NCBI GenBank assembly: GCA_015490895.1
Contig: WFWY01000075.1
Span: forward strand, 1 to 51,637
From: Thiotrichaceae bacterium
GTDB lineage: Bacteria; Pseudomonadota; Gammaproteobacteria; Thiotrichales; Thiotrichaceae
Direction: 5' to 3'
Length of the DNA stretch: 51,637 bases
Shown: positions 1 to 51,637 of the stretch, piece after piece
How the letters are laid out: each line of letters starts with the position of its first letter
Numbering within the stretch: position 1 is the first letter of the stretch
Program-made: the position numbers and the translations under genes
Notes under the pieces: generated by a model
The model's input: the letters and a program-made list of their open reading frames with translations, nothing else
Told to the model about the DNA's origin: nothing
The model's database searches: none

Positions 1-2157
1 GTTGTTTCCTGAATTACCGCTATTCATGCCATCTGAAGTGTTTCCACCAACATTAATGACCGCTGCACCCGTTGTGACAGCGAACTGTCCCATCATGCCA
101 TCATCTTCATGCTCCAGAAAATGGCAATGATACATATAGCCGGTATTGTCATCCGTGAAATCTGTCATCTTCACAATGAATTTAACCGTATCTCGCGGTG
201 CCAGGCGAATGGTGTCTTTATAGCCTTTTTCACTTTGCGTAATATTCGCTGGGCTGCCATTCCTTTCCAGAGGGTAGAAGTGTGTCGCATGAATATGGAA
301 GTTATGCTCCATTCCCATCGTATTGACTACTTCCCATATTTCTATGTCATTAACCGGCACGAATTCATCAATACGGTTAATATCCATCAGTTTCCCATTA
401 ATCGCCATATGCATTGCGCCATCCTCACCTCGTGCCATGTTAAGCACGAATTTACGGGTTCTAACGGCTGATGCAGGCGAGTATTTTTCCAGTGTAGTGA
501 GTTGTGCAGGTACTACTGAGGTAACAGAGCTGTTTTGGTTAATATTAACCTTCATAATATTCAGGCCAGAGTTTGCGTCTTGCAGGATTACGCTGTTACC
601 AAGATCATTCGTGAAGTCAACCACAATTTCTGCTCTTTCACCGGGACTTAGCACCACAGAAGAAAGTGTTACTGGTGACTCAAGGAAAGAGTTGTCTGTT
701 GCTATCTGCTGGAAACTTCTGTTATCAGAAAACTGTACCTTGTAAACACGCGCATTAGAGCCATTCAGTACTCTGAAGCGTACTTTTTTCGCAGGCACGT
801 CAACATAAGGGTTGATGACACCATTGGCCAGCATGACATCCGCTTTATACCCCATTCGTACTTCCATCGTTGTTGGGGAGTAGTCAATTTGTCCATTGGC
901 ATCAAAGCGCTTGTCTTGTAATGCTAACGGAATGTCGTCAACACCATACTCTTTGGGTAAATCCATCGCATCACTTTCATCATCATCAATAATGATAAAG
1001 CCAGCAAGGCCCATGTATACATGCTCAGCCGTTTTATGCATATAATGAGGGTGATACCAGTTGGTCGAAGCCTTTTGATTCACTGTGTACTCCGCTGTCC
1101 ATGTGGTGCCGGGCTGGATTTTGTTAACCGGCCCGCCATCCATAATGGCGGGAACATGCATGCCGTGACCATGCATGGTCGTGGCAAAGGGGAGGTTGTT
1201 GGTGTAGTTAAGTCTGATCTGATCGCCACGATGCATTCTCAGGGTTTGTCCAAGAATATTGGCGTTAATCCCATAGGTTTCTGTTTGAATGCCCGAGAAA
1301 AACTCAGTTGTTGATGCGTTAATATTCAGGTCGAAGACTTTTACACCGTTGACATCCGTATAGTTAGCTAAAGCAGGAACCGCTAAAGGCTTGCTAAACA
1401 CCTGATAATTGAAATCTTGTAATGTGGTACTGGTAGGGGTCATATCTCCCATACCACCGGAGTTACCCATACCACCGGAGTTACCCATACCACCGGAGTT
1501 ACCCATGCCGCCGGAGTTACCCATGCCGCCGGAGTTACCCATGCCAGTACCACTTCCGCTGGAGCCAGTATTTGAGTTGCCCGTAGACGAATTTTGAGTA
1601 ACCCTGCCATCATTACGTAAATCCAGGGCTGTTCGTGCTATATGTTGTACAGCTTCACCTTTAGGGACAAAGCGGCCTTTATACTGGTCATTGCTTGATT
1701 GTAAACTTAATCTGATATCATCTAACGTAGCATCATCAGTCGGGATCTCCTGTACCCCCAGGCGATCAATCACATCCGGTGTATCAGGAAGAATGGTAAC
1801 CCCATTTTCTGCATTACCATCGCTATCCAGTGTCTGCAGGAGTTGTGCTACATTGGGATTGTCCTCAAGTATGGTAATACCGTCTTGAAGAACTGTACTA
1901 TCTACCTGCCTCAGGAGCAGATTTCCCAAAGAGAAGGTACAGTCTTGACCCTTTTCAAACGTAAAAGAGCCATTTTGGGCGGTTTTACCATTTTGTGTTC
2001 CACAGTTATATTCCACCCCTTCAATAGCGGCATCTACATAATACCCTGTACCAGTATTAGCAAGATTTGTAGTGTTGCTACTTCCACCACCACAGCCTTG
2101 CAATGTGAGCGCACTGATAGCTAGAGAAATAGCGACTATCAATTTTCCTTTCTTCAT
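1..2157 (-). CDS. Multicopper oxidase, lipoprotein, partial (C-terminus beyond left edge)
   Basis: The frame is open from ATG at 2157 to the window edge (719 codons), with AAGGTG about 9 nt before the start. An N-terminal signal peptide ends in a lipobox with Cys22 (LTLQGC), so the protein is probably anchored in a membrane facing the periplasm or cell surface. Residues about 30-180 form a separate domain (starts GYYVDAAIEGVEYNCG) of the kind seen in secreted marine proteins, followed by five GNSGGM repeats (about 206-236). The oxidase part then shows all copper-binding blocks: HGHGMH (about 325), WYHPHYMH (about 368), HNFHIH (about 617) and HCHFLEHEDDGMM (about 677), that is type 1, 2 and 3 copper ligands. 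After this a Gly/Asn/Ser-rich tail runs into the edge. The substrate (Cu(I), Mn(II), Fe(II) or organics) cannot be told from the sequence. Family call is firm; role is open. Confidence 0.93.
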   Translation of the reverse strand, partial: MKKGKLIVAISLAISALTLQGCGGGSSNTTNLANTGTGYYVDAAIEGVEYNCGTQNGKTAQNGSFTFEKGQDCTFSLGNLLLRQVDSTVLQDGITILEDNPNVAQLLQTLDSDGNAENGVTILPDTPDVIDRLGVQEIPTDDATLDDIRLSLQSSNDQYKGRFVPKGEAVQHIARTALDLRNDGRVTQNSSTGNSNTGSSGSGTGMGNSGGMGNSGGMGNSGGMGNSGGMGNSGGMGDMTPTSTTLQDFNYQVFSKPLAVPALANYTDVNGVKVFDLNINASTTEFFSGIQTETYGINANILGQTLRMHRGDQIRLNYTNNLPFATTMHGHGMHVPAIMDGGPVNKIQPGTTWTAEYTVNQKASTNWYHPHYMHKTAEHVYMGLAGFIIIDDDESDAMDLPKEYGVDDIPLALQDKRFDANGQIDYSPTTMEVRMGYKADVMLANGVINPYVDVPAKKVRFRVLNGSNARVYKVQFSDNRSFQQIATDNSFLESPVTLSSVVLSPGERAEIVVDFTNDLGNSVILQDANSGLNIMKVNINQNSSVTSVVPAQLTTLEKYSPASAVRTRKFVLNMARGEDGAMHMAINGKLMDINRIDEFVPVNDIEIWEVVNTMGMEHNFHIHATHFYPLERNGSPANITQSEKGYKDTIRLAPRDTVKFIVKMTDFTDDNTGYMYHCHFLEHEDDGMMGQFAVTTGAAVINVGGNTSDGMNSGNSGNN
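1450..1539 (-). repeat. 18-bp tandem repeat, five units, inside the multicopper oxidase gene
   Basis: Five perfect-length 18-bp units encode GNSGGM five times. Units differ only by synonymous changes (ccaccg versus ccgccg), so three units form one sub-block and two another. It forms a flexible Met/Gly/Ser linker between the N-terminal domain and the copper domains. The unit is a multiple of three, so copy number can change without a frameshift. Confidence 0.97.
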
Positions 2158-2389
2158 TTATTACACCTTTTATAAATTAAAAAAATCAGTTTTTTCTTAT
2201 TAATTCTTATATTTACCCTAAATACAAGCGAGTGAATCTTCGGTGTTACTGCCCATATGGCATGTATGAGGCACTTTGCACTCGGCGAAATCACCTCAAG
2301 AGATGGCAGTCATGTCATAGAAGAGCCCGAAAGATAAATACTTATAAGTGGTCTGAATCAACAGACACGAGGTTAATATCGGATAAGGA

Positions 2390-2874
2390 GTGAAAAGGTA
2401 TCAAAAAAGTTATTTTTTCTGCAGTCAGAAAGCAGGATTCCTGGCAGCTTAATGTAGACTGGAGTTATACACAGCAAAGTCCTGGGGTATGTAGCTAATC
2501 GACTCAGCAATGTTGATTTGACTCAGGATATTATACAAGAAGCCATGATTGGGTTTGTCGCATCGGCTCAGATTTATGAAGTAGCTCCCTGGAAGAGTTG
2601 ATTTTACAAGATCCTGTATCACAGAATGATTGATTTTTTGAGGAAGGAGCAATGGAAGAAAAAACTCTTTGAAACACAAAAACTATCCAATATGATGCCC
2701 TACTGTGATTGCTCTGATGATGTGTTGGAGACACTGAACTGTTCACCGAAAGAAAACAGCTCATCACCAGATTTGATGTAATTATCTGGCAACTATTGAA
2801 ATGGCCGAGCAGCTTGAAAGCATTTTCTTATCTATAAAATGATACTTTTCAGGTGGCTTTACGAAGTTACTTAA
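2390..2874 (+). pseudogene. Decayed ECF-type RNA polymerase sigma factor
   Basis: No intact frame exists, but three frames together read as an ECF sigma factor. A GTG at 2390 follows AAGGAG. A first shift lies near 2420. From 2491 the frame gives region 2 features: DLTQDIIQEA, then an in-frame TGA at 2599, then FYKILYHRMIDFLRKEQ, which matches the classic region 2 core (LYRIAxNxxIDxLRR). Further on, another frame gives region 4: IEMAEQLESIFLSIK, a stop, then YFSGGFTKLLKK (compare EIAExLGIS..VKSRLxRxxxKLRK). At least two frameshifts and two nonsense codons make it nonfunctional. The coding signal ends where a short inverted-repeat element begins. It may once have controlled the divergent multicopper oxidase or the downstream cytochrome gene; that is inference. 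Confidence 0.72.
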
Positions 2875-3037
2875 GAAGGCTCTGATTAAGTCCGGTCGAA
2901 TTTTCTGTGAGATGAAATTCGTCAGTTTTTTGATAGAAACGTTAGCAACAGTCATTCTATTGGTCACTTTTATAGCGAAAAAATGGCGATATTTCAGCCT
3001 CAGGAAAACGATTGGGACTTGATCAGAGTCTCCTTAA
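2871..3037 (+). mobile_element. MITE-like element, type A, copy 1 (167 bp)
   Basis: A 167-bp sequence bounded by TTAA on both sides, with inverted ends (left GGCTCTGATTAAGTC, right GACTTGATCAGAGTCTCC). The interior matches three other copies in the window (30315, 46169, 47819), including the block ATGGCGATATTTCAGCC. No transposase is encoded. The right end lies 51 bp before the start of the five-heme cytochrome gene, so it forms part of that gene's upstream region. Confidence 0.88.
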
Positions 3038-3088
3038 TGAGAATCTGGATAATCACAACAAGCAATAGTAAATAGCATAGGGGCAACC

Positions 3089-5374
3089 ATGAAAAATATT
3101 CTCAGGCAGACAGGCATGCTTGCTAGTTTGGCAAGCTTTTTGATAGTGAGTAATAGTCATGCAGCAGCCAATGCCAGTTTTGAAGATACCCATTTTTCAG
3201 GTTCGGGGGTCTGTGTTGACTGTCATGATGGCCTGACGGATACCCAGGGGAATGATATTTCGATTATCAAGAACTGGTCTACCAGTATGATGGCTAATTC
3301 TACCCGTGATCCGTACTGGCGAGCCAAGGTCGCTTCAGAATTGCACCGAAACCCTGGCTTGTCTGATGAAATTAATGATAAATGTTCCCGTTGCCATGCG
3401 CCAATGGCGAATGACTCGGCAAAGAAAGATGGTGCGCCACTGGAAATACTGGGTAGTGGTTTTCTTAACCCGATAAATACTTATTATGATCATGCGCTGG
3501 ACGGGGTGAGTTGTACGGTGTGTCATCAAATTGCAGATGACGGTAACCTGGGAACACTGGATGGGGTTTCGGGAAAGTACACCATATTGCAATATGCGAA
3601 TGCGGTAGATCGTCCTGCTTTTGGGCAGTATCTGGATCCTGCTACTCGACAGATGCAGAATAACGTCCAGTTTACTCCGCAACATGGCGCACATACCAGT
3701 ACCTCCGAAATGTGTGCAACCTGTCACGACCTGAAAACACCGTTTGTGGATGCGGCTGGTGAGCTGGCCAGTACAACACCGGAATCCGAGTTTCCCGAGC
3801 AGATGGTCTACAGTGAGTGGAAAAATAGTGCGTACCAAACAGGTGGCTCTGAAGAACGTAGTTGTCAATCCTGCCATATGCCGAAAGTCTCCGGTGATGT
3901 GAAAATATCAACACGGCCACAAAACCTGGCCGCCAGGCCAGGCTTCTCCCGGCACACCTTCCTGGGTGCTAACACCACTATGCTGGATATACTTGATAAC
4001 AATCGTGATGCGCTGGAAGTGACAGCAACTGGCTTTGACCAAACTATTCTGGATACGCGTGCGTTATTGCAGTCTGCGGCAACGATAGACGTTTTATCCA
4101 GAGAGATGATTGGTAACCAGCTAAAAGTCGTACTGAAAATAACTAACCATACCGGGCACAAACTGCCCAGCTCTTACCCCTCAAGGCGTGCCTATATTCA
4201 TTTTTTAGTGCAGGATGACAACGGATCAATCGTGTTTGAATCCGGGAAGTTGAATGCTAATGGCAGTATTGCCGGAGTAGGAGAGGATATAGACGCAAGT
4301 ACCTATGAGCCACATTATGACCAGATAACAGCAGAAGACCAGGTGCAGGTTTATGGCCCTATTATGCAAAATACCGATGGCAATGTAACGCATACCCTGT
4401 TACGCGCAGCAGCCTATAAAAAAGATAATCGCCTGACGCCTGCAGGCTTTGACAAGGGCAGCGTACCCAGTGATGTCGCTGTTGTAGGTGCTGCAAGTAC
4501 AGATACTAATTTCAATCTGGGTACAGACACCATCACATATCTAATTAATGTCGGCAACAAACGGGGTTTCACCATTAATGCATCATTAAATTACCAGACC
4601 TTGTCGTATGGACATCTACAAGACCTGTTTAAAGACTCAGCTAGTGTGGCAGAGGTCGCTGATTTTGAAACGATGTTTGATAACGCTAATATTCGCGAGG
4701 AGAACTTGACCAGTACCGCGGATACGCTGCCCTTCGTGTGTGATATGACCTTGACGTTGTTGAAAAACCAGTGGAACCAGATAGCTATTCCCTGTCAGCT
4801 ACCTGCGGCCAGCAATAGTGTAAATGCAGTGCTGGGAGATGATATAACGGGCATATATGGTCAGGACTGGGCTGTGTTTGAATATAACCCTGCCAGTAAC
4901 GCGTATCTCCAGCTGTCAGAGGGAGATAGTTTGCAGCAAGGCAAGGGGTACTGGATTGTACAATTAAGCAGTGATTCCGTGGTGGTTGATTTGCCCACGG
5001 AAAGTACCTTGCCTGCACTGACAACATCTACACAATGCAGCTCCAGCAGTGGCTGCTTTGAAGTAGCAGTAGCTGCACTTGATTCGGCAACAACCTGGAA
5101 TATGCTGGGGTCTCCCTATGTTGGTGATACGTCTATTGATATTTTCAGGCTAAAAACAGCCTCGGGTGTTTGTGCTGATAGTGATGCCTGTACCTTGACG
5201 GAGGCCGCAGCGGAGGCACTTTTTCACGACCAGGTTTGGCATTATGACCCCGCCATAGAGGATTATGTGCTTATAGAAGGAGCTGCTGCCATGAATCCAT
5301 GGGCTGGGTTTTGGGCAGCAAGTTTGAGTAATGCAACAGGGGTGACGCCCGTTTTGTTGTTGCCTGTGGATTAA
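3089..5374 (+). CDS. Secreted five-heme c-type cytochrome with large C-terminal domain
   Basis: The 761-residue protein starts with a Sec signal peptide (about 1-26, ending SHAAA). Five CxxCH heme-binding motifs lie at residues 42-46 (CVDCH), 99-103 (CSRCH), 142-146 (CTVCH), 209-213 (CATCH) and 259-263 (CQSCH). After the heme domain (about 30-290) come some 470 residues without heme motifs. This part begins as a beta-rich region (about 325-430) containing HTGHKLPSSYPSR, a segment typical of multiheme cytochromes of the c554-like type, and ends with Cys-paired segments around WNQIAIP and GYWIV that resemble extracellular beta-sandwich repeats. Electron transfer in the periplasm or at the cell surface is likely. 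Its partner may be the multicopper oxidase on the other side of the pseudogene, but that is only inferred from position. No close named homologue is recognised. Confidence 0.9.
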   Translation: MKNILRQTGMLASLASFLIVSNSHAAANASFEDTHFSGSGVCVDCHDGLTDTQGNDISIIKNWSTSMMANSTRDPYWRAKVASELHRNPGLSDEINDKCSRCHAPMANDSAKKDGAPLEILGSGFLNPINTYYDHALDGVSCTVCHQIADDGNLGTLDGVSGKYTILQYANAVDRPAFGQYLDPATRQMQNNVQFTPQHGAHTSTSEMCATCHDLKTPFVDAAGELASTTPESEFPEQMVYSEWKNSAYQTGGSEERSCQSCHMPKVSGDVKISTRPQNLAARPGFSRHTFLGANTTMLDILDNNRDALEVTATGFDQTILDTRALLQSAATIDVLSREMIGNQLKVVLKITNHTGHKLPSSYPSRRAYIHFLVQDDNGSIVFESGKLNANGSIAGVGEDIDASTYEPHYDQITAEDQVQVYGPIMQNTDGNVTHTLLRAAAYKKDNRLTPAGFDKGSVPSDVAVVGAASTDTNFNLGTDTITYLINVGNKRGFTINASLNYQTLSYGHLQDLFKDSASVAEVADFETMFDNANIREENLTSTADTLPFVCDMTLTLLKNQWNQIAIPCQLPAASNSVNAVLGDDITGIYGQDWAVFEYNPASNAYLQLSEGDSLQQGKGYWIVQLSSDSVVVDLPTESTLPALTTSTQCSSSSGCFEVAVAALDSATTWNMLGSPYVGDTSIDIFRLKTASGVCADSDACTLTEAAAEALFHDQVWHYDPAIEDYVLIEGAAAMNPWAGFWAASLSNATGVTPVLLLPVD

Positions 5375-5443
5375 GACGATTGTTTCCACGACCTTTGAAG
5401 AACTCCGGTTGAATTCACAGAACAGATTGGTTATATTGCTGGC

Positions 5444-5779
5444 ATGTTTCGGATAACTGCACATTTATTGCTCTTTTTTATCGTGTTTACACATAGCGCG
5501 ATTGCTATGGATGTGCATGTTCCTCATGCATCCGGGCAAGATACAGTGATCCTTGCAGGCGATAACCATACCGGTGATTCGGCCAGTCCGGTTTCCGGTG
5601 ACTTTCAGGATTGTGGTGATCTGGGTGGGCATTGTTCACATAGCTCGACCCACATTTCCGGTATTGCATCCAGGGTGATTTTGCCATCGCTGGAAACCGG
5701 AACGGTGCTGCATGCAATATTTGATAATCGCCTTCATAGCTATTCCCAAACGCCTCCGTTAAGACCCCCTAAAGCGTAA
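5444..5779 (+). CDS. Small secreted protein at the head of a metal efflux operon
   Basis: 111 residues with a signal peptide (about 1-21, ending HSAIA). The mature part has a short His/Cys cluster (CGDLGGHCSHSSTH) and ends SYSQTPPLRPPKA. Small proteins with this plan, a metal-ligand-rich middle and a Pro-rich tail, are common just before czcC-like genes. It lies on the same strand 140 bp ahead of the efflux outer-membrane gene. A role in periplasmic metal binding or sensing fits the context but is unproven. Confidence 0.72.
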   Translation: MFRITAHLLLFFIVFTHSAIAMDVHVPHASGQDTVILAGDNHTGDSASPVSGDFQDCGDLGGHCSHSSTHISGIASRVILPSLETGTVLHAIFDNRLHSYSQTPPLRPPKA

Positions 5780-5919
5780 ATCCTCCTCCCGTCCGGGATT
5801 TTTCAACACCTTCATCGTTTGCATGATTATGTACGCGTGCCTGATTGGCCTGTTTGGTGTTGGTTCAAATACTTTCTATCTTTACCTTTACACGTTTTAA
5901 AAAATATAAAAGGTGCAAC

Positions 5920-7197
5920 ATGCAAGCAAAAAGTTTCATTCGCCAGGGGGCTATTGGTAGCATCCTGATGGTGTCTCAGCTCTTGATATTACCAGTTGCT
6001 TTTGCAGCTTCACCGCAGTCAGCGACGCTTAAGAGCCTGTCGGTTTTTCTGCATCAACTGGAGCAGAAGCATCCTCAGCTAAAAGCCAGCCAGGCGGAAA
6101 TCGAAGCAGCCAGAGCCAGAACACGGGCTGCCTCAAGGCCTCTCTATAACCCGGAAATTGAACTGGATAGTGAACGGGTCGGGTTTAACACCAATAAAAT
6201 TGACACGACCACAATCGGTGTTAATCAGACCATTGACTGGTACGACAAACGTGCTGCGCGAAAAAATGTTGCGGTTCTCGGTCAGCGAGTCACCCAGTAT
6301 GAGCAGCAATCGTTTTATCAACAGCTAGTTGCCGATATTTTTTCTGCACTGGCGGATTATCAGGTGCAGCGGGAGATTATCCAGGCGCATGAGAAACGCC
6401 TGTCGCTATCCCGGCAGGTACTGGAGCAAGCGACCCGGTTATATCAGGCAGGGGATATCAGCAAGCTGGACCTGGAGCAAATACGTTTGAACGAGACGCA
6501 AACCCGGCTGACATTAAACCGTGCACGCACCGAGCTGACCAATAAGGCACAGGCTTTGTCAGCACTTGCTGGAGAGACAAGAAAGCACTGGCCTGCTTTA
6601 CCTTATGCTCCTCCGCGCCTGCAACCTGAGAAACTGGACTATGGGCGTATTCTGGCAAACCTGCCGGCACTGAAGGCCGAGACTGCGAAAGTTGCGGAAG
6701 CACGCAGCATTATGCGTTTGCGAGTACGCGAACAAAAGCCGGATCCTACGATTGGATTACGAGCCGGTGGAGAAGAGTCAGACCGGCTCGTTGGCCTGAC
6801 GTTGTCTATCCCTCTTAACGTCAGAAACAACTATCGTGCTGAAGTGGATGTGGCACGTGCCAATTTACGTCGTGCAGAAAACAGCCTGGACAATGCCACC
6901 CATCAATACAAGACTCGTCTGCAAGCGGCGGCACAGCGCTATCAGCTGACCTATGCAGGCTGGAAATCCTGGCAAAAAATAGCCGGTAGCAGTTTACAAA
7001 AACAAAGCCAGTTGTTAATGCGCCTGTGGCGAGCGGGTGAATTAAGTACTTCGGATTATCTTGTCCAGCTCAACCAGATACGTGAAGCTGAACTCAATAA
7101 TGTAGAGCTAAAAGGCAATATCTGGAGAGCCTGGTTTAACTGGTTAGCAACTAGCAACCAGTTTCGTCAATGGCTCAATGGGCAAACAGGCAGCTAA
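5920..7197 (+). CDS. czcC: TolC-family outer-membrane channel of a heavy-metal efflux system (CzcC-like)
   Basis: 425 residues from ATG 5920, preceded by AAAGGTG; this start gives a clean signal peptide (MQAKSFIRQG... ending PVAFAA), whereas a longer frame upstream does not. The body is alpha-helical with two outer-membrane-efflux repeats, seen in helices such as QLEQKHPQLKASQAEIEAAR and YRAEVDVARANLRRAENSL. Such trimers form the exit duct through the outer membrane. The gene is followed 17 bp later by the membrane fusion protein and then the RND pump, the standard CzcCBA order. The metal cannot be assigned from this subunit. Confidence 0.9.
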   Translation: MQAKSFIRQGAIGSILMVSQLLILPVAFAASPQSATLKSLSVFLHQLEQKHPQLKASQAEIEAARARTRAASRPLYNPEIELDSERVGFNTNKIDTTTIGVNQTIDWYDKRAARKNVAVLGQRVTQYEQQSFYQQLVADIFSALADYQVQREIIQAHEKRLSLSRQVLEQATRLYQAGDISKLDLEQIRLNETQTRLTLNRARTELTNKAQALSALAGETRKHWPALPYAPPRLQPEKLDYGRILANLPALKAETAKVAEARSIMRLRVREQKPDPTIGLRAGGEESDRLVGLTLSIPLNVRNNYRAEVDVARANLRRAENSLDNATHQYKTRLQAAAQRYQLTYAGWKSWQKIAGSSLQKQSQLLMRLWRAGELSTSDYLVQLNQIREAELNNVELKGNIWRAWFNWLATSNQFRQWLNGQTGS

Positions 7198-7214
7198 AAT
7201 AACAGGAAAAAACA

Positions 7215-8597
7215 ATGAAAAATCTAACACCATTTAAACTAAACACCCAAGAAAAAACAACTTGTTATATTCTTTCTGGTTTGTTACTGCTGTCGTCTCC
7301 GTTATTGCTGGCAAAAGAGCAGGGTCATGATCAGCATGAGGGGCATCAACACAAAGAAGAGAGTACGGCTGCTGTGCCTGCAAAAAAAGAAGCACATGGT
7401 AAGAAAGGTGAACATGCTGACCACGGCAAGAAAACACCGGGTGATGATGGGCATGGACATGATGAGAAAGGTGCAGAAGGTGACGGGGATGGTCACGGCC
7501 ATGATGAAGCAGCCGCTGATGTTGAGCTTGACAAGGCACGTATGCAGCAGGCAGGCATTGAAACCATGCGTTTGCAAAAACAATCGGTGAGTAACCGGAT
7601 TGAGGCATTGAGTGAAGTCAAACTGAATCAATACCGAACTATCAAGGTATCACCTTCTATCACCACGCGCGTCGAAAAACGTCACGTCAAAATTGGCGAC
7701 AGAGTTAAAAAAGGTGATTTGCTGGTGACATTGCATACGATTGCGACGACGGATATTTCCGCCAATGTACTGGCGACAGCGGATCTGGCAGCCAGCTCCG
7801 CAGAGCTGGCTGCCACCATTGCGGAAGCTAAAGGTGAACTGGCCGCTGCAACGGCAACCTGGAACCGGATTAAGGCACTGGGGCCTGATGCGGTATCTGG
7901 CAAGCGTTATACCGAAGCACGTATTGCCAGGGATCAGGCCGAAGCCAAGCTCAAGGCTTATGGCAAGAGTCAATCGCAGGTGAAGCGGCTATTGAAATCA
8001 GGCAGCAAGGCCGTGCAAAAGCATTTTGAATTACGCGCAGAGCAGGCTGGGACGGTGATTAAGGATGATTTTGTAATTGGGCAAATTGTCACTCCTGAAG
8101 ATGTCCTGTTTGAAATTAGCGATCTGGATCACTTGTGGGTAGAGGCAAATATTAAACCCAGGGATGCCAGAAAAATCATTATTGGCTCCAGGGCTACGAT
8201 TCAGGCTGCGGGTGAAGCGATCCCTGGCAAGGTGATTTTTATAGGTCGTCTACTGGATGAAAAAACGCGCACCTTGCCCGTGAGAATTGAAGCTGATTCT
8301 GCGGGAACGGATCTCTATCCGGGACAGTTTGTAAAAACCCTGATTCATAGCAAGGAGACTCATGCCGCGCTTGCTGTGCCCGCTGAAGCGGTATTACGTA
8401 GCTCTGATGGTGACTGGATGGTCTTTGTGGAAGAAGCACCGGGGCGTTTTGTGCCCAAAGAGGTGGAGGTGGTTGAAAACCTGGGAGACAAGATCATCAT
8501 TGAGGGTTTGAAACCGGGTACTACCCTTGTGAGCAAGGGTGCATTTTTTGTGCAATCTGAAATGGCCAAAAGTGGCTTTGAAGTCCATAACCATTAG
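7215..8597 (+). CDS. czcB: Periplasmic membrane-fusion subunit of heavy-metal efflux (CzcB/CusB-like), His-rich N-terminus
   Basis: 460 residues. After an N-terminal membrane/signal segment (about 19-34) comes a strongly charged stretch of about 65 residues full of His, Asp and Glu (HDQHEGHQHKEE, DDGHGHDEK, DGHGHDEAA), a likely metal-binding antenna. The rest is the HlyD/CzcB adaptor: barrel-sandwich strand TRVEKRHVKIGDRVKKGD, a helical hairpin (about 180-260, rich in Ala, Leu, Lys), the closing lipoyl half EQAGTVIKDDFVIGQIVTPED and a membrane-proximal beta domain ending with VQSEMAKSGF. It links the inner-membrane pump to the outer channel. Stop and next start are 9 bp apart, so czcB and czcA are surely co-transcribed. 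Confidence 0.93.
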   Translation: MKNLTPFKLNTQEKTTCYILSGLLLLSSPLLLAKEQGHDQHEGHQHKEESTAAVPAKKEAHGKKGEHADHGKKTPGDDGHGHDEKGAEGDGDGHGHDEAAADVELDKARMQQAGIETMRLQKQSVSNRIEALSEVKLNQYRTIKVSPSITTRVEKRHVKIGDRVKKGDLLVTLHTIATTDISANVLATADLAASSAELAATIAEAKGELAAATATWNRIKALGPDAVSGKRYTEARIARDQAEAKLKAYGKSQSQVKRLLKSGSKAVQKHFELRAEQAGTVIKDDFVIGQIVTPEDVLFEISDLDHLWVEANIKPRDARKIIIGSRATIQAAGEAIPGKVIFIGRLLDEKTRTLPVRIEADSAGTDLYPGQFVKTLIHSKETHAALAVPAEAVLRSSDGDWMVFVEEAPGRFVPKEVEVVENLGDKIIIEGLKPGTTLVSKGAFFVQSEMAKSGFEVHNH

Positions 8598-8606
8598 GAG
8601 CCAGTC

Positions 8607-11600
8607 ATGCTAAATATACTCATAGAAGCGGGCATCAAGAATCGCCTGCTGGTTGTGCTGGCATTGCTGGCAACACTGGTGGGGGGCTATATGGTTCTCC
8701 CCAAACTGAATCTGGATGCCTTTCCCGATGTGACCAATATCCAGGTACAGATTAATACCGAAGCACGTGGTCTGGCGGCTGAGGAGGTAGAACAGCTGAT
8801 TACCTTTCCTATTGAGGCCGTGATGTATGCGCTGCCGGATGTGGAGGAAGTTCGATCCATCTCCAAAACAGGTTTGTCGGTGATTACCGTGGTATTCAGG
8901 GAGGGCACGGATATTTACTTTGCCCGGCAGCTGGTGTTTGAGCGCCTGCAAGCGGCGAAGGAGGATATTCCCGAAGGTGTGGGGACGCCGGAAATTGGTC
9001 CCAATACTTCCGGGCTGGGGCAGATTTTCCAGTATATGTTGCGCTCGGATAACCCGGATTATGATGCCATTGCGTTGCGTAGCCTGAATGACTGGGTGGT
9101 CAAGCTGCTGATAATGCCGGTGGATGGTGTTACCGATGTACTTTCATTTGGCGGTGAAGTGCGCCAGTACCAGGTGCAAGTTGATCCCGAACGGCTACTG
9201 GCCTATGACCTCAGCAGTAGTGATATTGTTGCTGCGATTGAGAATAATAACCGCAATGCGGGTGGCTGGTATCTGGATCGCTATGATGAGCAACTGGTGA
9301 TTCGTGGTGTGGGCTGGATTCGCAGTGGCGAGGATGGTCTCAGGGATATTCGCAATATTCCGTTAAAAACCATTGACGGTAATGTGGTGCGTGTTGCCGA
9401 TATTGCCACTGTCGCTTTCGGTGCCGAAATCCGCCAGGGAGCGGTTACCATGATGAATCGTGATGCCGATGGTAAACCGCAATCACTGGGTGAGGTGGTC
9501 GTCGGCATTGTATTAAAGCGTATGGGGTCCAATACCAACGCAACTATCAATGGGGTCAAGGATCGGCTGCCAGTGATACAGGCTGCCTTGCCTGATAGCG
9601 TCACCATTGAGCCTTTTTATGACCAGTCTGAACTGGTAGAGCAGGCTGTCAATACCGTGACCCAGGCATTGCTACAGGCTTTTGTACTCATTGTTATTAT
9701 CCTGATGTTGTTTCTCCTTAACCTGCGGGCAACATTGCTGGTACTGATCTCGGTGCCGTTATCGATTATGCTGGCCCTGATGTTGATGACTTACTGGGGA
9801 ATCTCCGCCAATCTGATGTCGTTGGGAGGGTTGGCTATTGCGATTGGTATGCTGGTCGATGGTTCTGTTGTGATGATGGAGCATATCTTTAGCCGTTTGA
9901 GCGCGCATAACCGGGACGGAGCCAGACGTATTGGACTGTTGATTCAGGAGTCTGCCAAGGAGGTAGGACGCCCCGTATTTTTTGCCGTCATGATTGTCAT
10001 TATCGTGTTTTCGCCCCTGTTTACCTTGCAAGGCGTCGAAGGCAAACTGTTCAAGCCGATGGCTATTTCGATTGTACTGGCAATGCTGGCCTCATTGCTG
10101 GTTGCACTGGTTGTTGTTCCGGCGTTGGCAAGCTGGTTGTTTCGCAGCCATGTGACGCATCGCAGTAATCCGCTTATGAATGCGCTGGAAGCTGTCTATC
10201 GACCCTTGTTGAAAATCACCTTGCGTTTGCGGGTGATCGTAGCCACTTTTGCGATTCTGCTCTTTGCGGGATCTGTCTGGGTGGCGACAACACTGGGAAC
10301 CGAGTTTGTGCCTGAGCTGGAAGAAGGCACAATCAACGTACGTGTTACATTAGCCCCTTCCTCCAGTTTAAATACCTCACTGAAGGTTGCACAAAAACTG
10401 GAAGAGGCCATTCTGACCTTTCCTGAGGTTCTGTATGCCTCTTCGCGTATTGGTCGTGCCGAAATTGGCGGTGACCCGGAACCAGTCTCCAATGTGGAAA
10501 TTTTTATTGGATTAAAGCCGGTCTCTGAATGGGTGAGTGCCAAAAACCGCAAAGAATTACAGGTCTTGATGGAGGAAAAAATGTCGGTGTATCCCGGCCT
10601 GCTGTTTTCTTTTTCCCAGCCAATCGCCACGCGTGTGGATGAGCTACTCTCTGGCGTCAAGGCACAACTGGCGGTCAAGCTGTTTGGTCCGGATCTGGAT
10701 ACGCTTGCCAATATTGGCAAGCAAATCGAAACACTGGTACGTAATACCAGTGGTACACGGGGTGTGGAAATGGAGCAAATCGCGGGTGAGGCACAACTGG
10801 TGATTCAACCCGACCGGGATGCGCTGGCACGTTATGGTATTCCCGTGGGACAGATCATGTCACTGGTGGCTGACTCCATTGGTGGTGTCGAGGCAGGGCA
10901 GGTAATTCGGGGTAATGAGCGCTATGACATTAATATACGCCTTGCTGAAACGTATCGTAATAATATCGAGGCGATTCGTAATCTGGTGATACAGTCACCA
11001 CAAGGTGCCTGGGTCAAGCTGCGCGAGGTGGCGAAAGTAGGTATTGAGTCTGGGCCACCCCAGATCCGTCGTGATGATGTGCAACGTCGTGTGGTGATAC
11101 AGTCAAATGTTGATGGGCGAGATATGGGGGGCCTGGTTGCAGAACTCCGCGAACGTATCCAGCAGGAAATCGACATACCTCCAGGCTATAGTGTCGTATT
11201 TGGTGGCCAGTTTGAAAGCCAGCAGCGGGCACAAAAGCGCCTGATGATCGTGGTGCCCCTGTCATTGGGACTGATTTTCCTGTTGTTGTATTTTGCGTTT
11301 AGTTCGGTCGGTCAGGCGCTGTTGATTATGCTTAATGTGCCACTTGCACTAATTGGGGGTATTGCCGCACTTGCGATATCCGGGCAATACCTGTCGGTTC
11401 CCGGCTCTATTGGGTTTATTGCCCTGCTGGGTATTGCTGTGCTCAATGGCGTGGTGATGGTCAGTGCTATTAACCAGCGTCGTGAAGGTCATACAGATCC
11501 CCAGTATCAGCTGGAGGCGACGGTTATTGATGGTGCTGTTTCGCGTTTGCGGCCGGTTTTGATGACTGCATTAACGTCTGCACTGGGGCTGATCCCCATG

Positions 11601-11744
11601 TTGCTATCCAGCGGTATTGGCTCAGAGGTGCAAAAGCCACTGGCAACGGTTGTGGTTGGTGGGCTGGTTTCATCAACATTTCTGACCCTGTTCGTATTGC
11701 CCGCCTTGTATGAGGTGTTTTCGAAGACGAAGTACGCCTCCTAG
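8607..11744 (+). CDS. czcA: Heavy-metal RND efflux pump (CzcA family)
   Basis: 1045 residues, normal for HME-RND pumps, with 12 expected membrane spans and two large periplasmic loops. The proton-relay helix reads GGLAIAIGMLVDGSVVMMEH: it has the key Asp and Glu of the IAIG type rather than the DFG...DGAVV motif of classical CzcA. The periplasmic pore region (LGTEFVPELEEGTINVRVTL, FSQPIATRVDELLSGVKAQL) resembles CzcA and lacks the clustered methionines of the Cu/Ag pump CusA (DLMYMP). A divalent metal such as Zn, Co, Cd or Ni is therefore more likely than copper, but this is inference. The TAG stop lies in CTAG at the left end of a short repeat element. Confidence 0.93.
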   Translation: MLNILIEAGIKNRLLVVLALLATLVGGYMVLPKLNLDAFPDVTNIQVQINTEARGLAAEEVEQLITFPIEAVMYALPDVEEVRSISKTGLSVITVVFREGTDIYFARQLVFERLQAAKEDIPEGVGTPEIGPNTSGLGQIFQYMLRSDNPDYDAIALRSLNDWVVKLLIMPVDGVTDVLSFGGEVRQYQVQVDPERLLAYDLSSSDIVAAIENNNRNAGGWYLDRYDEQLVIRGVGWIRSGEDGLRDIRNIPLKTIDGNVVRVADIATVAFGAEIRQGAVTMMNRDADGKPQSLGEVVVGIVLKRMGSNTNATINGVKDRLPVIQAALPDSVTIEPFYDQSELVEQAVNTVTQALLQAFVLIVIILMLFLLNLRATLLVLISVPLSIMLALMLMTYWGISANLMSLGGLAIAIGMLVDGSVVMMEHIFSRLSAHNRDGARRIGLLIQESAKEVGRPVFFAVMIVIIVFSPLFTLQGVEGKLFKPMAISIVLAMLASLLVALVVVPALASWLFRSHVTHRSNPLMNALEAVYRPLLKITLRLRVIVATFAILLFAGSVWVATTLGTEFVPELEEGTINVRVTLAPSSSLNTSLKVAQKLEEAILTFPEVLYASSRIGRAEIGGDPEPVSNVEIFIGLKPVSEWVSAKNRKELQVLMEEKMSVYPGLLFSFSQPIATRVDELLSGVKAQLAVKLFGPDLDTLANIGKQIETLVRNTSGTRGVEMEQIAGEAQLVIQPDRDALARYGIPVGQIMSLVADSIGGVEAGQVIRGNERYDINIRLAETYRNNIEAIRNLVIQSPQGAWVKLREVAKVGIESGPPQIRRDDVQRRVVIQSNVDGRDMGGLVAELRERIQQEIDIPPGYSVVFGGQFESQQRAQKRLMIVVPLSLGLIFLLLYFAFSSVGQALLIMLNVPLALIGGIAALAISGQYLSVPGSIGFIALLGIAVLNGVVMVSAINQRREGHTDPQYQLEATVIDGAVSRLRPVLMTALTSALGLIPMLLSSGIGSEVQKPLATVVVGGLVSSTFLTLFVLPALYEVFSKTKYAS

Positions 11745-11876
11745 GAGTCTGTCGGTCAAGAGGTATTGCAGCTGTAGGTTGTGCTGGGGAACGAAGCCCA
11801 ACATGCCCTGGTTTGTTGGGCTTCGCAAGCTCAGCACCAACCTACAGGTCACCCGGCTTAATCAGAGGCTCCTTTA
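11741..11876. mobile_element. MITE-like element with two different end types, after czcA
   Basis: The left end CTAGGAGTCTGTCGGTCAAG overlaps the czcA stop codon; the right end, read from the other strand, is GGAGCCTCTGATTAAGCC, the type A terminus. Between them sits the long hairpin at 11772-11847. The pairing of one CTGTCGG-type end with one CTCTGATTAAG-type end recurs at 32616-32698. Confidence 0.6.
11772..11847. repeat. Long REP-like hairpin, possible bidirectional terminator
   Basis: A near-perfect inverted repeat: arms CTGTAGGTTGTGCTG and ACGAAGCCCAACA pair with TGTTGGGCTTCG and CTCAGCACCAACCTACAG across a short loop. It lies between the convergent czcA-like and DUF533 genes, a usual place for REP-type repeats. 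Related sequences occur at 17106 and 19460. It could end transcription from both sides, though there is no T-run. Confidence 0.82.
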
Positions 11877-11923
11877 GTTATGTCTGGAAGCGGGTGAACA
11901 CCGACGGGATTTCCGGACGGTAA

Positions 11924-12589
11924 TTAACTATAAAGCTGTGGCGCTCCTACTTTTTTATGAATCTGGTTACTAACCGAAGCTGAAATATTCAGTCCTTTGG
12001 CCAGTTGATCAAGGTAGGCGGCCTCTTTCCGGGAATCCAGGTTAATGGCAAGCAGAGATATCAGGTAGACCTGCTGTTCCATGCCTGGGGGGACACTCTC
12101 AATGAGTGCCTGAACATCCAGCGGTGCCTGCAGGATTTCACGAACCATTGCGGCATCTTTGTCCGAGACTTCACCCAGATGCTCAACAATTTTCTTTTGT
12201 TCGTCCGCATCAATTTTGCCGTCCGCCTTGGCTGCATTCACCATGGCACGTAGTAGAACTTCCGCCTGATCTTCCTGTTCCTTGCTGACCTCGGGTTCTT
12301 TGCCCTGAATGGCATCGTTAAGCAGGTTGCCGAAGGGGTTGTCAGGAGCATTGCTGCCCAATGATTCCAGGACTCCACCGAGCCCCCCGCTATTTTGTCC
12401 TCCTTGCCGCGTATTGCCAGCCAGAATATCGGCAAGGCCACCCAGGTTGCCTGAGCCGCCACTTTGTCCGCCGAGTATGCTGCCAAGCAGACCACCATTG
12501 CCGGATGATCCGCCCCCCATTATTTTTCCTACGCCTTTGGCGACGAGTATGCCGACAGCGACTTTTCCCAGGGTTCCCATGAGGCTCAT
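11924..12589 (-). CDS. DUF533 family protein with TerB-like domain
   Basis: 221 residues. The N-terminus (MSLMGTLGKVAVGILVAKGV) is a hydrophobic segment followed by a long Gly/Ser/Asn-rich stretch (about 25-80, GGLLGSILGGQSGG and GNTRQGGQNSGGLGG). The C-terminal 120 residues form a helical TerB-like domain (EVLLRAMVNAAKADGKIDADEQKKI, a motif with acidic residues typical of TerB/DUF533, and LIALLAINLDS-like helices). E. coli YebE is a relative; its role is not established. It is convergent with the efflux operon and has AAGGAGAAATT before its start. Confidence 0.85.
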   Translation of the reverse strand: MSLMGTLGKVAVGILVAKGVGKIMGGGSSGNGGLLGSILGGQSGGSGNLGGLADILAGNTRQGGQNSGGLGGVLESLGSNAPDNPFGNLLNDAIQGKEPEVSKEQEDQAEVLLRAMVNAAKADGKIDADEQKKIVEHLGEVSDKDAAMVREILQAPLDVQALIESVPPGMEQQVYLISLLAINLDSRKEAAYLDQLAKGLNISASVSNQIHKKVGAPQLYS

Positions 12590-12783
12590 AATTTCTCCTT
12601 GTCTGTAAGTTCACAAGTTGTGAGTTTACTCCGTATTGTTGCTTTAAGGAACTAAAGTGATGAATATAGCCCTGTTTTTTATGTTCTTTATGAATTAGAT
12701 AAAAGACTGAAAGTTTTTCTCTGGTGGGTATCCGTGCCTTACGCCATAATTCGCTTCTTTTGGTGGATGTGAATTGACATATT

Positions 12784-13674
12784 ATGTGGTTTAAAAATCT
12801 TTACCTGTTCAAACTTGAATCTGAATTTTCCTTTTCAGCCGAGTCCTTGCACGATGCATTACAGCAACGCCCTTTTAAGGGTTGTAGCGCAACCCAGCGT
12901 GAGTCTTTCGGCTGGGTGCCGCCTCTGGGTCGGGATAGTGACAGTCTGACGCATGCTACGAATGGCTATATTTTAATAACCATGGCACGTCAGGAACGCC
13001 TGTTACCTGCCAGCGTGGTACGTGAGGAAATGGAGCAACGTGTGGCGGATATTGAATTACAGGAAGATCGCAAGGTTTCCGGTCGCGAGAAAAAGGATAT
13101 ACGCGAAGCGATCGAATTTGAGTTTTTACCGCGTGCCTTTACGCGTACACAAAAGCTGGACGCCTGGATTGATCCCAATGGGCGGTGGGTGGTTATCAAT
13201 ACTTCTTCGGCAAAACGCGCTGAAGAGCTGGCAACCTTGTTTCGAAAAACCGTGGGCAGCTTTCCGGTTGCGCTTCCAGAGACCAGAAATCCTCCGGCTG
13301 CCAGCATGACGCGTTGGTTAAAACAAAGTAGTGTACCGGCTCCATTTGAGTTTGGTCAGGATTGTGAGCTGAGAAGTGAAGGTGAGGAAAGCGGGGTAGC
13401 CGCTTTTAGAAAACACGAGTTATTAACAGATGAAGTGCTTGCCACGCTAAATAATGGCAAATATGTTTCCAAACTGGGGATGATATGGGACGGGAAGATT
13501 CAGTTTGTTCTGACTGAAGACCTGCAAATCTCCCGGTTACGCTTTCTGGATGTGCTGGAAGAACAGATGCAGGACGAGGATCCACAGTCACATGCTGAGA
13601 GGCTGGATATTGAGTTTGCCCTGATGACGGGGGAAGTGAGTCATCTTTTGAAGCAGTTAATGAGTCATTTATAG
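12784..13674 (+). CDS. rdgC: Recombination-associated protein RdgC
   Basis: 296 residues, close to the 303 of E. coli RdgC. Family landmarks are MWFKNLYLFKLESEF at the start, the ATQRESFGWVPPLGR block near residue 37, VVREEMEQRV and a C-terminal RLDIEFALMTGEVSHLL. RdgC forms a ring-shaped dimer that binds double-stranded DNA and limits RecA activity in the nucleoid. It is a single gene with no clear operon partner; no strong Shine-Dalgarno is visible before ATG 12784, but the N-terminal match fixes the start. Confidence 0.95.
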   Translation: MWFKNLYLFKLESEFSFSAESLHDALQQRPFKGCSATQRESFGWVPPLGRDSDSLTHATNGYILITMARQERLLPASVVREEMEQRVADIELQEDRKVSGREKKDIREAIEFEFLPRAFTRTQKLDAWIDPNGRWVVINTSSAKRAEELATLFRKTVGSFPVALPETRNPPAASMTRWLKQSSVPAPFEFGQDCELRSEGEESGVAAFRKHELLTDEVLATLNNGKYVSKLGMIWDGKIQFVLTEDLQISRLRFLDVLEEQMQDEDPQSHAERLDIEFALMTGEVSHLLKQLMSHL

Positions 13675-13789
13675 TGTTGAGGGTAAGCCGCTAGCCGTGT
13701 CTTTCCAGACCGCCCTGAATTCAGGAGTAGCGTTTATCAGGTGTTCCGGAATGAATGACGCCTCGCTATTTGGCCAACCAGCCGGGTAA
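13664..13789 (+). other. Short open stretch after rdgC that reads like coding sequence, origin unknown
   Basis: A frame different from rdgC is open from 13664 to TAA 13787-13789. It reads SVEGKPLAVSFQTALNSG then VAFIRCSGMNDASLFGQPAG, with protein-like composition. The only plausible start inside is GTG 13697 (30 codons), without a convincing ribosome site. It may be the remnant C-terminus of a lost gene, or chance. The rest of the 206-bp gap before leuS shows no feature I can name. Confidence 0.3.
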
Positions 13790-13835
13790 AAAATTGCCAG
13801 ACAGGCTGCTAAATACTGGTACATCGTTGTAATAA

Positions 13836-16475
<2,640 letters not shown>

Positions 16476-16508
16476 TCCCTCCTTTACTTTGACAGGAAGC
16501 CATCTTAT

Positions 16509-17060
16509 ATGAAAAACAGCTCACCTCTCAAGATAACAGGGTACCGTGCCAGCTTCCTGGTGAGTGTGTTTGTTTTTTGGCTGCTTGCTACTGGCCTGAC
16601 GGCCTGTAGCTCTGGTAACGGAGGTTTTCATCTGCGGGGTAGTGTGGCATTACCTGCTACCTATAAGAAAATCTACCTCCAGGGACAGGATCCGGATGAA
16701 CCCTTTGGGAAGGCGCTAAAAAAAGCCCTGGAAGAAGTAGGTAGTGAGCTGGTGATGAACCCTGATGAGGCAACAGCTATCATGCAGATAAATCAGTACA
16801 GGGAAGGCAAGCGGGTAGCCGGTTATGGACAGAACCGTGAAGTGCGGCAATATCTGATCTTTCTGAAATTTGGCTATGAAATGAAATCGGCGCAGGATCA
16901 GCGAGCCTTGCTGCCTGCCAGTCATATTAGCCTCGACAGGACGCAGATCTATGATTCCGCATTTGTATTAGGAAAAATAGAAGAAGAGCGTCTAATCAGG
17001 GAAGACTTACGGCAAAGCGCTGTGCGGCATATATTGCTGAGATTGCGCTACGCCCAATAA
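16509..17060 (+). CDS. lptE: LPS-assembly lipoprotein LptE
   Basis: 183 residues with a longish hydrophobic leader and lipobox LTAC (Cys about residue 33). The mature N-terminus GGFHLRGSVALPATYKKIYLQG is the family signature (xxFHLRG...lP). LptE is the outer-membrane lipoprotein that plugs the LptD barrel and helps insert lipopolysaccharide. AGGAAG stands before the start. Directly downstream one usually finds holA (DNA polymerase III delta subunit); here mltB follows instead. Confidence 0.93.
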   Translation: MKNSSPLKITGYRASFLVSVFVFWLLATGLTACSSGNGGFHLRGSVALPATYKKIYLQGQDPDEPFGKALKKALEEVGSELVMNPDEATAIMQINQYREGKRVAGYGQNREVRQYLIFLKFGYEMKSAQDQRALLPASHISLDRTQIYDSAFVLGKIEEERLIREDLRQSAVRHILLRLRYAQ

Positions 17061-17105
17061 CAGGTATTATTTATTATTGACTGCAACCTCCAGCTATATT
17101 GTCGA

Positions 17106-17153
17106 GTTGGGCTTCGTGTCTTAGCACCAGCTGGCTTGTTAGTCTTGTAGGTT
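17106..17153. repeat. Degenerate half of the REP-like hairpin
   Basis: TTGGGCTTCGTGTCTTAGCACCA followed by TTGTAGGTT carries one arm of the hairpin family seen at 11772 and 19460, but the second arm is missing. It lies in the 128-bp gap between lptE and mltB and is probably a worn repeat. Confidence 0.55.
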
Positions 17154-17188
17154 AATCACAGCAAATAAATACCCTAAGAGAAAATACT

Positions 17189-18415
17189 GTGTTGCGAAAG
17201 AAAAGCTACATTTCCAATCACTGGTTAGTTGTTTCCTGGCTTGCAGGGTTATTATTTTGCTGGCCAGCAGTGGCAGAGACCCCCGCACCTGCACAGACCA
17301 CTTTTGAACAATGGAAAAGTCATCTTTATGCCTACGCACGGGAAAATGGCGTCAAAGAAGAAACATTGAAGGCTGTTTTGCCAGGTCTTACTATCAATCC
17401 CAAAGTGATCAGACTCATTCATCATCAACCCGAGTTCACCAAGTCCGTATGGGAATACCTTGATAAGGCTGTGTCGAAAAAAAGGGTGCAAAAGGGGCGA
17501 AGATTGCTCGCTCGACACGGTGAATTATTAAAGCGGGTAGAAAAAATTTATGGTGTACAGCCAGAGTACCTTGTTGCCATATGGGGGTTGGAAAGCAGCT
17601 ATGGTCAAAACTTTGGTGACTACAGGGTGGTTCGTTCCCTGGCATCATTGGCTTATGGTTCTGACAGAAAAGATTTTTTTCGGGATGAACTTGTAGCAGC
17701 CTTGCGTATTATCCAGAATGAACACTTTACTCAGGATGAGTTGCGGGGTTCCTGGGCAGGTGCCATGGGGCATACCCAATTTATGCCTTCAACCTATGAA
17801 AAGTATGCTGTTAGCTTTGATACAGACAAACGCAAAGACCTCTGGAACAGTCTGGATGATGTTTTTGCATCGACAGCTAATTATCTCAAGGAGGCGGGTT
17901 GGCAGCCACAGCAGCGCTGGGGTATGGAGGTGACATTACCCGATGATTTTGACTGGGAATTGGCAGACCCTACCACATGGCTCAGTATCTCCGAATGGGC
18001 AAAAGAAGGCTTGATTCGGGTAGATGGCCGCCCTCTCAACAGCCTGGATAAAAAAGAGGCCAGGGTGTTTTTGCCAGCAGGGCACAAAGGCCCCGTTTTT
18101 CTGACATTTAGAAACTTTCAGGTTATCAAGCAATACAATAACGCTGATACTTACGCTCTGGCAGTGGGTTATTTGGGGGATCGTATTCGTGGTGGAAGGG
18201 AGATTGTTGCAGACTGGCCGCGTAAGGATGTTCCGCTTAGCTACATAGAGAAAAGGGACTTGCAGTTTTTACTAACCGTGCTGGGTTACGATACCAATGG
18301 CATTGATGGAAAAATAGGTCCCAATACGCGTGAGGCTCTGCGTGCCTGGCAGAAAGATATGGGAATCCCCCCAGATGGTTATGTTAATGAAAGTATTCTT
18401 AATTTATTAAGATGA
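17189..18415 (+). CDS. mltB: Lytic murein transglycosylase B with peptidoglycan-binding domain
   Basis: 408 residues from a GTG start with AAGAG upstream. A signal peptide (about 1-29, ending PAVAE) exports it to the periplasm. Residues about 38-330 are the MltB/SLT2 catalytic domain: PEYLVAIWGLESSYGQNFG carries the catalytic Glu135, and GSWAGAMGHTQFMPSTY is the second family motif. The last 65 residues (YDTNGIDGKIGPNTREALRAWQ) are a PG_binding_1 domain. The leader lacks a lipobox cysteine, so this is a soluble periplasmic form. It cleaves glycan strands to give 1,6-anhydromuramic ends during wall turnover. Confidence 0.94.
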   Translation: MLRKKSYISNHWLVVSWLAGLLFCWPAVAETPAPAQTTFEQWKSHLYAYARENGVKEETLKAVLPGLTINPKVIRLIHHQPEFTKSVWEYLDKAVSKKRVQKGRRLLARHGELLKRVEKIYGVQPEYLVAIWGLESSYGQNFGDYRVVRSLASLAYGSDRKDFFRDELVAALRIIQNEHFTQDELRGSWAGAMGHTQFMPSTYEKYAVSFDTDKRKDLWNSLDDVFASTANYLKEAGWQPQQRWGMEVTLPDDFDWELADPTTWLSISEWAKEGLIRVDGRPLNSLDKKEARVFLPAGHKGPVFLTFRNFQVIKQYNNADTYALAVGYLGDRIRGGREIVADWPRKDVPLSYIEKRDLQFLLTVLGYDTNGIDGKIGPNTREALRAWQKDMGIPPDGYVNESILNLLR

Positions 18416-18589
18416 AGCAAATTAAACCATGCATCCTGAAGAATGAAGTGCTACATTTATAGGGGCTTATCCGTACTACATAGTCACAGGTTGACATCGA
18501 GGTACAAAGCCCAATACGACAACTGACCAGTAGTGAAGCATTGCCTGGACTGTTTCGTGATAGACAAGCGAAGTCACACAAGGAATTTC

Positions 18590-19450
18590 ATGATGAAAAT
18601 AGTACAGTTAGGATGTGCCGTAGTTCTGGCTACTGCTCTGTCCGCCTGTAGTAACAACCCTTTTAAACAAATACCTGAAGCAGGTCCGGAGATTCCCGAA
18701 GCGGGCTTGCCTCCTGCAAGTATGGGGCCTGATGCTGCTGAAATGCGTCGCATCGGTGAGAAAATTTTTATCAATGAAGCGGGTGGTGACAAAAACAAGC
18801 TGGTTCACTGGAACGTAGGCGAGGATTTTGCTGCAATGGGAATTGGGCATTTTACCTGGTATCCGCCCGGCAGAAAGCAGCGCTTTGGAGATACCTTTCC
18901 TGGCCTGATTCGTTATATGAGTCAGCGTGGTGCTCCACCACCTCCCTGGGTACAATTTGCCATTGCGCGTGGTGCTCCCTGGTATAGTCGGGAAGAGTTG
19001 TTTCGGGTCAAGAATACACCTCAGATCCAGCAGCTTGTGAATTATTTATACCAAACACGAGGTCTCCAGGCAGAATATATCGTAGAGCGTAGCAAGAGAG
19101 CCTTGCAGAAATTTGTTAATGCGGCACCACCCCACCTAAAAGCCCGGGTTGCCCAGAATATCAATGCACTGGCAAATACTCCGGGTGGCTGGTACCCATT
19201 AATTGACTATGTCAACTTCAAGGGTGAAGGGCTTAACCGCAATGGCGGTTATAACGGCCAGAACTGGGGTATGTTGCAGGTGCTGGAGACCATGCGGCCA
19301 AGCCAGCCGGGCCCCCAGGCACTCAATGCATTTGCTGATGCCGCCTATCAGGTATTATTGCGCCGGGTACGTAACTCCCCGCCCCAAAACAACGAAGCAC
19401 GCTGGTTGGCAGGCTGGCGGAATCGTGTGGATACCTACCGTAGGTTGTAG
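18590..19450 (+). CDS. Conserved lipoprotein of unknown function
   Basis: 286 residues from ATG 18590, chosen because AAGGAATTTC precedes it and it yields a compact lipoprotein leader with lipobox LSAC; a longer frame upstream has none. The mature protein shows a run of conserved-looking motifs: IGEKIFINEAGGDKNKLVHW, GEDFAAMGIGHFTWYPPG, FPGLIRYM and NGQNWGMLQVLETM. The Glu in NEAGG and the GIGHF segment recall muramidase-like active sites, which would suit its place between two lytic transglycosylases (mltB and mltA). That is a guess; I cannot name the family. Confidence 0.85.
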   Translation: MMKIVQLGCAVVLATALSACSNNPFKQIPEAGPEIPEAGLPPASMGPDAAEMRRIGEKIFINEAGGDKNKLVHWNVGEDFAAMGIGHFTWYPPGRKQRFGDTFPGLIRYMSQRGAPPPPWVQFAIARGAPWYSREELFRVKNTPQIQQLVNYLYQTRGLQAEYIVERSKRALQKFVNAAPPHLKARVAQNINALANTPGGWYPLIDYVNFKGEGLNRNGGYNGQNWGMLQVLETMRPSQPGPQALNAFADAAYQVLLRRVRNSPPQNNEARWLAGWRNRVDTYRRL

Positions 19451-19459
19451 AGCCTCGAA

Positions 19460-19532
19460 TGGCAGGTTGGCGCTGAGACGAGGCCCAACAAACCATGTCA
19501 TGTGGGATTCGTGTCTCAGCACCAACCTGCCA
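19460..19532. repeat. REP-like hairpin after the lipoprotein gene
   Basis: Arms TGGCAGGTTGGCGCTGAGAC and GTCTCAGCACCAACCTGCCA flank inner arms GAGGCCCAACA and TGTGGGATTCG with a short loop. It starts 10 bp after the stop codon at 19450 and may act as a transcription end. It belongs to the same family as the 11772 hairpin. Confidence 0.8.
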
Positions 19533-19669
19533 TTAGCCCGTTACATATAACAATTTAAACTGGAGATGTATCGCTCAAGAATCAGGCTCAGCGGTACTGA
19601 TGACACTTTGTCAGCTCTATGTGAAATTCCCCCCATTATTTTGCATACTGATTATCCCAATACACATAA

Positions 19670-19837
19670 CCAGGAGGCTGTCCGGGAATAGGAAGCGTAG
19701 CGAAAATCACAGGAACATCACAAGGTGAGATTATTGGAAGAGGCGAATAGCCATCGCTATTTAACGATTTCAATAAGCTCAGATTATGATGCTCATGGGA
19801 TTTGCAGTAGCTTCTTAGTTCTCAGACAGCTTCCTGG
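19670..19837. mobile_element. MITE-like element, type C (168 bp)
   Basis: Inverted ends CCAGGAGGCTGTCCGGGAAT and, from the other strand, CCAGGAAGCTGTCTGAGAAC enclose non-coding sequence. The left end continues GGAAGCGTAGCGAAAATCACAGGA, a block also found inside the chimeric element at 32616-32698. No open frame of note. Confidence 0.72.
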
Positions 19838-19989
19838 CGGCTCGCGACTTCCCCAAGAGTAGCGTTAAGTCCGACAGGCTCCTGGCTGAAGCTCTGATTT
19901 ATTTCATCAGGGCTTCCTGAAATAAAAGACCTTCAGCCTCCTTGGGTGCAAGGTTATTAATAATTATAAAAATAAAAGGGTGTCAATTC
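19838..19989. repeat. Fragment of a further AGGAG-type repeat end, and upstream region of mltA
   Basis: AAGTCCGACAGGCTCCTGG at 19867-19885 is nearly the same as the right end of the inverted repeat at 48167-48259. It is followed by GAAGCTCTGATTTATTTCAT and CAGGGCTTCCTG, which looks like another worn terminus. The region ends in an AT-rich leader with AAGGGTG before mltA. Confidence 0.5.
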
Positions 19990-21198
19990 ATGTTAAACCA
20001 AACTGTGGCAGGAATGCTTATGGCAGGCCTCGCTATTTCCTCTGTACGTGCGGATTATATGGGGCAACCCCTGGCAGGACAGTTACCGTCACGCTATGAG
20101 CAAGTTGAAACACTGGATTCCTGGGAGCAAGCTCCACCCTATGCAGAGTCCGAACTTAATTCCTACTCGGCTGTAGATTCCCGGACGCAAGCCTGCTATC
20201 AGCTTATGGTGATGAATAGCCAGTGTATTGTTAATCATGCAGCAACGCGTGAAGGGCTGAATCATCAAATTCGCTATCTGGAGAAATATCCAGGCTACCG
20301 GAAGTTTGCAGCCAAGGGTATCCATCTTAGCGGTCAGCAATTATTGGCAACAGCAGCAGGCGTGTTACGCTGGCTGGATAGTAGTGAAAGCCTGAGTGAT
20401 CGTTTTGAATTGCTGAACTTGTCACAATACGCAGATAGTAAGGCAAAATTTACCGGCTATTACACACCTGAAATTGCTGCCAGCAGGCATTATTCTGCGG
20501 AGTATCCGTTTCCTGTTTACCGTCTTCCGGATGATGAACAACAGTATTTGAGTCGGGATGCTATTAATCGGGGGGCACTGGCTGGTCGTGGGCTCGAGCT
20601 GGCCTGGGTCAAAGATCCGGTTGATTTGTTCTATATTCATATGCAAGGCTCAGGTGTATTACTGTTTGAAGATGGCGAGCGTAAGGTACTGCAGTACGCT
20701 GGTTCTAATGGTCTGCCTTTTAAAAGCATTGCGTCCTATATGCAGCGCAAGGGCTACTTGAAGGGTGATCTGTCCCGTCGGGCTATAACGGCATGGTTTC
20801 AACAGCATCCGGAGACTCTGGGAGAAGTCTTTGCCGCTAACCCACGCTATGTCTTTTTTAGACTGAGTGATGAAATGGCATCCGCAGCATCAGGTATGAA
20901 ACTGATCCCCGGTCATACGGTTGCGGTTGATACCCGTTTTATCCCTTTTGGTGCGGTACTACTGGCAGAAGTTCCGCGTGTCGATGCCCAGGGTAATGTT
21001 CTGAATTACGAGTGGCGGTTATTGTTTCCCCAGGATAGGGGGAATGCCATTAAAGGGAAATCACGACTGGATTTTTATACCGGAACAGGTGAGTTGGCGC
21101 GACGCTGGGCAAATCGGGTAACGGGTTTGCGGCGTGCCTATCTGTTACTGGACAAGCAACAGGCATATGTTCAGACAGCTTCCAGAATTGACCCATAG
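19990..21198 (+). CDS. mltA: Membrane-bound lytic murein transglycosylase A
   Basis: 403 residues from ATG 19990 (AAGGGTG upstream, signal peptide MLNQTVAGMLMAGLAISSVR-A). MltA-type motifs follow: FTGYYTPEI (about 165), FYIHMQGSGVL (about 214), and a C-terminal 3D double-psi barrel with VAVDTRFIPFGAVLL and RLDFYTGTGELA, which carries the catalytic Asp of the family. It cuts peptidoglycan glycan strands in the periplasm. A clear lipobox is absent, unlike the E. coli enzyme. The TAG stop overlaps the start of a repeat end (TAGGAGGCTGTCCGAG). Confidence 0.94.
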   Translation: MLNQTVAGMLMAGLAISSVRADYMGQPLAGQLPSRYEQVETLDSWEQAPPYAESELNSYSAVDSRTQACYQLMVMNSQCIVNHAATREGLNHQIRYLEKYPGYRKFAAKGIHLSGQQLLATAAGVLRWLDSSESLSDRFELLNLSQYADSKAKFTGYYTPEIAASRHYSAEYPFPVYRLPDDEQQYLSRDAINRGALAGRGLELAWVKDPVDLFYIHMQGSGVLLFEDGERKVLQYAGSNGLPFKSIASYMQRKGYLKGDLSRRAITAWFQQHPETLGEVFAANPRYVFFRLSDEMASAASGMKLIPGHTVAVDTRFIPFGAVLLAEVPRVDAQGNVLNYEWRLLFPQDRGNAIKGKSRLDFYTGTGELARRWANRVTGLRRAYLLLDKQQAYVQTASRIDP

Positions 21199-21217
21199 GA
21201 GGCTGTCCGAGAATGCG
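21195..21217. repeat. Isolated type C element end at the mltA stop codon
   Basis: ATAGGAGGCTGTCCGAGAATG matches the type C terminus at 19670 and the right end at 32698. No partner end is seen in the following 240 bp, so it is a solo end or a much-degraded element. Confidence 0.6.
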
Positions 21218-21460
21218 AAAATATAAACCGTCAATCAATCTATAGCGTTTTATTTTTACTAATAACACTTTATACGGTGGTTATTATTTTTAGATACCTG
21301 TTCTTGGATAGCCTTCTGATTCCTTTTTTCATCGCCCTGAATGATCCTGAATCCACTATCATGATAGGGCATTGTCGGTTATTGTAGCCGGGTATAACTT
21401 TACGCAATAAGTTTGCTATAGTTAGGAAGGATAATGGATAACAAGCAAGGATAAGTAAGT

Positions 21461-21817
21461 ATGACAATAAACAAGAAAAGTCTGGTTGTAGCCATAGTGG
21501 GTCTGGCAAGTATTTTCGCATTAACGTCCTGTACCCAGGAAGCGCAGAACAAGCTTGGCAGAGGAATACAGAACTGGACGGGTACCGATGGTATACTGGA
21601 AGTTTATGCGGGTGACAAGCTCGTTAAGAAATTTCTCAAGATTGATAAGCTGACGACGGCATCTGGTACTTCGAATGATGCTAATCGCCCCTACCGGTTT
21701 GGTTATGGTATTTATGATACAAATCTGAATGGTGTTCAGGATCCGGGTGAGAAAAAGGTATATTTTGAGTTTAGTGATTACTCAACATCCTATATTTTTT
21801 ATGACAATCCCAATTAA
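21461..21817 (+). CDS. Small lipoprotein of unknown function
   Basis: 118 residues, leader MTINKKSLVVAIVGLASIFA then LTSC lipobox (Cys about 24). The mature part begins TQEAQNKLGRGIQNWTGTDG and contains DTNLNGVQDPGEKKVYFEF, an acidic loop that could bind calcium. The upstream region has a possible TATAGT -10 (near 21417) and AAGGATAA runs before the start. The TAA stop lies in the TTAA that begins a type B element. No family is recognised. Confidence 0.75.
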   Translation: MTINKKSLVVAIVGLASIFALTSCTQEAQNKLGRGIQNWTGTDGILEVYAGDKLVKKFLKIDKLTTASGTSNDANRPYRFGYGIYDTNLNGVQDPGEKKVYFEFSDYSTSYIFYDNPN

Positions 21818-21899
21818 GAGGCTCCTTAAGTCTGAGTGGAATTTCTCGAACAATTCTAGCTTCGAGAAACCGCTCACGACTTATTCATAGTCTCCTTAA
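21814..21899 (-). mobile_element. MITE-like element, type B, internally deleted copy (86 bp)
   Basis: TTAA flanks both sides. Read on the minus strand it begins GGAGACTATGAATAAGTCGT, continues GAGCGGTTTCTCGAAGCTAG and ends near ATTTCCACTCAGACTTAAGG. It aligns with the 123-bp copy at 34841, missing the middle (the ATCGCCCATTTTAAACAAAA block). Confidence 0.8.
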
Positions 21900-21982
21900 C
21901 ACGTATTCGTAATTCGGCTTACTGCCGGCAGCAGCGGACAGGGAATAGCAGCCAGGTACACCGGGTGTTTCCTGGCGAATAA

Positions 21983-23050
21983 TTACCGGGACTGGGATAC
22001 CATATAGTCAACTGCTGCTTTTACTTCATCATCAGAGAGGCTGAAATTTCCGCCTTTGGGGGGCATAACTCCGGTAGTGCCCTGTATACCTTTTATGGCA
22101 GAAGTGTGTAGCACATCGTCGCCTTTCGCAATGCGAGCTTCCCAGGCTGTTTTGTCGCCTACTTTCGGAGCGCCCGCTACACCTAATCCATGACAGGCAA
22201 AGCAGGTTGCCTTATAGATTTTCTCACCGTCTGCAACGGTCGGGGAAGTGGGAGTCGTTGTGTCCGTTGCGGGAGGGGGTGCTGCTGTTTCAGTTGCAGG
22301 GGTCGCAGGTGCTTCAGGGGTTGAAGGTGTAGCAGGGGGTTGAGTGCCTGCTGCCGTTGTATCTGCTGTCACGGCTGTGGTTGCAGTGATTTCTTCTGGA
22401 GCGGCTTCTTCACTCGTAGCCTCGGTTATTTCCTGGCTGTTTGCATCTGCTGTGTCAGCCTGGTTAGTGGCATTGCTGTTTTCGGGGGTAGAAGAGGTAT
22501 CTGCTGGTTTTTCTTCAGTAGCGGGGGCTACGGGTGCATCGCTGGGGATGTCCAGATTAAAACCGGCTTTTTGGGTCATGTAGGCAATAGCAGCTTTCAG
22601 TTCTGCATCGGGTGCATTCTGACCACCACGTGCTGGCATCGCACCCTTACCGTTAATTGCGGTATTCATTAATGCATCAAAGCCTTTGGCAACACGAGGC
22701 TCCCATGCTGCCTTGTCGTCAATTTTGGGAGCACCTGCGGCACCTGTACCATGACAGGCCTGGCAGACAGCAGTATAGACTTCTTCGCCAGATCGGGCAG
22801 GCCCAGGGGCAGTACCGGAACCATCAGATGCGGTAACTTCACCAATCGGCTTAAGAACACTTTCTACCATGGCAGCATTGTTGGCAACGAGGGTTTGGGT
22901 ATCAATTTCACCTTTCACGCTGTTACGGTCAATGGTGCTAACGAGGCTGCTTATCAGCACATATACAGCAGCGAGAAGCAATGCTGAACCAACGACAAGT
23001 GCAAATTTGGCGATGGGGTCTTTATTGGATGGATGGGTTGCCACGGTCAT
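21983..23050 (-). CDS. Membrane-anchored diheme cytochrome c5
   Basis: 355 residues: a single membrane anchor (about 15-40), then two cytochrome c5-type domains. Domain 1 has CQACH at 96-100 with likely Met ligand in KGAMPARGG (about 138); domain 2 has CFACH at 283-287 with Met in GVMPPKGGN. Both share the ...HGxGxxGAPKxxDxxAWExRxAKG pattern, so they arose by duplication. A 100-residue Ala/Thr/Pro/Glu linker (about 168-270) joins them, long enough to let the second heme reach across the periplasm. It probably carries electrons from the bc1 complex to a terminal oxidase. It stands alone, downstream of yggX. Confidence 0.93.
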   Translation of the reverse strand: MTVATHPSNKDPIAKFALVVGSALLLAAVYVLISSLVSTIDRNSVKGEIDTQTLVANNAAMVESVLKPIGEVTASDGSGTAPGPARSGEEVYTAVCQACHGTGAAGAPKIDDKAAWEPRVAKGFDALMNTAINGKGAMPARGGQNAPDAELKAAIAYMTQKAGFNLDIPSDAPVAPATEEKPADTSSTPENSNATNQADTADANSQEITEATSEEAAPEEITATTAVTADTTAAGTQPPATPSTPEAPATPATETAAPPPATDTTTPTSPTVADGEKIYKATCFACHGLGVAGAPKVGDKTAWEARIAKGDDVLHTSAIKGIQGTTGVMPPKGGNFSLSDDEVKAAVDYMVSQSR

Positions 23051-23169
23051 ATTCCTGCTAGATGAAAAGATGGGCGGGATTATATAAGAACTAACTAATA
23101 TTCTCTAATGAAAATTACATTCTCTGGAAGTGCGTTCTTGATATAGATTAAGTTCCCTGCTTTCAGCCC

Positions 23170-23436
23170 CTATTCAGGAACGTAGTTATCAATTTTTGAT
23201 GGGCCATCGCCAAAGAAAAACTTGTCCATTTCTTCTTCCAGAAATTGACGATCCTTGGGATTGACGGGGGTCAGGCGATATTCATTCATGAGGATGGTCT
23301 GTTGTTTAATCCATTCTGCCCAGCCTTCTTTTGAGACATTCTCGTAGATCTTTTTGCCAAGCTCACCGGGATAGACCGGACGATCCAGCCCTTCTGCTTC
23401 TTTACCAAGTTTTACACATTGCACCATGCGGGTCAT
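23170..23436 (-). CDS. yggX: Probable Fe(2+)-trafficking protein YggX
   Basis: 88 residues with the family pattern: [44 protein letters not shown]-like [20 protein letters not shown] and a C-terminal YVPE. The conserved Cys7 is present. YggX protects iron-sulfur proteins against oxidative damage. The start overlaps the mutY stop (ATGA), the classic mutY-yggX pair, so the two are translated together. Confidence 0.96.
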
Positions 23437-24503
23437 AACTGAATCCTTTTAAATAGTTTCTTGACAGGGGCGGGCAAGCCGCCCGTAAAATGAGTGCCAC
23501 TGTTATACCAGAGGCTGTCGTTTTCTTCCATTACACCTTTGTCTTTGGGTGAATAGGGGGCAGGGGCAGTCAGGAAAGGCTGCACATGCAAACGAAAGTG
23601 ACTGAAGGTATGTATAAAACCGGGCAGTTCCTCGGTATCAGGAAAGGGTTCTGTATAACGCTGGGTATACCAGGCATGACAGGCAGTCATGTTTTCGAAT
23701 TGTGGCAGGCTCCACAAGCCTCCCCAGATTCCGGGAGCCGGGCGTTTTTGCAGCAGGACTTGCCGTTTGTCATTCATCAGCAAGAGCATCAGGGTGTGTT
23801 TGTCGGGTATTTTCTTGCGAGGTTTGGAGCCTGGGTAGGCAGTGGGGTTTCCCGCTTTCAGTCCCTGACAGTCAGCCTGTAATGGGCAAAGCAGGCAGGC
23901 TGGCTTGTTCCGGGTGCACACGGTTGCTCCCAGATCCATCATGGCCTGGGTGTAATCGGCATGACGTGGTGCGGGCAGGCCAGTTGGCAGATGAGATTCG
24001 GCAAGTGTCCACAGGTGCTTTTGCACCGCGCTTTTCCCCGGCCATCCGGACAGGGCATGGTAGCGTGCTAGTACCCGTTTGACATTACCGTCCAGAATGG
24101 GCTGTGGCTGATGAAAGGCAAGGCTGAGAATGGCACCGGCGGTAGAGCGACCTATGCCCGAGAGACGGGTCAGGGCATCCAGAGTGTCTGGAATTACCCC
24201 CTGAAAGTTATCCCGAACCTGTTGCGCCGCCTTGTGCAGGTTGCGTGCCCGGCTGTAATAGCCAAGCCCGGCCCAGTACTGGAGTACACGATCCTGCTCG
24301 GCATTGGCGAGCGTGATTACATCCGGGAAAGTTGTTATAAACTCCTGATAATAGGGGATAACAGTGCTTACCTGTGTTTGCTGCAACATGATTTCGGAGA
24401 CCCAGACCCGGTAGGGTGTCGGGGTCTGTTGCCAGGGAAGATCCTTGCGGCCATGCTGGTCAAACCAGTGTAATACCCGGTTGGCAAAAGTACTTGGCGG
24501 CAT
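23433..24503 (-). CDS. mutY: A/G-specific adenine DNA glycosylase MutY
   Basis: 356 residues. The catalytic Glu37 lies in [11 protein letters not shown], the helix-hairpin-helix reads [16 protein letters not shown], the catalytic Asp is in [12 protein letters not shown], and the [4Fe-4S] cluster loop is [17 protein letters not shown]. The C-terminal third is the NUDIX-like domain that recognises 8-oxoguanine. It removes adenine mispaired with 8-oxoG. It follows asmA by 3 bp and overlaps yggX. Confidence 0.97.
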
Positions 24504-24506
24504 GGT

Positions 24507-27290
24507 TTAAAAGAGGTCTCTTAGCTTGCCCTTGAGCTTGTCTTTAACCTGGTCTTCGACACTGGCTGGCGGCGATGTTTCTTCAGCCTTTTCGGTCCCG
24601 GTATCTGGGGCGGGTTTGCTGCTGTCTCCCGTGCCGAGCTGTTGCTTTAGCCTGTCTCCCAGTTTGTTTCCCAGGTTTTGTTCTACCTGTTGCACGGCTC
24701 TGGTTTTGGCTGCATCCAGTTGTTGCCTGAGTTGTTGTTCCCGGGCAGCCTTTTCTGCAGTCAGGCGGTCTTGCAAGGCTTTCTTTTCCTGTTGCAGCTT
24801 TTGTCGGGCTTCCTGTTCGGCCTGTTTCAGCTTTGCTTCAGCTTTTTGTCGGGCTTTGTCAAGGTCTTGCTGAGCCAGTGCCTTTACCAGGTCTTGCAAA
24901 TCCAGCTTGAATTTCGGGTCTGCAAATGAACCATAGATGTGCAGGGGGGCGAATAAGGATTTGTCAGTAGCGGATTGTTTGGGGCCAATACGTAACTTCA
25001 TATCCAGTTGCTGTTTTGTGAGATCAGCACTGCCGCTTGCGGAGATATTTAAATAGGGTGAGACAAGTTTCAGGTTGCGGGTATCAAAAACCCCATTGGT
25101 TGTTTTGAAATCACCACTAAGGCCGGTAAATGTGATGACGGATTTATCACCCTTGATTTCTTTTTTCTCAAAGGCCTTGATAGCCAGGGCTGTTTTTTCG
25201 GCTAGACGTGAATCCCGGATGGTGCCGTCCTTGAAGGCAATCCGGGTGGTACCATTGAGGTTTTTTAGCAGGGCGTCGAGGGTATTGCCACGGGAACTTA
25301 GCCTGGTAACCAGTTGGGCATCACCAGAAATGTACTTGTCCTGAAACAGGTCATACAGGAGGCCTTCCGAACGCAGGCCCTTTAGCTCGTGCTGCATAGT
25401 GAGTAGTGGGGTATTTTGCCGGGCATCCAGAGTAATACTGCCTGTATAGCGTCCCTGGTACAGGTTGGCATTGGCAGGGTCAATCGTTATTAGTCCCTGG
25501 TGAGCTTTAATCCGTGTCTTGACCTGGCTTAGGGATAGCTTATTGATGACCATGCGCTTTATACTGAAGCCACCGTCAATATCCAGGCCGCGCAGCAGAT
25601 CCAGAGGTAACAGCGCCTGCGACCCGGTAGCCTGGGGGGTGGCAGTACTGGTTGCCGGGGCATCAGGTGCTAGATAGTCGTCGATATTGATCTGGTCGAT
25701 GCTCAGTTCCGGACGCAGGGCGGGCTGGGTGAAGTTGCTCACCGCCAGCTTGCCGGTGAGTGTTGTTTTGTCGAGTTTCAGGGTGAGTGGTTGCAGGCTG
25801 GCCTGTTCGGTATTAGCGTCAAGTTTAAACTGTAGTTGTACCTGGCTGAGGGCTTGCGGATGGCGCGTAACAGGGGGAGTGATGCCGAGTGTTTTCAATA
25901 CCTGTTTCAGGTTGAAGGTGTTACTTTGAAATTGCCCGGATATCGCAGGTTTTTCGGCCAGAGGCTGGATGCTGACCTGTTGACCCGTGAGCTCTAGATC
26001 AGCCAGTTTTACCTGCAGGTGCCTTAGGTCGATACTTCCCTGTTTGTTTTTCCAGTTAATAGAGACCTTTCCCTGTGCCTGTTGTGACAGGTTCCCGCCT
26101 GGGACGAGGCCACCTTCAAGCTGTGTGTTGAGAGTGAGTTGAGGCATGCTGAGTTGAGATTGTGCCAGATTGACAGACAGGTCTCCGTTGATACGGGTGT
26201 TGGCGGTACCGTTTTTTAGTGGCCCGCCAGCCAGGTTGACATCCAGTGTCAGCCTGGGGAGGTTGAACTGCTGGCTGGATAGCTGAAAGCGGCTATCTCC
26301 TTTCAGAATTGCACGCAAGGCGCCGCCTTGTAGTGGTTTGCCAGTGACATCTGTATTCAGTTGCATCGCGGTGAGCTGTACCTGTTGGGTCTTCATGTCG
26401 AGGTTTAGCTTGCCGGTAAGTTCGGTCTGAATCTCACCTTCGGGAATCAGGTCACCGGTGATTTTAGTCTTAAATTGTAGATCAGGGATAGTTATTGTCT
26501 CGGGGCTACCAGCAACAGAGCCGGAAAGGTCTGCTTCCAGGCTGCCATTGGGAAACTGTGTACCCGTAATATTGGTATGCAGTGTCAGCTCTGAGAGAGT
26601 GAAGCGCTTGTCTTTATCTGCTGTCAGCGTGGTTTGTCCTTCGATAGCAAGTGTGGTTGCCGGATTTTTCTGTTGTAGTACCAGTGCCCACTCGACGGGT
26701 AGTGGTTTGCCGGGTCGGAATGTTCCTGTTTTCAGGTTGACAGGAGAAAGGCGCAGATCCTGCCCTCCCTGTGCATCTTGCCAGTGGATATCGGCATCAT
26801 TCAGGTTGATTCCAGCAATGGACAGGTTGTTGAGCATCTCTGCAACGGTTTTGGAGGTTGGTTTATCGGTATCGGTTTTTTTCTCCTCGCTGGCAGGTTG
26901 GCCAGCCAAATCTTCCCAGTTTGTAGTGCCGTTGGCTTTACGGTGCAGGTTCAGCTTTAAGCCGTTGAGCCTGATTTCATCGACTTTGATGGTCTTTTTT
27001 AATAGCGGGAGCAGGGCGACTGAAACCTGTGCCGAGTCTATGGTGGCAAAATGATCGTCGCTAAAACCTGCCGCATTGGACAGGGAAGTGTGTCCCATCT
27101 GTATCGCAATATCCGGGAACAGGGCGAGTTTCAGGTCACCGTCAATTGTGAGTTCACGCCCGGTTTGTTTGTTGATCAGGGTGATGATTTGTTGCTTGTA
27201 GTGGTTTGCATCAAAGGTGGCAATAAAAAAGGCGGCAGCAGCAATAATGAGCGCGGCGACAAGAGAGAAAATAATAGATAACTTTTTCAT
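24507..27290 (-). CDS. asmA: AsmA family protein
   Basis: 927 residues: an N-terminal membrane helix (about 5-27), an AsmA N-domain with DANHYKQQIITLINKQTGRE, long repetitive beta-strand sequence (many T/N/Q-rich strands such as LTLNTQLEGGLVPGGNLS) and the AsmA C-domain (LNGTTRIAFKDGTIRDSRLAE). The last 130 residues are a charged helix rich in Lys, Gln and Ala (KQAEQEARQKLQQEKKALQD) ending KDKLKGKLRDLF, probably a coiled coil. AsmA proteins are bridge-like periplasmic proteins implicated in phospholipid transport to the outer membrane. The asmA-mutY-yggX order is common in gammaproteobacteria. Confidence 0.93.
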   Translation of the reverse strand: MKKLSIIFSLVAALIIAAAAFFIATFDANHYKQQIITLINKQTGRELTIDGDLKLALFPDIAIQMGHTSLSNAAGFSDDHFATIDSAQVSVALLPLLKKTIKVDEIRLNGLKLNLHRKANGTTNWEDLAGQPASEEKKTDTDKPTSKTVAEMLNNLSIAGINLNDADIHWQDAQGGQDLRLSPVNLKTGTFRPGKPLPVEWALVLQQKNPATTLAIEGQTTLTADKDKRFTLSELTLHTNITGTQFPNGSLEADLSGSVAGSPETITIPDLQFKTKITGDLIPEGEIQTELTGKLNLDMKTQQVQLTAMQLNTDVTGKPLQGGALRAILKGDSRFQLSSQQFNLPRLTLDVNLAGGPLKNGTANTRINGDLSVNLAQSQLSMPQLTLNTQLEGGLVPGGNLSQQAQGKVSINWKNKQGSIDLRHLQVKLADLELTGQQVSIQPLAEKPAISGQFQSNTFNLKQVLKTLGITPPVTRHPQALSQVQLQFKLDANTEQASLQPLTLKLDKTTLTGKLAVSNFTQPALRPELSIDQINIDDYLAPDAPATSTATPQATGSQALLPLDLLRGLDIDGGFSIKRMVINKLSLSQVKTRIKAHQGLITIDPANANLYQGRYTGSITLDARQNTPLLTMQHELKGLRSEGLLYDLFQDKYISGDAQLVTRLSSRGNTLDALLKNLNGTTRIAFKDGTIRDSRLAEKTALAIKAFEKKEIKGDKSVITFTGLSGDFKTTNGVFDTRNLKLVSPYLNISASGSADLTKQQLDMKLRIGPKQSATDKSLFAPLHIYGSFADPKFKLDLQDLVKALAQQDLDKARQKAEAKLKQAEQEARQKLQQEKKALQDRLTAEKAAREQQLRQQLDAAKTRAVQQVEQNLGNKLGDRLKQQLGTGDSSKPAPDTGTEKAEETSPPASVEDQVKDKLKGKLRDLF

Positions 27291-27398
27291 TTTTATATCC
27301 CATTCATCCCATTGCGGGTAAGTTACAGGTACATAATTACGTGTTTGACCGTTAGTACGGATTGCATCGGCTGGTTGTCATATGTGGCAGGTGAATGT

Positions 27399-27860
27399 CT
27401 ATTTTCCAGTTTCTGCCGGGCGAATTTCGTTGACAAGCTTGTCAAGCACCCCATTAATGAACTTGTATGATTTTTCCGGGCCAAATTTTTTGCACAGGTT
27501 AACCCACTCATCCACCACAGTTTTATATCCAACATCAGGATAGTTTTTCAGTTCAGTCGTAGCCAGTTGCAATACTGAGTGCTCAATAGGACCGACCTGG
27601 ATCAGTGGCCTGTCCAGGTATGGGCTGATTTGTGCATCCAGCGCTTCCGCGTTTGACATGGCATAATCTGTCAACGCCTGAAAATAGCTGACATCTGCCT
27701 TTTGCAAATCACTTGCCATTGCCTTGTCGGTGAGATAGTAGGCATGGATATCCTGAAAATTATCACCGTTCAGGTGCCACTGATACATGGCCATTAGTGA
27801 GAGCTTCCGTGCTACACGTCGTCGCGCAATAAAAACTTGTTTTGGGGTGATTTTTGCCAT
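27399..27860 (-). CDS. nusB: Transcription antitermination factor NusB
   Basis: 153 residues, all-helical, with family motifs RRVARKLSLMAMYQWHLNGD near the start, DRPLIQVGPIEHSVLQLAT in the middle and KTVVDEWVNLCKKFGPEKSYKFINGVLD near the end. NusB with NusE binds boxA RNA and prevents early termination of rRNA operons. It lies 8 bp after ribH, the usual ribH-nusB pair. Confidence 0.96.
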   Translation of the reverse strand: MAKITPKQVFIARRRVARKLSLMAMYQWHLNGDNFQDIHAYYLTDKAMASDLQKADVSYFQALTDYAMSNAEALDAQISPYLDRPLIQVGPIEHSVLQLATTELKNYPDVGYKTVVDEWVNLCKKFGPEKSYKFINGVLDKLVNEIRPAETGK

Positions 27861-27868
27861 GTGCTGAA

Positions 27869-28348
27869 TCAGTTTCTGTATTTCTGTAGCAGGGAAACCA
27901 TCTCAATAGCGACCAGCCCGGCTTCGGCTCCTTTATTGCCAGCCTTGGTGCCGGCACGCTCAATAGCTTGTTCAATAGTGTCAGTTGTGAGAATACCGTT
28001 GACTACTGGCAAGGCATGTTGCATGCCCACGCTGGACAGGCCTTTGGCTGATTCACCGGCCACATAGTCAAAGTGTGGTGTGCTGCCACGTATTACTGCA
28101 CCCAGGGCGATAATGGCATCATATTTGCCACTCTTGGCCATTTCCTGAACAATCAGGGGAAGTTCATAGGCACCCGGAACCCGGGTGATCTCAATGTTTG
28201 AACTTGTTACCCCATGACGGGTCAAGGCATCAACAGCACCACTTAGCAGGCTCTCAACAATGAATTCATTGAAGCGGGCAACTGCAATGCCGTATGTTGC
28301 GCTTCCTGAGGTGAAGTCCCCTTCGATCATGGTAATATCTTGCAGCAT
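27869..28348 (-). CDS. ribH: 6,7-dimethyl-8-ribityllumazine synthase
   Basis: 159 residues with the complete family core: [43 protein letters not shown] (substrate-binding loop with catalytic His) and [17 protein letters not shown]. It condenses the ribityl-aminouracil with dihydroxybutanone phosphate in the next-to-last step of riboflavin synthesis. It follows ribBA by about 90 bp. Confidence 0.97.
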
Positions 28349-28441
28349 TAGTCTTTTCCTGAACTGAGTGAAAGAGACCGCGCAGGGGGTCTCCAGAAGT
28401 TAATGAGAGGCGGGAAAGCCCTTTGGCGCATAGAGTCCATA

Positions 28442-29569
28442 TTATCCCTGAACGTAATCGACGACTTCCAGCCCGAAACCGGCGAGGCCATGAAAGCGCA
28501 CCGGGGCGCTCATCACATGCATTCTCCGCACACCCAGATCAGCCAGTATTTGAGCGCCAATGCCATAGGTTCTTAATTCAGCCTGATGGTTTTTGGTATT
28601 TTCTTCCGCCTTCCTATTGGGTGTACTCTGGTGTTGGTGTTCCATTTGTGCCAGTTTTCTGAGTAGGTCTTCGGCACTACAGTCCGGGGTACGCAGGATA
28701 ACAACCACTCCTTTTCCAGCATCTGCTATACGTTTCATGGTATCACGTAATGGCCAGCCACAGGCACTTTCCTCCAGTGAAAGCATGTCACAGAGTTCAT
28801 TCTCAACATGGACGCGCACCAGTGTCGGTTCTTCGGGCGTAATTTCACCCTTGATCAGTGCCAGGTGAATATCCTTGTCACTGCTGTTTTGGTAGGCAGC
28901 GATGGTGAACTCGCCGAAACGGGTTTTTACGGTATTTTTCTGGATCTGTCTAACGGTTCGCTCATTTTCGATACGATAGCGAATCAGATCTTCAATCGTA
29001 CCGATTTTTAGCTGGTGTTGTTCGGCAAAGGTGAACAGGTCATCACGTCGTGCCATGCTACCGTCTTCATTGAGTATTTCAACAATGACTGCGGCCGGTT
29101 CAAAACCTGCCAGGCGAGCCAGATCACAACCTGCTTCGGTATGCCCGGCGCGGGTCAGCACACCCCCAGGCTTTGCCATCAGCGGGAACACATGTCCTGG
29201 CTGGACGATATCATCCGGTGAGGCATCCGGAGCGACCGCCTTGCGAATTGTCAAGGCGCGATCATAGGCAGAAATCCCCGTCGTGACACCTTCGGCAGCT
29301 TCAATGGACAGGGTAAAATTAGTGCTGAATTTTTCATCATTCTGGGACACCATCAAGGGTAAATCCAGTTGTTTGCAGCGCTCCTGGGTAATGGGCATGC
29401 ATACGAGGCCGCGCCCGTAGGTTGCCATAAAGTTAATATCTTCTGGTTTAACCTGGGAAGCAGCCATCAACAGGTCACCCTCGTTTTCGCGATCTTCATC
29501 ATCCACAATGACGACCATATTGCCTTGCGACATCTCGTCGAGGATTTCTTCTATACTATTGAACTTCAT
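28442..29569 (-). CDS. ribBA: 3,4-dihydroxy-2-butanone 4-phosphate synthase with degenerate GTP cyclohydrolase II domain
   Basis: 375 residues. The first 200 are an intact DHBP synthase: VVIVDDEDRENEGDLLMAA (acidic metal site), GLVCMPIT and HTEAGCDLARLAG. The remaining 155 residues align with GTP cyclohydrolase II but lack its zinc site: where RibA has LRCDCG this protein has LEESACGWPL, and the catalytic QEGR block is replaced by an unrelated PNRKAEENTKNH stretch. Only the DHBP synthase is therefore likely active, as in other gammaproteobacterial RibB/RibA-like fusions; a separate RibA must be encoded elsewhere. The start overlaps the ribE stop (ATGA). Confidence 0.94.
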   Translation of the reverse strand: MKFNSIEEILDEMSQGNMVVIVDDEDRENEGDLLMAASQVKPEDINFMATYGRGLVCMPITQERCKQLDLPLMVSQNDEKFSTNFTLSIEAAEGVTTGISAYDRALTIRKAVAPDASPDDIVQPGHVFPLMAKPGGVLTRAGHTEAGCDLARLAGFEPAAVIVEILNEDGSMARRDDLFTFAEQHQLKIGTIEDLIRYRIENERTVRQIQKNTVKTRFGEFTIAAYQNSSDKDIHLALIKGEITPEEPTLVRVHVENELCDMLSLEESACGWPLRDTMKRIADAGKGVVVILRTPDCSAEDLLRKLAQMEHQHQSTPNRKAEENTKNHQAELRTYGIGAQILADLGVRRMHVMSAPVRFHGLAGFGLEVVDYVQG

Positions 29570-30231
29570 GGGTGTAGGAATCCATTTTCTGCCAGAAAGG
29601 TTTGGGTGATACCACTGTCCTGTGTTGTATCGGCAGCGTGCTCACCCAGTAAAAGGCGCTCAAGATAGCGGGCAATCAGATCCACTTCAAGATTAACCTG
29701 AGTTCCTGTGGAATAATGCTTGATAATGGTTTCCTCAATTGTATGAGGCACAATATTCAGTTCAAACACCGCTCCTGTCACCTTGTTGACGGTCAGGCTC
29801 ACCCCATCCACACAGATAGAGCCCTTGTTCGCAATATAGCGTGCCAGTTCATTCGGTGCTTTGATATGAAAACGTACCGAGCGCCCGTCATCATAAAGTT
29901 TTAGTACCTCACCCAGCCCGTCCACATGGCCACTCACCAGATGCCCACCCAGATGGGTCTGCAAGGTCAACGCCTTTTCCAGGTTTACCTCAGAAGCCGG
30001 TGATAATTGCCCCAGTGACGTCAACGACAGTGTTTCATTGGAGACATCTGCTGCAAAATGCTGTGCATCAAAGTCAATCGCTGTTAGACACACGCCATTC
30101 ACCGCAATACTGTCGCCTAGTGACACATCCGTCATGTCCAGCTTGCCTGTGGCAATACGCAGGCGCATATCCCCACCGCGAGGCTGTATGGATTGTAACG
30201 TACCAATAGCTTGAATAATTCCGGTAAACAT
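29566..30231 (-). CDS. ribE: Riboflavin synthase, alpha chain
   Basis: 221 residues starting at MFTGIIQAIG, the invariant beginning of this family; the frame extends 18 codons further upstream but those are not conserved. Two repeats of the lumazine-binding barrel are seen, each with GDSIAVNGVCLT or GSICVDGVSLTVN and the Ser-Val/Ala-Asp-x-Ser and HLVSGHVDG motifs. It converts two lumazine molecules into riboflavin. Its upstream neighbour on the genetic strand should be ribD, but here a type A element and two small genes lie between. Confidence 0.96.
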   Translation of the reverse strand: MFTGIIQAIGTLQSIQPRGGDMRLRIATGKLDMTDVSLGDSIAVNGVCLTAIDFDAQHFAADVSNETLSLTSLGQLSPASEVNLEKALTLQTHLGGHLVSGHVDGLGEVLKLYDDGRSVRFHIKAPNELARYIANKGSICVDGVSLTVNKVTGAVFELNIVPHTIEETIIKHYSTGTQVNLEVDLIARYLERLLLGEHAADTTQDSGITQTFLAENGFLHP

Positions 30232-30301
30232 GAGTGTAGTAGTGTAGTGAAGCGTTTGATTTGCGGAGGTGCAATCATACGCCAAACAGCGGGGAATGCC
30301 T

Positions 30302-30314
30302 ATTCAGAGTCTCC
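30302..30314. repeat. 13-bp solo element end adjoining type A copy 2
   Basis: ATTCAGAGTCTCC directly before TTAA is the inverted end of a type B/A element (GGAGACTCTGAAT). With the neighbouring copy it makes the palindrome CAGAGTCTCCTTAAGGAGACTC-like junction. It suggests two elements inserted at the same TTAA, or one excision scar. Confidence 0.55.
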
Positions 30315-30481
30315 TTAAGGAGACTCTGATCAAGTCCCAGTCGTTTTCCTGAGGCTGAAATATCGCCATTTTTTCGCTATAAAAGTGATCAATAGAATGA
30401 CTATTGCTAACTTTTCTATCAAAAAACTGACGAATTTCATCTCACAGGAAATTCGACCGGACTTAATCAGAGCCTCCTTAA
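30315..30481 (-). mobile_element. MITE-like element, type A, copy 2 (167 bp)
   Basis: Same length and sequence plan as the 2871 copy, in the opposite orientation, with TTAA at both edges (30315-30318 and 30478-30481). The right-hand TTAA contains the stop codon of the yciI-like gene. An internal frame of about 32 codons (NRMTIANFSIKKLTNFISQ) is shared with copies 1 and 4. It separates ribE from everything upstream. Confidence 0.92.
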
Positions 30482-30804
30482 TGTACCTGGTCTGGCATTT
30501 CAATCATTTCCGACACTTCCAGCGTTCCATTAATTTTAAGGAAGGGACAGGTTTTTGCGACTTCTCGTGCAGCCTCCATAGAATCAAACTGCAGAACACT
30601 CATCCCGGACATAGCCGTTGTACTACCCGGCTCACTGCTACCATCCGGGTGAATAGTTTGCGTATCCTTGAAAGGAATAGCCGGGTTAACCACCGCATCA
30701 CCCAGGGAGTCAAGCCATTGCTGGTATTCACTCAAATGCTCCTGCTGCTTTGCCTGGCTCGTTGGGTAATCACCACCCACGTAAACGAATATGTATTTTT
30801 GCAT
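30478..30804 (-). CDS. YCII-related (YciI/DGPF-like) protein
   Basis: 108 residues: MQKYIFVYVGGDYP at the start, QWLDSLGDAVVNPAIPFKDT in the middle and FDSMEAAREVAKTCPFLKIN toward the end fit the YCII/DGPF-like dimeric alpha-beta barrel. Members have been linked to sigma factor-associated or small-molecule roles, but the function here is unknown. The TAA stop lies in the target TTAA of the neighbouring element. It interrupts the ribD-ribE gene order and is likely an insertion. Confidence 0.8.
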   Translation of the reverse strand: MQKYIFVYVGGDYPTSQAKQQEHLSEYQQWLDSLGDAVVNPAIPFKDTQTIHPDGSSEPGSTTAMSGMSVLQFDSMEAAREVAKTCPFLKINGTLEVSEMIEMPDQVH

Positions 30805-30834
30805 GTATAAACTCCTGAAATTTTCCCGATTGTA

Positions 30835-30859
30835 TCACTAACAACGCCCCTGTTAGTGA
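30835..30859. promoter_or_regulatory. Perfect hairpin in the divergent promoter region
   Basis: TCACTAACA and TGTTAGTGA are perfect 9-bp inverted arms around a 7-nt spacer. They lie 31 bp upstream of the yciI-like start and 121 bp upstream of the divergent 30980 gene. Such a site could bind a dimeric regulator of both genes; no T-run follows on either side that would make a strong terminator. Confidence 0.4.
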
Positions 30860-30979
30860 CGAACCTCCGTAGAATAAAAAAAGCCTTGATAGTTCACACA
30901 TCAATCTCAATACTATTAATTAGTTATATCCATAAGATGGATAGGTTTTTTCAAACCAGGAAAATCAAGGAGAATAATT

Positions 30980-31390
30980 ATGTTTGCACCCATTACCATA
31001 CCCTATGGTTGCGTTATGTTATTTAACGTCGTTGATTTAAAGGAAGGCGTAGAAATTGAAGACGTGGAGTTATTGCTCGGCGAAATGTGTAATGTTGTTA
31101 AAAATAACTACGGTGATGATAATGGTGGCTTTATCGCCGGTCAGGTTTTCAAGTACACCGGGTTTATTTCAGAAGAAGGCAGTGTTGGTGAACCACCGGA
31201 CGAAAAACGCAGTGCCGCAAAAATAAAGCAGGGGGAGCTTGCGATTGTCACCTACTGGAAGTCTTTTGAACAGCACGAAAAATCACACGCTGATAAGCTA
31301 TTTAAAGAAAAATTTTCTCAATTAGTCGATTTTTGTGATGATACCTACGAAATTGGCTATGAAATGCTCTGGCAAGGTGTACCCGAATAG
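30980..31390 (+). CDS. Hypothetical protein, possibly a dimeric alpha-beta barrel
   Basis: 136 residues with AAGGAGAATAATT before the ATG, so it is well expressed in principle. It starts MFAPITIPYGCVMLFNVVDL and contains GELAIVTYWKSFEQHEKSHADKLFKEKF, which recalls antibiotic-monooxygenase or stress-response barrel proteins (xxVxxWxSxExHxxxxxS). Long acidic helices dominate. It points against all surrounding genes and lies inside the split riboflavin operon with the yciI-like gene. No firm family. Confidence 0.75.
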   Translation: MFAPITIPYGCVMLFNVVDLKEGVEIEDVELLLGEMCNVVKNNYGDDNGGFIAGQVFKYTGFISEEGSVGEPPDEKRSAAKIKQGELAIVTYWKSFEQHEKSHADKLFKEKFSQLVDFCDDTYEIGYEMLWQGVPE

Positions 31391-31461
31391 CAGTATAGGG
31401 GGTACATGGGGGGCACATGGTATGGGGGTATACTGTAGCAAAGGAAGGCTGGTATTTTTAT

Positions 31462-32601
31462 TCAGTATTCAGTGTGTGCTGTTATTCGCCAGTCCTTGCC
31501 TACTGCGCGTATTTCCTTGATAGTAAGGTTGATACGGTCTTGCATATGCTCAAGCCCGGGCAGGTTGAGCAAGCCCCTGGCATTGCTGCCCATCAGGTGC
31601 GGTGCCATATAGATAATGAGTTCGTCAACCAGTCTTTCCTGCAACAGTGCGCCACATAGAGTTGCGCCGGCTTCGACATGGATTTCATTCACTTCCTGGC
31701 TGGCAAGGGTTTGCATAACTTCCTTTAAGGGTAGATGGCCAGGGTGATTGATAGTACTGATAGCGGGGAGGGAGATGACTTCTGCGCCGGTGCCGAGTAA
31801 GGCTTGTACCTTCGAGGATGTTGGCTTCTCATGGGTGAAAATACGTGTTTTGCCCGCCAGTGCCAGCATATTGGCGTGGATGGGGGTGAGGCATTCAGGA
31901 TCCAGCACGACCCGTAGGGGTTGTCTGACCGGCTCGCTAATCCCCAGTTCATTGGCATTAAGGCGTACGTTGAGTGAGGGGTTGTCTGCAAGTACGGTGC
32001 CTTGTCCGGTCAGGATAGCGGAGGCTTTGGCGCGCAATTGTTGCACGTCTCGTCTGGCTTCGGGTGAAGTAATCCATTTGCTTTCACCGGACGCCATGGC
32101 AGTGCGCCCGTCCAGGCTCATGGCTAGTTTGATGGATACCCATGGTAAACCCTGTTCCATGCGCTTGATAAAACCGGGGTTTAATGCTCTGGCTTCAGTT
32201 TCCATCAAGCCGCTTGTAACATCTACCTGGGCCTCGCGAAGGTGTTGTATGCCTTTGCCAGCAACGAGCGGGTTTGGGTCTTGCATGGCGATGACGACAC
32301 GCTTTACGCCGGACTGGATCAGTGCCAGGGAGCAGGGTGGTGTTTTGCCGGTGTGGGCACAGGGTTCCAACGTGATATAGGCTGTTGCTCCTTGTGCCTG
32401 TGTGGTAGTTAGCTGGCTCAGGGCGTGGATTTCTGCATGGGCTTGCCCGGGTTTCTCGTGCCAGCCTTCGGCTATCTTGATGTCATTTTTAACCACGACA
32501 CAGCCAACACGAGGGTTGGGGTGTGTTGTGTACAGGCCTTTCTGGGCAAGCTGGATGGCTTTTGCCATAAAGGTGTGGTCTGCAACGGAAAAATCTGCCA
32601 T
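31462..32601 (-). CDS. ribD: Riboflavin biosynthesis protein RibD (pyrimidine deaminase/reductase)
   Basis: 379 residues. Deaminase domain: HPNPRVGCVVV, then zinc ligands His55 and catalytic Glu57 in HAEIHAL, Cys81 and Cys90 in LEPCAHTGKTPPC. Reductase domain: KLAMSLDGRTAM, SEARRDVQ-like SPEARRDVQQLRA and EAGATLCGALL. It performs deamination and NADPH reduction early in the riboflavin pathway. In relatives ribD is directly followed by ribE; here about 1.2 kb of inserted material intervenes. Confidence 0.96.
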   Translation of the reverse strand: MADFSVADHTFMAKAIQLAQKGLYTTHPNPRVGCVVVKNDIKIAEGWHEKPGQAHAEIHALSQLTTTQAQGATAYITLEPCAHTGKTPPCSLALIQSGVKRVVIAMQDPNPLVAGKGIQHLREAQVDVTSGLMETEARALNPGFIKRMEQGLPWVSIKLAMSLDGRTAMASGESKWITSPEARRDVQQLRAKASAILTGQGTVLADNPSLNVRLNANELGISEPVRQPLRVVLDPECLTPIHANMLALAGKTRIFTHEKPTSSKVQALLGTGAEVISLPAISTINHPGHLPLKEVMQTLASQEVNEIHVEAGATLCGALLQERLVDELIIYMAPHLMGSNARGLLNLPGLEHMQDRINLTIKEIRAVGKDWRITAHTEY

Positions 32602-32615
32602 GTGTGGTTCTTTCG

Positions 32616-32698
32616 TTAAGGAGCCTCTGATTAAGTCCGGTCGAATTTCCTGTAATTTTTCGCTACGCTTCCTATTCTATTCTCGGACAAGCTCCTAG
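32616..32698. mobile_element. Chimeric MITE-like element between nrdR and ribD (83 bp)
   Basis: The left end is the type A terminus (TTAAGGAGCCTCTGATTAAG, then TCCGGTCGAATTTCCTGT). The right half is type C: from the other strand CTAGGAGCTTGTCCGAGAAT, then AGGAAGCGTAGCGAAAA. The CTAG at the right edge contains the nrdR stop codon. It is the shortest element here and lies between two genes normally in one operon. Confidence 0.82.
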
Positions 32699-33159
32699 TG
32701 TTTACTGTTTTCCATCTGTTCGATAATATGCTTGAATTCGGCGATGGTGTTAAAGCTGTTATAGACCGATGCAAAGCGCACATAGGCGACATCATCCAGT
32801 GAGCGTAACTCTTGCATGACGTGTTCACCAATCTGTACGGAGGGTACTTCGTTTTCGCCGGTGGACAGAATGCTTTTTTTAATACGTATAATGGCTGATT
32901 CCATTTGCTCGGCTGAAACCGGGCGCTTTTTCAGGGCGCGTAACATGCCGTCGCGTAATTTGTGCTCACTAAAAGACTGACGTACGTCGTTAGATTTCAG
33001 TACCGTTGGCATGTTGAAATTGGCCGTTTCGTAGGTGGTAAAACGCTCTTTGCAGTTTTTACCCTGGCATTCCCGACGCCGCCGCACCTGATCCCCGTCA
33101 CTCGCAAAACGGGAATCAATCACGCGCGTTGCGCGATTGCCGCAAAAAGGACAGTGCAT
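32695..33159 (-). CDS. nrdR: Transcriptional repressor NrdR
   Basis: 154 residues. The zinc ribbon begins MHCPFC (Cys3, Cys6), but the second pair is Cys31-x4-Cys36 (ECQGKNCKERFTTYE), two residues longer than the usual C-x2-C. The ATP-cone (MPTVLKSNDVRQSFSEHKLR to VAYVRFASVYNSF) is complete. NrdR senses ATP/dATP and represses ribonucleotide reductase genes. It sits 14 bp after glyA, the standard context. The stop TAG overlaps the edge of a repeat element. Confidence 0.96.
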   Translation of the reverse strand: MHCPFCGNRATRVIDSRFASDGDQVRRRRECQGKNCKERFTTYETANFNMPTVLKSNDVRQSFSEHKLRDGMLRALKKRPVSAEQMESAIIRIKKSILSTGENEVPSVQIGEHVMQELRSLDDVAYVRFASVYNSFNTIAEFKHIIEQMENSKH

Positions 33160-33173
33160 AGCTACTCCTCAAA

Positions 33174-34427
33174 TTAGCTATAGACAGGCAGTCGCTCGCA
33201 GATAGCCTGTACTTTCTCCCTCACTGTATCAATTATTGATTCGTCGTTCAGGTCTTCAAGGATATCACAAATCCAGCCTGCCAGGTCACTTGCATCCTGT
33301 TCGGTGAAGCCCCGGGTGGTAATGGCAGGGGTGCCAATACGAATACCGCTGGTGACAAAAGGTGACTGCGGGTCATTGGGGACGGCATTTTTATTGACGG
33401 TAATATGTGCCTTGCTCAGGGCGGCATCGACTTCTTTTCCGGTGAGCCCCTTGTCAATAAAGTCAACCAGGAACAAATGGTTATCGGTGCCACCAGAGAC
33501 AATTTTATGACCTCGTTCAATCAGGGTGTTAGCCATGGCCCTGGCATTCACAATGACCTGCTTTTGGTAGTCTTTGTAGGCAGGCTCCATGGCTTCTTTA
33601 AAGGAGACGGCTTTTGCTGCAATCACATGCATTAACGGGCCGCCCTGGATACCGGGGAAGATAGCAGAGTTCAGTTTTTTCTCAATATCCGGGTTGGATT
33701 TTGCCAGAATGATACCACCACGGGGGCCACGCAAGGTTTTGTGTGTTGTTGAAGTGGTGACATCAGCGATTTGTGTGGGGTTGGGGTATTCACCTGCCGC
33801 AACCAGTCCGGCTACGTGTGCCATATCGACCATCAGGTAGGCACCTACTTTATCGGCGATATCCCGAAAGCGTTGCCAGTCCACCACGCGGGAATAGGCT
33901 GAGAAGCCTGCTACGATCATTTTGGGCTGGTGCTCAGTAGCCAGGCGCTCAACCTGTTCGTAGTTTATTTCTCCGGTTTCCGGATTCAGTCCATATTGTA
34001 CGGCGTTATAGGTTCTGCCGGAGAAGCTGACATGGGAACCATGGGTGAGATGCCCTCCGTCAGCCAGGCTCATGCCTAGCACATGGTCACCGGCTTCCAG
34101 CAGGGCAAGATAGACCGCGGCATTGGCCTGAGAGCCTGAGTGCGGTTGTACGTTGGCATAATCCGCATCAAACAGTTTTTTTATCCGGTCAATCGCTAGT
34201 TGCTCGGCAATGTCGACATTTTCACAGCCGCCATAATAGCGTTTCGCAGGGTAGCCTTCGGCATATTTGTTGGTTAACACAGAGCCCTGGGCTTCCATGA
34301 CACGGGGGCTGGCATAGTTTTCGGATGCAATTAATTCAATGTGGGTTTCCTGCCGTTCAATTTCTGCCTGCATCGCATTGAATAATTCATCATCATACCC
34401 GGCAATACGCATATCTCTGGAAAACAT
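33174..34427 (-). CDS. glyA: Serine hydroxymethyltransferase
   Basis: 417 residues, normal length. PLP-binding Lys lies in [15 protein letters not shown]; other landmarks are [49 protein letters not shown]-like [18 protein letters not shown] and [14 protein letters not shown]. It interconverts serine and glycine while charging tetrahydrofolate with one-carbon units. glyA-nrdR-rib is a conserved group in gammaproteobacteria. No glycine riboswitch is evident in the 100-bp upstream gap. Confidence 0.98.
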
Positions 34428-34530
34428 ATAAAGCCCTCTTGGCTCGGCTAGTTACAAAAAAGGAGCCATGATACCTTACGTAAAGGCCGTTCGACAATGA
34501 TAATCCGATCACTAATCAGGGCAGATAACC

Positions 34531-34818
34531 TTACTTGTGTGCAATGGGCTTGTCGGTAAACAGGTAATCCTTGAGCTCCTTGTTGAAGGCAGGGTCACGT
34601 CTCCTGATCCATTCCAGCACCATCGCAGCATGTTCTTTTTCTTCGTCACGGTTGTGCGCCAGGATGGCTTTTAATTCGGTATCTTTACAGGCATCGACAC
34701 GCTGGTTGTACCAGTCAACAGCTTCCAGCTCCTCCATGAGTGAGGTGATGGCCTTGTGCATATCGCGGGTTTCCTCAGAGAGTTCTTCCACGGGCTCGTG
34801 GTAACCTTCATTTGACAT
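34531..34818 (-). CDS. EncFtn-type ferritin-like protein lacking an encapsulin tag
   Basis: 95 residues, very close to the encapsulated ferritin (EncFtn) of Rhodospirillum rubrum. SLMEELEAVDWYNQRVDA and ILAHNRDEEKEHAAMVLEW hold the ferroxidase ligands: Glu30, Glu60 and His63 correspond to Glu32, Glu62 and His65 of that protein, and Glu29/Glu32/Trp36 are also kept. EncFtn oxidises Fe(II) in a decamer and normally sits in an encapsulin shell through a C-terminal tag. Here the protein ends LFTDKPIAHK, without the usual hydrophobic tag, and no encapsulin gene is nearby. AAGGAG precedes the start. Confidence 0.9.
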   Translation of the reverse strand: MSNEGYHEPVEELSEETRDMHKAITSLMEELEAVDWYNQRVDACKDTELKAILAHNRDEEKEHAAMVLEWIRRRDPAFNKELKDYLFTDKPIAHK

Positions 34819-34840
34819 GGGGTGCTCCTTAGATGGTGTA

Positions 34841-34963
34841 TTAAGGGGACTCTGAATAAGTCGTGAGCGGTTTTCTCGAAGCTAGAATCGCCCATTTTAA
34901 ACAAAAACTGAACAATTCTATCATTCGAGAAATTCCATTCAGACTTAATCAGAGGCTCCTTAA
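34841..34963 (+). mobile_element. MITE-like element, type B, full copy (123 bp)
   Basis: TTAA at both edges; ends GGGACTCTGAATAAGTCGTG and, from the other strand, GGAGCCTCTGATTAAGTCTG. Internal inverted parts TTCTCGAAGCTAGAAT and ATTCTATCATTCGAGAAA pair with each other. It begins 22 bp upstream of the EncFtn-like start and so replaces or supplies that gene's promoter; its other side is 9 bp from the cca stop. Confidence 0.88.
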
Positions 34964-34972
34964 GGTGAAGCC

Positions 34973-36220
34973 TCAGGCTTTGGGTTTCTCAGTCTTGAGT
35001 GTAGAACAAAATGTCTTGAGTGCTAATAGTCGGCGCTTATGCAGTGCATCCTTGATCTGTTCACCATTCATGTCGTCGGTGATCAGGTCGTGAATATTCA
35101 CTTCACGGCATAGTTTGGCAGCCTGGGTGTAAAAATCCAGTTGTGGGTAGGCATTATTTTCATAACCGGTACGCCCCCGGCTATCTGCCTTGCAGGCAAG
35201 CAAAAGCTCGTCAAATCGCTCCGCCTTGCGAAAAACATCGCAGGCTACCAATACCTTGAGGATGCTCCTGGGTGTTAGCTCCAGGGCCTTATGGATATGA
35301 GTATGGTAGCGGGCGGTGAGTTTGGCTAATTCGCCAAAGCGTCGGGGAATACGATACTGAATACAGAGATCGACCAGCAACTCATAGCTTCTTTCTTCGT
35401 GCCCATGGTGACTGGGCAAAATTGCCTTGGGGGTAATGCCTTTGCCGAGGTCGTGGGTTAGGGCGGCAAAGCGGGTTTCCGGTTTGTTGCTCAGCAAGCA
35501 GGCCTGTTGCAATACCATCATGGTATGGATGCCGGTATCAATTTCAGGGTGCCACTTGGCAGGTTGAGGTATACCAAACAGGCGGTCGATGTCTGGAAAT
35601 AGCCTTTTTAGTGCGCCACATTCGCGCAAGGTAGTAAAGAAGTGGTGTGGCTGGTTTTCGCCCAGGGCACGTTCGGTTTCCTGCCAGACTCGCTCGGCAA
35701 CCAGTGCATCTGCTTCCCCTGCTGCGACCATGTCAGACATCAGTTGCAAGGTTTCTCTGGCAATGGTAAAGCCCAGGTTTGCATAGCGTGCGGCAAACCG
35801 GGCGACCCGCAAAATCCGTACCGGGTCTTCGGCAAAAGCCGGTGAAACATGACGTAACACACGGTTTTCAATATCCTGCTGGCCGCCATAGAAATCATGT
35901 AAGTTCCCCTGTTCATCCTCAGCCATGGCGTTGATAGTTAAGTCACGGCGTAATAGATCCTGTTCCAGAGTGGTTTCCGGGGAGGCATTAAAGCGGAAGC
36001 CATGATAGCCTTTGCCTGTCTTGCGTTCGGTACGCGCCAGCGCATATTCTTCGTGCGTCTCAGGGTGTAGAAAAACGGGAAAGTCCTTGCCTACAGCGCG
36101 ATAGCCACGCGCTGTCATTTGTGTCGGTGTGGCGCCTGTGACCACCCAGTCACGGTCTTTAACAGGGAGCCCCAGTAATCTGTCCCGGACGGCGCCACCC
36201 ACCAGATAGACGCGCATCAT
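34973..36220 (-). CDS. cca: CCA-adding tRNA nucleotidyltransferase with HD domain
   Basis: 415 residues. Nucleotidyltransferase core: YLVGGAVRDRLLGLPVKDRDWVV with the catalytic DxD, and RRDLTINAMA; tRNA-binding neck: DPVRILRVARFAARY. Residues about 225-340 form the HD phosphohydrolase domain (WHPEIDTGIHTMM, FAALTHDLGKG), as in E. coli. It adds or repairs the 3' CCA of tRNAs. Start could be either of two adjacent ATGs; AAGG upstream favours the first. Confidence 0.97.
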   Translation of the reverse strand: MMRVYLVGGAVRDRLLGLPVKDRDWVVTGATPTQMTARGYRAVGKDFPVFLHPETHEEYALARTERKTGKGYHGFRFNASPETTLEQDLLRRDLTINAMAEDEQGNLHDFYGGQQDIENRVLRHVSPAFAEDPVRILRVARFAARYANLGFTIARETLQLMSDMVAAGEADALVAERVWQETERALGENQPHHFFTTLRECGALKRLFPDIDRLFGIPQPAKWHPEIDTGIHTMMVLQQACLLSNKPETRFAALTHDLGKGITPKAILPSHHGHEERSYELLVDLCIQYRIPRRFGELAKLTARYHTHIHKALELTPRSILKVLVACDVFRKAERFDELLLACKADSRGRTGYENNAYPQLDFYTQAAKLCREVNIHDLITDDMNGEQIKDALHKRRLLALKTFCSTLKTEKPKA

Positions 36221-37883
<1,663 letters not shown>

Positions 37884-37908
37884 TTTCCGGTTTTATCCAC
37901 TTAGTCAA

Positions 37909-37937
37909 GGGAGCAACGTAGGTTGCTCCCTTTTTTT
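37909..37937 (+). terminator. Rho-independent terminator after sqr
   Basis: GGGAGCAAC, a 4-nt loop, then GTTGCTCCC and a run of seven T. Placed 26 bp after the sqr stop and just before nadC. Confidence 0.95.
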
Positions 37938-37976
37938 GTGCTACTGTTTTGATTGTTCATGCAAGACGGATATTTC

Positions 37977-38804
37977 ATGAAGCTACCCAATAATATTTCC
38001 CGGTCTGTTCATGTTGCTTTGCAGGAAGATATAGGCACGGGCGATGTGACAGCGGATCTGATCCCGTTAGATGAAGCATCCAAGGCTACCGTTATTTGTC
38101 GGGATGATGCAGTGCTGTGCGGGACAGCCTGGTTCGATGAAACATTTTATCAGGTTGATAACTCTGCGATAGTACAGTGGTACCATAAAGATGGCGATAT
38201 TATTGAGCCTGGTACAGTCCTGTGTCGGGTACAGGGAGCATCTCGCTCATTGTTGAGCGCTGAACGGGTGGCGCTGAATTTTTTGCAGCTGCTATCCGCC
38301 ACTGCCACGGCGACACATACCTATGTCAATGCGGTAGCTGGTACCAGAGCACGTATACTGGATACGCGAAAAACCCTGCCAGGCCTACGACAGGCGCAGA
38401 AATATGCGGTTACTTGTGGAGGTGGTAGTAACCACCGTATCGGGCTTTATGACCGTGTACTCATCAAGGAAAACCATATTCTGGCTGCAGGTTCCATTTC
38501 GCGTGCTGTGGAACAGGCCCGGTTGTTGCATCCAGATCTCCTGGTTGAAGTTGAGACAGAAACACGGACAGAATTTGAAGAAGCCCGACTTGCCAATGCT
38601 GATATTATTATGCTGGATAACTTTAGCCTGGAGCAGATGCGTGAGGTGGTCAGTGCCAACCAGGGAGAGATTGTGCTGGAGGCCTCTGGCGGAGTGACGT
38701 TGAAGACCGTTCGTGCCATTGCCGAAACCGGTGTGGATTACATTTCCGTGGGAGAAATTACCAAGGATGTCAGTGCGGTCGATTTATCCATGCGTTTTGA
38801 GTAG
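37977..38804 (+). CDS. nadC: Nicotinate-nucleotide pyrophosphorylase (quinolinate phosphoribosyltransferase)
   Basis: 275 residues from ATG 37977 (an in-frame ATG at 37959 and a TTG at 37953 also exist; no ribosome site decides, but the family begins near here). Motifs: LQEDIGTGDVTADLI, RVALNFLQLLSATAT, ILDTRKTLPGLRQAQKYAV, GGGSNHRIGLYDRVLIKENH, ADIIMLDNFS and LEASGGVTLKTVRAIAETGVDYISVG. It turns quinolinate and PRPP into nicotinate mononucleotide for NAD synthesis. It reads toward yaaA. Confidence 0.96.
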   Translation: MKLPNNISRSVHVALQEDIGTGDVTADLIPLDEASKATVICRDDAVLCGTAWFDETFYQVDNSAIVQWYHKDGDIIEPGTVLCRVQGASRSLLSAERVALNFLQLLSATATATHTYVNAVAGTRARILDTRKTLPGLRQAQKYAVTCGGGSNHRIGLYDRVLIKENHILAAGSISRAVEQARLLHPDLLVEVETETRTEFEEARLANADIIMLDNFSLEQMREVVSANQGEIVLEASGGVTLKTVRAIAETGVDYISVGEITKDVSAVDLSMRFE

Positions 38805-38847
38805 TGCCTTCCTCCACTGGGAATACGTGTTGTTCCCTACGCACTCT

Positions 38848-39633
38848 TTAATTTTTTTTCTTTGGCTGGGGCCTGACAAATGTCCATTGCCGGTCATCCG
38901 ACATCGCGTCCGAGTAGCGATAGCCGGCCATGTCAAAACCCTTGATGTCTTCTGAATGTTCAATCCGGTTGCGGATAATATAGTCAGCCATCATGCCCCT
39001 GGCTCGCTTGGCAAAGATGGCGATAACCCGTGCCTTGCCATTTTTCTCTTCCTTGAAATTGATATTCAGTAAACGCCCGTTCAGCAGTTTGAGCTTGACG
39101 GCTTTGAAGTATTCATTGGATGCCAGATTGATAAGTGTTTTTTCCTGCTGTTTTTCCAGCTCATCGTTGAGATCCTGTGTAATGCGATCACCCCAAAACT
39201 GATACAAATTATCGCCGCGTGGATTTTTTAGTTTGGTTTTCATTTCCAGGCGGTAAGGCTGGATCAGATCCAGAGGCTTTAAGGCACCATAGAGGCCTGA
39301 GAGCATACGCAGATGATCCTGGGCATACTGGATATCGTCTTTACTAAACTGGACAGCACTGATACCACTGTATACGTCTCCTTTGAAGGCAAACAGGGCT
39401 TGCTTGGCATTTTCCAGAGTAAAGGGTGTGCTGAAATGCTGAAAGCGGTCATAGTTGAGTTGTGCGATATTTTCGCTAACCTGCATTAATTCACGAATCG
39501 TGTCCACTTCCAGTTGGCGAGCTTCCTGATTGAGTATCAGGCTATCATCCAGTCGTTGTGGCAAAGAGTAGTCGGTTACAGGGGCGGGTGTTTCAAAATC
39601 TTGACCCTTGGAGGGTGAAATAACAATCAGCAT
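38848..39633 (-). CDS. yaaA: Peroxide stress protein YaaA
   Basis: 261 residues, DUF328 family: MLIVISPSKGQDFETPAP, FKGDVYSGI, LRMLSGLYGALKPLDLIQPYRLEMKTKL, LINLASNEYFKAV and FAKRARGMMADYII are all present. In E. coli YaaA lowers free iron and limits oxidative DNA damage during peroxide stress. It is convergent with nadC and comes 57 bp after cydC. Confidence 0.96.
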   Translation of the reverse strand: MLIVISPSKGQDFETPAPVTDYSLPQRLDDSLILNQEARQLEVDTIRELMQVSENIAQLNYDRFQHFSTPFTLENAKQALFAFKGDVYSGISAVQFSKDDIQYAQDHLRMLSGLYGALKPLDLIQPYRLEMKTKLKNPRGDNLYQFWGDRITQDLNDELEKQQEKTLINLASNEYFKAVKLKLLNGRLLNINFKEEKNGKARVIAIFAKRARGMMADYIIRNRIEHSEDIKGFDMAGYRYSDAMSDDRQWTFVRPQPKKKN

Positions 39634-39690
39634 GGTGTGTTTTTATAATCCGGAAGTGATACAAAAAGATAGTAACGCAAAAAATCCAGG

Positions 39691-41343
39691 CTACAGTGTA
39701 AGGATTGTATCCATCTTATCAAGCCCCGCTTTCTTGTGGGTAATATAAATAACAGTTTTTTCCTGAAGATGCGCGAACAGGTCGGGGATGAGTTGTTGTA
39801 CGAGGCGGGAGTCCAGCCCTTCGAAGGCTTCATCCAGAATAACAACAGGTGCTTCTTTCAGCAGGGCACGGGCAATAGCGAGGCGTTGTGCCTGGCCACC
39901 AGAGAGCTTTATGCCAGCTTCACCAATCCAGCTGTCATAGCCATCAGGTAGCGCCATGATGGTATCGTGAATATGGGCGACCTGACAGGCGTGTATTAAC
40001 TGCTCATCGCTTGCTTCTCTATTTGCCAGCAGGAGGTTGGCACGAATGGAGCTGTTAAATAAATGCGGTCTCTGGGAGACAACGGAAAAGTAGCGCCGCA
40101 GTGCATCGCCTGAAAAGTGTTCAAGAGGGTAGCCACCCAGTGTGACCTGGCCGGATTGAACAGGCCAGAAGCGTAATAGAATAGAAACGATACTGCTTTT
40201 GCCAACACCACTGGATCCAACGATACCAAGCTTGCCGTGTTGGGGAAGGGTCAGGTTAAAGTTGTTTAATATCCATGGTGTGTCATCGCTATAACGGAAA
40301 TCTACCTGCTTGAACTGGATATCAAAGCGGTGAGGTTGCGGTGCAGGTGTTGTCGGAGGAGGTATGCGGGGTGAGTGGTCAGCAAGATCGAAAACCCGGC
40401 GTGCGGCAGCAAGGGTTTCGGGTAGTCGTTGTAAGGCCAGGGGGAGTGGCATGACGGCTTCAAAGCTGGCTAGTGTGAATAGTACCAGCATGGCCAGGTT
40501 GGCGGGTGACAGGCTGGATTCTACAACCAGCGGAATGGCGATCAGCAAGAGAAACCACATGGCCAGATTGGCAAATAGTCCCAGACCAGCTTGTGACAGG
40601 CCGCTGTAAGTGGCCATGCGTTGTTGATCTTTGAGCAGTGCTTCAGTGAGATCTGATAAGCGTTCTGTTTGTTGATGTTGTGCGCCATAGATGAGCAGTT
40701 CCCCCATGCCTTGCACACTATCAACGACGGTTGAGCGTAGCTCTGAAGCGGTGTGAATCTGTTGACTGCCCGGCTTTTCACTCAGTTTATTAATAATCAG
40801 GGGGAGAAAAATACCTGCCAGGCTTAGTAAAATTCCTTCTGTGAGCGCTAATAGTGGGTGGTAGTGGTAGAGAAAAAACAGGAAGGCGGTACAGCCCAGG
40901 ATGGCGACGACCATGGGCAAAAAAATACGCAGGTAGAAATTTTCCAGAGTGTCTATATCCGCCCGGATTCGGCTTAACAGATCCCCGCTTTTATAGGTTT
41001 GCAGGACAGCAGGGGACAAGGGTTCCAGTTTTTCATAAAACCAGCGTCGTAACTGCGCCAGCAGGCGAAAAGTTGCTTCATGCGTAATAATGCGTTCACC
41101 ATAGCGGCTTACAATGCGGGCAATGGCAAAGCCACGGATAGCGGCTGATGGGGTAAAGTAGTTCATATGGGCACTTGTCAGGCCGGCGATAGCCATGGCG
41201 GTAATAAACCAGCCTGATAGTGCTAACAGGCTGACATTGGCCAGAAGTGTGACCAGAGATATCAGAATACCCAGTACCATCCAGCCCCAGTAGGGGCGAA
41301 ATAGTTTGAGCAGTCGCCAGAGTATATGTAGCGTATCGTTCAT
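39691..41343 (-). CDS. cydC: ABC exporter subunit CydC (cytochrome bd assembly)
   Basis: 550 residues: six membrane segments (about 1-320) and an ATPase domain with Walker A GSSGVGKSSIVSILL (about 372), ABC signature LSGGQAQRLAIARALL and Walker B APVVILDEAFEGLD. With CydD it forms the heterodimeric exporter of glutathione/cysteine (and heme handling) needed for cytochrome bd maturation. The start directly abuts the cydD stop with no gap. Confidence 0.95.
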   Translation of the reverse strand: MNDTLHILWRLLKLFRPYWGWMVLGILISLVTLLANVSLLALSGWFITAMAIAGLTSAHMNYFTPSAAIRGFAIARIVSRYGERIITHEATFRLLAQLRRWFYEKLEPLSPAVLQTYKSGDLLSRIRADIDTLENFYLRIFLPMVVAILGCTAFLFFLYHYHPLLALTEGILLSLAGIFLPLIINKLSEKPGSQQIHTASELRSTVVDSVQGMGELLIYGAQHQQTERLSDLTEALLKDQQRMATYSGLSQAGLGLFANLAMWFLLLIAIPLVVESSLSPANLAMLVLFTLASFEAVMPLPLALQRLPETLAAARRVFDLADHSPRIPPPTTPAPQPHRFDIQFKQVDFRYSDDTPWILNNFNLTLPQHGKLGIVGSSGVGKSSIVSILLRFWPVQSGQVTLGGYPLEHFSGDALRRYFSVVSQRPHLFNSSIRANLLLANREASDEQLIHACQVAHIHDTIMALPDGYDSWIGEAGIKLSGGQAQRLAIARALLKEAPVVILDEAFEGLDSRLVQQLIPDLFAHLQEKTVIYITHKKAGLDKMDTILTL

Positions 41344-43077
41344 TTATTCAGCCTCCAGGGTTGTAACCAGTTCGGCATAAAGTCCTTTTGTGGTTAGCAG
41401 GCTCTGATGGGTTCCCTGTTCTGCAATGCGACCATCATCGAGGACAATGATATGATCGGCACTTTTCACCGTTTGGAGACGGTGGGCGACGATGAGCAGG
41501 GTTTTATGCTGTGCCAGTTTATCGATGCTGTGCTGAATGAGCTGTTCACTTTCCGGGTCAAGGTTTGCGGTAGCTTCATCCAGAATGACAAGTGGTGCAT
41601 TTTTTAAGAACACACGTGCCAAAGCCAGACGTTGTGCCTGTCCACCAGACAGGCCCTGTCCCTTGTCGCCAATGAGGGTGTCATAGCCTTGGGGTAATGT
41701 CTGGATAAAGGCATCGGCTGATGCCTTTTTGGCAGCTTCAATGACGCTCCTGGTGCTGGCGTGTACTTGCCCCAGAGCGATATTGTCCCGTACGGTGCCG
41801 TGAAACAGGTGAGGTGTTTGTGGCATCCATGCCAGTTGTTTGTGCCAGTGGCTCAGGGTTTCTTTGTTGAGTGGCTGGTCATCAATCCTGATTGCGCCTT
41901 GCTGCGGTAGTATAAAGCCTAAGAGTAATCTGGCCAGTGTGGTTTTTCCGGCTCCACTGGGGCCAACGAGAGCCAGTCGCATCCCGCGTTTCAATGTAAA
42001 GTTGATTTCTTGTAGTGCCGGTTGATGGGCAGTATAGGCATAGCTGACATGATCAAACTGAATACGTGTCCAGTCAGAAATAGGTATTACGTAGTCTTTG
42101 TGCTGTGATTCTCCCTCCGGGCTGACAGGTGTTTCCAGTATTTCCACCATTTTTTCAGCAGCACCAATCGCTTCCAGGCGGGCATGGTAGTGTGTACCCA
42201 TATTCCTCAGGGGCAGGTAGAATTCCGGTGCCAGTAATAAGACAAAGAAGCCATACAGAAAATCCATTTCTCCATAATACAGGCGAAAGCCAATAAGTAC
42301 GGCAACCAGTGCGATGCTCACAGTGGCCAGAAATTCCAGCACCAGGGATGAGAGAAACGCGACCCGTAATACGGACATGGTGCTGCGCCGGTATTCGTCA
42401 GAGACACGGCTAATTAATGTTGCTTCATGTCGGCTGGCATTAAAAATTTTCAGGGTTGTCAGTCCCTGAATCATATCCAGCAAGTGAGCACTCATGCGTG
42501 CCAGTTTACGCCACTGCTTTTTGTTAAGGCGTTCGGTACCTTTTCCAATCAAGATCATGAAGAAAGGTATCAGGGGAGCCGTAACCAGAAGTACCAGGCC
42601 TGAGATCCAGTCGAGCGGGAATATAAAAATGAGAATAGACAGGGGGATCAGAACCACTAATGACATAGCAGGGAGATACCTGGCGTAATAGGCTTCCAGG
42701 GCTTCAACACCATCTATCAGTGTGGTGACGATACTACCGCTACGTTCTCCGGTAAGGTATGCAGGCCCTAAAGCCAGCAAGTGTTGATGCAGCTGTTGGC
42801 GTAGTTGTCGCTTGATATTGGCGGCGGCATGGAAGGCAGTGACTTCAGCGGCCCAGGCCAGCAATGCCCGCAACAGAAAAACAGCCAGCATGGCGGCTAA
42901 CCAGAGAGATACGTGAGAGAGAGGCTGCTTGTTGATGGCGACTGCCTGAATGACCTGAGCCAGCAGCCATGCTTGAAAGATGAGTAAAAAACCACTGCAT
43001 AACCCCAGACCAACGGATAGATGAAGCGCGTGCCCCGCCAGTTTCTTTCGGGATTTCAGGAATGCAGGAATAGACAT
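41344..43077 (-). CDS. cydD: ABC exporter subunit CydD (cytochrome bd assembly)
   Basis: 577 residues: membrane domain with RLLARHG-free CydD features such as ALGPAYLTGERSGSIVTTLI and LLLAPEFYLPLRNMGTHYHA, then an ATPase with Walker A GPSGAGKTTLARLLLG (about 372), signature LSGGQAQRLALARVFL and Walker B APLVILDEATANLD. It is the first gene of the assembly pair and lies about 80 bp after cydX in the same operon. Confidence 0.95.
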   Translation of the reverse strand: MSIPAFLKSRKKLAGHALHLSVGLGLCSGFLLIFQAWLLAQVIQAVAINKQPLSHVSLWLAAMLAVFLLRALLAWAAEVTAFHAAANIKRQLRQQLHQHLLALGPAYLTGERSGSIVTTLIDGVEALEAYYARYLPAMSLVVLIPLSILIFIFPLDWISGLVLLVTAPLIPFFMILIGKGTERLNKKQWRKLARMSAHLLDMIQGLTTLKIFNASRHEATLISRVSDEYRRSTMSVLRVAFLSSLVLEFLATVSIALVAVLIGFRLYYGEMDFLYGFFVLLLAPEFYLPLRNMGTHYHARLEAIGAAEKMVEILETPVSPEGESQHKDYVIPISDWTRIQFDHVSYAYTAHQPALQEINFTLKRGMRLALVGPSGAGKTTLARLLLGFILPQQGAIRIDDQPLNKETLSHWHKQLAWMPQTPHLFHGTVRDNIALGQVHASTRSVIEAAKKASADAFIQTLPQGYDTLIGDKGQGLSGGQAQRLALARVFLKNAPLVILDEATANLDPESEQLIQHSIDKLAQHKTLLIVAHRLQTVKSADHIIVLDDGRIAEQGTHQSLLTTKGLYAELVTTLEAE

Positions 43078-43158
43078 GATCTGATGCTGCTACTCTGATG
43101 CAAGAAGGGAATGACCCCGCGAGCTCTTTGGGATGCATAACAGCGTGTACTCGCAGCC

Positions 43159-43263
43159 TTACTCTTCGTCGTCATCCAGGCCGTTTAATTCCAGCCACAT
43201 GACATTGATGATACCCAGCGCAGAAGCCAGTAATACGCCGAGTAGCCAGGTAAAATACCACAT
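43159..43263 (-). CDS. cydX: Cytochrome bd small subunit CydX
   Basis: 34 residues, found by reading the gap between cydB and cydD: starts MWYFTWLLGVLLASALGIIN and ends NGLDDDEE. One membrane helix with the family WYF(T/A)WxLG start and an acidic tail, as in E. coli CydX. CTAGGAGAT precedes the ATG. It stabilises the CydAB hemes. The cydB stop is 10 bp upstream, so it is translated with the operon. Confidence 0.95.
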   Translation of the reverse strand: MWYFTWLLGVLLASALGIINVMWLELNGLDDDEE

Positions 43264-43273
43264 GATTTATCTC

Positions 43274-44419
43274 CTAGTAGAGTGAATGATCATTTTCACG
43301 GATGTATTCAACGGAATACTTGCGCCACAGGGCTTTGTAGCCCCATAGGGTGTACGTCAGGATGATGGGAACAAATACTATGGCGACCCAAAACATGATT
43401 TGCAGGGTTAGCTCGCTTGAAGTTGCATCAAAGATTGTTAAGCTATGATCGGGATGAGTGCTGGATGGCATGATGAAAGGAAACAGGGAGAAGCCCGCAG
43501 TGAGTATGATACCTATCAGGCTAAGACAGGAATTTAAAAAAGCTAACGCCGATCTACCTGCTTTGCCCATGAGCCAGGCACCTAGAGCACCTAGTAACCC
43601 AAGCAGTGGCGCAATCAGTGTCAACGGGTAAGTGGAGTAATTTTTGAACCATGCATGCGCTTCCATGACTACCGTCTTGTGTGTGGGGTTGCTTGGCCCA
43701 TCCGGGCTAAGGCCGTCAGTGACTGAATATCCGTCAATTCCAAACCATAGAGAGAGACCGGCGAGGGAAAACAGGACAATGACAGCCAGTGCCGCCCATT
43801 TCAAAAAAACTTGTGCACGTTCGTGAACGGTGCCTTCAGAGCGTAGCATCAGGTAGCTGGCTCCTTGCATCAGGAACATGCTGACTGCCAGCAAACCGGA
43901 AAGGAGTGCAAAGGGATGGAGCAAGCTAAAGAAGTTACCACTGTAATAGGAGCGCAAAAACTCATCGTAGTGAAAGGGTAATCCTAAAAACAGGTTCCCC
44001 ATGGCGATACCAAAAATCAGGGGAGGGACAACTCCCGGGATAAATAGTGCCCAGTCCCAGCTGTTGCGCCATTTAGGGTTGTCTATTTTGGAGCGGTAGT
44101 CAAAACCGGTGGGGCGCAAGAAGAGGGAAAACAGTAAAATAATCAGTGCCAGATACATGCCTGAAAAGGTCGTTGCATAGACAATTGGCCATGCGGCAAA
44201 CAGGGCGCCGGCGGCCAGTATCAGCCAGACCTGGTTACCATCCCAGTGGGGTGCAACAGCGTTAATGGCTACCCGGCGTTCTTCATCCGTCTTGCCAACA
44301 AAAGGCAGGAGCATGGCCACTCCCATATCAAAGCCCTCTGTTAGTGCAAAGCCAATCCACAGGACGCCGATGAGTAACCACCAGATAAGGCGCAGATTTT
44401 CGTAGCTTAGAAAGTCCAT
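43274..44419 (-). CDS. cydB: Cytochrome bd ubiquinol oxidase subunit II
   Basis: 381 residues with eight to nine membrane helices. Family landmarks: LIWWLLIGVLWIGFALTEGFDMGV, APHWDGNQVWLILAAGALFAAWP, YRSKIDNPKWRNSWDWALF and FPFIMPSSTHPDHSLTIFDATSS. It supports CydA structurally in the quinol oxidase. GGGAGATAACA precedes the start, 17 bp after cydA. Confidence 0.97.
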   Translation of the reverse strand: MDFLSYENLRLIWWLLIGVLWIGFALTEGFDMGVAMLLPFVGKTDEERRVAINAVAPHWDGNQVWLILAAGALFAAWPIVYATTFSGMYLALIILLFSLFLRPTGFDYRSKIDNPKWRNSWDWALFIPGVVPPLIFGIAMGNLFLGLPFHYDEFLRSYYSGNFFSLLHPFALLSGLLAVSMFLMQGASYLMLRSEGTVHERAQVFLKWAALAVIVLFSLAGLSLWFGIDGYSVTDGLSPDGPSNPTHKTVVMEAHAWFKNYSTYPLTLIAPLLGLLGALGAWLMGKAGRSALAFLNSCLSLIGIILTAGFSLFPFIMPSSTHPDHSLTIFDATSSELTLQIMFWVAIVFVPIILTYTLWGYKALWRKYSVEYIRENDHSLY

Positions 44420-44436
44420 TGTTATCTCCCTGGTTT

Positions 44437-46041
44437 TTAGATCAAGTCGTTTGATTTGGAGGCAAAGACGGATTCAGCGGAGCGGCCATGCTGTTTTTCA
44501 AAATGATAGCGACCGGTGTGCAGACTACTGGGTCCGAGTTTAATAAATTTAATCATCAAATAAAGCTCAATGATTAGCAGTACCGTGTAGAACACCACAA
44601 AACCGATGAAGCTGGCCAATACGTCATTATAGCTTAAGGAAGAAACCGCCATAGCCGTAGGTAGAATTTCACCGATTGCCCACGGTTGGCGACCAAACTC
44701 GGCAACAAACCATCCTGATTCAATGGCTACCCAGGGTAGTGGCAAGGCGAGCACGCAAAGCCATAAAAAGATCCGGTTGTTACAGGCTTTACGCCTGCTC
44801 ATACTGTAAAATGACAGGGCAAAGATAATAAGTATGGCGAAGCCGGAAGCGACCATTATACGGAAGGCATAAAACAGTGGTGCGACCTGGGGGATGCTCT
44901 CTCTGGCGGCAAGTTTTATTTGTTCTTCGGTAGCATCGACAACATTGGGCGTATAGGCTTTGAGTAAAAAACCATACCCCAGATCACTTTGCAGGCGTTG
45001 CAGGCTCTCCCGGTCAACTTCTGTCCCTTCTCCTTTGCGGAGCTTGTCGAACAGGGCGTAAGCCAGCATACCGTTACGAATACGCTTTTCATTATTTTCG
45101 ATAAGCTCCTTCAGGCCGGTGACTTCTTCAGTAAAAGATCGTGTTGCGATAATGCCCATGACATAGGGGATTTTGATGGCTGAGTGGGTCTCTTCAGCTT
45201 CCTGGTCAGGGAATCCAAAGAGAGTGAAGGCAGCGGGTGCTTCTTCTGTTTCCCATTCGGCCTCAATGGCAGCCAATTTGTATTTCTGGACTTCACCCGC
45301 GGTATAGCCACTTTCATCGCCTAATAGGATAACGGATAAAATGGATGCCAGACCGAAGCCTGTAGCGACAGCGAAAGAGCGTTTGGCAAAGGCCACGTCC
45401 CGCCCCTTTAGTAGATACCAGGCGCTGATACTCAATACGAACATAGAGCCTGCAACATAGCCTCCGGCGACTGTATGGATGAATTTGACCTGTGCAACCG
45501 GGTTTAGCAGAACGGCGGTAAAGTCAACCATTTCCATCCGCATGGTTTCAATGTTGAATTCTGCACCGACCGGGTTTTGCATCCAGCCATTAGCGATCAG
45601 AATCCATAATGCAGACAGGTTGGTGCCGATTGCCATTAGCCAGGTGACAGCCAGGTGTTGTACCTTGCTCAGCCTGTCCCAGCCGAAGAAGAAAATACCG
45701 ACAAAGGTGGATTCAAGGAAAAAGGCCATCAATGCCTCAATCGCCAGTGGTGCACCAAAAATATCGCCTACATATTGTGAATAATAAGACCAGTTGGCAC
45801 CAAACTGGAATTCCATGGTGAGCCCGGTTGCCACACCTAGTGCAAAGTTGATTCCGAACAGCTTGCCCCAGAATTTAACCATATCCTTGTAGACTTCTTT
45901 ACCCGTCATGACATAGACGGCTTCCATGATGCCCAGTAAAAAGGTGAGTCCAATCGTGAGTGGTACAAATAAAAAGTGATACAGTGCGACCGTGGCGAAT
46001 TGCAGCCTTGAGAGGTCAACGACATCATCTGGGAACATCAT
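44437..46041 (-). CDS. cydA: Cytochrome bd ubiquinol oxidase subunit I
   Basis: 534 residues, closely following E. coli CydA. Heme b ligands: His near residue 20 in ALYHFLFVPLT, His in VKFIHTVAGG (about 187) and Met in FRIMVASG (about 395). The quinol-binding region has GDESGY and a long Q loop (LSLEE-free type ... KIPYVMGIIATRSFTEEVTGL), the E. coli-like long-Q class. It reduces oxygen with high affinity and does not pump protons. GGAG lies 6-7 bp before the first of two ATGs. No FNR or ArcA box could be assigned with confidence in the 130 bp before the upstream element. Confidence 0.97.
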   Translation of the reverse strand: MMFPDDVVDLSRLQFATVALYHFLFVPLTIGLTFLLGIMEAVYVMTGKEVYKDMVKFWGKLFGINFALGVATGLTMEFQFGANWSYYSQYVGDIFGAPLAIEALMAFFLESTFVGIFFFGWDRLSKVQHLAVTWLMAIGTNLSALWILIANGWMQNPVGAEFNIETMRMEMVDFTAVLLNPVAQVKFIHTVAGGYVAGSMFVLSISAWYLLKGRDVAFAKRSFAVATGFGLASILSVILLGDESGYTAGEVQKYKLAAIEAEWETEEAPAAFTLFGFPDQEAEETHSAIKIPYVMGIIATRSFTEEVTGLKELIENNEKRIRNGMLAYALFDKLRKGEGTEVDRESLQRLQSDLGYGFLLKAYTPNVVDATEEQIKLAARESIPQVAPLFYAFRIMVASGFAILIIFALSFYSMSRRKACNNRIFLWLCVLALPLPWVAIESGWFVAEFGRQPWAIGEILPTAMAVSSLSYNDVLASFIGFVVFYTVLLIIELYLMIKFIKLGPSSLHTGRYHFEKQHGRSAESVFASKSNDLI

Positions 46042-46168
46042 GGCAAGCTCCTGTTATCATAATAGAATGGGTGTGCAGCTGAGTGAGCTGTATGGGGGCA
46101 AGTTTCTGGTACGTCGCCAGCCCGACCGGCACTATAGGTTAGATGAAGGTAAACATTCTTAACATAAG

Positions 46169-46337
46169 TTAAGGAGCCTCTGATTAAGTCCGGTCGAACT
46201 TCCTGTGAGATAAAGCTCGTCAGTCTTTTGATAGTAAAAGTTAGTAATAGTCATTCTATTGGTTACTTTTAATAGCGAAAAGATGGTGGTGTTTCAGTCT
46301 CAGGAAAACGACTGGGACTTGACCAGAGACTTGCTAA
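46169..46337 (+). mobile_element. MITE-like element, type A, copy 3, worn (169 bp)
   Basis: Left TTAAGGAGCCTCTGATTAAG, right end GACTTGACCAGAGACTTGC, more diverged than the other copies, and the internal 32-codon frame is broken. It lies between the DUF2189 gene and cydA, about 130 bp upstream of cydA, so it bounds the cyd promoter region. Confidence 0.85.
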
Positions 46338-46369
46338 GTGAATAGTTGCACTGACTGTCGTGATAGTGA

Positions 46370-47257
46370 TTAAATTTTACCGCGCAAGAATGGAAATACG
46401 GGTACATCGCAGTCTGGCTTGGCTGTGAGAATACGGTTATCAACGATAACATCACGGTAGACGTGCCAGCTGGCATGGCCAATGATAGGTAATGTGATGG
46501 CGATGCCGACAAAGGCAAACAGGAAGCCAAGACCAATCATTAATACAATAATGCCTGCCCACAGAAACATGGGCACAGGGTTGGTCAATACGGATCGGGC
46601 ACTGGCAATCATGGCGGTTACGACATCGACCTTACGGTGTGTCATCAAGGGAATCGAGATAACGCTAATCATAAAGGCGAGAACAGCAAAGGCCAGTCCT
46701 ACGAGAAAAAGCAGGCCAATGACGGGATAGAGATTCTTGTTTGAGATAAGCAGGGAGAGTGTTTCAGGGAGGGTGTCACCCACGGTGAAACTCTGAAAGT
46801 TAAGCGCAATGATGACCGCTGCCACGATAGTCCAGAAAACCACCAGCATACCGATGATAATGGCGAAGCCGATATAACCTTCAGGGTTGTAGCATAGTGC
46901 TCGACAGCCCTCGCTGTCCCACGAGGGTTTAACGCCTGCTTCTATGTGACGGCTCATGCAATAAAGTCCTACGGCAATAAGAGGTCCCAGAATATAGAAA
47001 ATGGTAACCATGCCAACAGCATAAATAGGGTGATTCCAGCTCAATGCGATAAGCACGAGTCCAACGACAGTATAGACGACTCCGTACCCGATACTTAATG
47101 TGGGTGATACGGTGATATCCCTGATACCTTTACGCAGCCACCGAAAAGCAGCCATTGCATCGACTTGTCGAATCTCGATAGGCTCTTTGCTGTAGTCATA
47201 ATTATAGTCGTAATTGATATCGCTTTTTTTGTCGCCATTTTGCTGTACGCTTGCCAT
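46370..47257 (-). CDS. DUF2189 integral membrane protein
   Basis: 295 residues from ATG 47257, which follows a strong GAGGAGGTG; a longer frame to 47290 lacks this. The N-terminal 40 residues are polar (DINYDYNYDYSKEPIEIRQV), then come AMAAFRWLRKGIRDI and about six membrane helices (for example VVYTVVGLVLIALSW, FAIIIGMLVVFWTIVAAVI, FLWAGIIVLMIGLGFLFAFV), ending with GHASWHVYRDVI. The arrangement is that of DUF2189 proteins, often near respiratory genes; function unknown. It precedes the cyd operon on the same strand. Confidence 0.88.
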   Translation of the reverse strand: MASVQQNGDKKSDINYDYNYDYSKEPIEIRQVDAMAAFRWLRKGIRDITVSPTLSIGYGVVYTVVGLVLIALSWNHPIYAVGMVTIFYILGPLIAVGLYCMSRHIEAGVKPSWDSEGCRALCYNPEGYIGFAIIIGMLVVFWTIVAAVIIALNFQSFTVGDTLPETLSLLISNKNLYPVIGLLFLVGLAFAVLAFMISVISIPLMTHRKVDVVTAMIASARSVLTNPVPMFLWAGIIVLMIGLGFLFAFVGIAITLPIIGHASWHVYRDVIVDNRILTAKPDCDVPVFPFLRGKI

Positions 47258-47793
47258 ATAGCTGCACCTCCTCAGGTATACTGATCTCAAGCCAGGCTCA
47301 TTAGCTGTTTGGGTTGCGGAAATCTTATTATTTTAGTAGATGTCGACGCAGTTCTGTTTCAACAGCATTACGTCGGTTTGATGTTTCGCAGGAACCGGTG
47401 ACAGGGAGTCACTGCCAGAGTAGTGAATAGCAGTTTTCCTTGAGCTAAAAGAGCGGATGTTAAATTTGCAGGCGGTAAGCACCGCCAGAAATACCAGGTT
47501 CAGCCTGATTGTATAACCGTGTCAGAAGTTTTTGCAACTTCATCTCTATTGAGTAATATTGGAATTTTATTACTTTCTAATGCACAGATGTTTTTTAGCT
47601 AACGATAGGGGGCTAAAAGACTCTTGACCCCCCCCGGTGTTTTGTCCAACAGCAGGGTCTAACAGCAGGATAATGACGAGTTTTCGTTTTTCAAAAAAGT
47701 GCAGGCTCACTAAACTCAACTAATGGTTTGCACCGTGCTGTAGTGAACACAAGGGCCCAGGTTTCAGGAAAATCTGAAAGGTTTTGCTATTTT
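47258..47793. other. Intergenic stretch, no gene seen
   Basis: About 530 bp with no supportable frame and no strong repeat apart from a short C-run (near 47630). It may contain the DUF2189 promoter. Confidence 0.5.
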
Positions 47794-47823
47794 CTTAAGA
47801 TCTTTTCATGCAAAGATCTTAAG
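47794..47823. repeat. Perfect inverted repeat at the edge of type A copy 4
   Basis: Arms CTTAAGATCTTT and AAAGATCTTAAG (12 bp each) around a 6-nt spacer TCATGC. The second arm ends inside the TTAAG that begins the element, so the element edge and the palindrome overlap. Confidence 0.85.
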
Positions 47824-47985
47824 GAGACTTTGATCAAGTCCCAATCGTTTTCCTGAGGCTGAAATATCGCCATTTTTTCGCTATAAAAGTGACCAATAGA
47901 ATGACTATTGCTAACTTTTCTATCAAGAAACTGACGAATTTCATCTCACAGGAAATTCGACCAGACTTAATCAGAGTCTCCTTAA
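47819..47985 (-). mobile_element. MITE-like element, type A, copy 4 (167 bp)
   Basis: TTAA at both edges, same orientation and nearly the same sequence as copy 2 (30315). The internal frame VTNRMTIANFSIKKLTNFIS continues through the element. Identical length to copies 1 and 2 suggests recent spread. Confidence 0.92.
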
Positions 47986-48049
47986 AAGGCAGTGAGGTAA
48001 TTAAAATAGCCTTGCTGAGAAGTATTATCGGTATCGAGCTGATACAGGA

Positions 48050-48136
48050 TTAAAAAAAGACGACGGAGAAGAAGGAGAACCACCCCCAGAGTACAAATCC
48101 GATAATAATAGCCATAGGTAATTTATATTCGAACAT
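48050..48136 (-). CDS. Putative 28-residue membrane peptide
   Basis: An ATG at 48136 follows GAGGTGGTTCC and opens a frame that begins MFEYKLPMAIIIGFVLWGWF and ends FSVVFF. It is one hydrophobic helix with a short polar N-terminus, similar in size to small oxidase subunits. It lies downstream of DUF2970 and ctaB on the same strand. Good ribosome site and composition support it; there is no family to confirm it. Confidence 0.5.
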   Translation of the reverse strand: MFEYKLPMAIIIGFVLWGWFSFFSVVFF

Positions 48137-48166
48137 GGAACCACCTCAATACTTTTAACGAAATAG

Positions 48167-48259
48167 CCAGGAGCCCGGCTGTTCATGGAACCTGATAAGC
48201 CTCTTTGATTCGCTCCCGCGAATTTTCGCTTTAAACGGTCAAGTCCGACAGGCTCCTGG
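48167..48259. repeat. Inverted-repeat element, CTGTCGGACTTGA end type (93 bp)
   Basis: Left CCAGGAGCCCGGCTGTTCAT, right (other strand) CCAGGAGCCTGTCGGACTTG. The two ends share CCAGGAGCC. The right end is shared with the fragment at 19867. No coding content. The remaining sequence to 48425 shows nothing recognisable. Confidence 0.6.
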
Positions 48260-48425
48260 AATGCAAGTCCAGCAGCAAGAGAATGGCTGACTGGCTGATA
48301 GGCAGGTTAGAAGTCGAAGGTGTAAAAGGCAATGATTTTTGCAGAGTGGTCCGCAGCTGTGTGATGTGTATCAGGTTTCACGAAAAAAGATACTGATACA
48401 GGTCATGAAGGGTGTATCTGTCTGG

Positions 48426-48608
48426 TTACGAACCAAGTGCAAGCTGAACTACAACCCAGATGCTGATTATAAAGAGCAGAGTCATAATAATCCCAGCAAC
48501 GATAAAGGGGATGGGGCTGCTTTTGGAGAAGTCTTCTTGCAGCGTCTTTTTGTTTTGAACACCAATCATTGCAGACATCACGCTTTTAATGACTTTAAAA
48601 AATTCCAT
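48426..48608 (-). CDS. DUF2970 small membrane protein
   Basis: 60 residues: MEFFKVIKSVMSAMIGVQNK, a polar stretch with DFSKSSPIPFIVAG, then one membrane helix (about 33-57). This is the DUF2970 pattern (xVxxSVxAAxxGVQxxxxxxxDF...P). Such genes usually sit among cytochrome c oxidase genes, which suits the ctaB-SCO-ctaA genes upstream. Role unknown. Confidence 0.82.
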   Translation of the reverse strand: MEFFKVIKSVMSAMIGVQNKKTLQEDFSKSSPIPFIVAGIIMTLLFIISIWVVVQLALGS

Positions 48609-48635
48609 GAATCAGGTTCTCTGTCGTATTGGTTG

Positions 48636-49556
48636 TTACTGGAGCAAGTCCTTCAGGTGAAAGGGGTAGTAGTGATCAACCAGTAATATTATAAAAAGTA
48701 GCATCAGGTAGTTAATAGAGTAACCGAATGTACGCATGGGTAGTTGCTTATCTTCAGGCGACTTTAACAGGCGAATAGCAAAATATAAAAAAACGATGCC
48801 GAGCAGTAGAGCGCCTGCCAGATAAATAAGACCACTCATGCCCGTCAGGTAGGGTAAGAGGGTAATAACAACCAGCAAGATAGTATAGAGTAGTATTTGA
48901 ACTCGGGTGTACTCGTGACCGTGGGTCACAGGCAGCATGGGAATATTAACCTTTGCGTATTCATCGCGGCGATGAATAGCCAGCGCCCAAAAATGGGGTG
49001 GTGTCCAGATAAAGATGATCAAAAAAAGAAGCAGGGCTCCCGGGTCTATGGAGTTGGTGATGGTTGTCCAGCCAAGTAAGGGTGGGGCGGCACCGGCAGC
49101 ACCGCCGATTACAATATTCTGTGGTGTGGCACGTTTCAGGTAGAGTGTGTAAAAGACGGCATAACCGATAAGTGCGAAAAGTGTCAATGCAGCGGTGAGC
49201 AGGTTGACACCTATGATCAGAATGGCAATACCCGTAGTACCTAGCAGCAATCCAAAGATGAGAGCGCTCCGGGTGGACATTTTGCCTTCAGGCAGAGGAC
49301 GATTTTCTGTGCGACTCATGGCTTCGTCAATTTTCTGGTCAATAATATGATTGAATGTGGCTGCAGACATGGAGGCCAAAGCGATACCAATAGACCCAAG
49401 CAGGACAAGATGCCAGGGTGGCAGGCCCGGCGTAGCCAAAAACATGCCGATAATGGCTGTTAGCATAATTAGAGAGACAACTTTTACTTTGCACAGGGAG
49501 ATAAAGTCGCTAATGGATGGGCGCTCGTTATTCATGTCGATGCTATTGCTGTTCAT
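48636..49556 (-). CDS. ctaB: Protoheme IX farnesyltransferase (heme O synthase)
   Basis: 306 residues, UbiA-type prenyltransferase with about nine helices. Substrate motifs: [20 protein letters not shown] and, in the second half, [20 protein letters not shown]. It adds farnesyl to heme b to make heme O in the inner membrane. The ATG at 49556 has AAGG very close; an internal ATG at 49535 is an alternative. It follows the SCO-like gene by 8 bp. Confidence 0.96.
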
Positions 49557-49564
49557 GCCTTCAT

Positions 49565-50140
49565 TTACCCCACACGGGAGTATTTTAACAGACGTTTTAG
49601 ATCCTTGATCATTAATTTGTGATCGGACTTTGTTTGCGGGTAGAACATCATGAGGTTGCCCAGGGGGTCAATCAGGTAAATGGGGTTCACTGCTTTGTGT
49701 TTGAACTGGCTGAGAAAGGGTGTCGTGCTTGTGTCGATCCGGGCAAAAACAAGATCCGGGTAGTCTGTTTTAAGGGTTTCTTGCAGTGTGTTATCGGCTG
49801 AAACCAGTGTGGTTCTAATACGTCTCATGTCTTCGTTCATAAGGAGGCGAACATTTTTCATGAGCAGCAGGCGCTCTTTACAGGTGGTGTCACAGGAGTC
49901 GAGAGCGATATAAAGCAATGTCCATTTTTTTGTAATTATTTTGGATTTCTCTGCGTCAGTAGCGTATTCAGAGAGTCCTTGTGTATTGAGGGGTATGACC
50001 GGGGTAATAAGTGTGCCGTAATTGACAGTGCTACCGCCCAGGCCAAGCTTCTCCTTGTTAAAAAAGACCAGCGTGCCGAGCAGGACAGGTGCTAGAAAAA
50101 CGAAAACAAGTGCAATGAATGATTTTTTTCCCTGATCCAT
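49565..50140 (-). CDS. SCO-like thioredoxin-fold protein (cytochrome oxidase assembly)
   Basis: 191 residues: one N-terminal membrane anchor (about 8-27), then a thioredoxin-like domain with [20 protein letters not shown]. The CxxxC pair matches the copper site of SCO proteins, but the usual following proline is absent; a late His (TKSDHKLM) is in the right place for the third ligand. Proteins of this kind lie between SURF1 and ctaA in many gammaproteobacterial cox clusters. A role in copper delivery or disulfide reduction for cytochrome oxidase is likely, not proven. Confidence 0.82.
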
Positions 50141-50191
50141 ATGGTGTTTTTTACCGTGATTTTCACTATTAAAGTGTTGTTTAAAAATGGG

Positions 50192-51178
50192 TTACCCTTT
50201 CGTTAACTTGTGATTGATGGTGAGTACAGTCAACAAGAGCAGCGCTGCGACGAGATTATGCGCTACAGCGATAGTAATAGGCAATCCCAAAATAACATTC
50301 ATCATTCCAAGGGTGACTTGCAGCACCAGAAACAGGATTAGAATGGCTCCCAGGGTTTTGTGTCGCCCAAAAGAAAAAGTGAGTAGTTTGATACCAAGCA
50401 TGAGCAAGTAAACAAAAACGACCAGAGCTCCCAGTCGGTGAGCAACTTGTATCGCGGTTCGTGCGGGACTTTCAAGTACACCAAATTCATAATTGGTGCC
50501 AGAGCTGTGGACTAAATCAAAGCCATTGACAAAGTCCATGGGGGGCCACCATTGTCCGGCACAGGTGGGGAAGTCATTCCCGCAGGCAAGCGCCGCATAG
50601 TTGGTACTTGTCCATCCCCCCAGTAAAATTTGCAGTATGACAAGCAGGAGTCCAATAGCTGCCAGGACTTTCATGCTTTTACTGGGGAGTGTGGAACGAT
50701 GCTGGTGGATCTGGTTGAGTAGTAACCACCACAGCAGGGCAAGTGTGGTGAAGCCACCAATGAGGTGTGCTGAGACAATCATGGGGCTAAGCAGCATGGT
50801 TACTGTCCACATGCCGAGCAGAGCCTGGAACACAACCGTCAGCAGTAATACGATGGGCAGGGTGATGGACTGGTGCAGCGTGGTCTTCTTTCTAATGACC
50901 AGAAATACAATCAACAGTATGACAATACCCAGTGCGCCGGCAGCGTAGCGGTGTATCATTTCTTTCCATGCCTTGGCATGTTCGAGTGGTCTGTCATAGC
51001 TTGAGTGACTCAGTTCTTTGGGAACGCCTATGTGACCGTAGCAGCCTGGCCAGTCTGGACACCCCAGACCAGCATCAGACAGGCGTGTGTAGGCGCCTAA
51101 AACAATAACGGTGAGTGCAAGGACAACTGCCAGTTTAAGTGTGCGTGTGTATAAGCTTGAGTGTGTGCTCATAAGCAT
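50192..51178 (-). CDS. ctaA: Heme A synthase (COX15/CtaA)
   Basis: 328 residues from ATG 51178 (GAGCGGAAAA upstream; an in-frame TTG at 51190 and ATG at 51172 are alternatives). Eight membrane helices with conserved heme-ligand His residues in WKEMIHRYAAG, VSAHLIGG, QVAHRLGA and VAHNLVAA, and the GAYTRLSDAGLGCPDWPGCYG and CGNDFPTC loops with paired Cys. It oxidises heme O to heme A. First gene of the assembly group in this window. Confidence 0.96.
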   Translation of the reverse strand: MLMSTHSSLYTRTLKLAVVLALTVIVLGAYTRLSDAGLGCPDWPGCYGHIGVPKELSHSSYDRPLEHAKAWKEMIHRYAAGALGIVILLIVFLVIRKKTTLHQSITLPIVLLLTVVFQALLGMWTVTMLLSPMIVSAHLIGGFTTLALLWWLLLNQIHQHRSTLPSKSMKVLAAIGLLLVILQILLGGWTSTNYAALACGNDFPTCAGQWWPPMDFVNGFDLVHSSGTNYEFGVLESPARTAIQVAHRLGALVVFVYLLMLGIKLLTFSFGRHKTLGAILILFLVLQVTLGMMNVILGLPITIAVAHNLVAALLLLTVLTINHKLTKG

Positions 51179-51190
51179 TTTTCCGCTCAA

Positions 51191-51637
51191 TCTAATAAAT
51201 TAAGAAGCTTCCGGGTATGCGACTCTAACACAGCAGGAGATCAAAATTAAACAGAGTCAATAAAATATTATATTATCATTATTTAATAATATTTTAATTA
51301 TTTAATAGATTCGACCTATACTTTGTTCTAAATATAATTTATGAAAACAGATGGGTTGCTTTATCGGTACCCGGCTTGTTATGTACGCTGACGGATATTA
51401 ATATATTTTACTTATCAAATAGTTGATTTCTTCTGGAGCCGGTTTTCCCAGGATTATTCGAGGAGTCAGGATGTTTGTTTTTTTTAGTTGGTAAAAGAAA
51501 AGTTTCCATAAAACATGGCTGCATCACTAGCATATTTATTTTTAAGCTTGTAGACTACGAAGCGTTTTTGATACAGATCAATTAGTTTTGAGAAACTTAT
51601 GTATAGGATGTCTTATTTCTTGACATCAGTTTCGCGC
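51191..51637. other. AT-rich upstream region of ctaA, no gene seen
   Basis: About 450 bp, very AT-rich around 51250-51350 (TATTATATTATCATTATTTA). No supportable gene on either strand up to the edge. It may contain the ctaA promoter. Confidence 0.5.

What the first reader, a model, noticed from the sequence alone, without database searches (positions are those of the whole stretch)
34531..34818. EncFtn-like ferritin without encapsulin or targeting tag
All EncFtn ferroxidase ligands are conserved, yet the C-terminus ends LFTDKPIAHK with no shell-targeting peptide and no encapsulin gene is near. It may be a free-standing decameric ferroxidase, or its shell may be encoded elsewhere.
Basis: partly seen in the sequence, partly recalled or inferred. 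Interest (0 to 1): 0.62.

Follow-up and report, generated by a model that had tools for sequence, protein, structure and literature searches.

The report
Shell-free EncFtn-type ferritin (s-FLP)
This is an ordinary gammaproteobacterial copy of a small iron-oxidising protein whose close relatives live inside encapsulin shells; it belongs to an already described shell-less branch, which in many other genomes sits in a peroxide-defence operon and not beside a shell.

Summary
The gene at 34531-34818 (-) encodes a 95-aa EncFtn-like protein with every ferroxidase, entry and exit ligand, no targeting peptide, and no encapsulin in the 95%-complete genome.

The kind is already described. N. europaea NE0167 (PDB 3K6C, 82-84% identical, also 95 aa, ending LFTNKPIAHE) was released in 2009. 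The group was named 'Non-EncFtn' in 2016 and 's-FLP' in 2024.

I tested the open question whether such proteins use a shell encoded elsewhere. In 370 gammaproteobacterial genomes, all 21 with an encapsulin carry an EncFtn beside it (20 tagged, 1 fused to a truncated shell). Tag-less EncFtn occurs in 91 genomes, 85 without any encapsulin, and is independent of shells (p = 0.61). No tagged protein lacked a shell. The LFTxxPI end, listed in 2024 as a putative tag, also precedes the real tag in tagged proteins, so it is part of the fold.

Tag-less genes often sit between an Fe-S oxidoreductase and DUF3501 in the aerobic rubrerythrin operon (25 of 91 loci, 0 of 22 tagged). In this genome that operon is on another contig.

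Best reading: a cytoplasmic, shell-free ferroxidase ring linked to peroxide and iron stress. New member of a known kind.

The parts
34531..34818 (-). EncFtn-like (s-FLP / Non-EncFtn) gene, 95 aa, no targeting peptide
   Evidence: PF22277 2.6e-45; TIGR04535 139 bits; PDB 3K6C 1.4e-49 over the full length; AlphaFold model has helices 15-43, 47-74, 81-86 and its best PDB match is 3k6c
34630..34734 (-). codons 29-63, which hold E29, E30, E32, Y37, H55, E59, E60, E62, H63: ferroxidase, entry and exit site ligands
   Evidence: alignment to R. rubrum Rru_A0973; roles from PMC5012862
34531..34563 (-). C-terminal codons LFTDKPIAHK plus stop; no cargo-loading peptide
34825..34830 (-). Shine-Dalgarno AAGGAG, 6 nt before the ATG
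   Evidence: read directly

Best explanation
The gene encodes a short EncFtn (s-FLP) that works in the cytoplasm without an encapsulin shell. Two-helix protomers pair face to face to make a di-iron ferroxidase centre (E30, E60, H63, Y37 from both subunits) and assemble into a ring, probably a decamer as in NE0167. The ring oxidises Fe(II) with O2 or H2O2, and without a shell it cannot hold a mineral core. It therefore most likely acts in iron and peroxide detoxification, alongside the aerobic-type rubrerythrin module (rubrerythrin, RFO Fe-S oxidoreductase, DUF3501), and not in bulk iron storage. Shown here: sequence, ligands, fold relationship, no tag, no shell, independence from shells across genomes, operon linkage of tag-less relatives. 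Inferred: decamer, catalysis, link to peroxide stress.
For: Full-length 82-84% identity to N. europaea NE0167, crystallised as ten chains. Ferroxidase ligands invariant. No PF04454 in the genome. Among 370 class genomes all 21 shells have an adjacent EncFtn: 20 with a tag, 1 fused in frame to half a shell; 85 genomes have tag-less EncFtn and no shell; none has tagged EncFtn without a shell. Tag-less and shell are independent, p=0.61. No encapsulin ORF in any tag-less locus, including 80 GTDB loci with a median of 20 kb read. Tag-less genes sit on the same strand as rubrerythrin, RFO or DUF3501 in 25 of 91 class loci against 0 of 22 tagged loci, with median gaps of 26 and 23 bp. Tag-less EncFtn and DUF3501 co-occur, 66 of 91 against 102 of 279, odds ratio 4.6, p=3e-9. 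This genome has the rubrerythrin, RFO and DUF3501 cluster on contig 55. EncFtn without a shell oxidises but does not store iron (PMC11202242). The rubrerythrin module is tied to peroxide defence (PMC5114695) and clusters with OxyR in Sideroxydans (PMC7852563).
Against: No biochemistry on any s-FLP was found in the held papers. The assembly lacks about 5% of the genome. In this window the gene stands alone between cca and glyA, so the rubrerythrin link is from relatives and from presence elsewhere in the genome. The co-occurrence test does not correct for shared ancestry. 25 of 91 tag-less genomes have no DUF3501 at all.
Confidence: 0.8

Rival explanations
1. It is encapsulin cargo: its shell lies in the unassembled ~5% of the genome, or the C-terminal LFTDKPIAHK is an unrecognised cargo-loading peptide, as the 2024 review listed as putative.
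For: The assembly is 95.2% complete in 171 contigs. PMC11202242 Table 2 lists LFTD(E/N)KPIAHE as a putative, uncharacterised targeting peptide.
Against: Seven single-contig genomes carry tag-less EncFtn and no PF04454. Tag-less and shell are independent. In 5 of the 6 genomes with both, the shell has its own tagged paralogue beside it; in the sixth (G175) a fused one. YLFTxxPI is shared by tagged proteins ahead of their linker and tag, so it is part of the fold. Tag-less C-termini do not fit the targeting-peptide consensus (0 of 188).
Confidence: 0.05
2. The protein is a relic: once shell cargo, it lost its tag and shell and is drifting towards loss of function.
For: Three class genomes hold broken or partial copies (G352 with two in-frame stops, G002, G025).
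Against: Complete ligand set, 86-92% identity to copies from several classes of Pseudomonadota, a good Shine-Dalgarno, and tight operon placement in relatives. The tree gives tagged forms nested among tag-less ones, though with weak support.
Confidence: 0.05
3. The ring acts mainly as a partner of rubrerythrin, such as an iron supplier or electron and peroxide partner, and not as a ferroxidase of bulk Fe(II).
For: Operon position between RFO and DUF3501 in relatives; Cys44 is in 100 of 109 tag-less proteins but only 6 of 23 tagged ones.
Against: No direct evidence; here and in many genomes the gene is unlinked to the module.
Confidence: 0.1

Closest known systems
Nitrosomonas europaea NE0167 (PDB 3K6C; 's-FLP', UniProt Q82XT5)
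   Same: 95 aa, 82-84% identity over the full length, same ligands, same tag-less C-terminus (LFTNKPIAHE)
   Different: W36 here is L in NE0167; no other difference of note
Encapsulated ferritin EncFtn of R. rubrum (Rru_A0973, PDB 5DA5) and H. ochraceum (5N5F)
   Same: fold, ferroxidase centre, entry and exit residues
   Different: they carry a disordered linker and an SLGIGSLK-type tag (PMC11202242, Table 2) and pair with an encapsulin; this has neither
'Non-EncFtn' group of He et al. 2016 (PMC5012862)
   Same: EncFtn relatives lacking the encapsulin sequence
   Different: nothing that could be tested; the member list was not in the text held
Aerobic-type rubrerythrin / RFO / DUF3501 gene cluster (Cardenas et al. 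2016, PMC5114695)
   Same: tag-less relatives sit inside this cluster in 25 of 91 class loci; this genome has the cluster on contig 55
   Different: the window's gene is not in the cluster; no paper found in the held library names EncFtn as a cluster member

Membership tests
EncFtn-like family (PF22277) | profile match over the curated cut-off | tested here: met
   152.6 bits against 27
EncFtn-like family (PF22277) | ferroxidase ligands E32, Y39, E62, H65 (Rru numbering) | tested here: met
   E30, Y37, E60, H63
EncFtn-like family (PF22277) | two-helix half-ferritin protomer | tested here: met
   AlphaFold model, mean pLDDT 83.2, best PDB match 3k6c; the relative helix placement in the monomer model is loose (rmsd 5-6 A)
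EncFtn-like family (PF22277) | decameric ring | not testable with these tools
   inferred from 3K6C, ten chains, and PMC11202242
Encapsulated EncFtn (FLP-TP) | C-terminal targeting peptide | tested here: not met
   ends at residue 95; no consensus match
Encapsulated EncFtn (FLP-TP) | Family 1 encapsulin gene, usually adjacent | tested here: not met
   no PF04454 in the genome
s-FLP / Non-EncFtn | EncFtn core ending about residue 95, no targeting peptide | tested here: met
Rubrerythrin / RFO / DUF3501 cluster | gene lies in the cluster | tested here: not met
   the cluster is on contig 55, the EncFtn gene on contig 75

The most novel reading that the evidence does not exclude
Tag-less EncFtn is a fourth component of the aerobic rubrerythrin / RFO / DUF3501 peroxide-defence module: a shell-free ferroxidase ring that handles the iron side of peroxide stress, with the encapsulated form a later specialisation that gained a tag and a shell.
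Probability: 0.45. Interest if true: 0.55.

Novelty: new member of a known kind. Interest (0 to 1): 0.33.

Why it matters
A 2024 review left open whether the short EncFtn proteins are encapsulated at all and listed their C-terminus as a putative shell tag. The genome-wide count here argues that they are not encapsulated. It also gives a concrete functional lead: the rubrerythrin, RFO and DUF3501 operon. A shell-less EncFtn poses a testable question: what does a ferroxidase ring do with Fe(III) it cannot store?

Tried and rejected
Shell in the genome: PF04454 search negative with working controls. Family 2 shell PF19307: negative, but no control genome responded, so that search proves nothing. 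C-terminus as a cryptic tag: rejected as unlikely. Own gene neighbourhood as a clue: cca and glyA flank the gene only in this genome and are not shared with relatives' loci. Tree of tagged against tag-less: 90 columns, few supported branches, minimum 5 changes, so direction of change is not settled. The promoter and terminator scan gave nothing convincing for this gene.

Full report
WHAT IS THERE. The ORF at 34531-34818 (-) is 95 codons, with an ATG start and AAGGAG 6 nt upstream. It matches EncFtn-like PF22277 at 2.6e-45 and TIGR04535 above its cut-off. Every residue that the R. rubrum EncFtn paper assigns to the ferroxidase centre, entry site and exit site is present: E30, Y37, E60, H63; E29, E32; H55, E59, E62. 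The first six are invariant in 109 tag-less and 23 tagged relatives. The chain stops at LFTDKPIAHK. The AlphaFold model has two long helices and a short third, and its best PDB match is 3k6c, then R. rubrum and H. ochraceum EncFtn. The monomer's helices are placed loosely relative to the crystals (rmsd 5-6 A), so the sequence match carries more weight than the model.

NOT NEW IN KIND. The best database match is N. europaea NE0167, PDB 3K6C, 95 aa, aligned end to end at 1.4e-49 and ending LFTNKPIAHE; identity is 82% to 84%. The 2016 eLife paper already separates a 'Non-EncFtn' group lacking the encapsulin sequence (PMC5012862). [quoted passage not shown] Closely related tag-less copies are very common in Pseudomonadota: the 80 best GTDB loci, from Gamma-, Beta-, Alpha- and Zetaproteobacteria by their record titles, are 84-92% identical and none carries a tag.

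IS THERE A SHELL? None in this genome: PF04454 gives nothing in 2.78 Mb at 95.2% completeness, while the control genomes respond. To test the question in general I searched the same 370 gammaproteobacterial genomes (at least 90% complete) for EncFtn and for encapsulin, then fetched and read every near-full-length EncFtn gene. Encapsulin occurs in 21 genomes. Each has an EncFtn beside it: 20 with a tag (one an unusual ending, FTVGKP, in G230, which I assigned by eye) and one, in G175, fused in frame to the C-terminal half of a shell. Tag-less EncFtn occurs in 91 genomes: 85 without a shell and 6 with one, the tag-less gene unlinked to the shell. No genome had a tagged EncFtn without a shell. 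Presence of the tag-less form does not depend on a shell (6 of 21 against 85 of 349, Fisher p=0.61). Seven of the shell-less genomes are single contigs (G017, G093, G105, G115, G119, G285, G359), so assembly gaps do not explain the result. No tag-less locus held contains an encapsulin ORF.

IS THE C-TERMINUS A HIDDEN TAG? The residues L86, F87 and I92 are also strongly conserved in tagged proteins, where they precede a linker and the true tag. They are therefore part of the common fold. Of 188 tag-less chains none fits the published consensus [LF]x[VI]xx[LI] (searched with M also allowed last) after residue 85; 17 of 21 tagged ones do. Nearly all tag-less chains end at residue 94-105, tagged ones at 114-134.

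WHAT DOES IT WORK WITH? Clustering the genes around tag-less loci gave one recurrent neighbourhood: rubrerythrin (PF02915), a CCG-domain Fe-S oxidoreductase (PF02754) and DUF3501 (PF12007). This is the aerobic-type rubrerythrin cluster of Cardenas et al. (PMC5114695), whose genes cluster with OxyR in Sideroxydans (PMC7852563). Tag-less EncFtn is next to at least one of these genes, always on the same strand, in 25 of 91 class loci from 19 family codes, against 0 of 22 tagged loci (family codes). The usual place is between the Fe-S oxidoreductase and DUF3501, median gaps 26 and 23 bp. Flanks read were only 1.5-2.5 kb, so 25 is a lower bound. In four of the six genomes that hold both forms (G012, G175, G218, G298), the tag-less copy is in this operon while the other copy is beside the shell. 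Across the 370 genomes tag-less EncFtn and DUF3501 co-occur (66 of 91 against 102 of 279, p=3e-9); this count ignores shared ancestry. Searches of the held papers found none that places EncFtn in this cluster, but most subscription journals are not held.

IN THIS GENOME the cluster exists on contig 55 (rubrerythrin, Fe-S oxidoreductase and DUF3501; the last two nearly abut, with no EncFtn between them). The EncFtn gene is alone on the window's contig between cca and glyA, with a MITE-like repeat at 34841-34963 starting 22 bp before its start codon.

MECHANISM. By homology, subunits pair to form a di-iron centre and the pairs close into a ring. EncFtn without a shell oxidises Fe(II) but does not store mineral (PMC11202242). 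A shell-free ring thus suits detoxification of Fe(II) and peroxide better than storage, which agrees with the rubrerythrin link. Ring formation, oxidation and the link itself are inferred.

VERDICT. Observation confirmed; the free-standing reading supported; the shell-elsewhere reading unlikely. The protein is a new member of a described class. The counts against encapsulation and the operon linkage are the useful additions.

Noticed in passing
window 34841-34963; 2871-3037; 30315-30481; 47819-47985; partial copies near 21878, 32616, 46169, 11855: MITE-like repeats with terminal inverted repeats TTAAGGAGACTCTGATCAAGTC: a 167-bp type (three full copies) and a 123-bp type, one of which lies just upstream of the EncFtn gene. 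12 matches to the end sequence against 0 expected.
   Followed up: partly
L130 (G175:C227): EncFtn fused in frame to only the C-terminal half of an encapsulin: a deletion or a misassembly. The same genome keeps a tag-less EncFtn in the rubrerythrin operon.
   Followed up: partly
L143 (G340) and L173 (G064), same family as the window's genome: Tag-less EncFtn with a 23-27 residue Lys/Ala/Pro-rich tail, no targeting-peptide consensus, and no encapsulin in the genome. Purpose of the tail unknown.
   Followed up: no
alignment, residue 44: Cys44 is in 100 of 109 tag-less EncFtn but 6 of 23 tagged ones; a possible redox or metal role not explored.
   Followed up: no
L217-L220 (G429, G409, G474, G573): A divergent tag-less EncFtn (41-43% identical) elsewhere in the phylum, with H55 and E62 replaced by N and K; two of these genomes (G409, G429) have an unlinked encapsulin.
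   Followed up: no
G352, G002, G025 (L198-L200): Partial or stop-containing EncFtn copies in genomes of 1.2-1.9 Mb, probably decaying genes.
   Followed up: no
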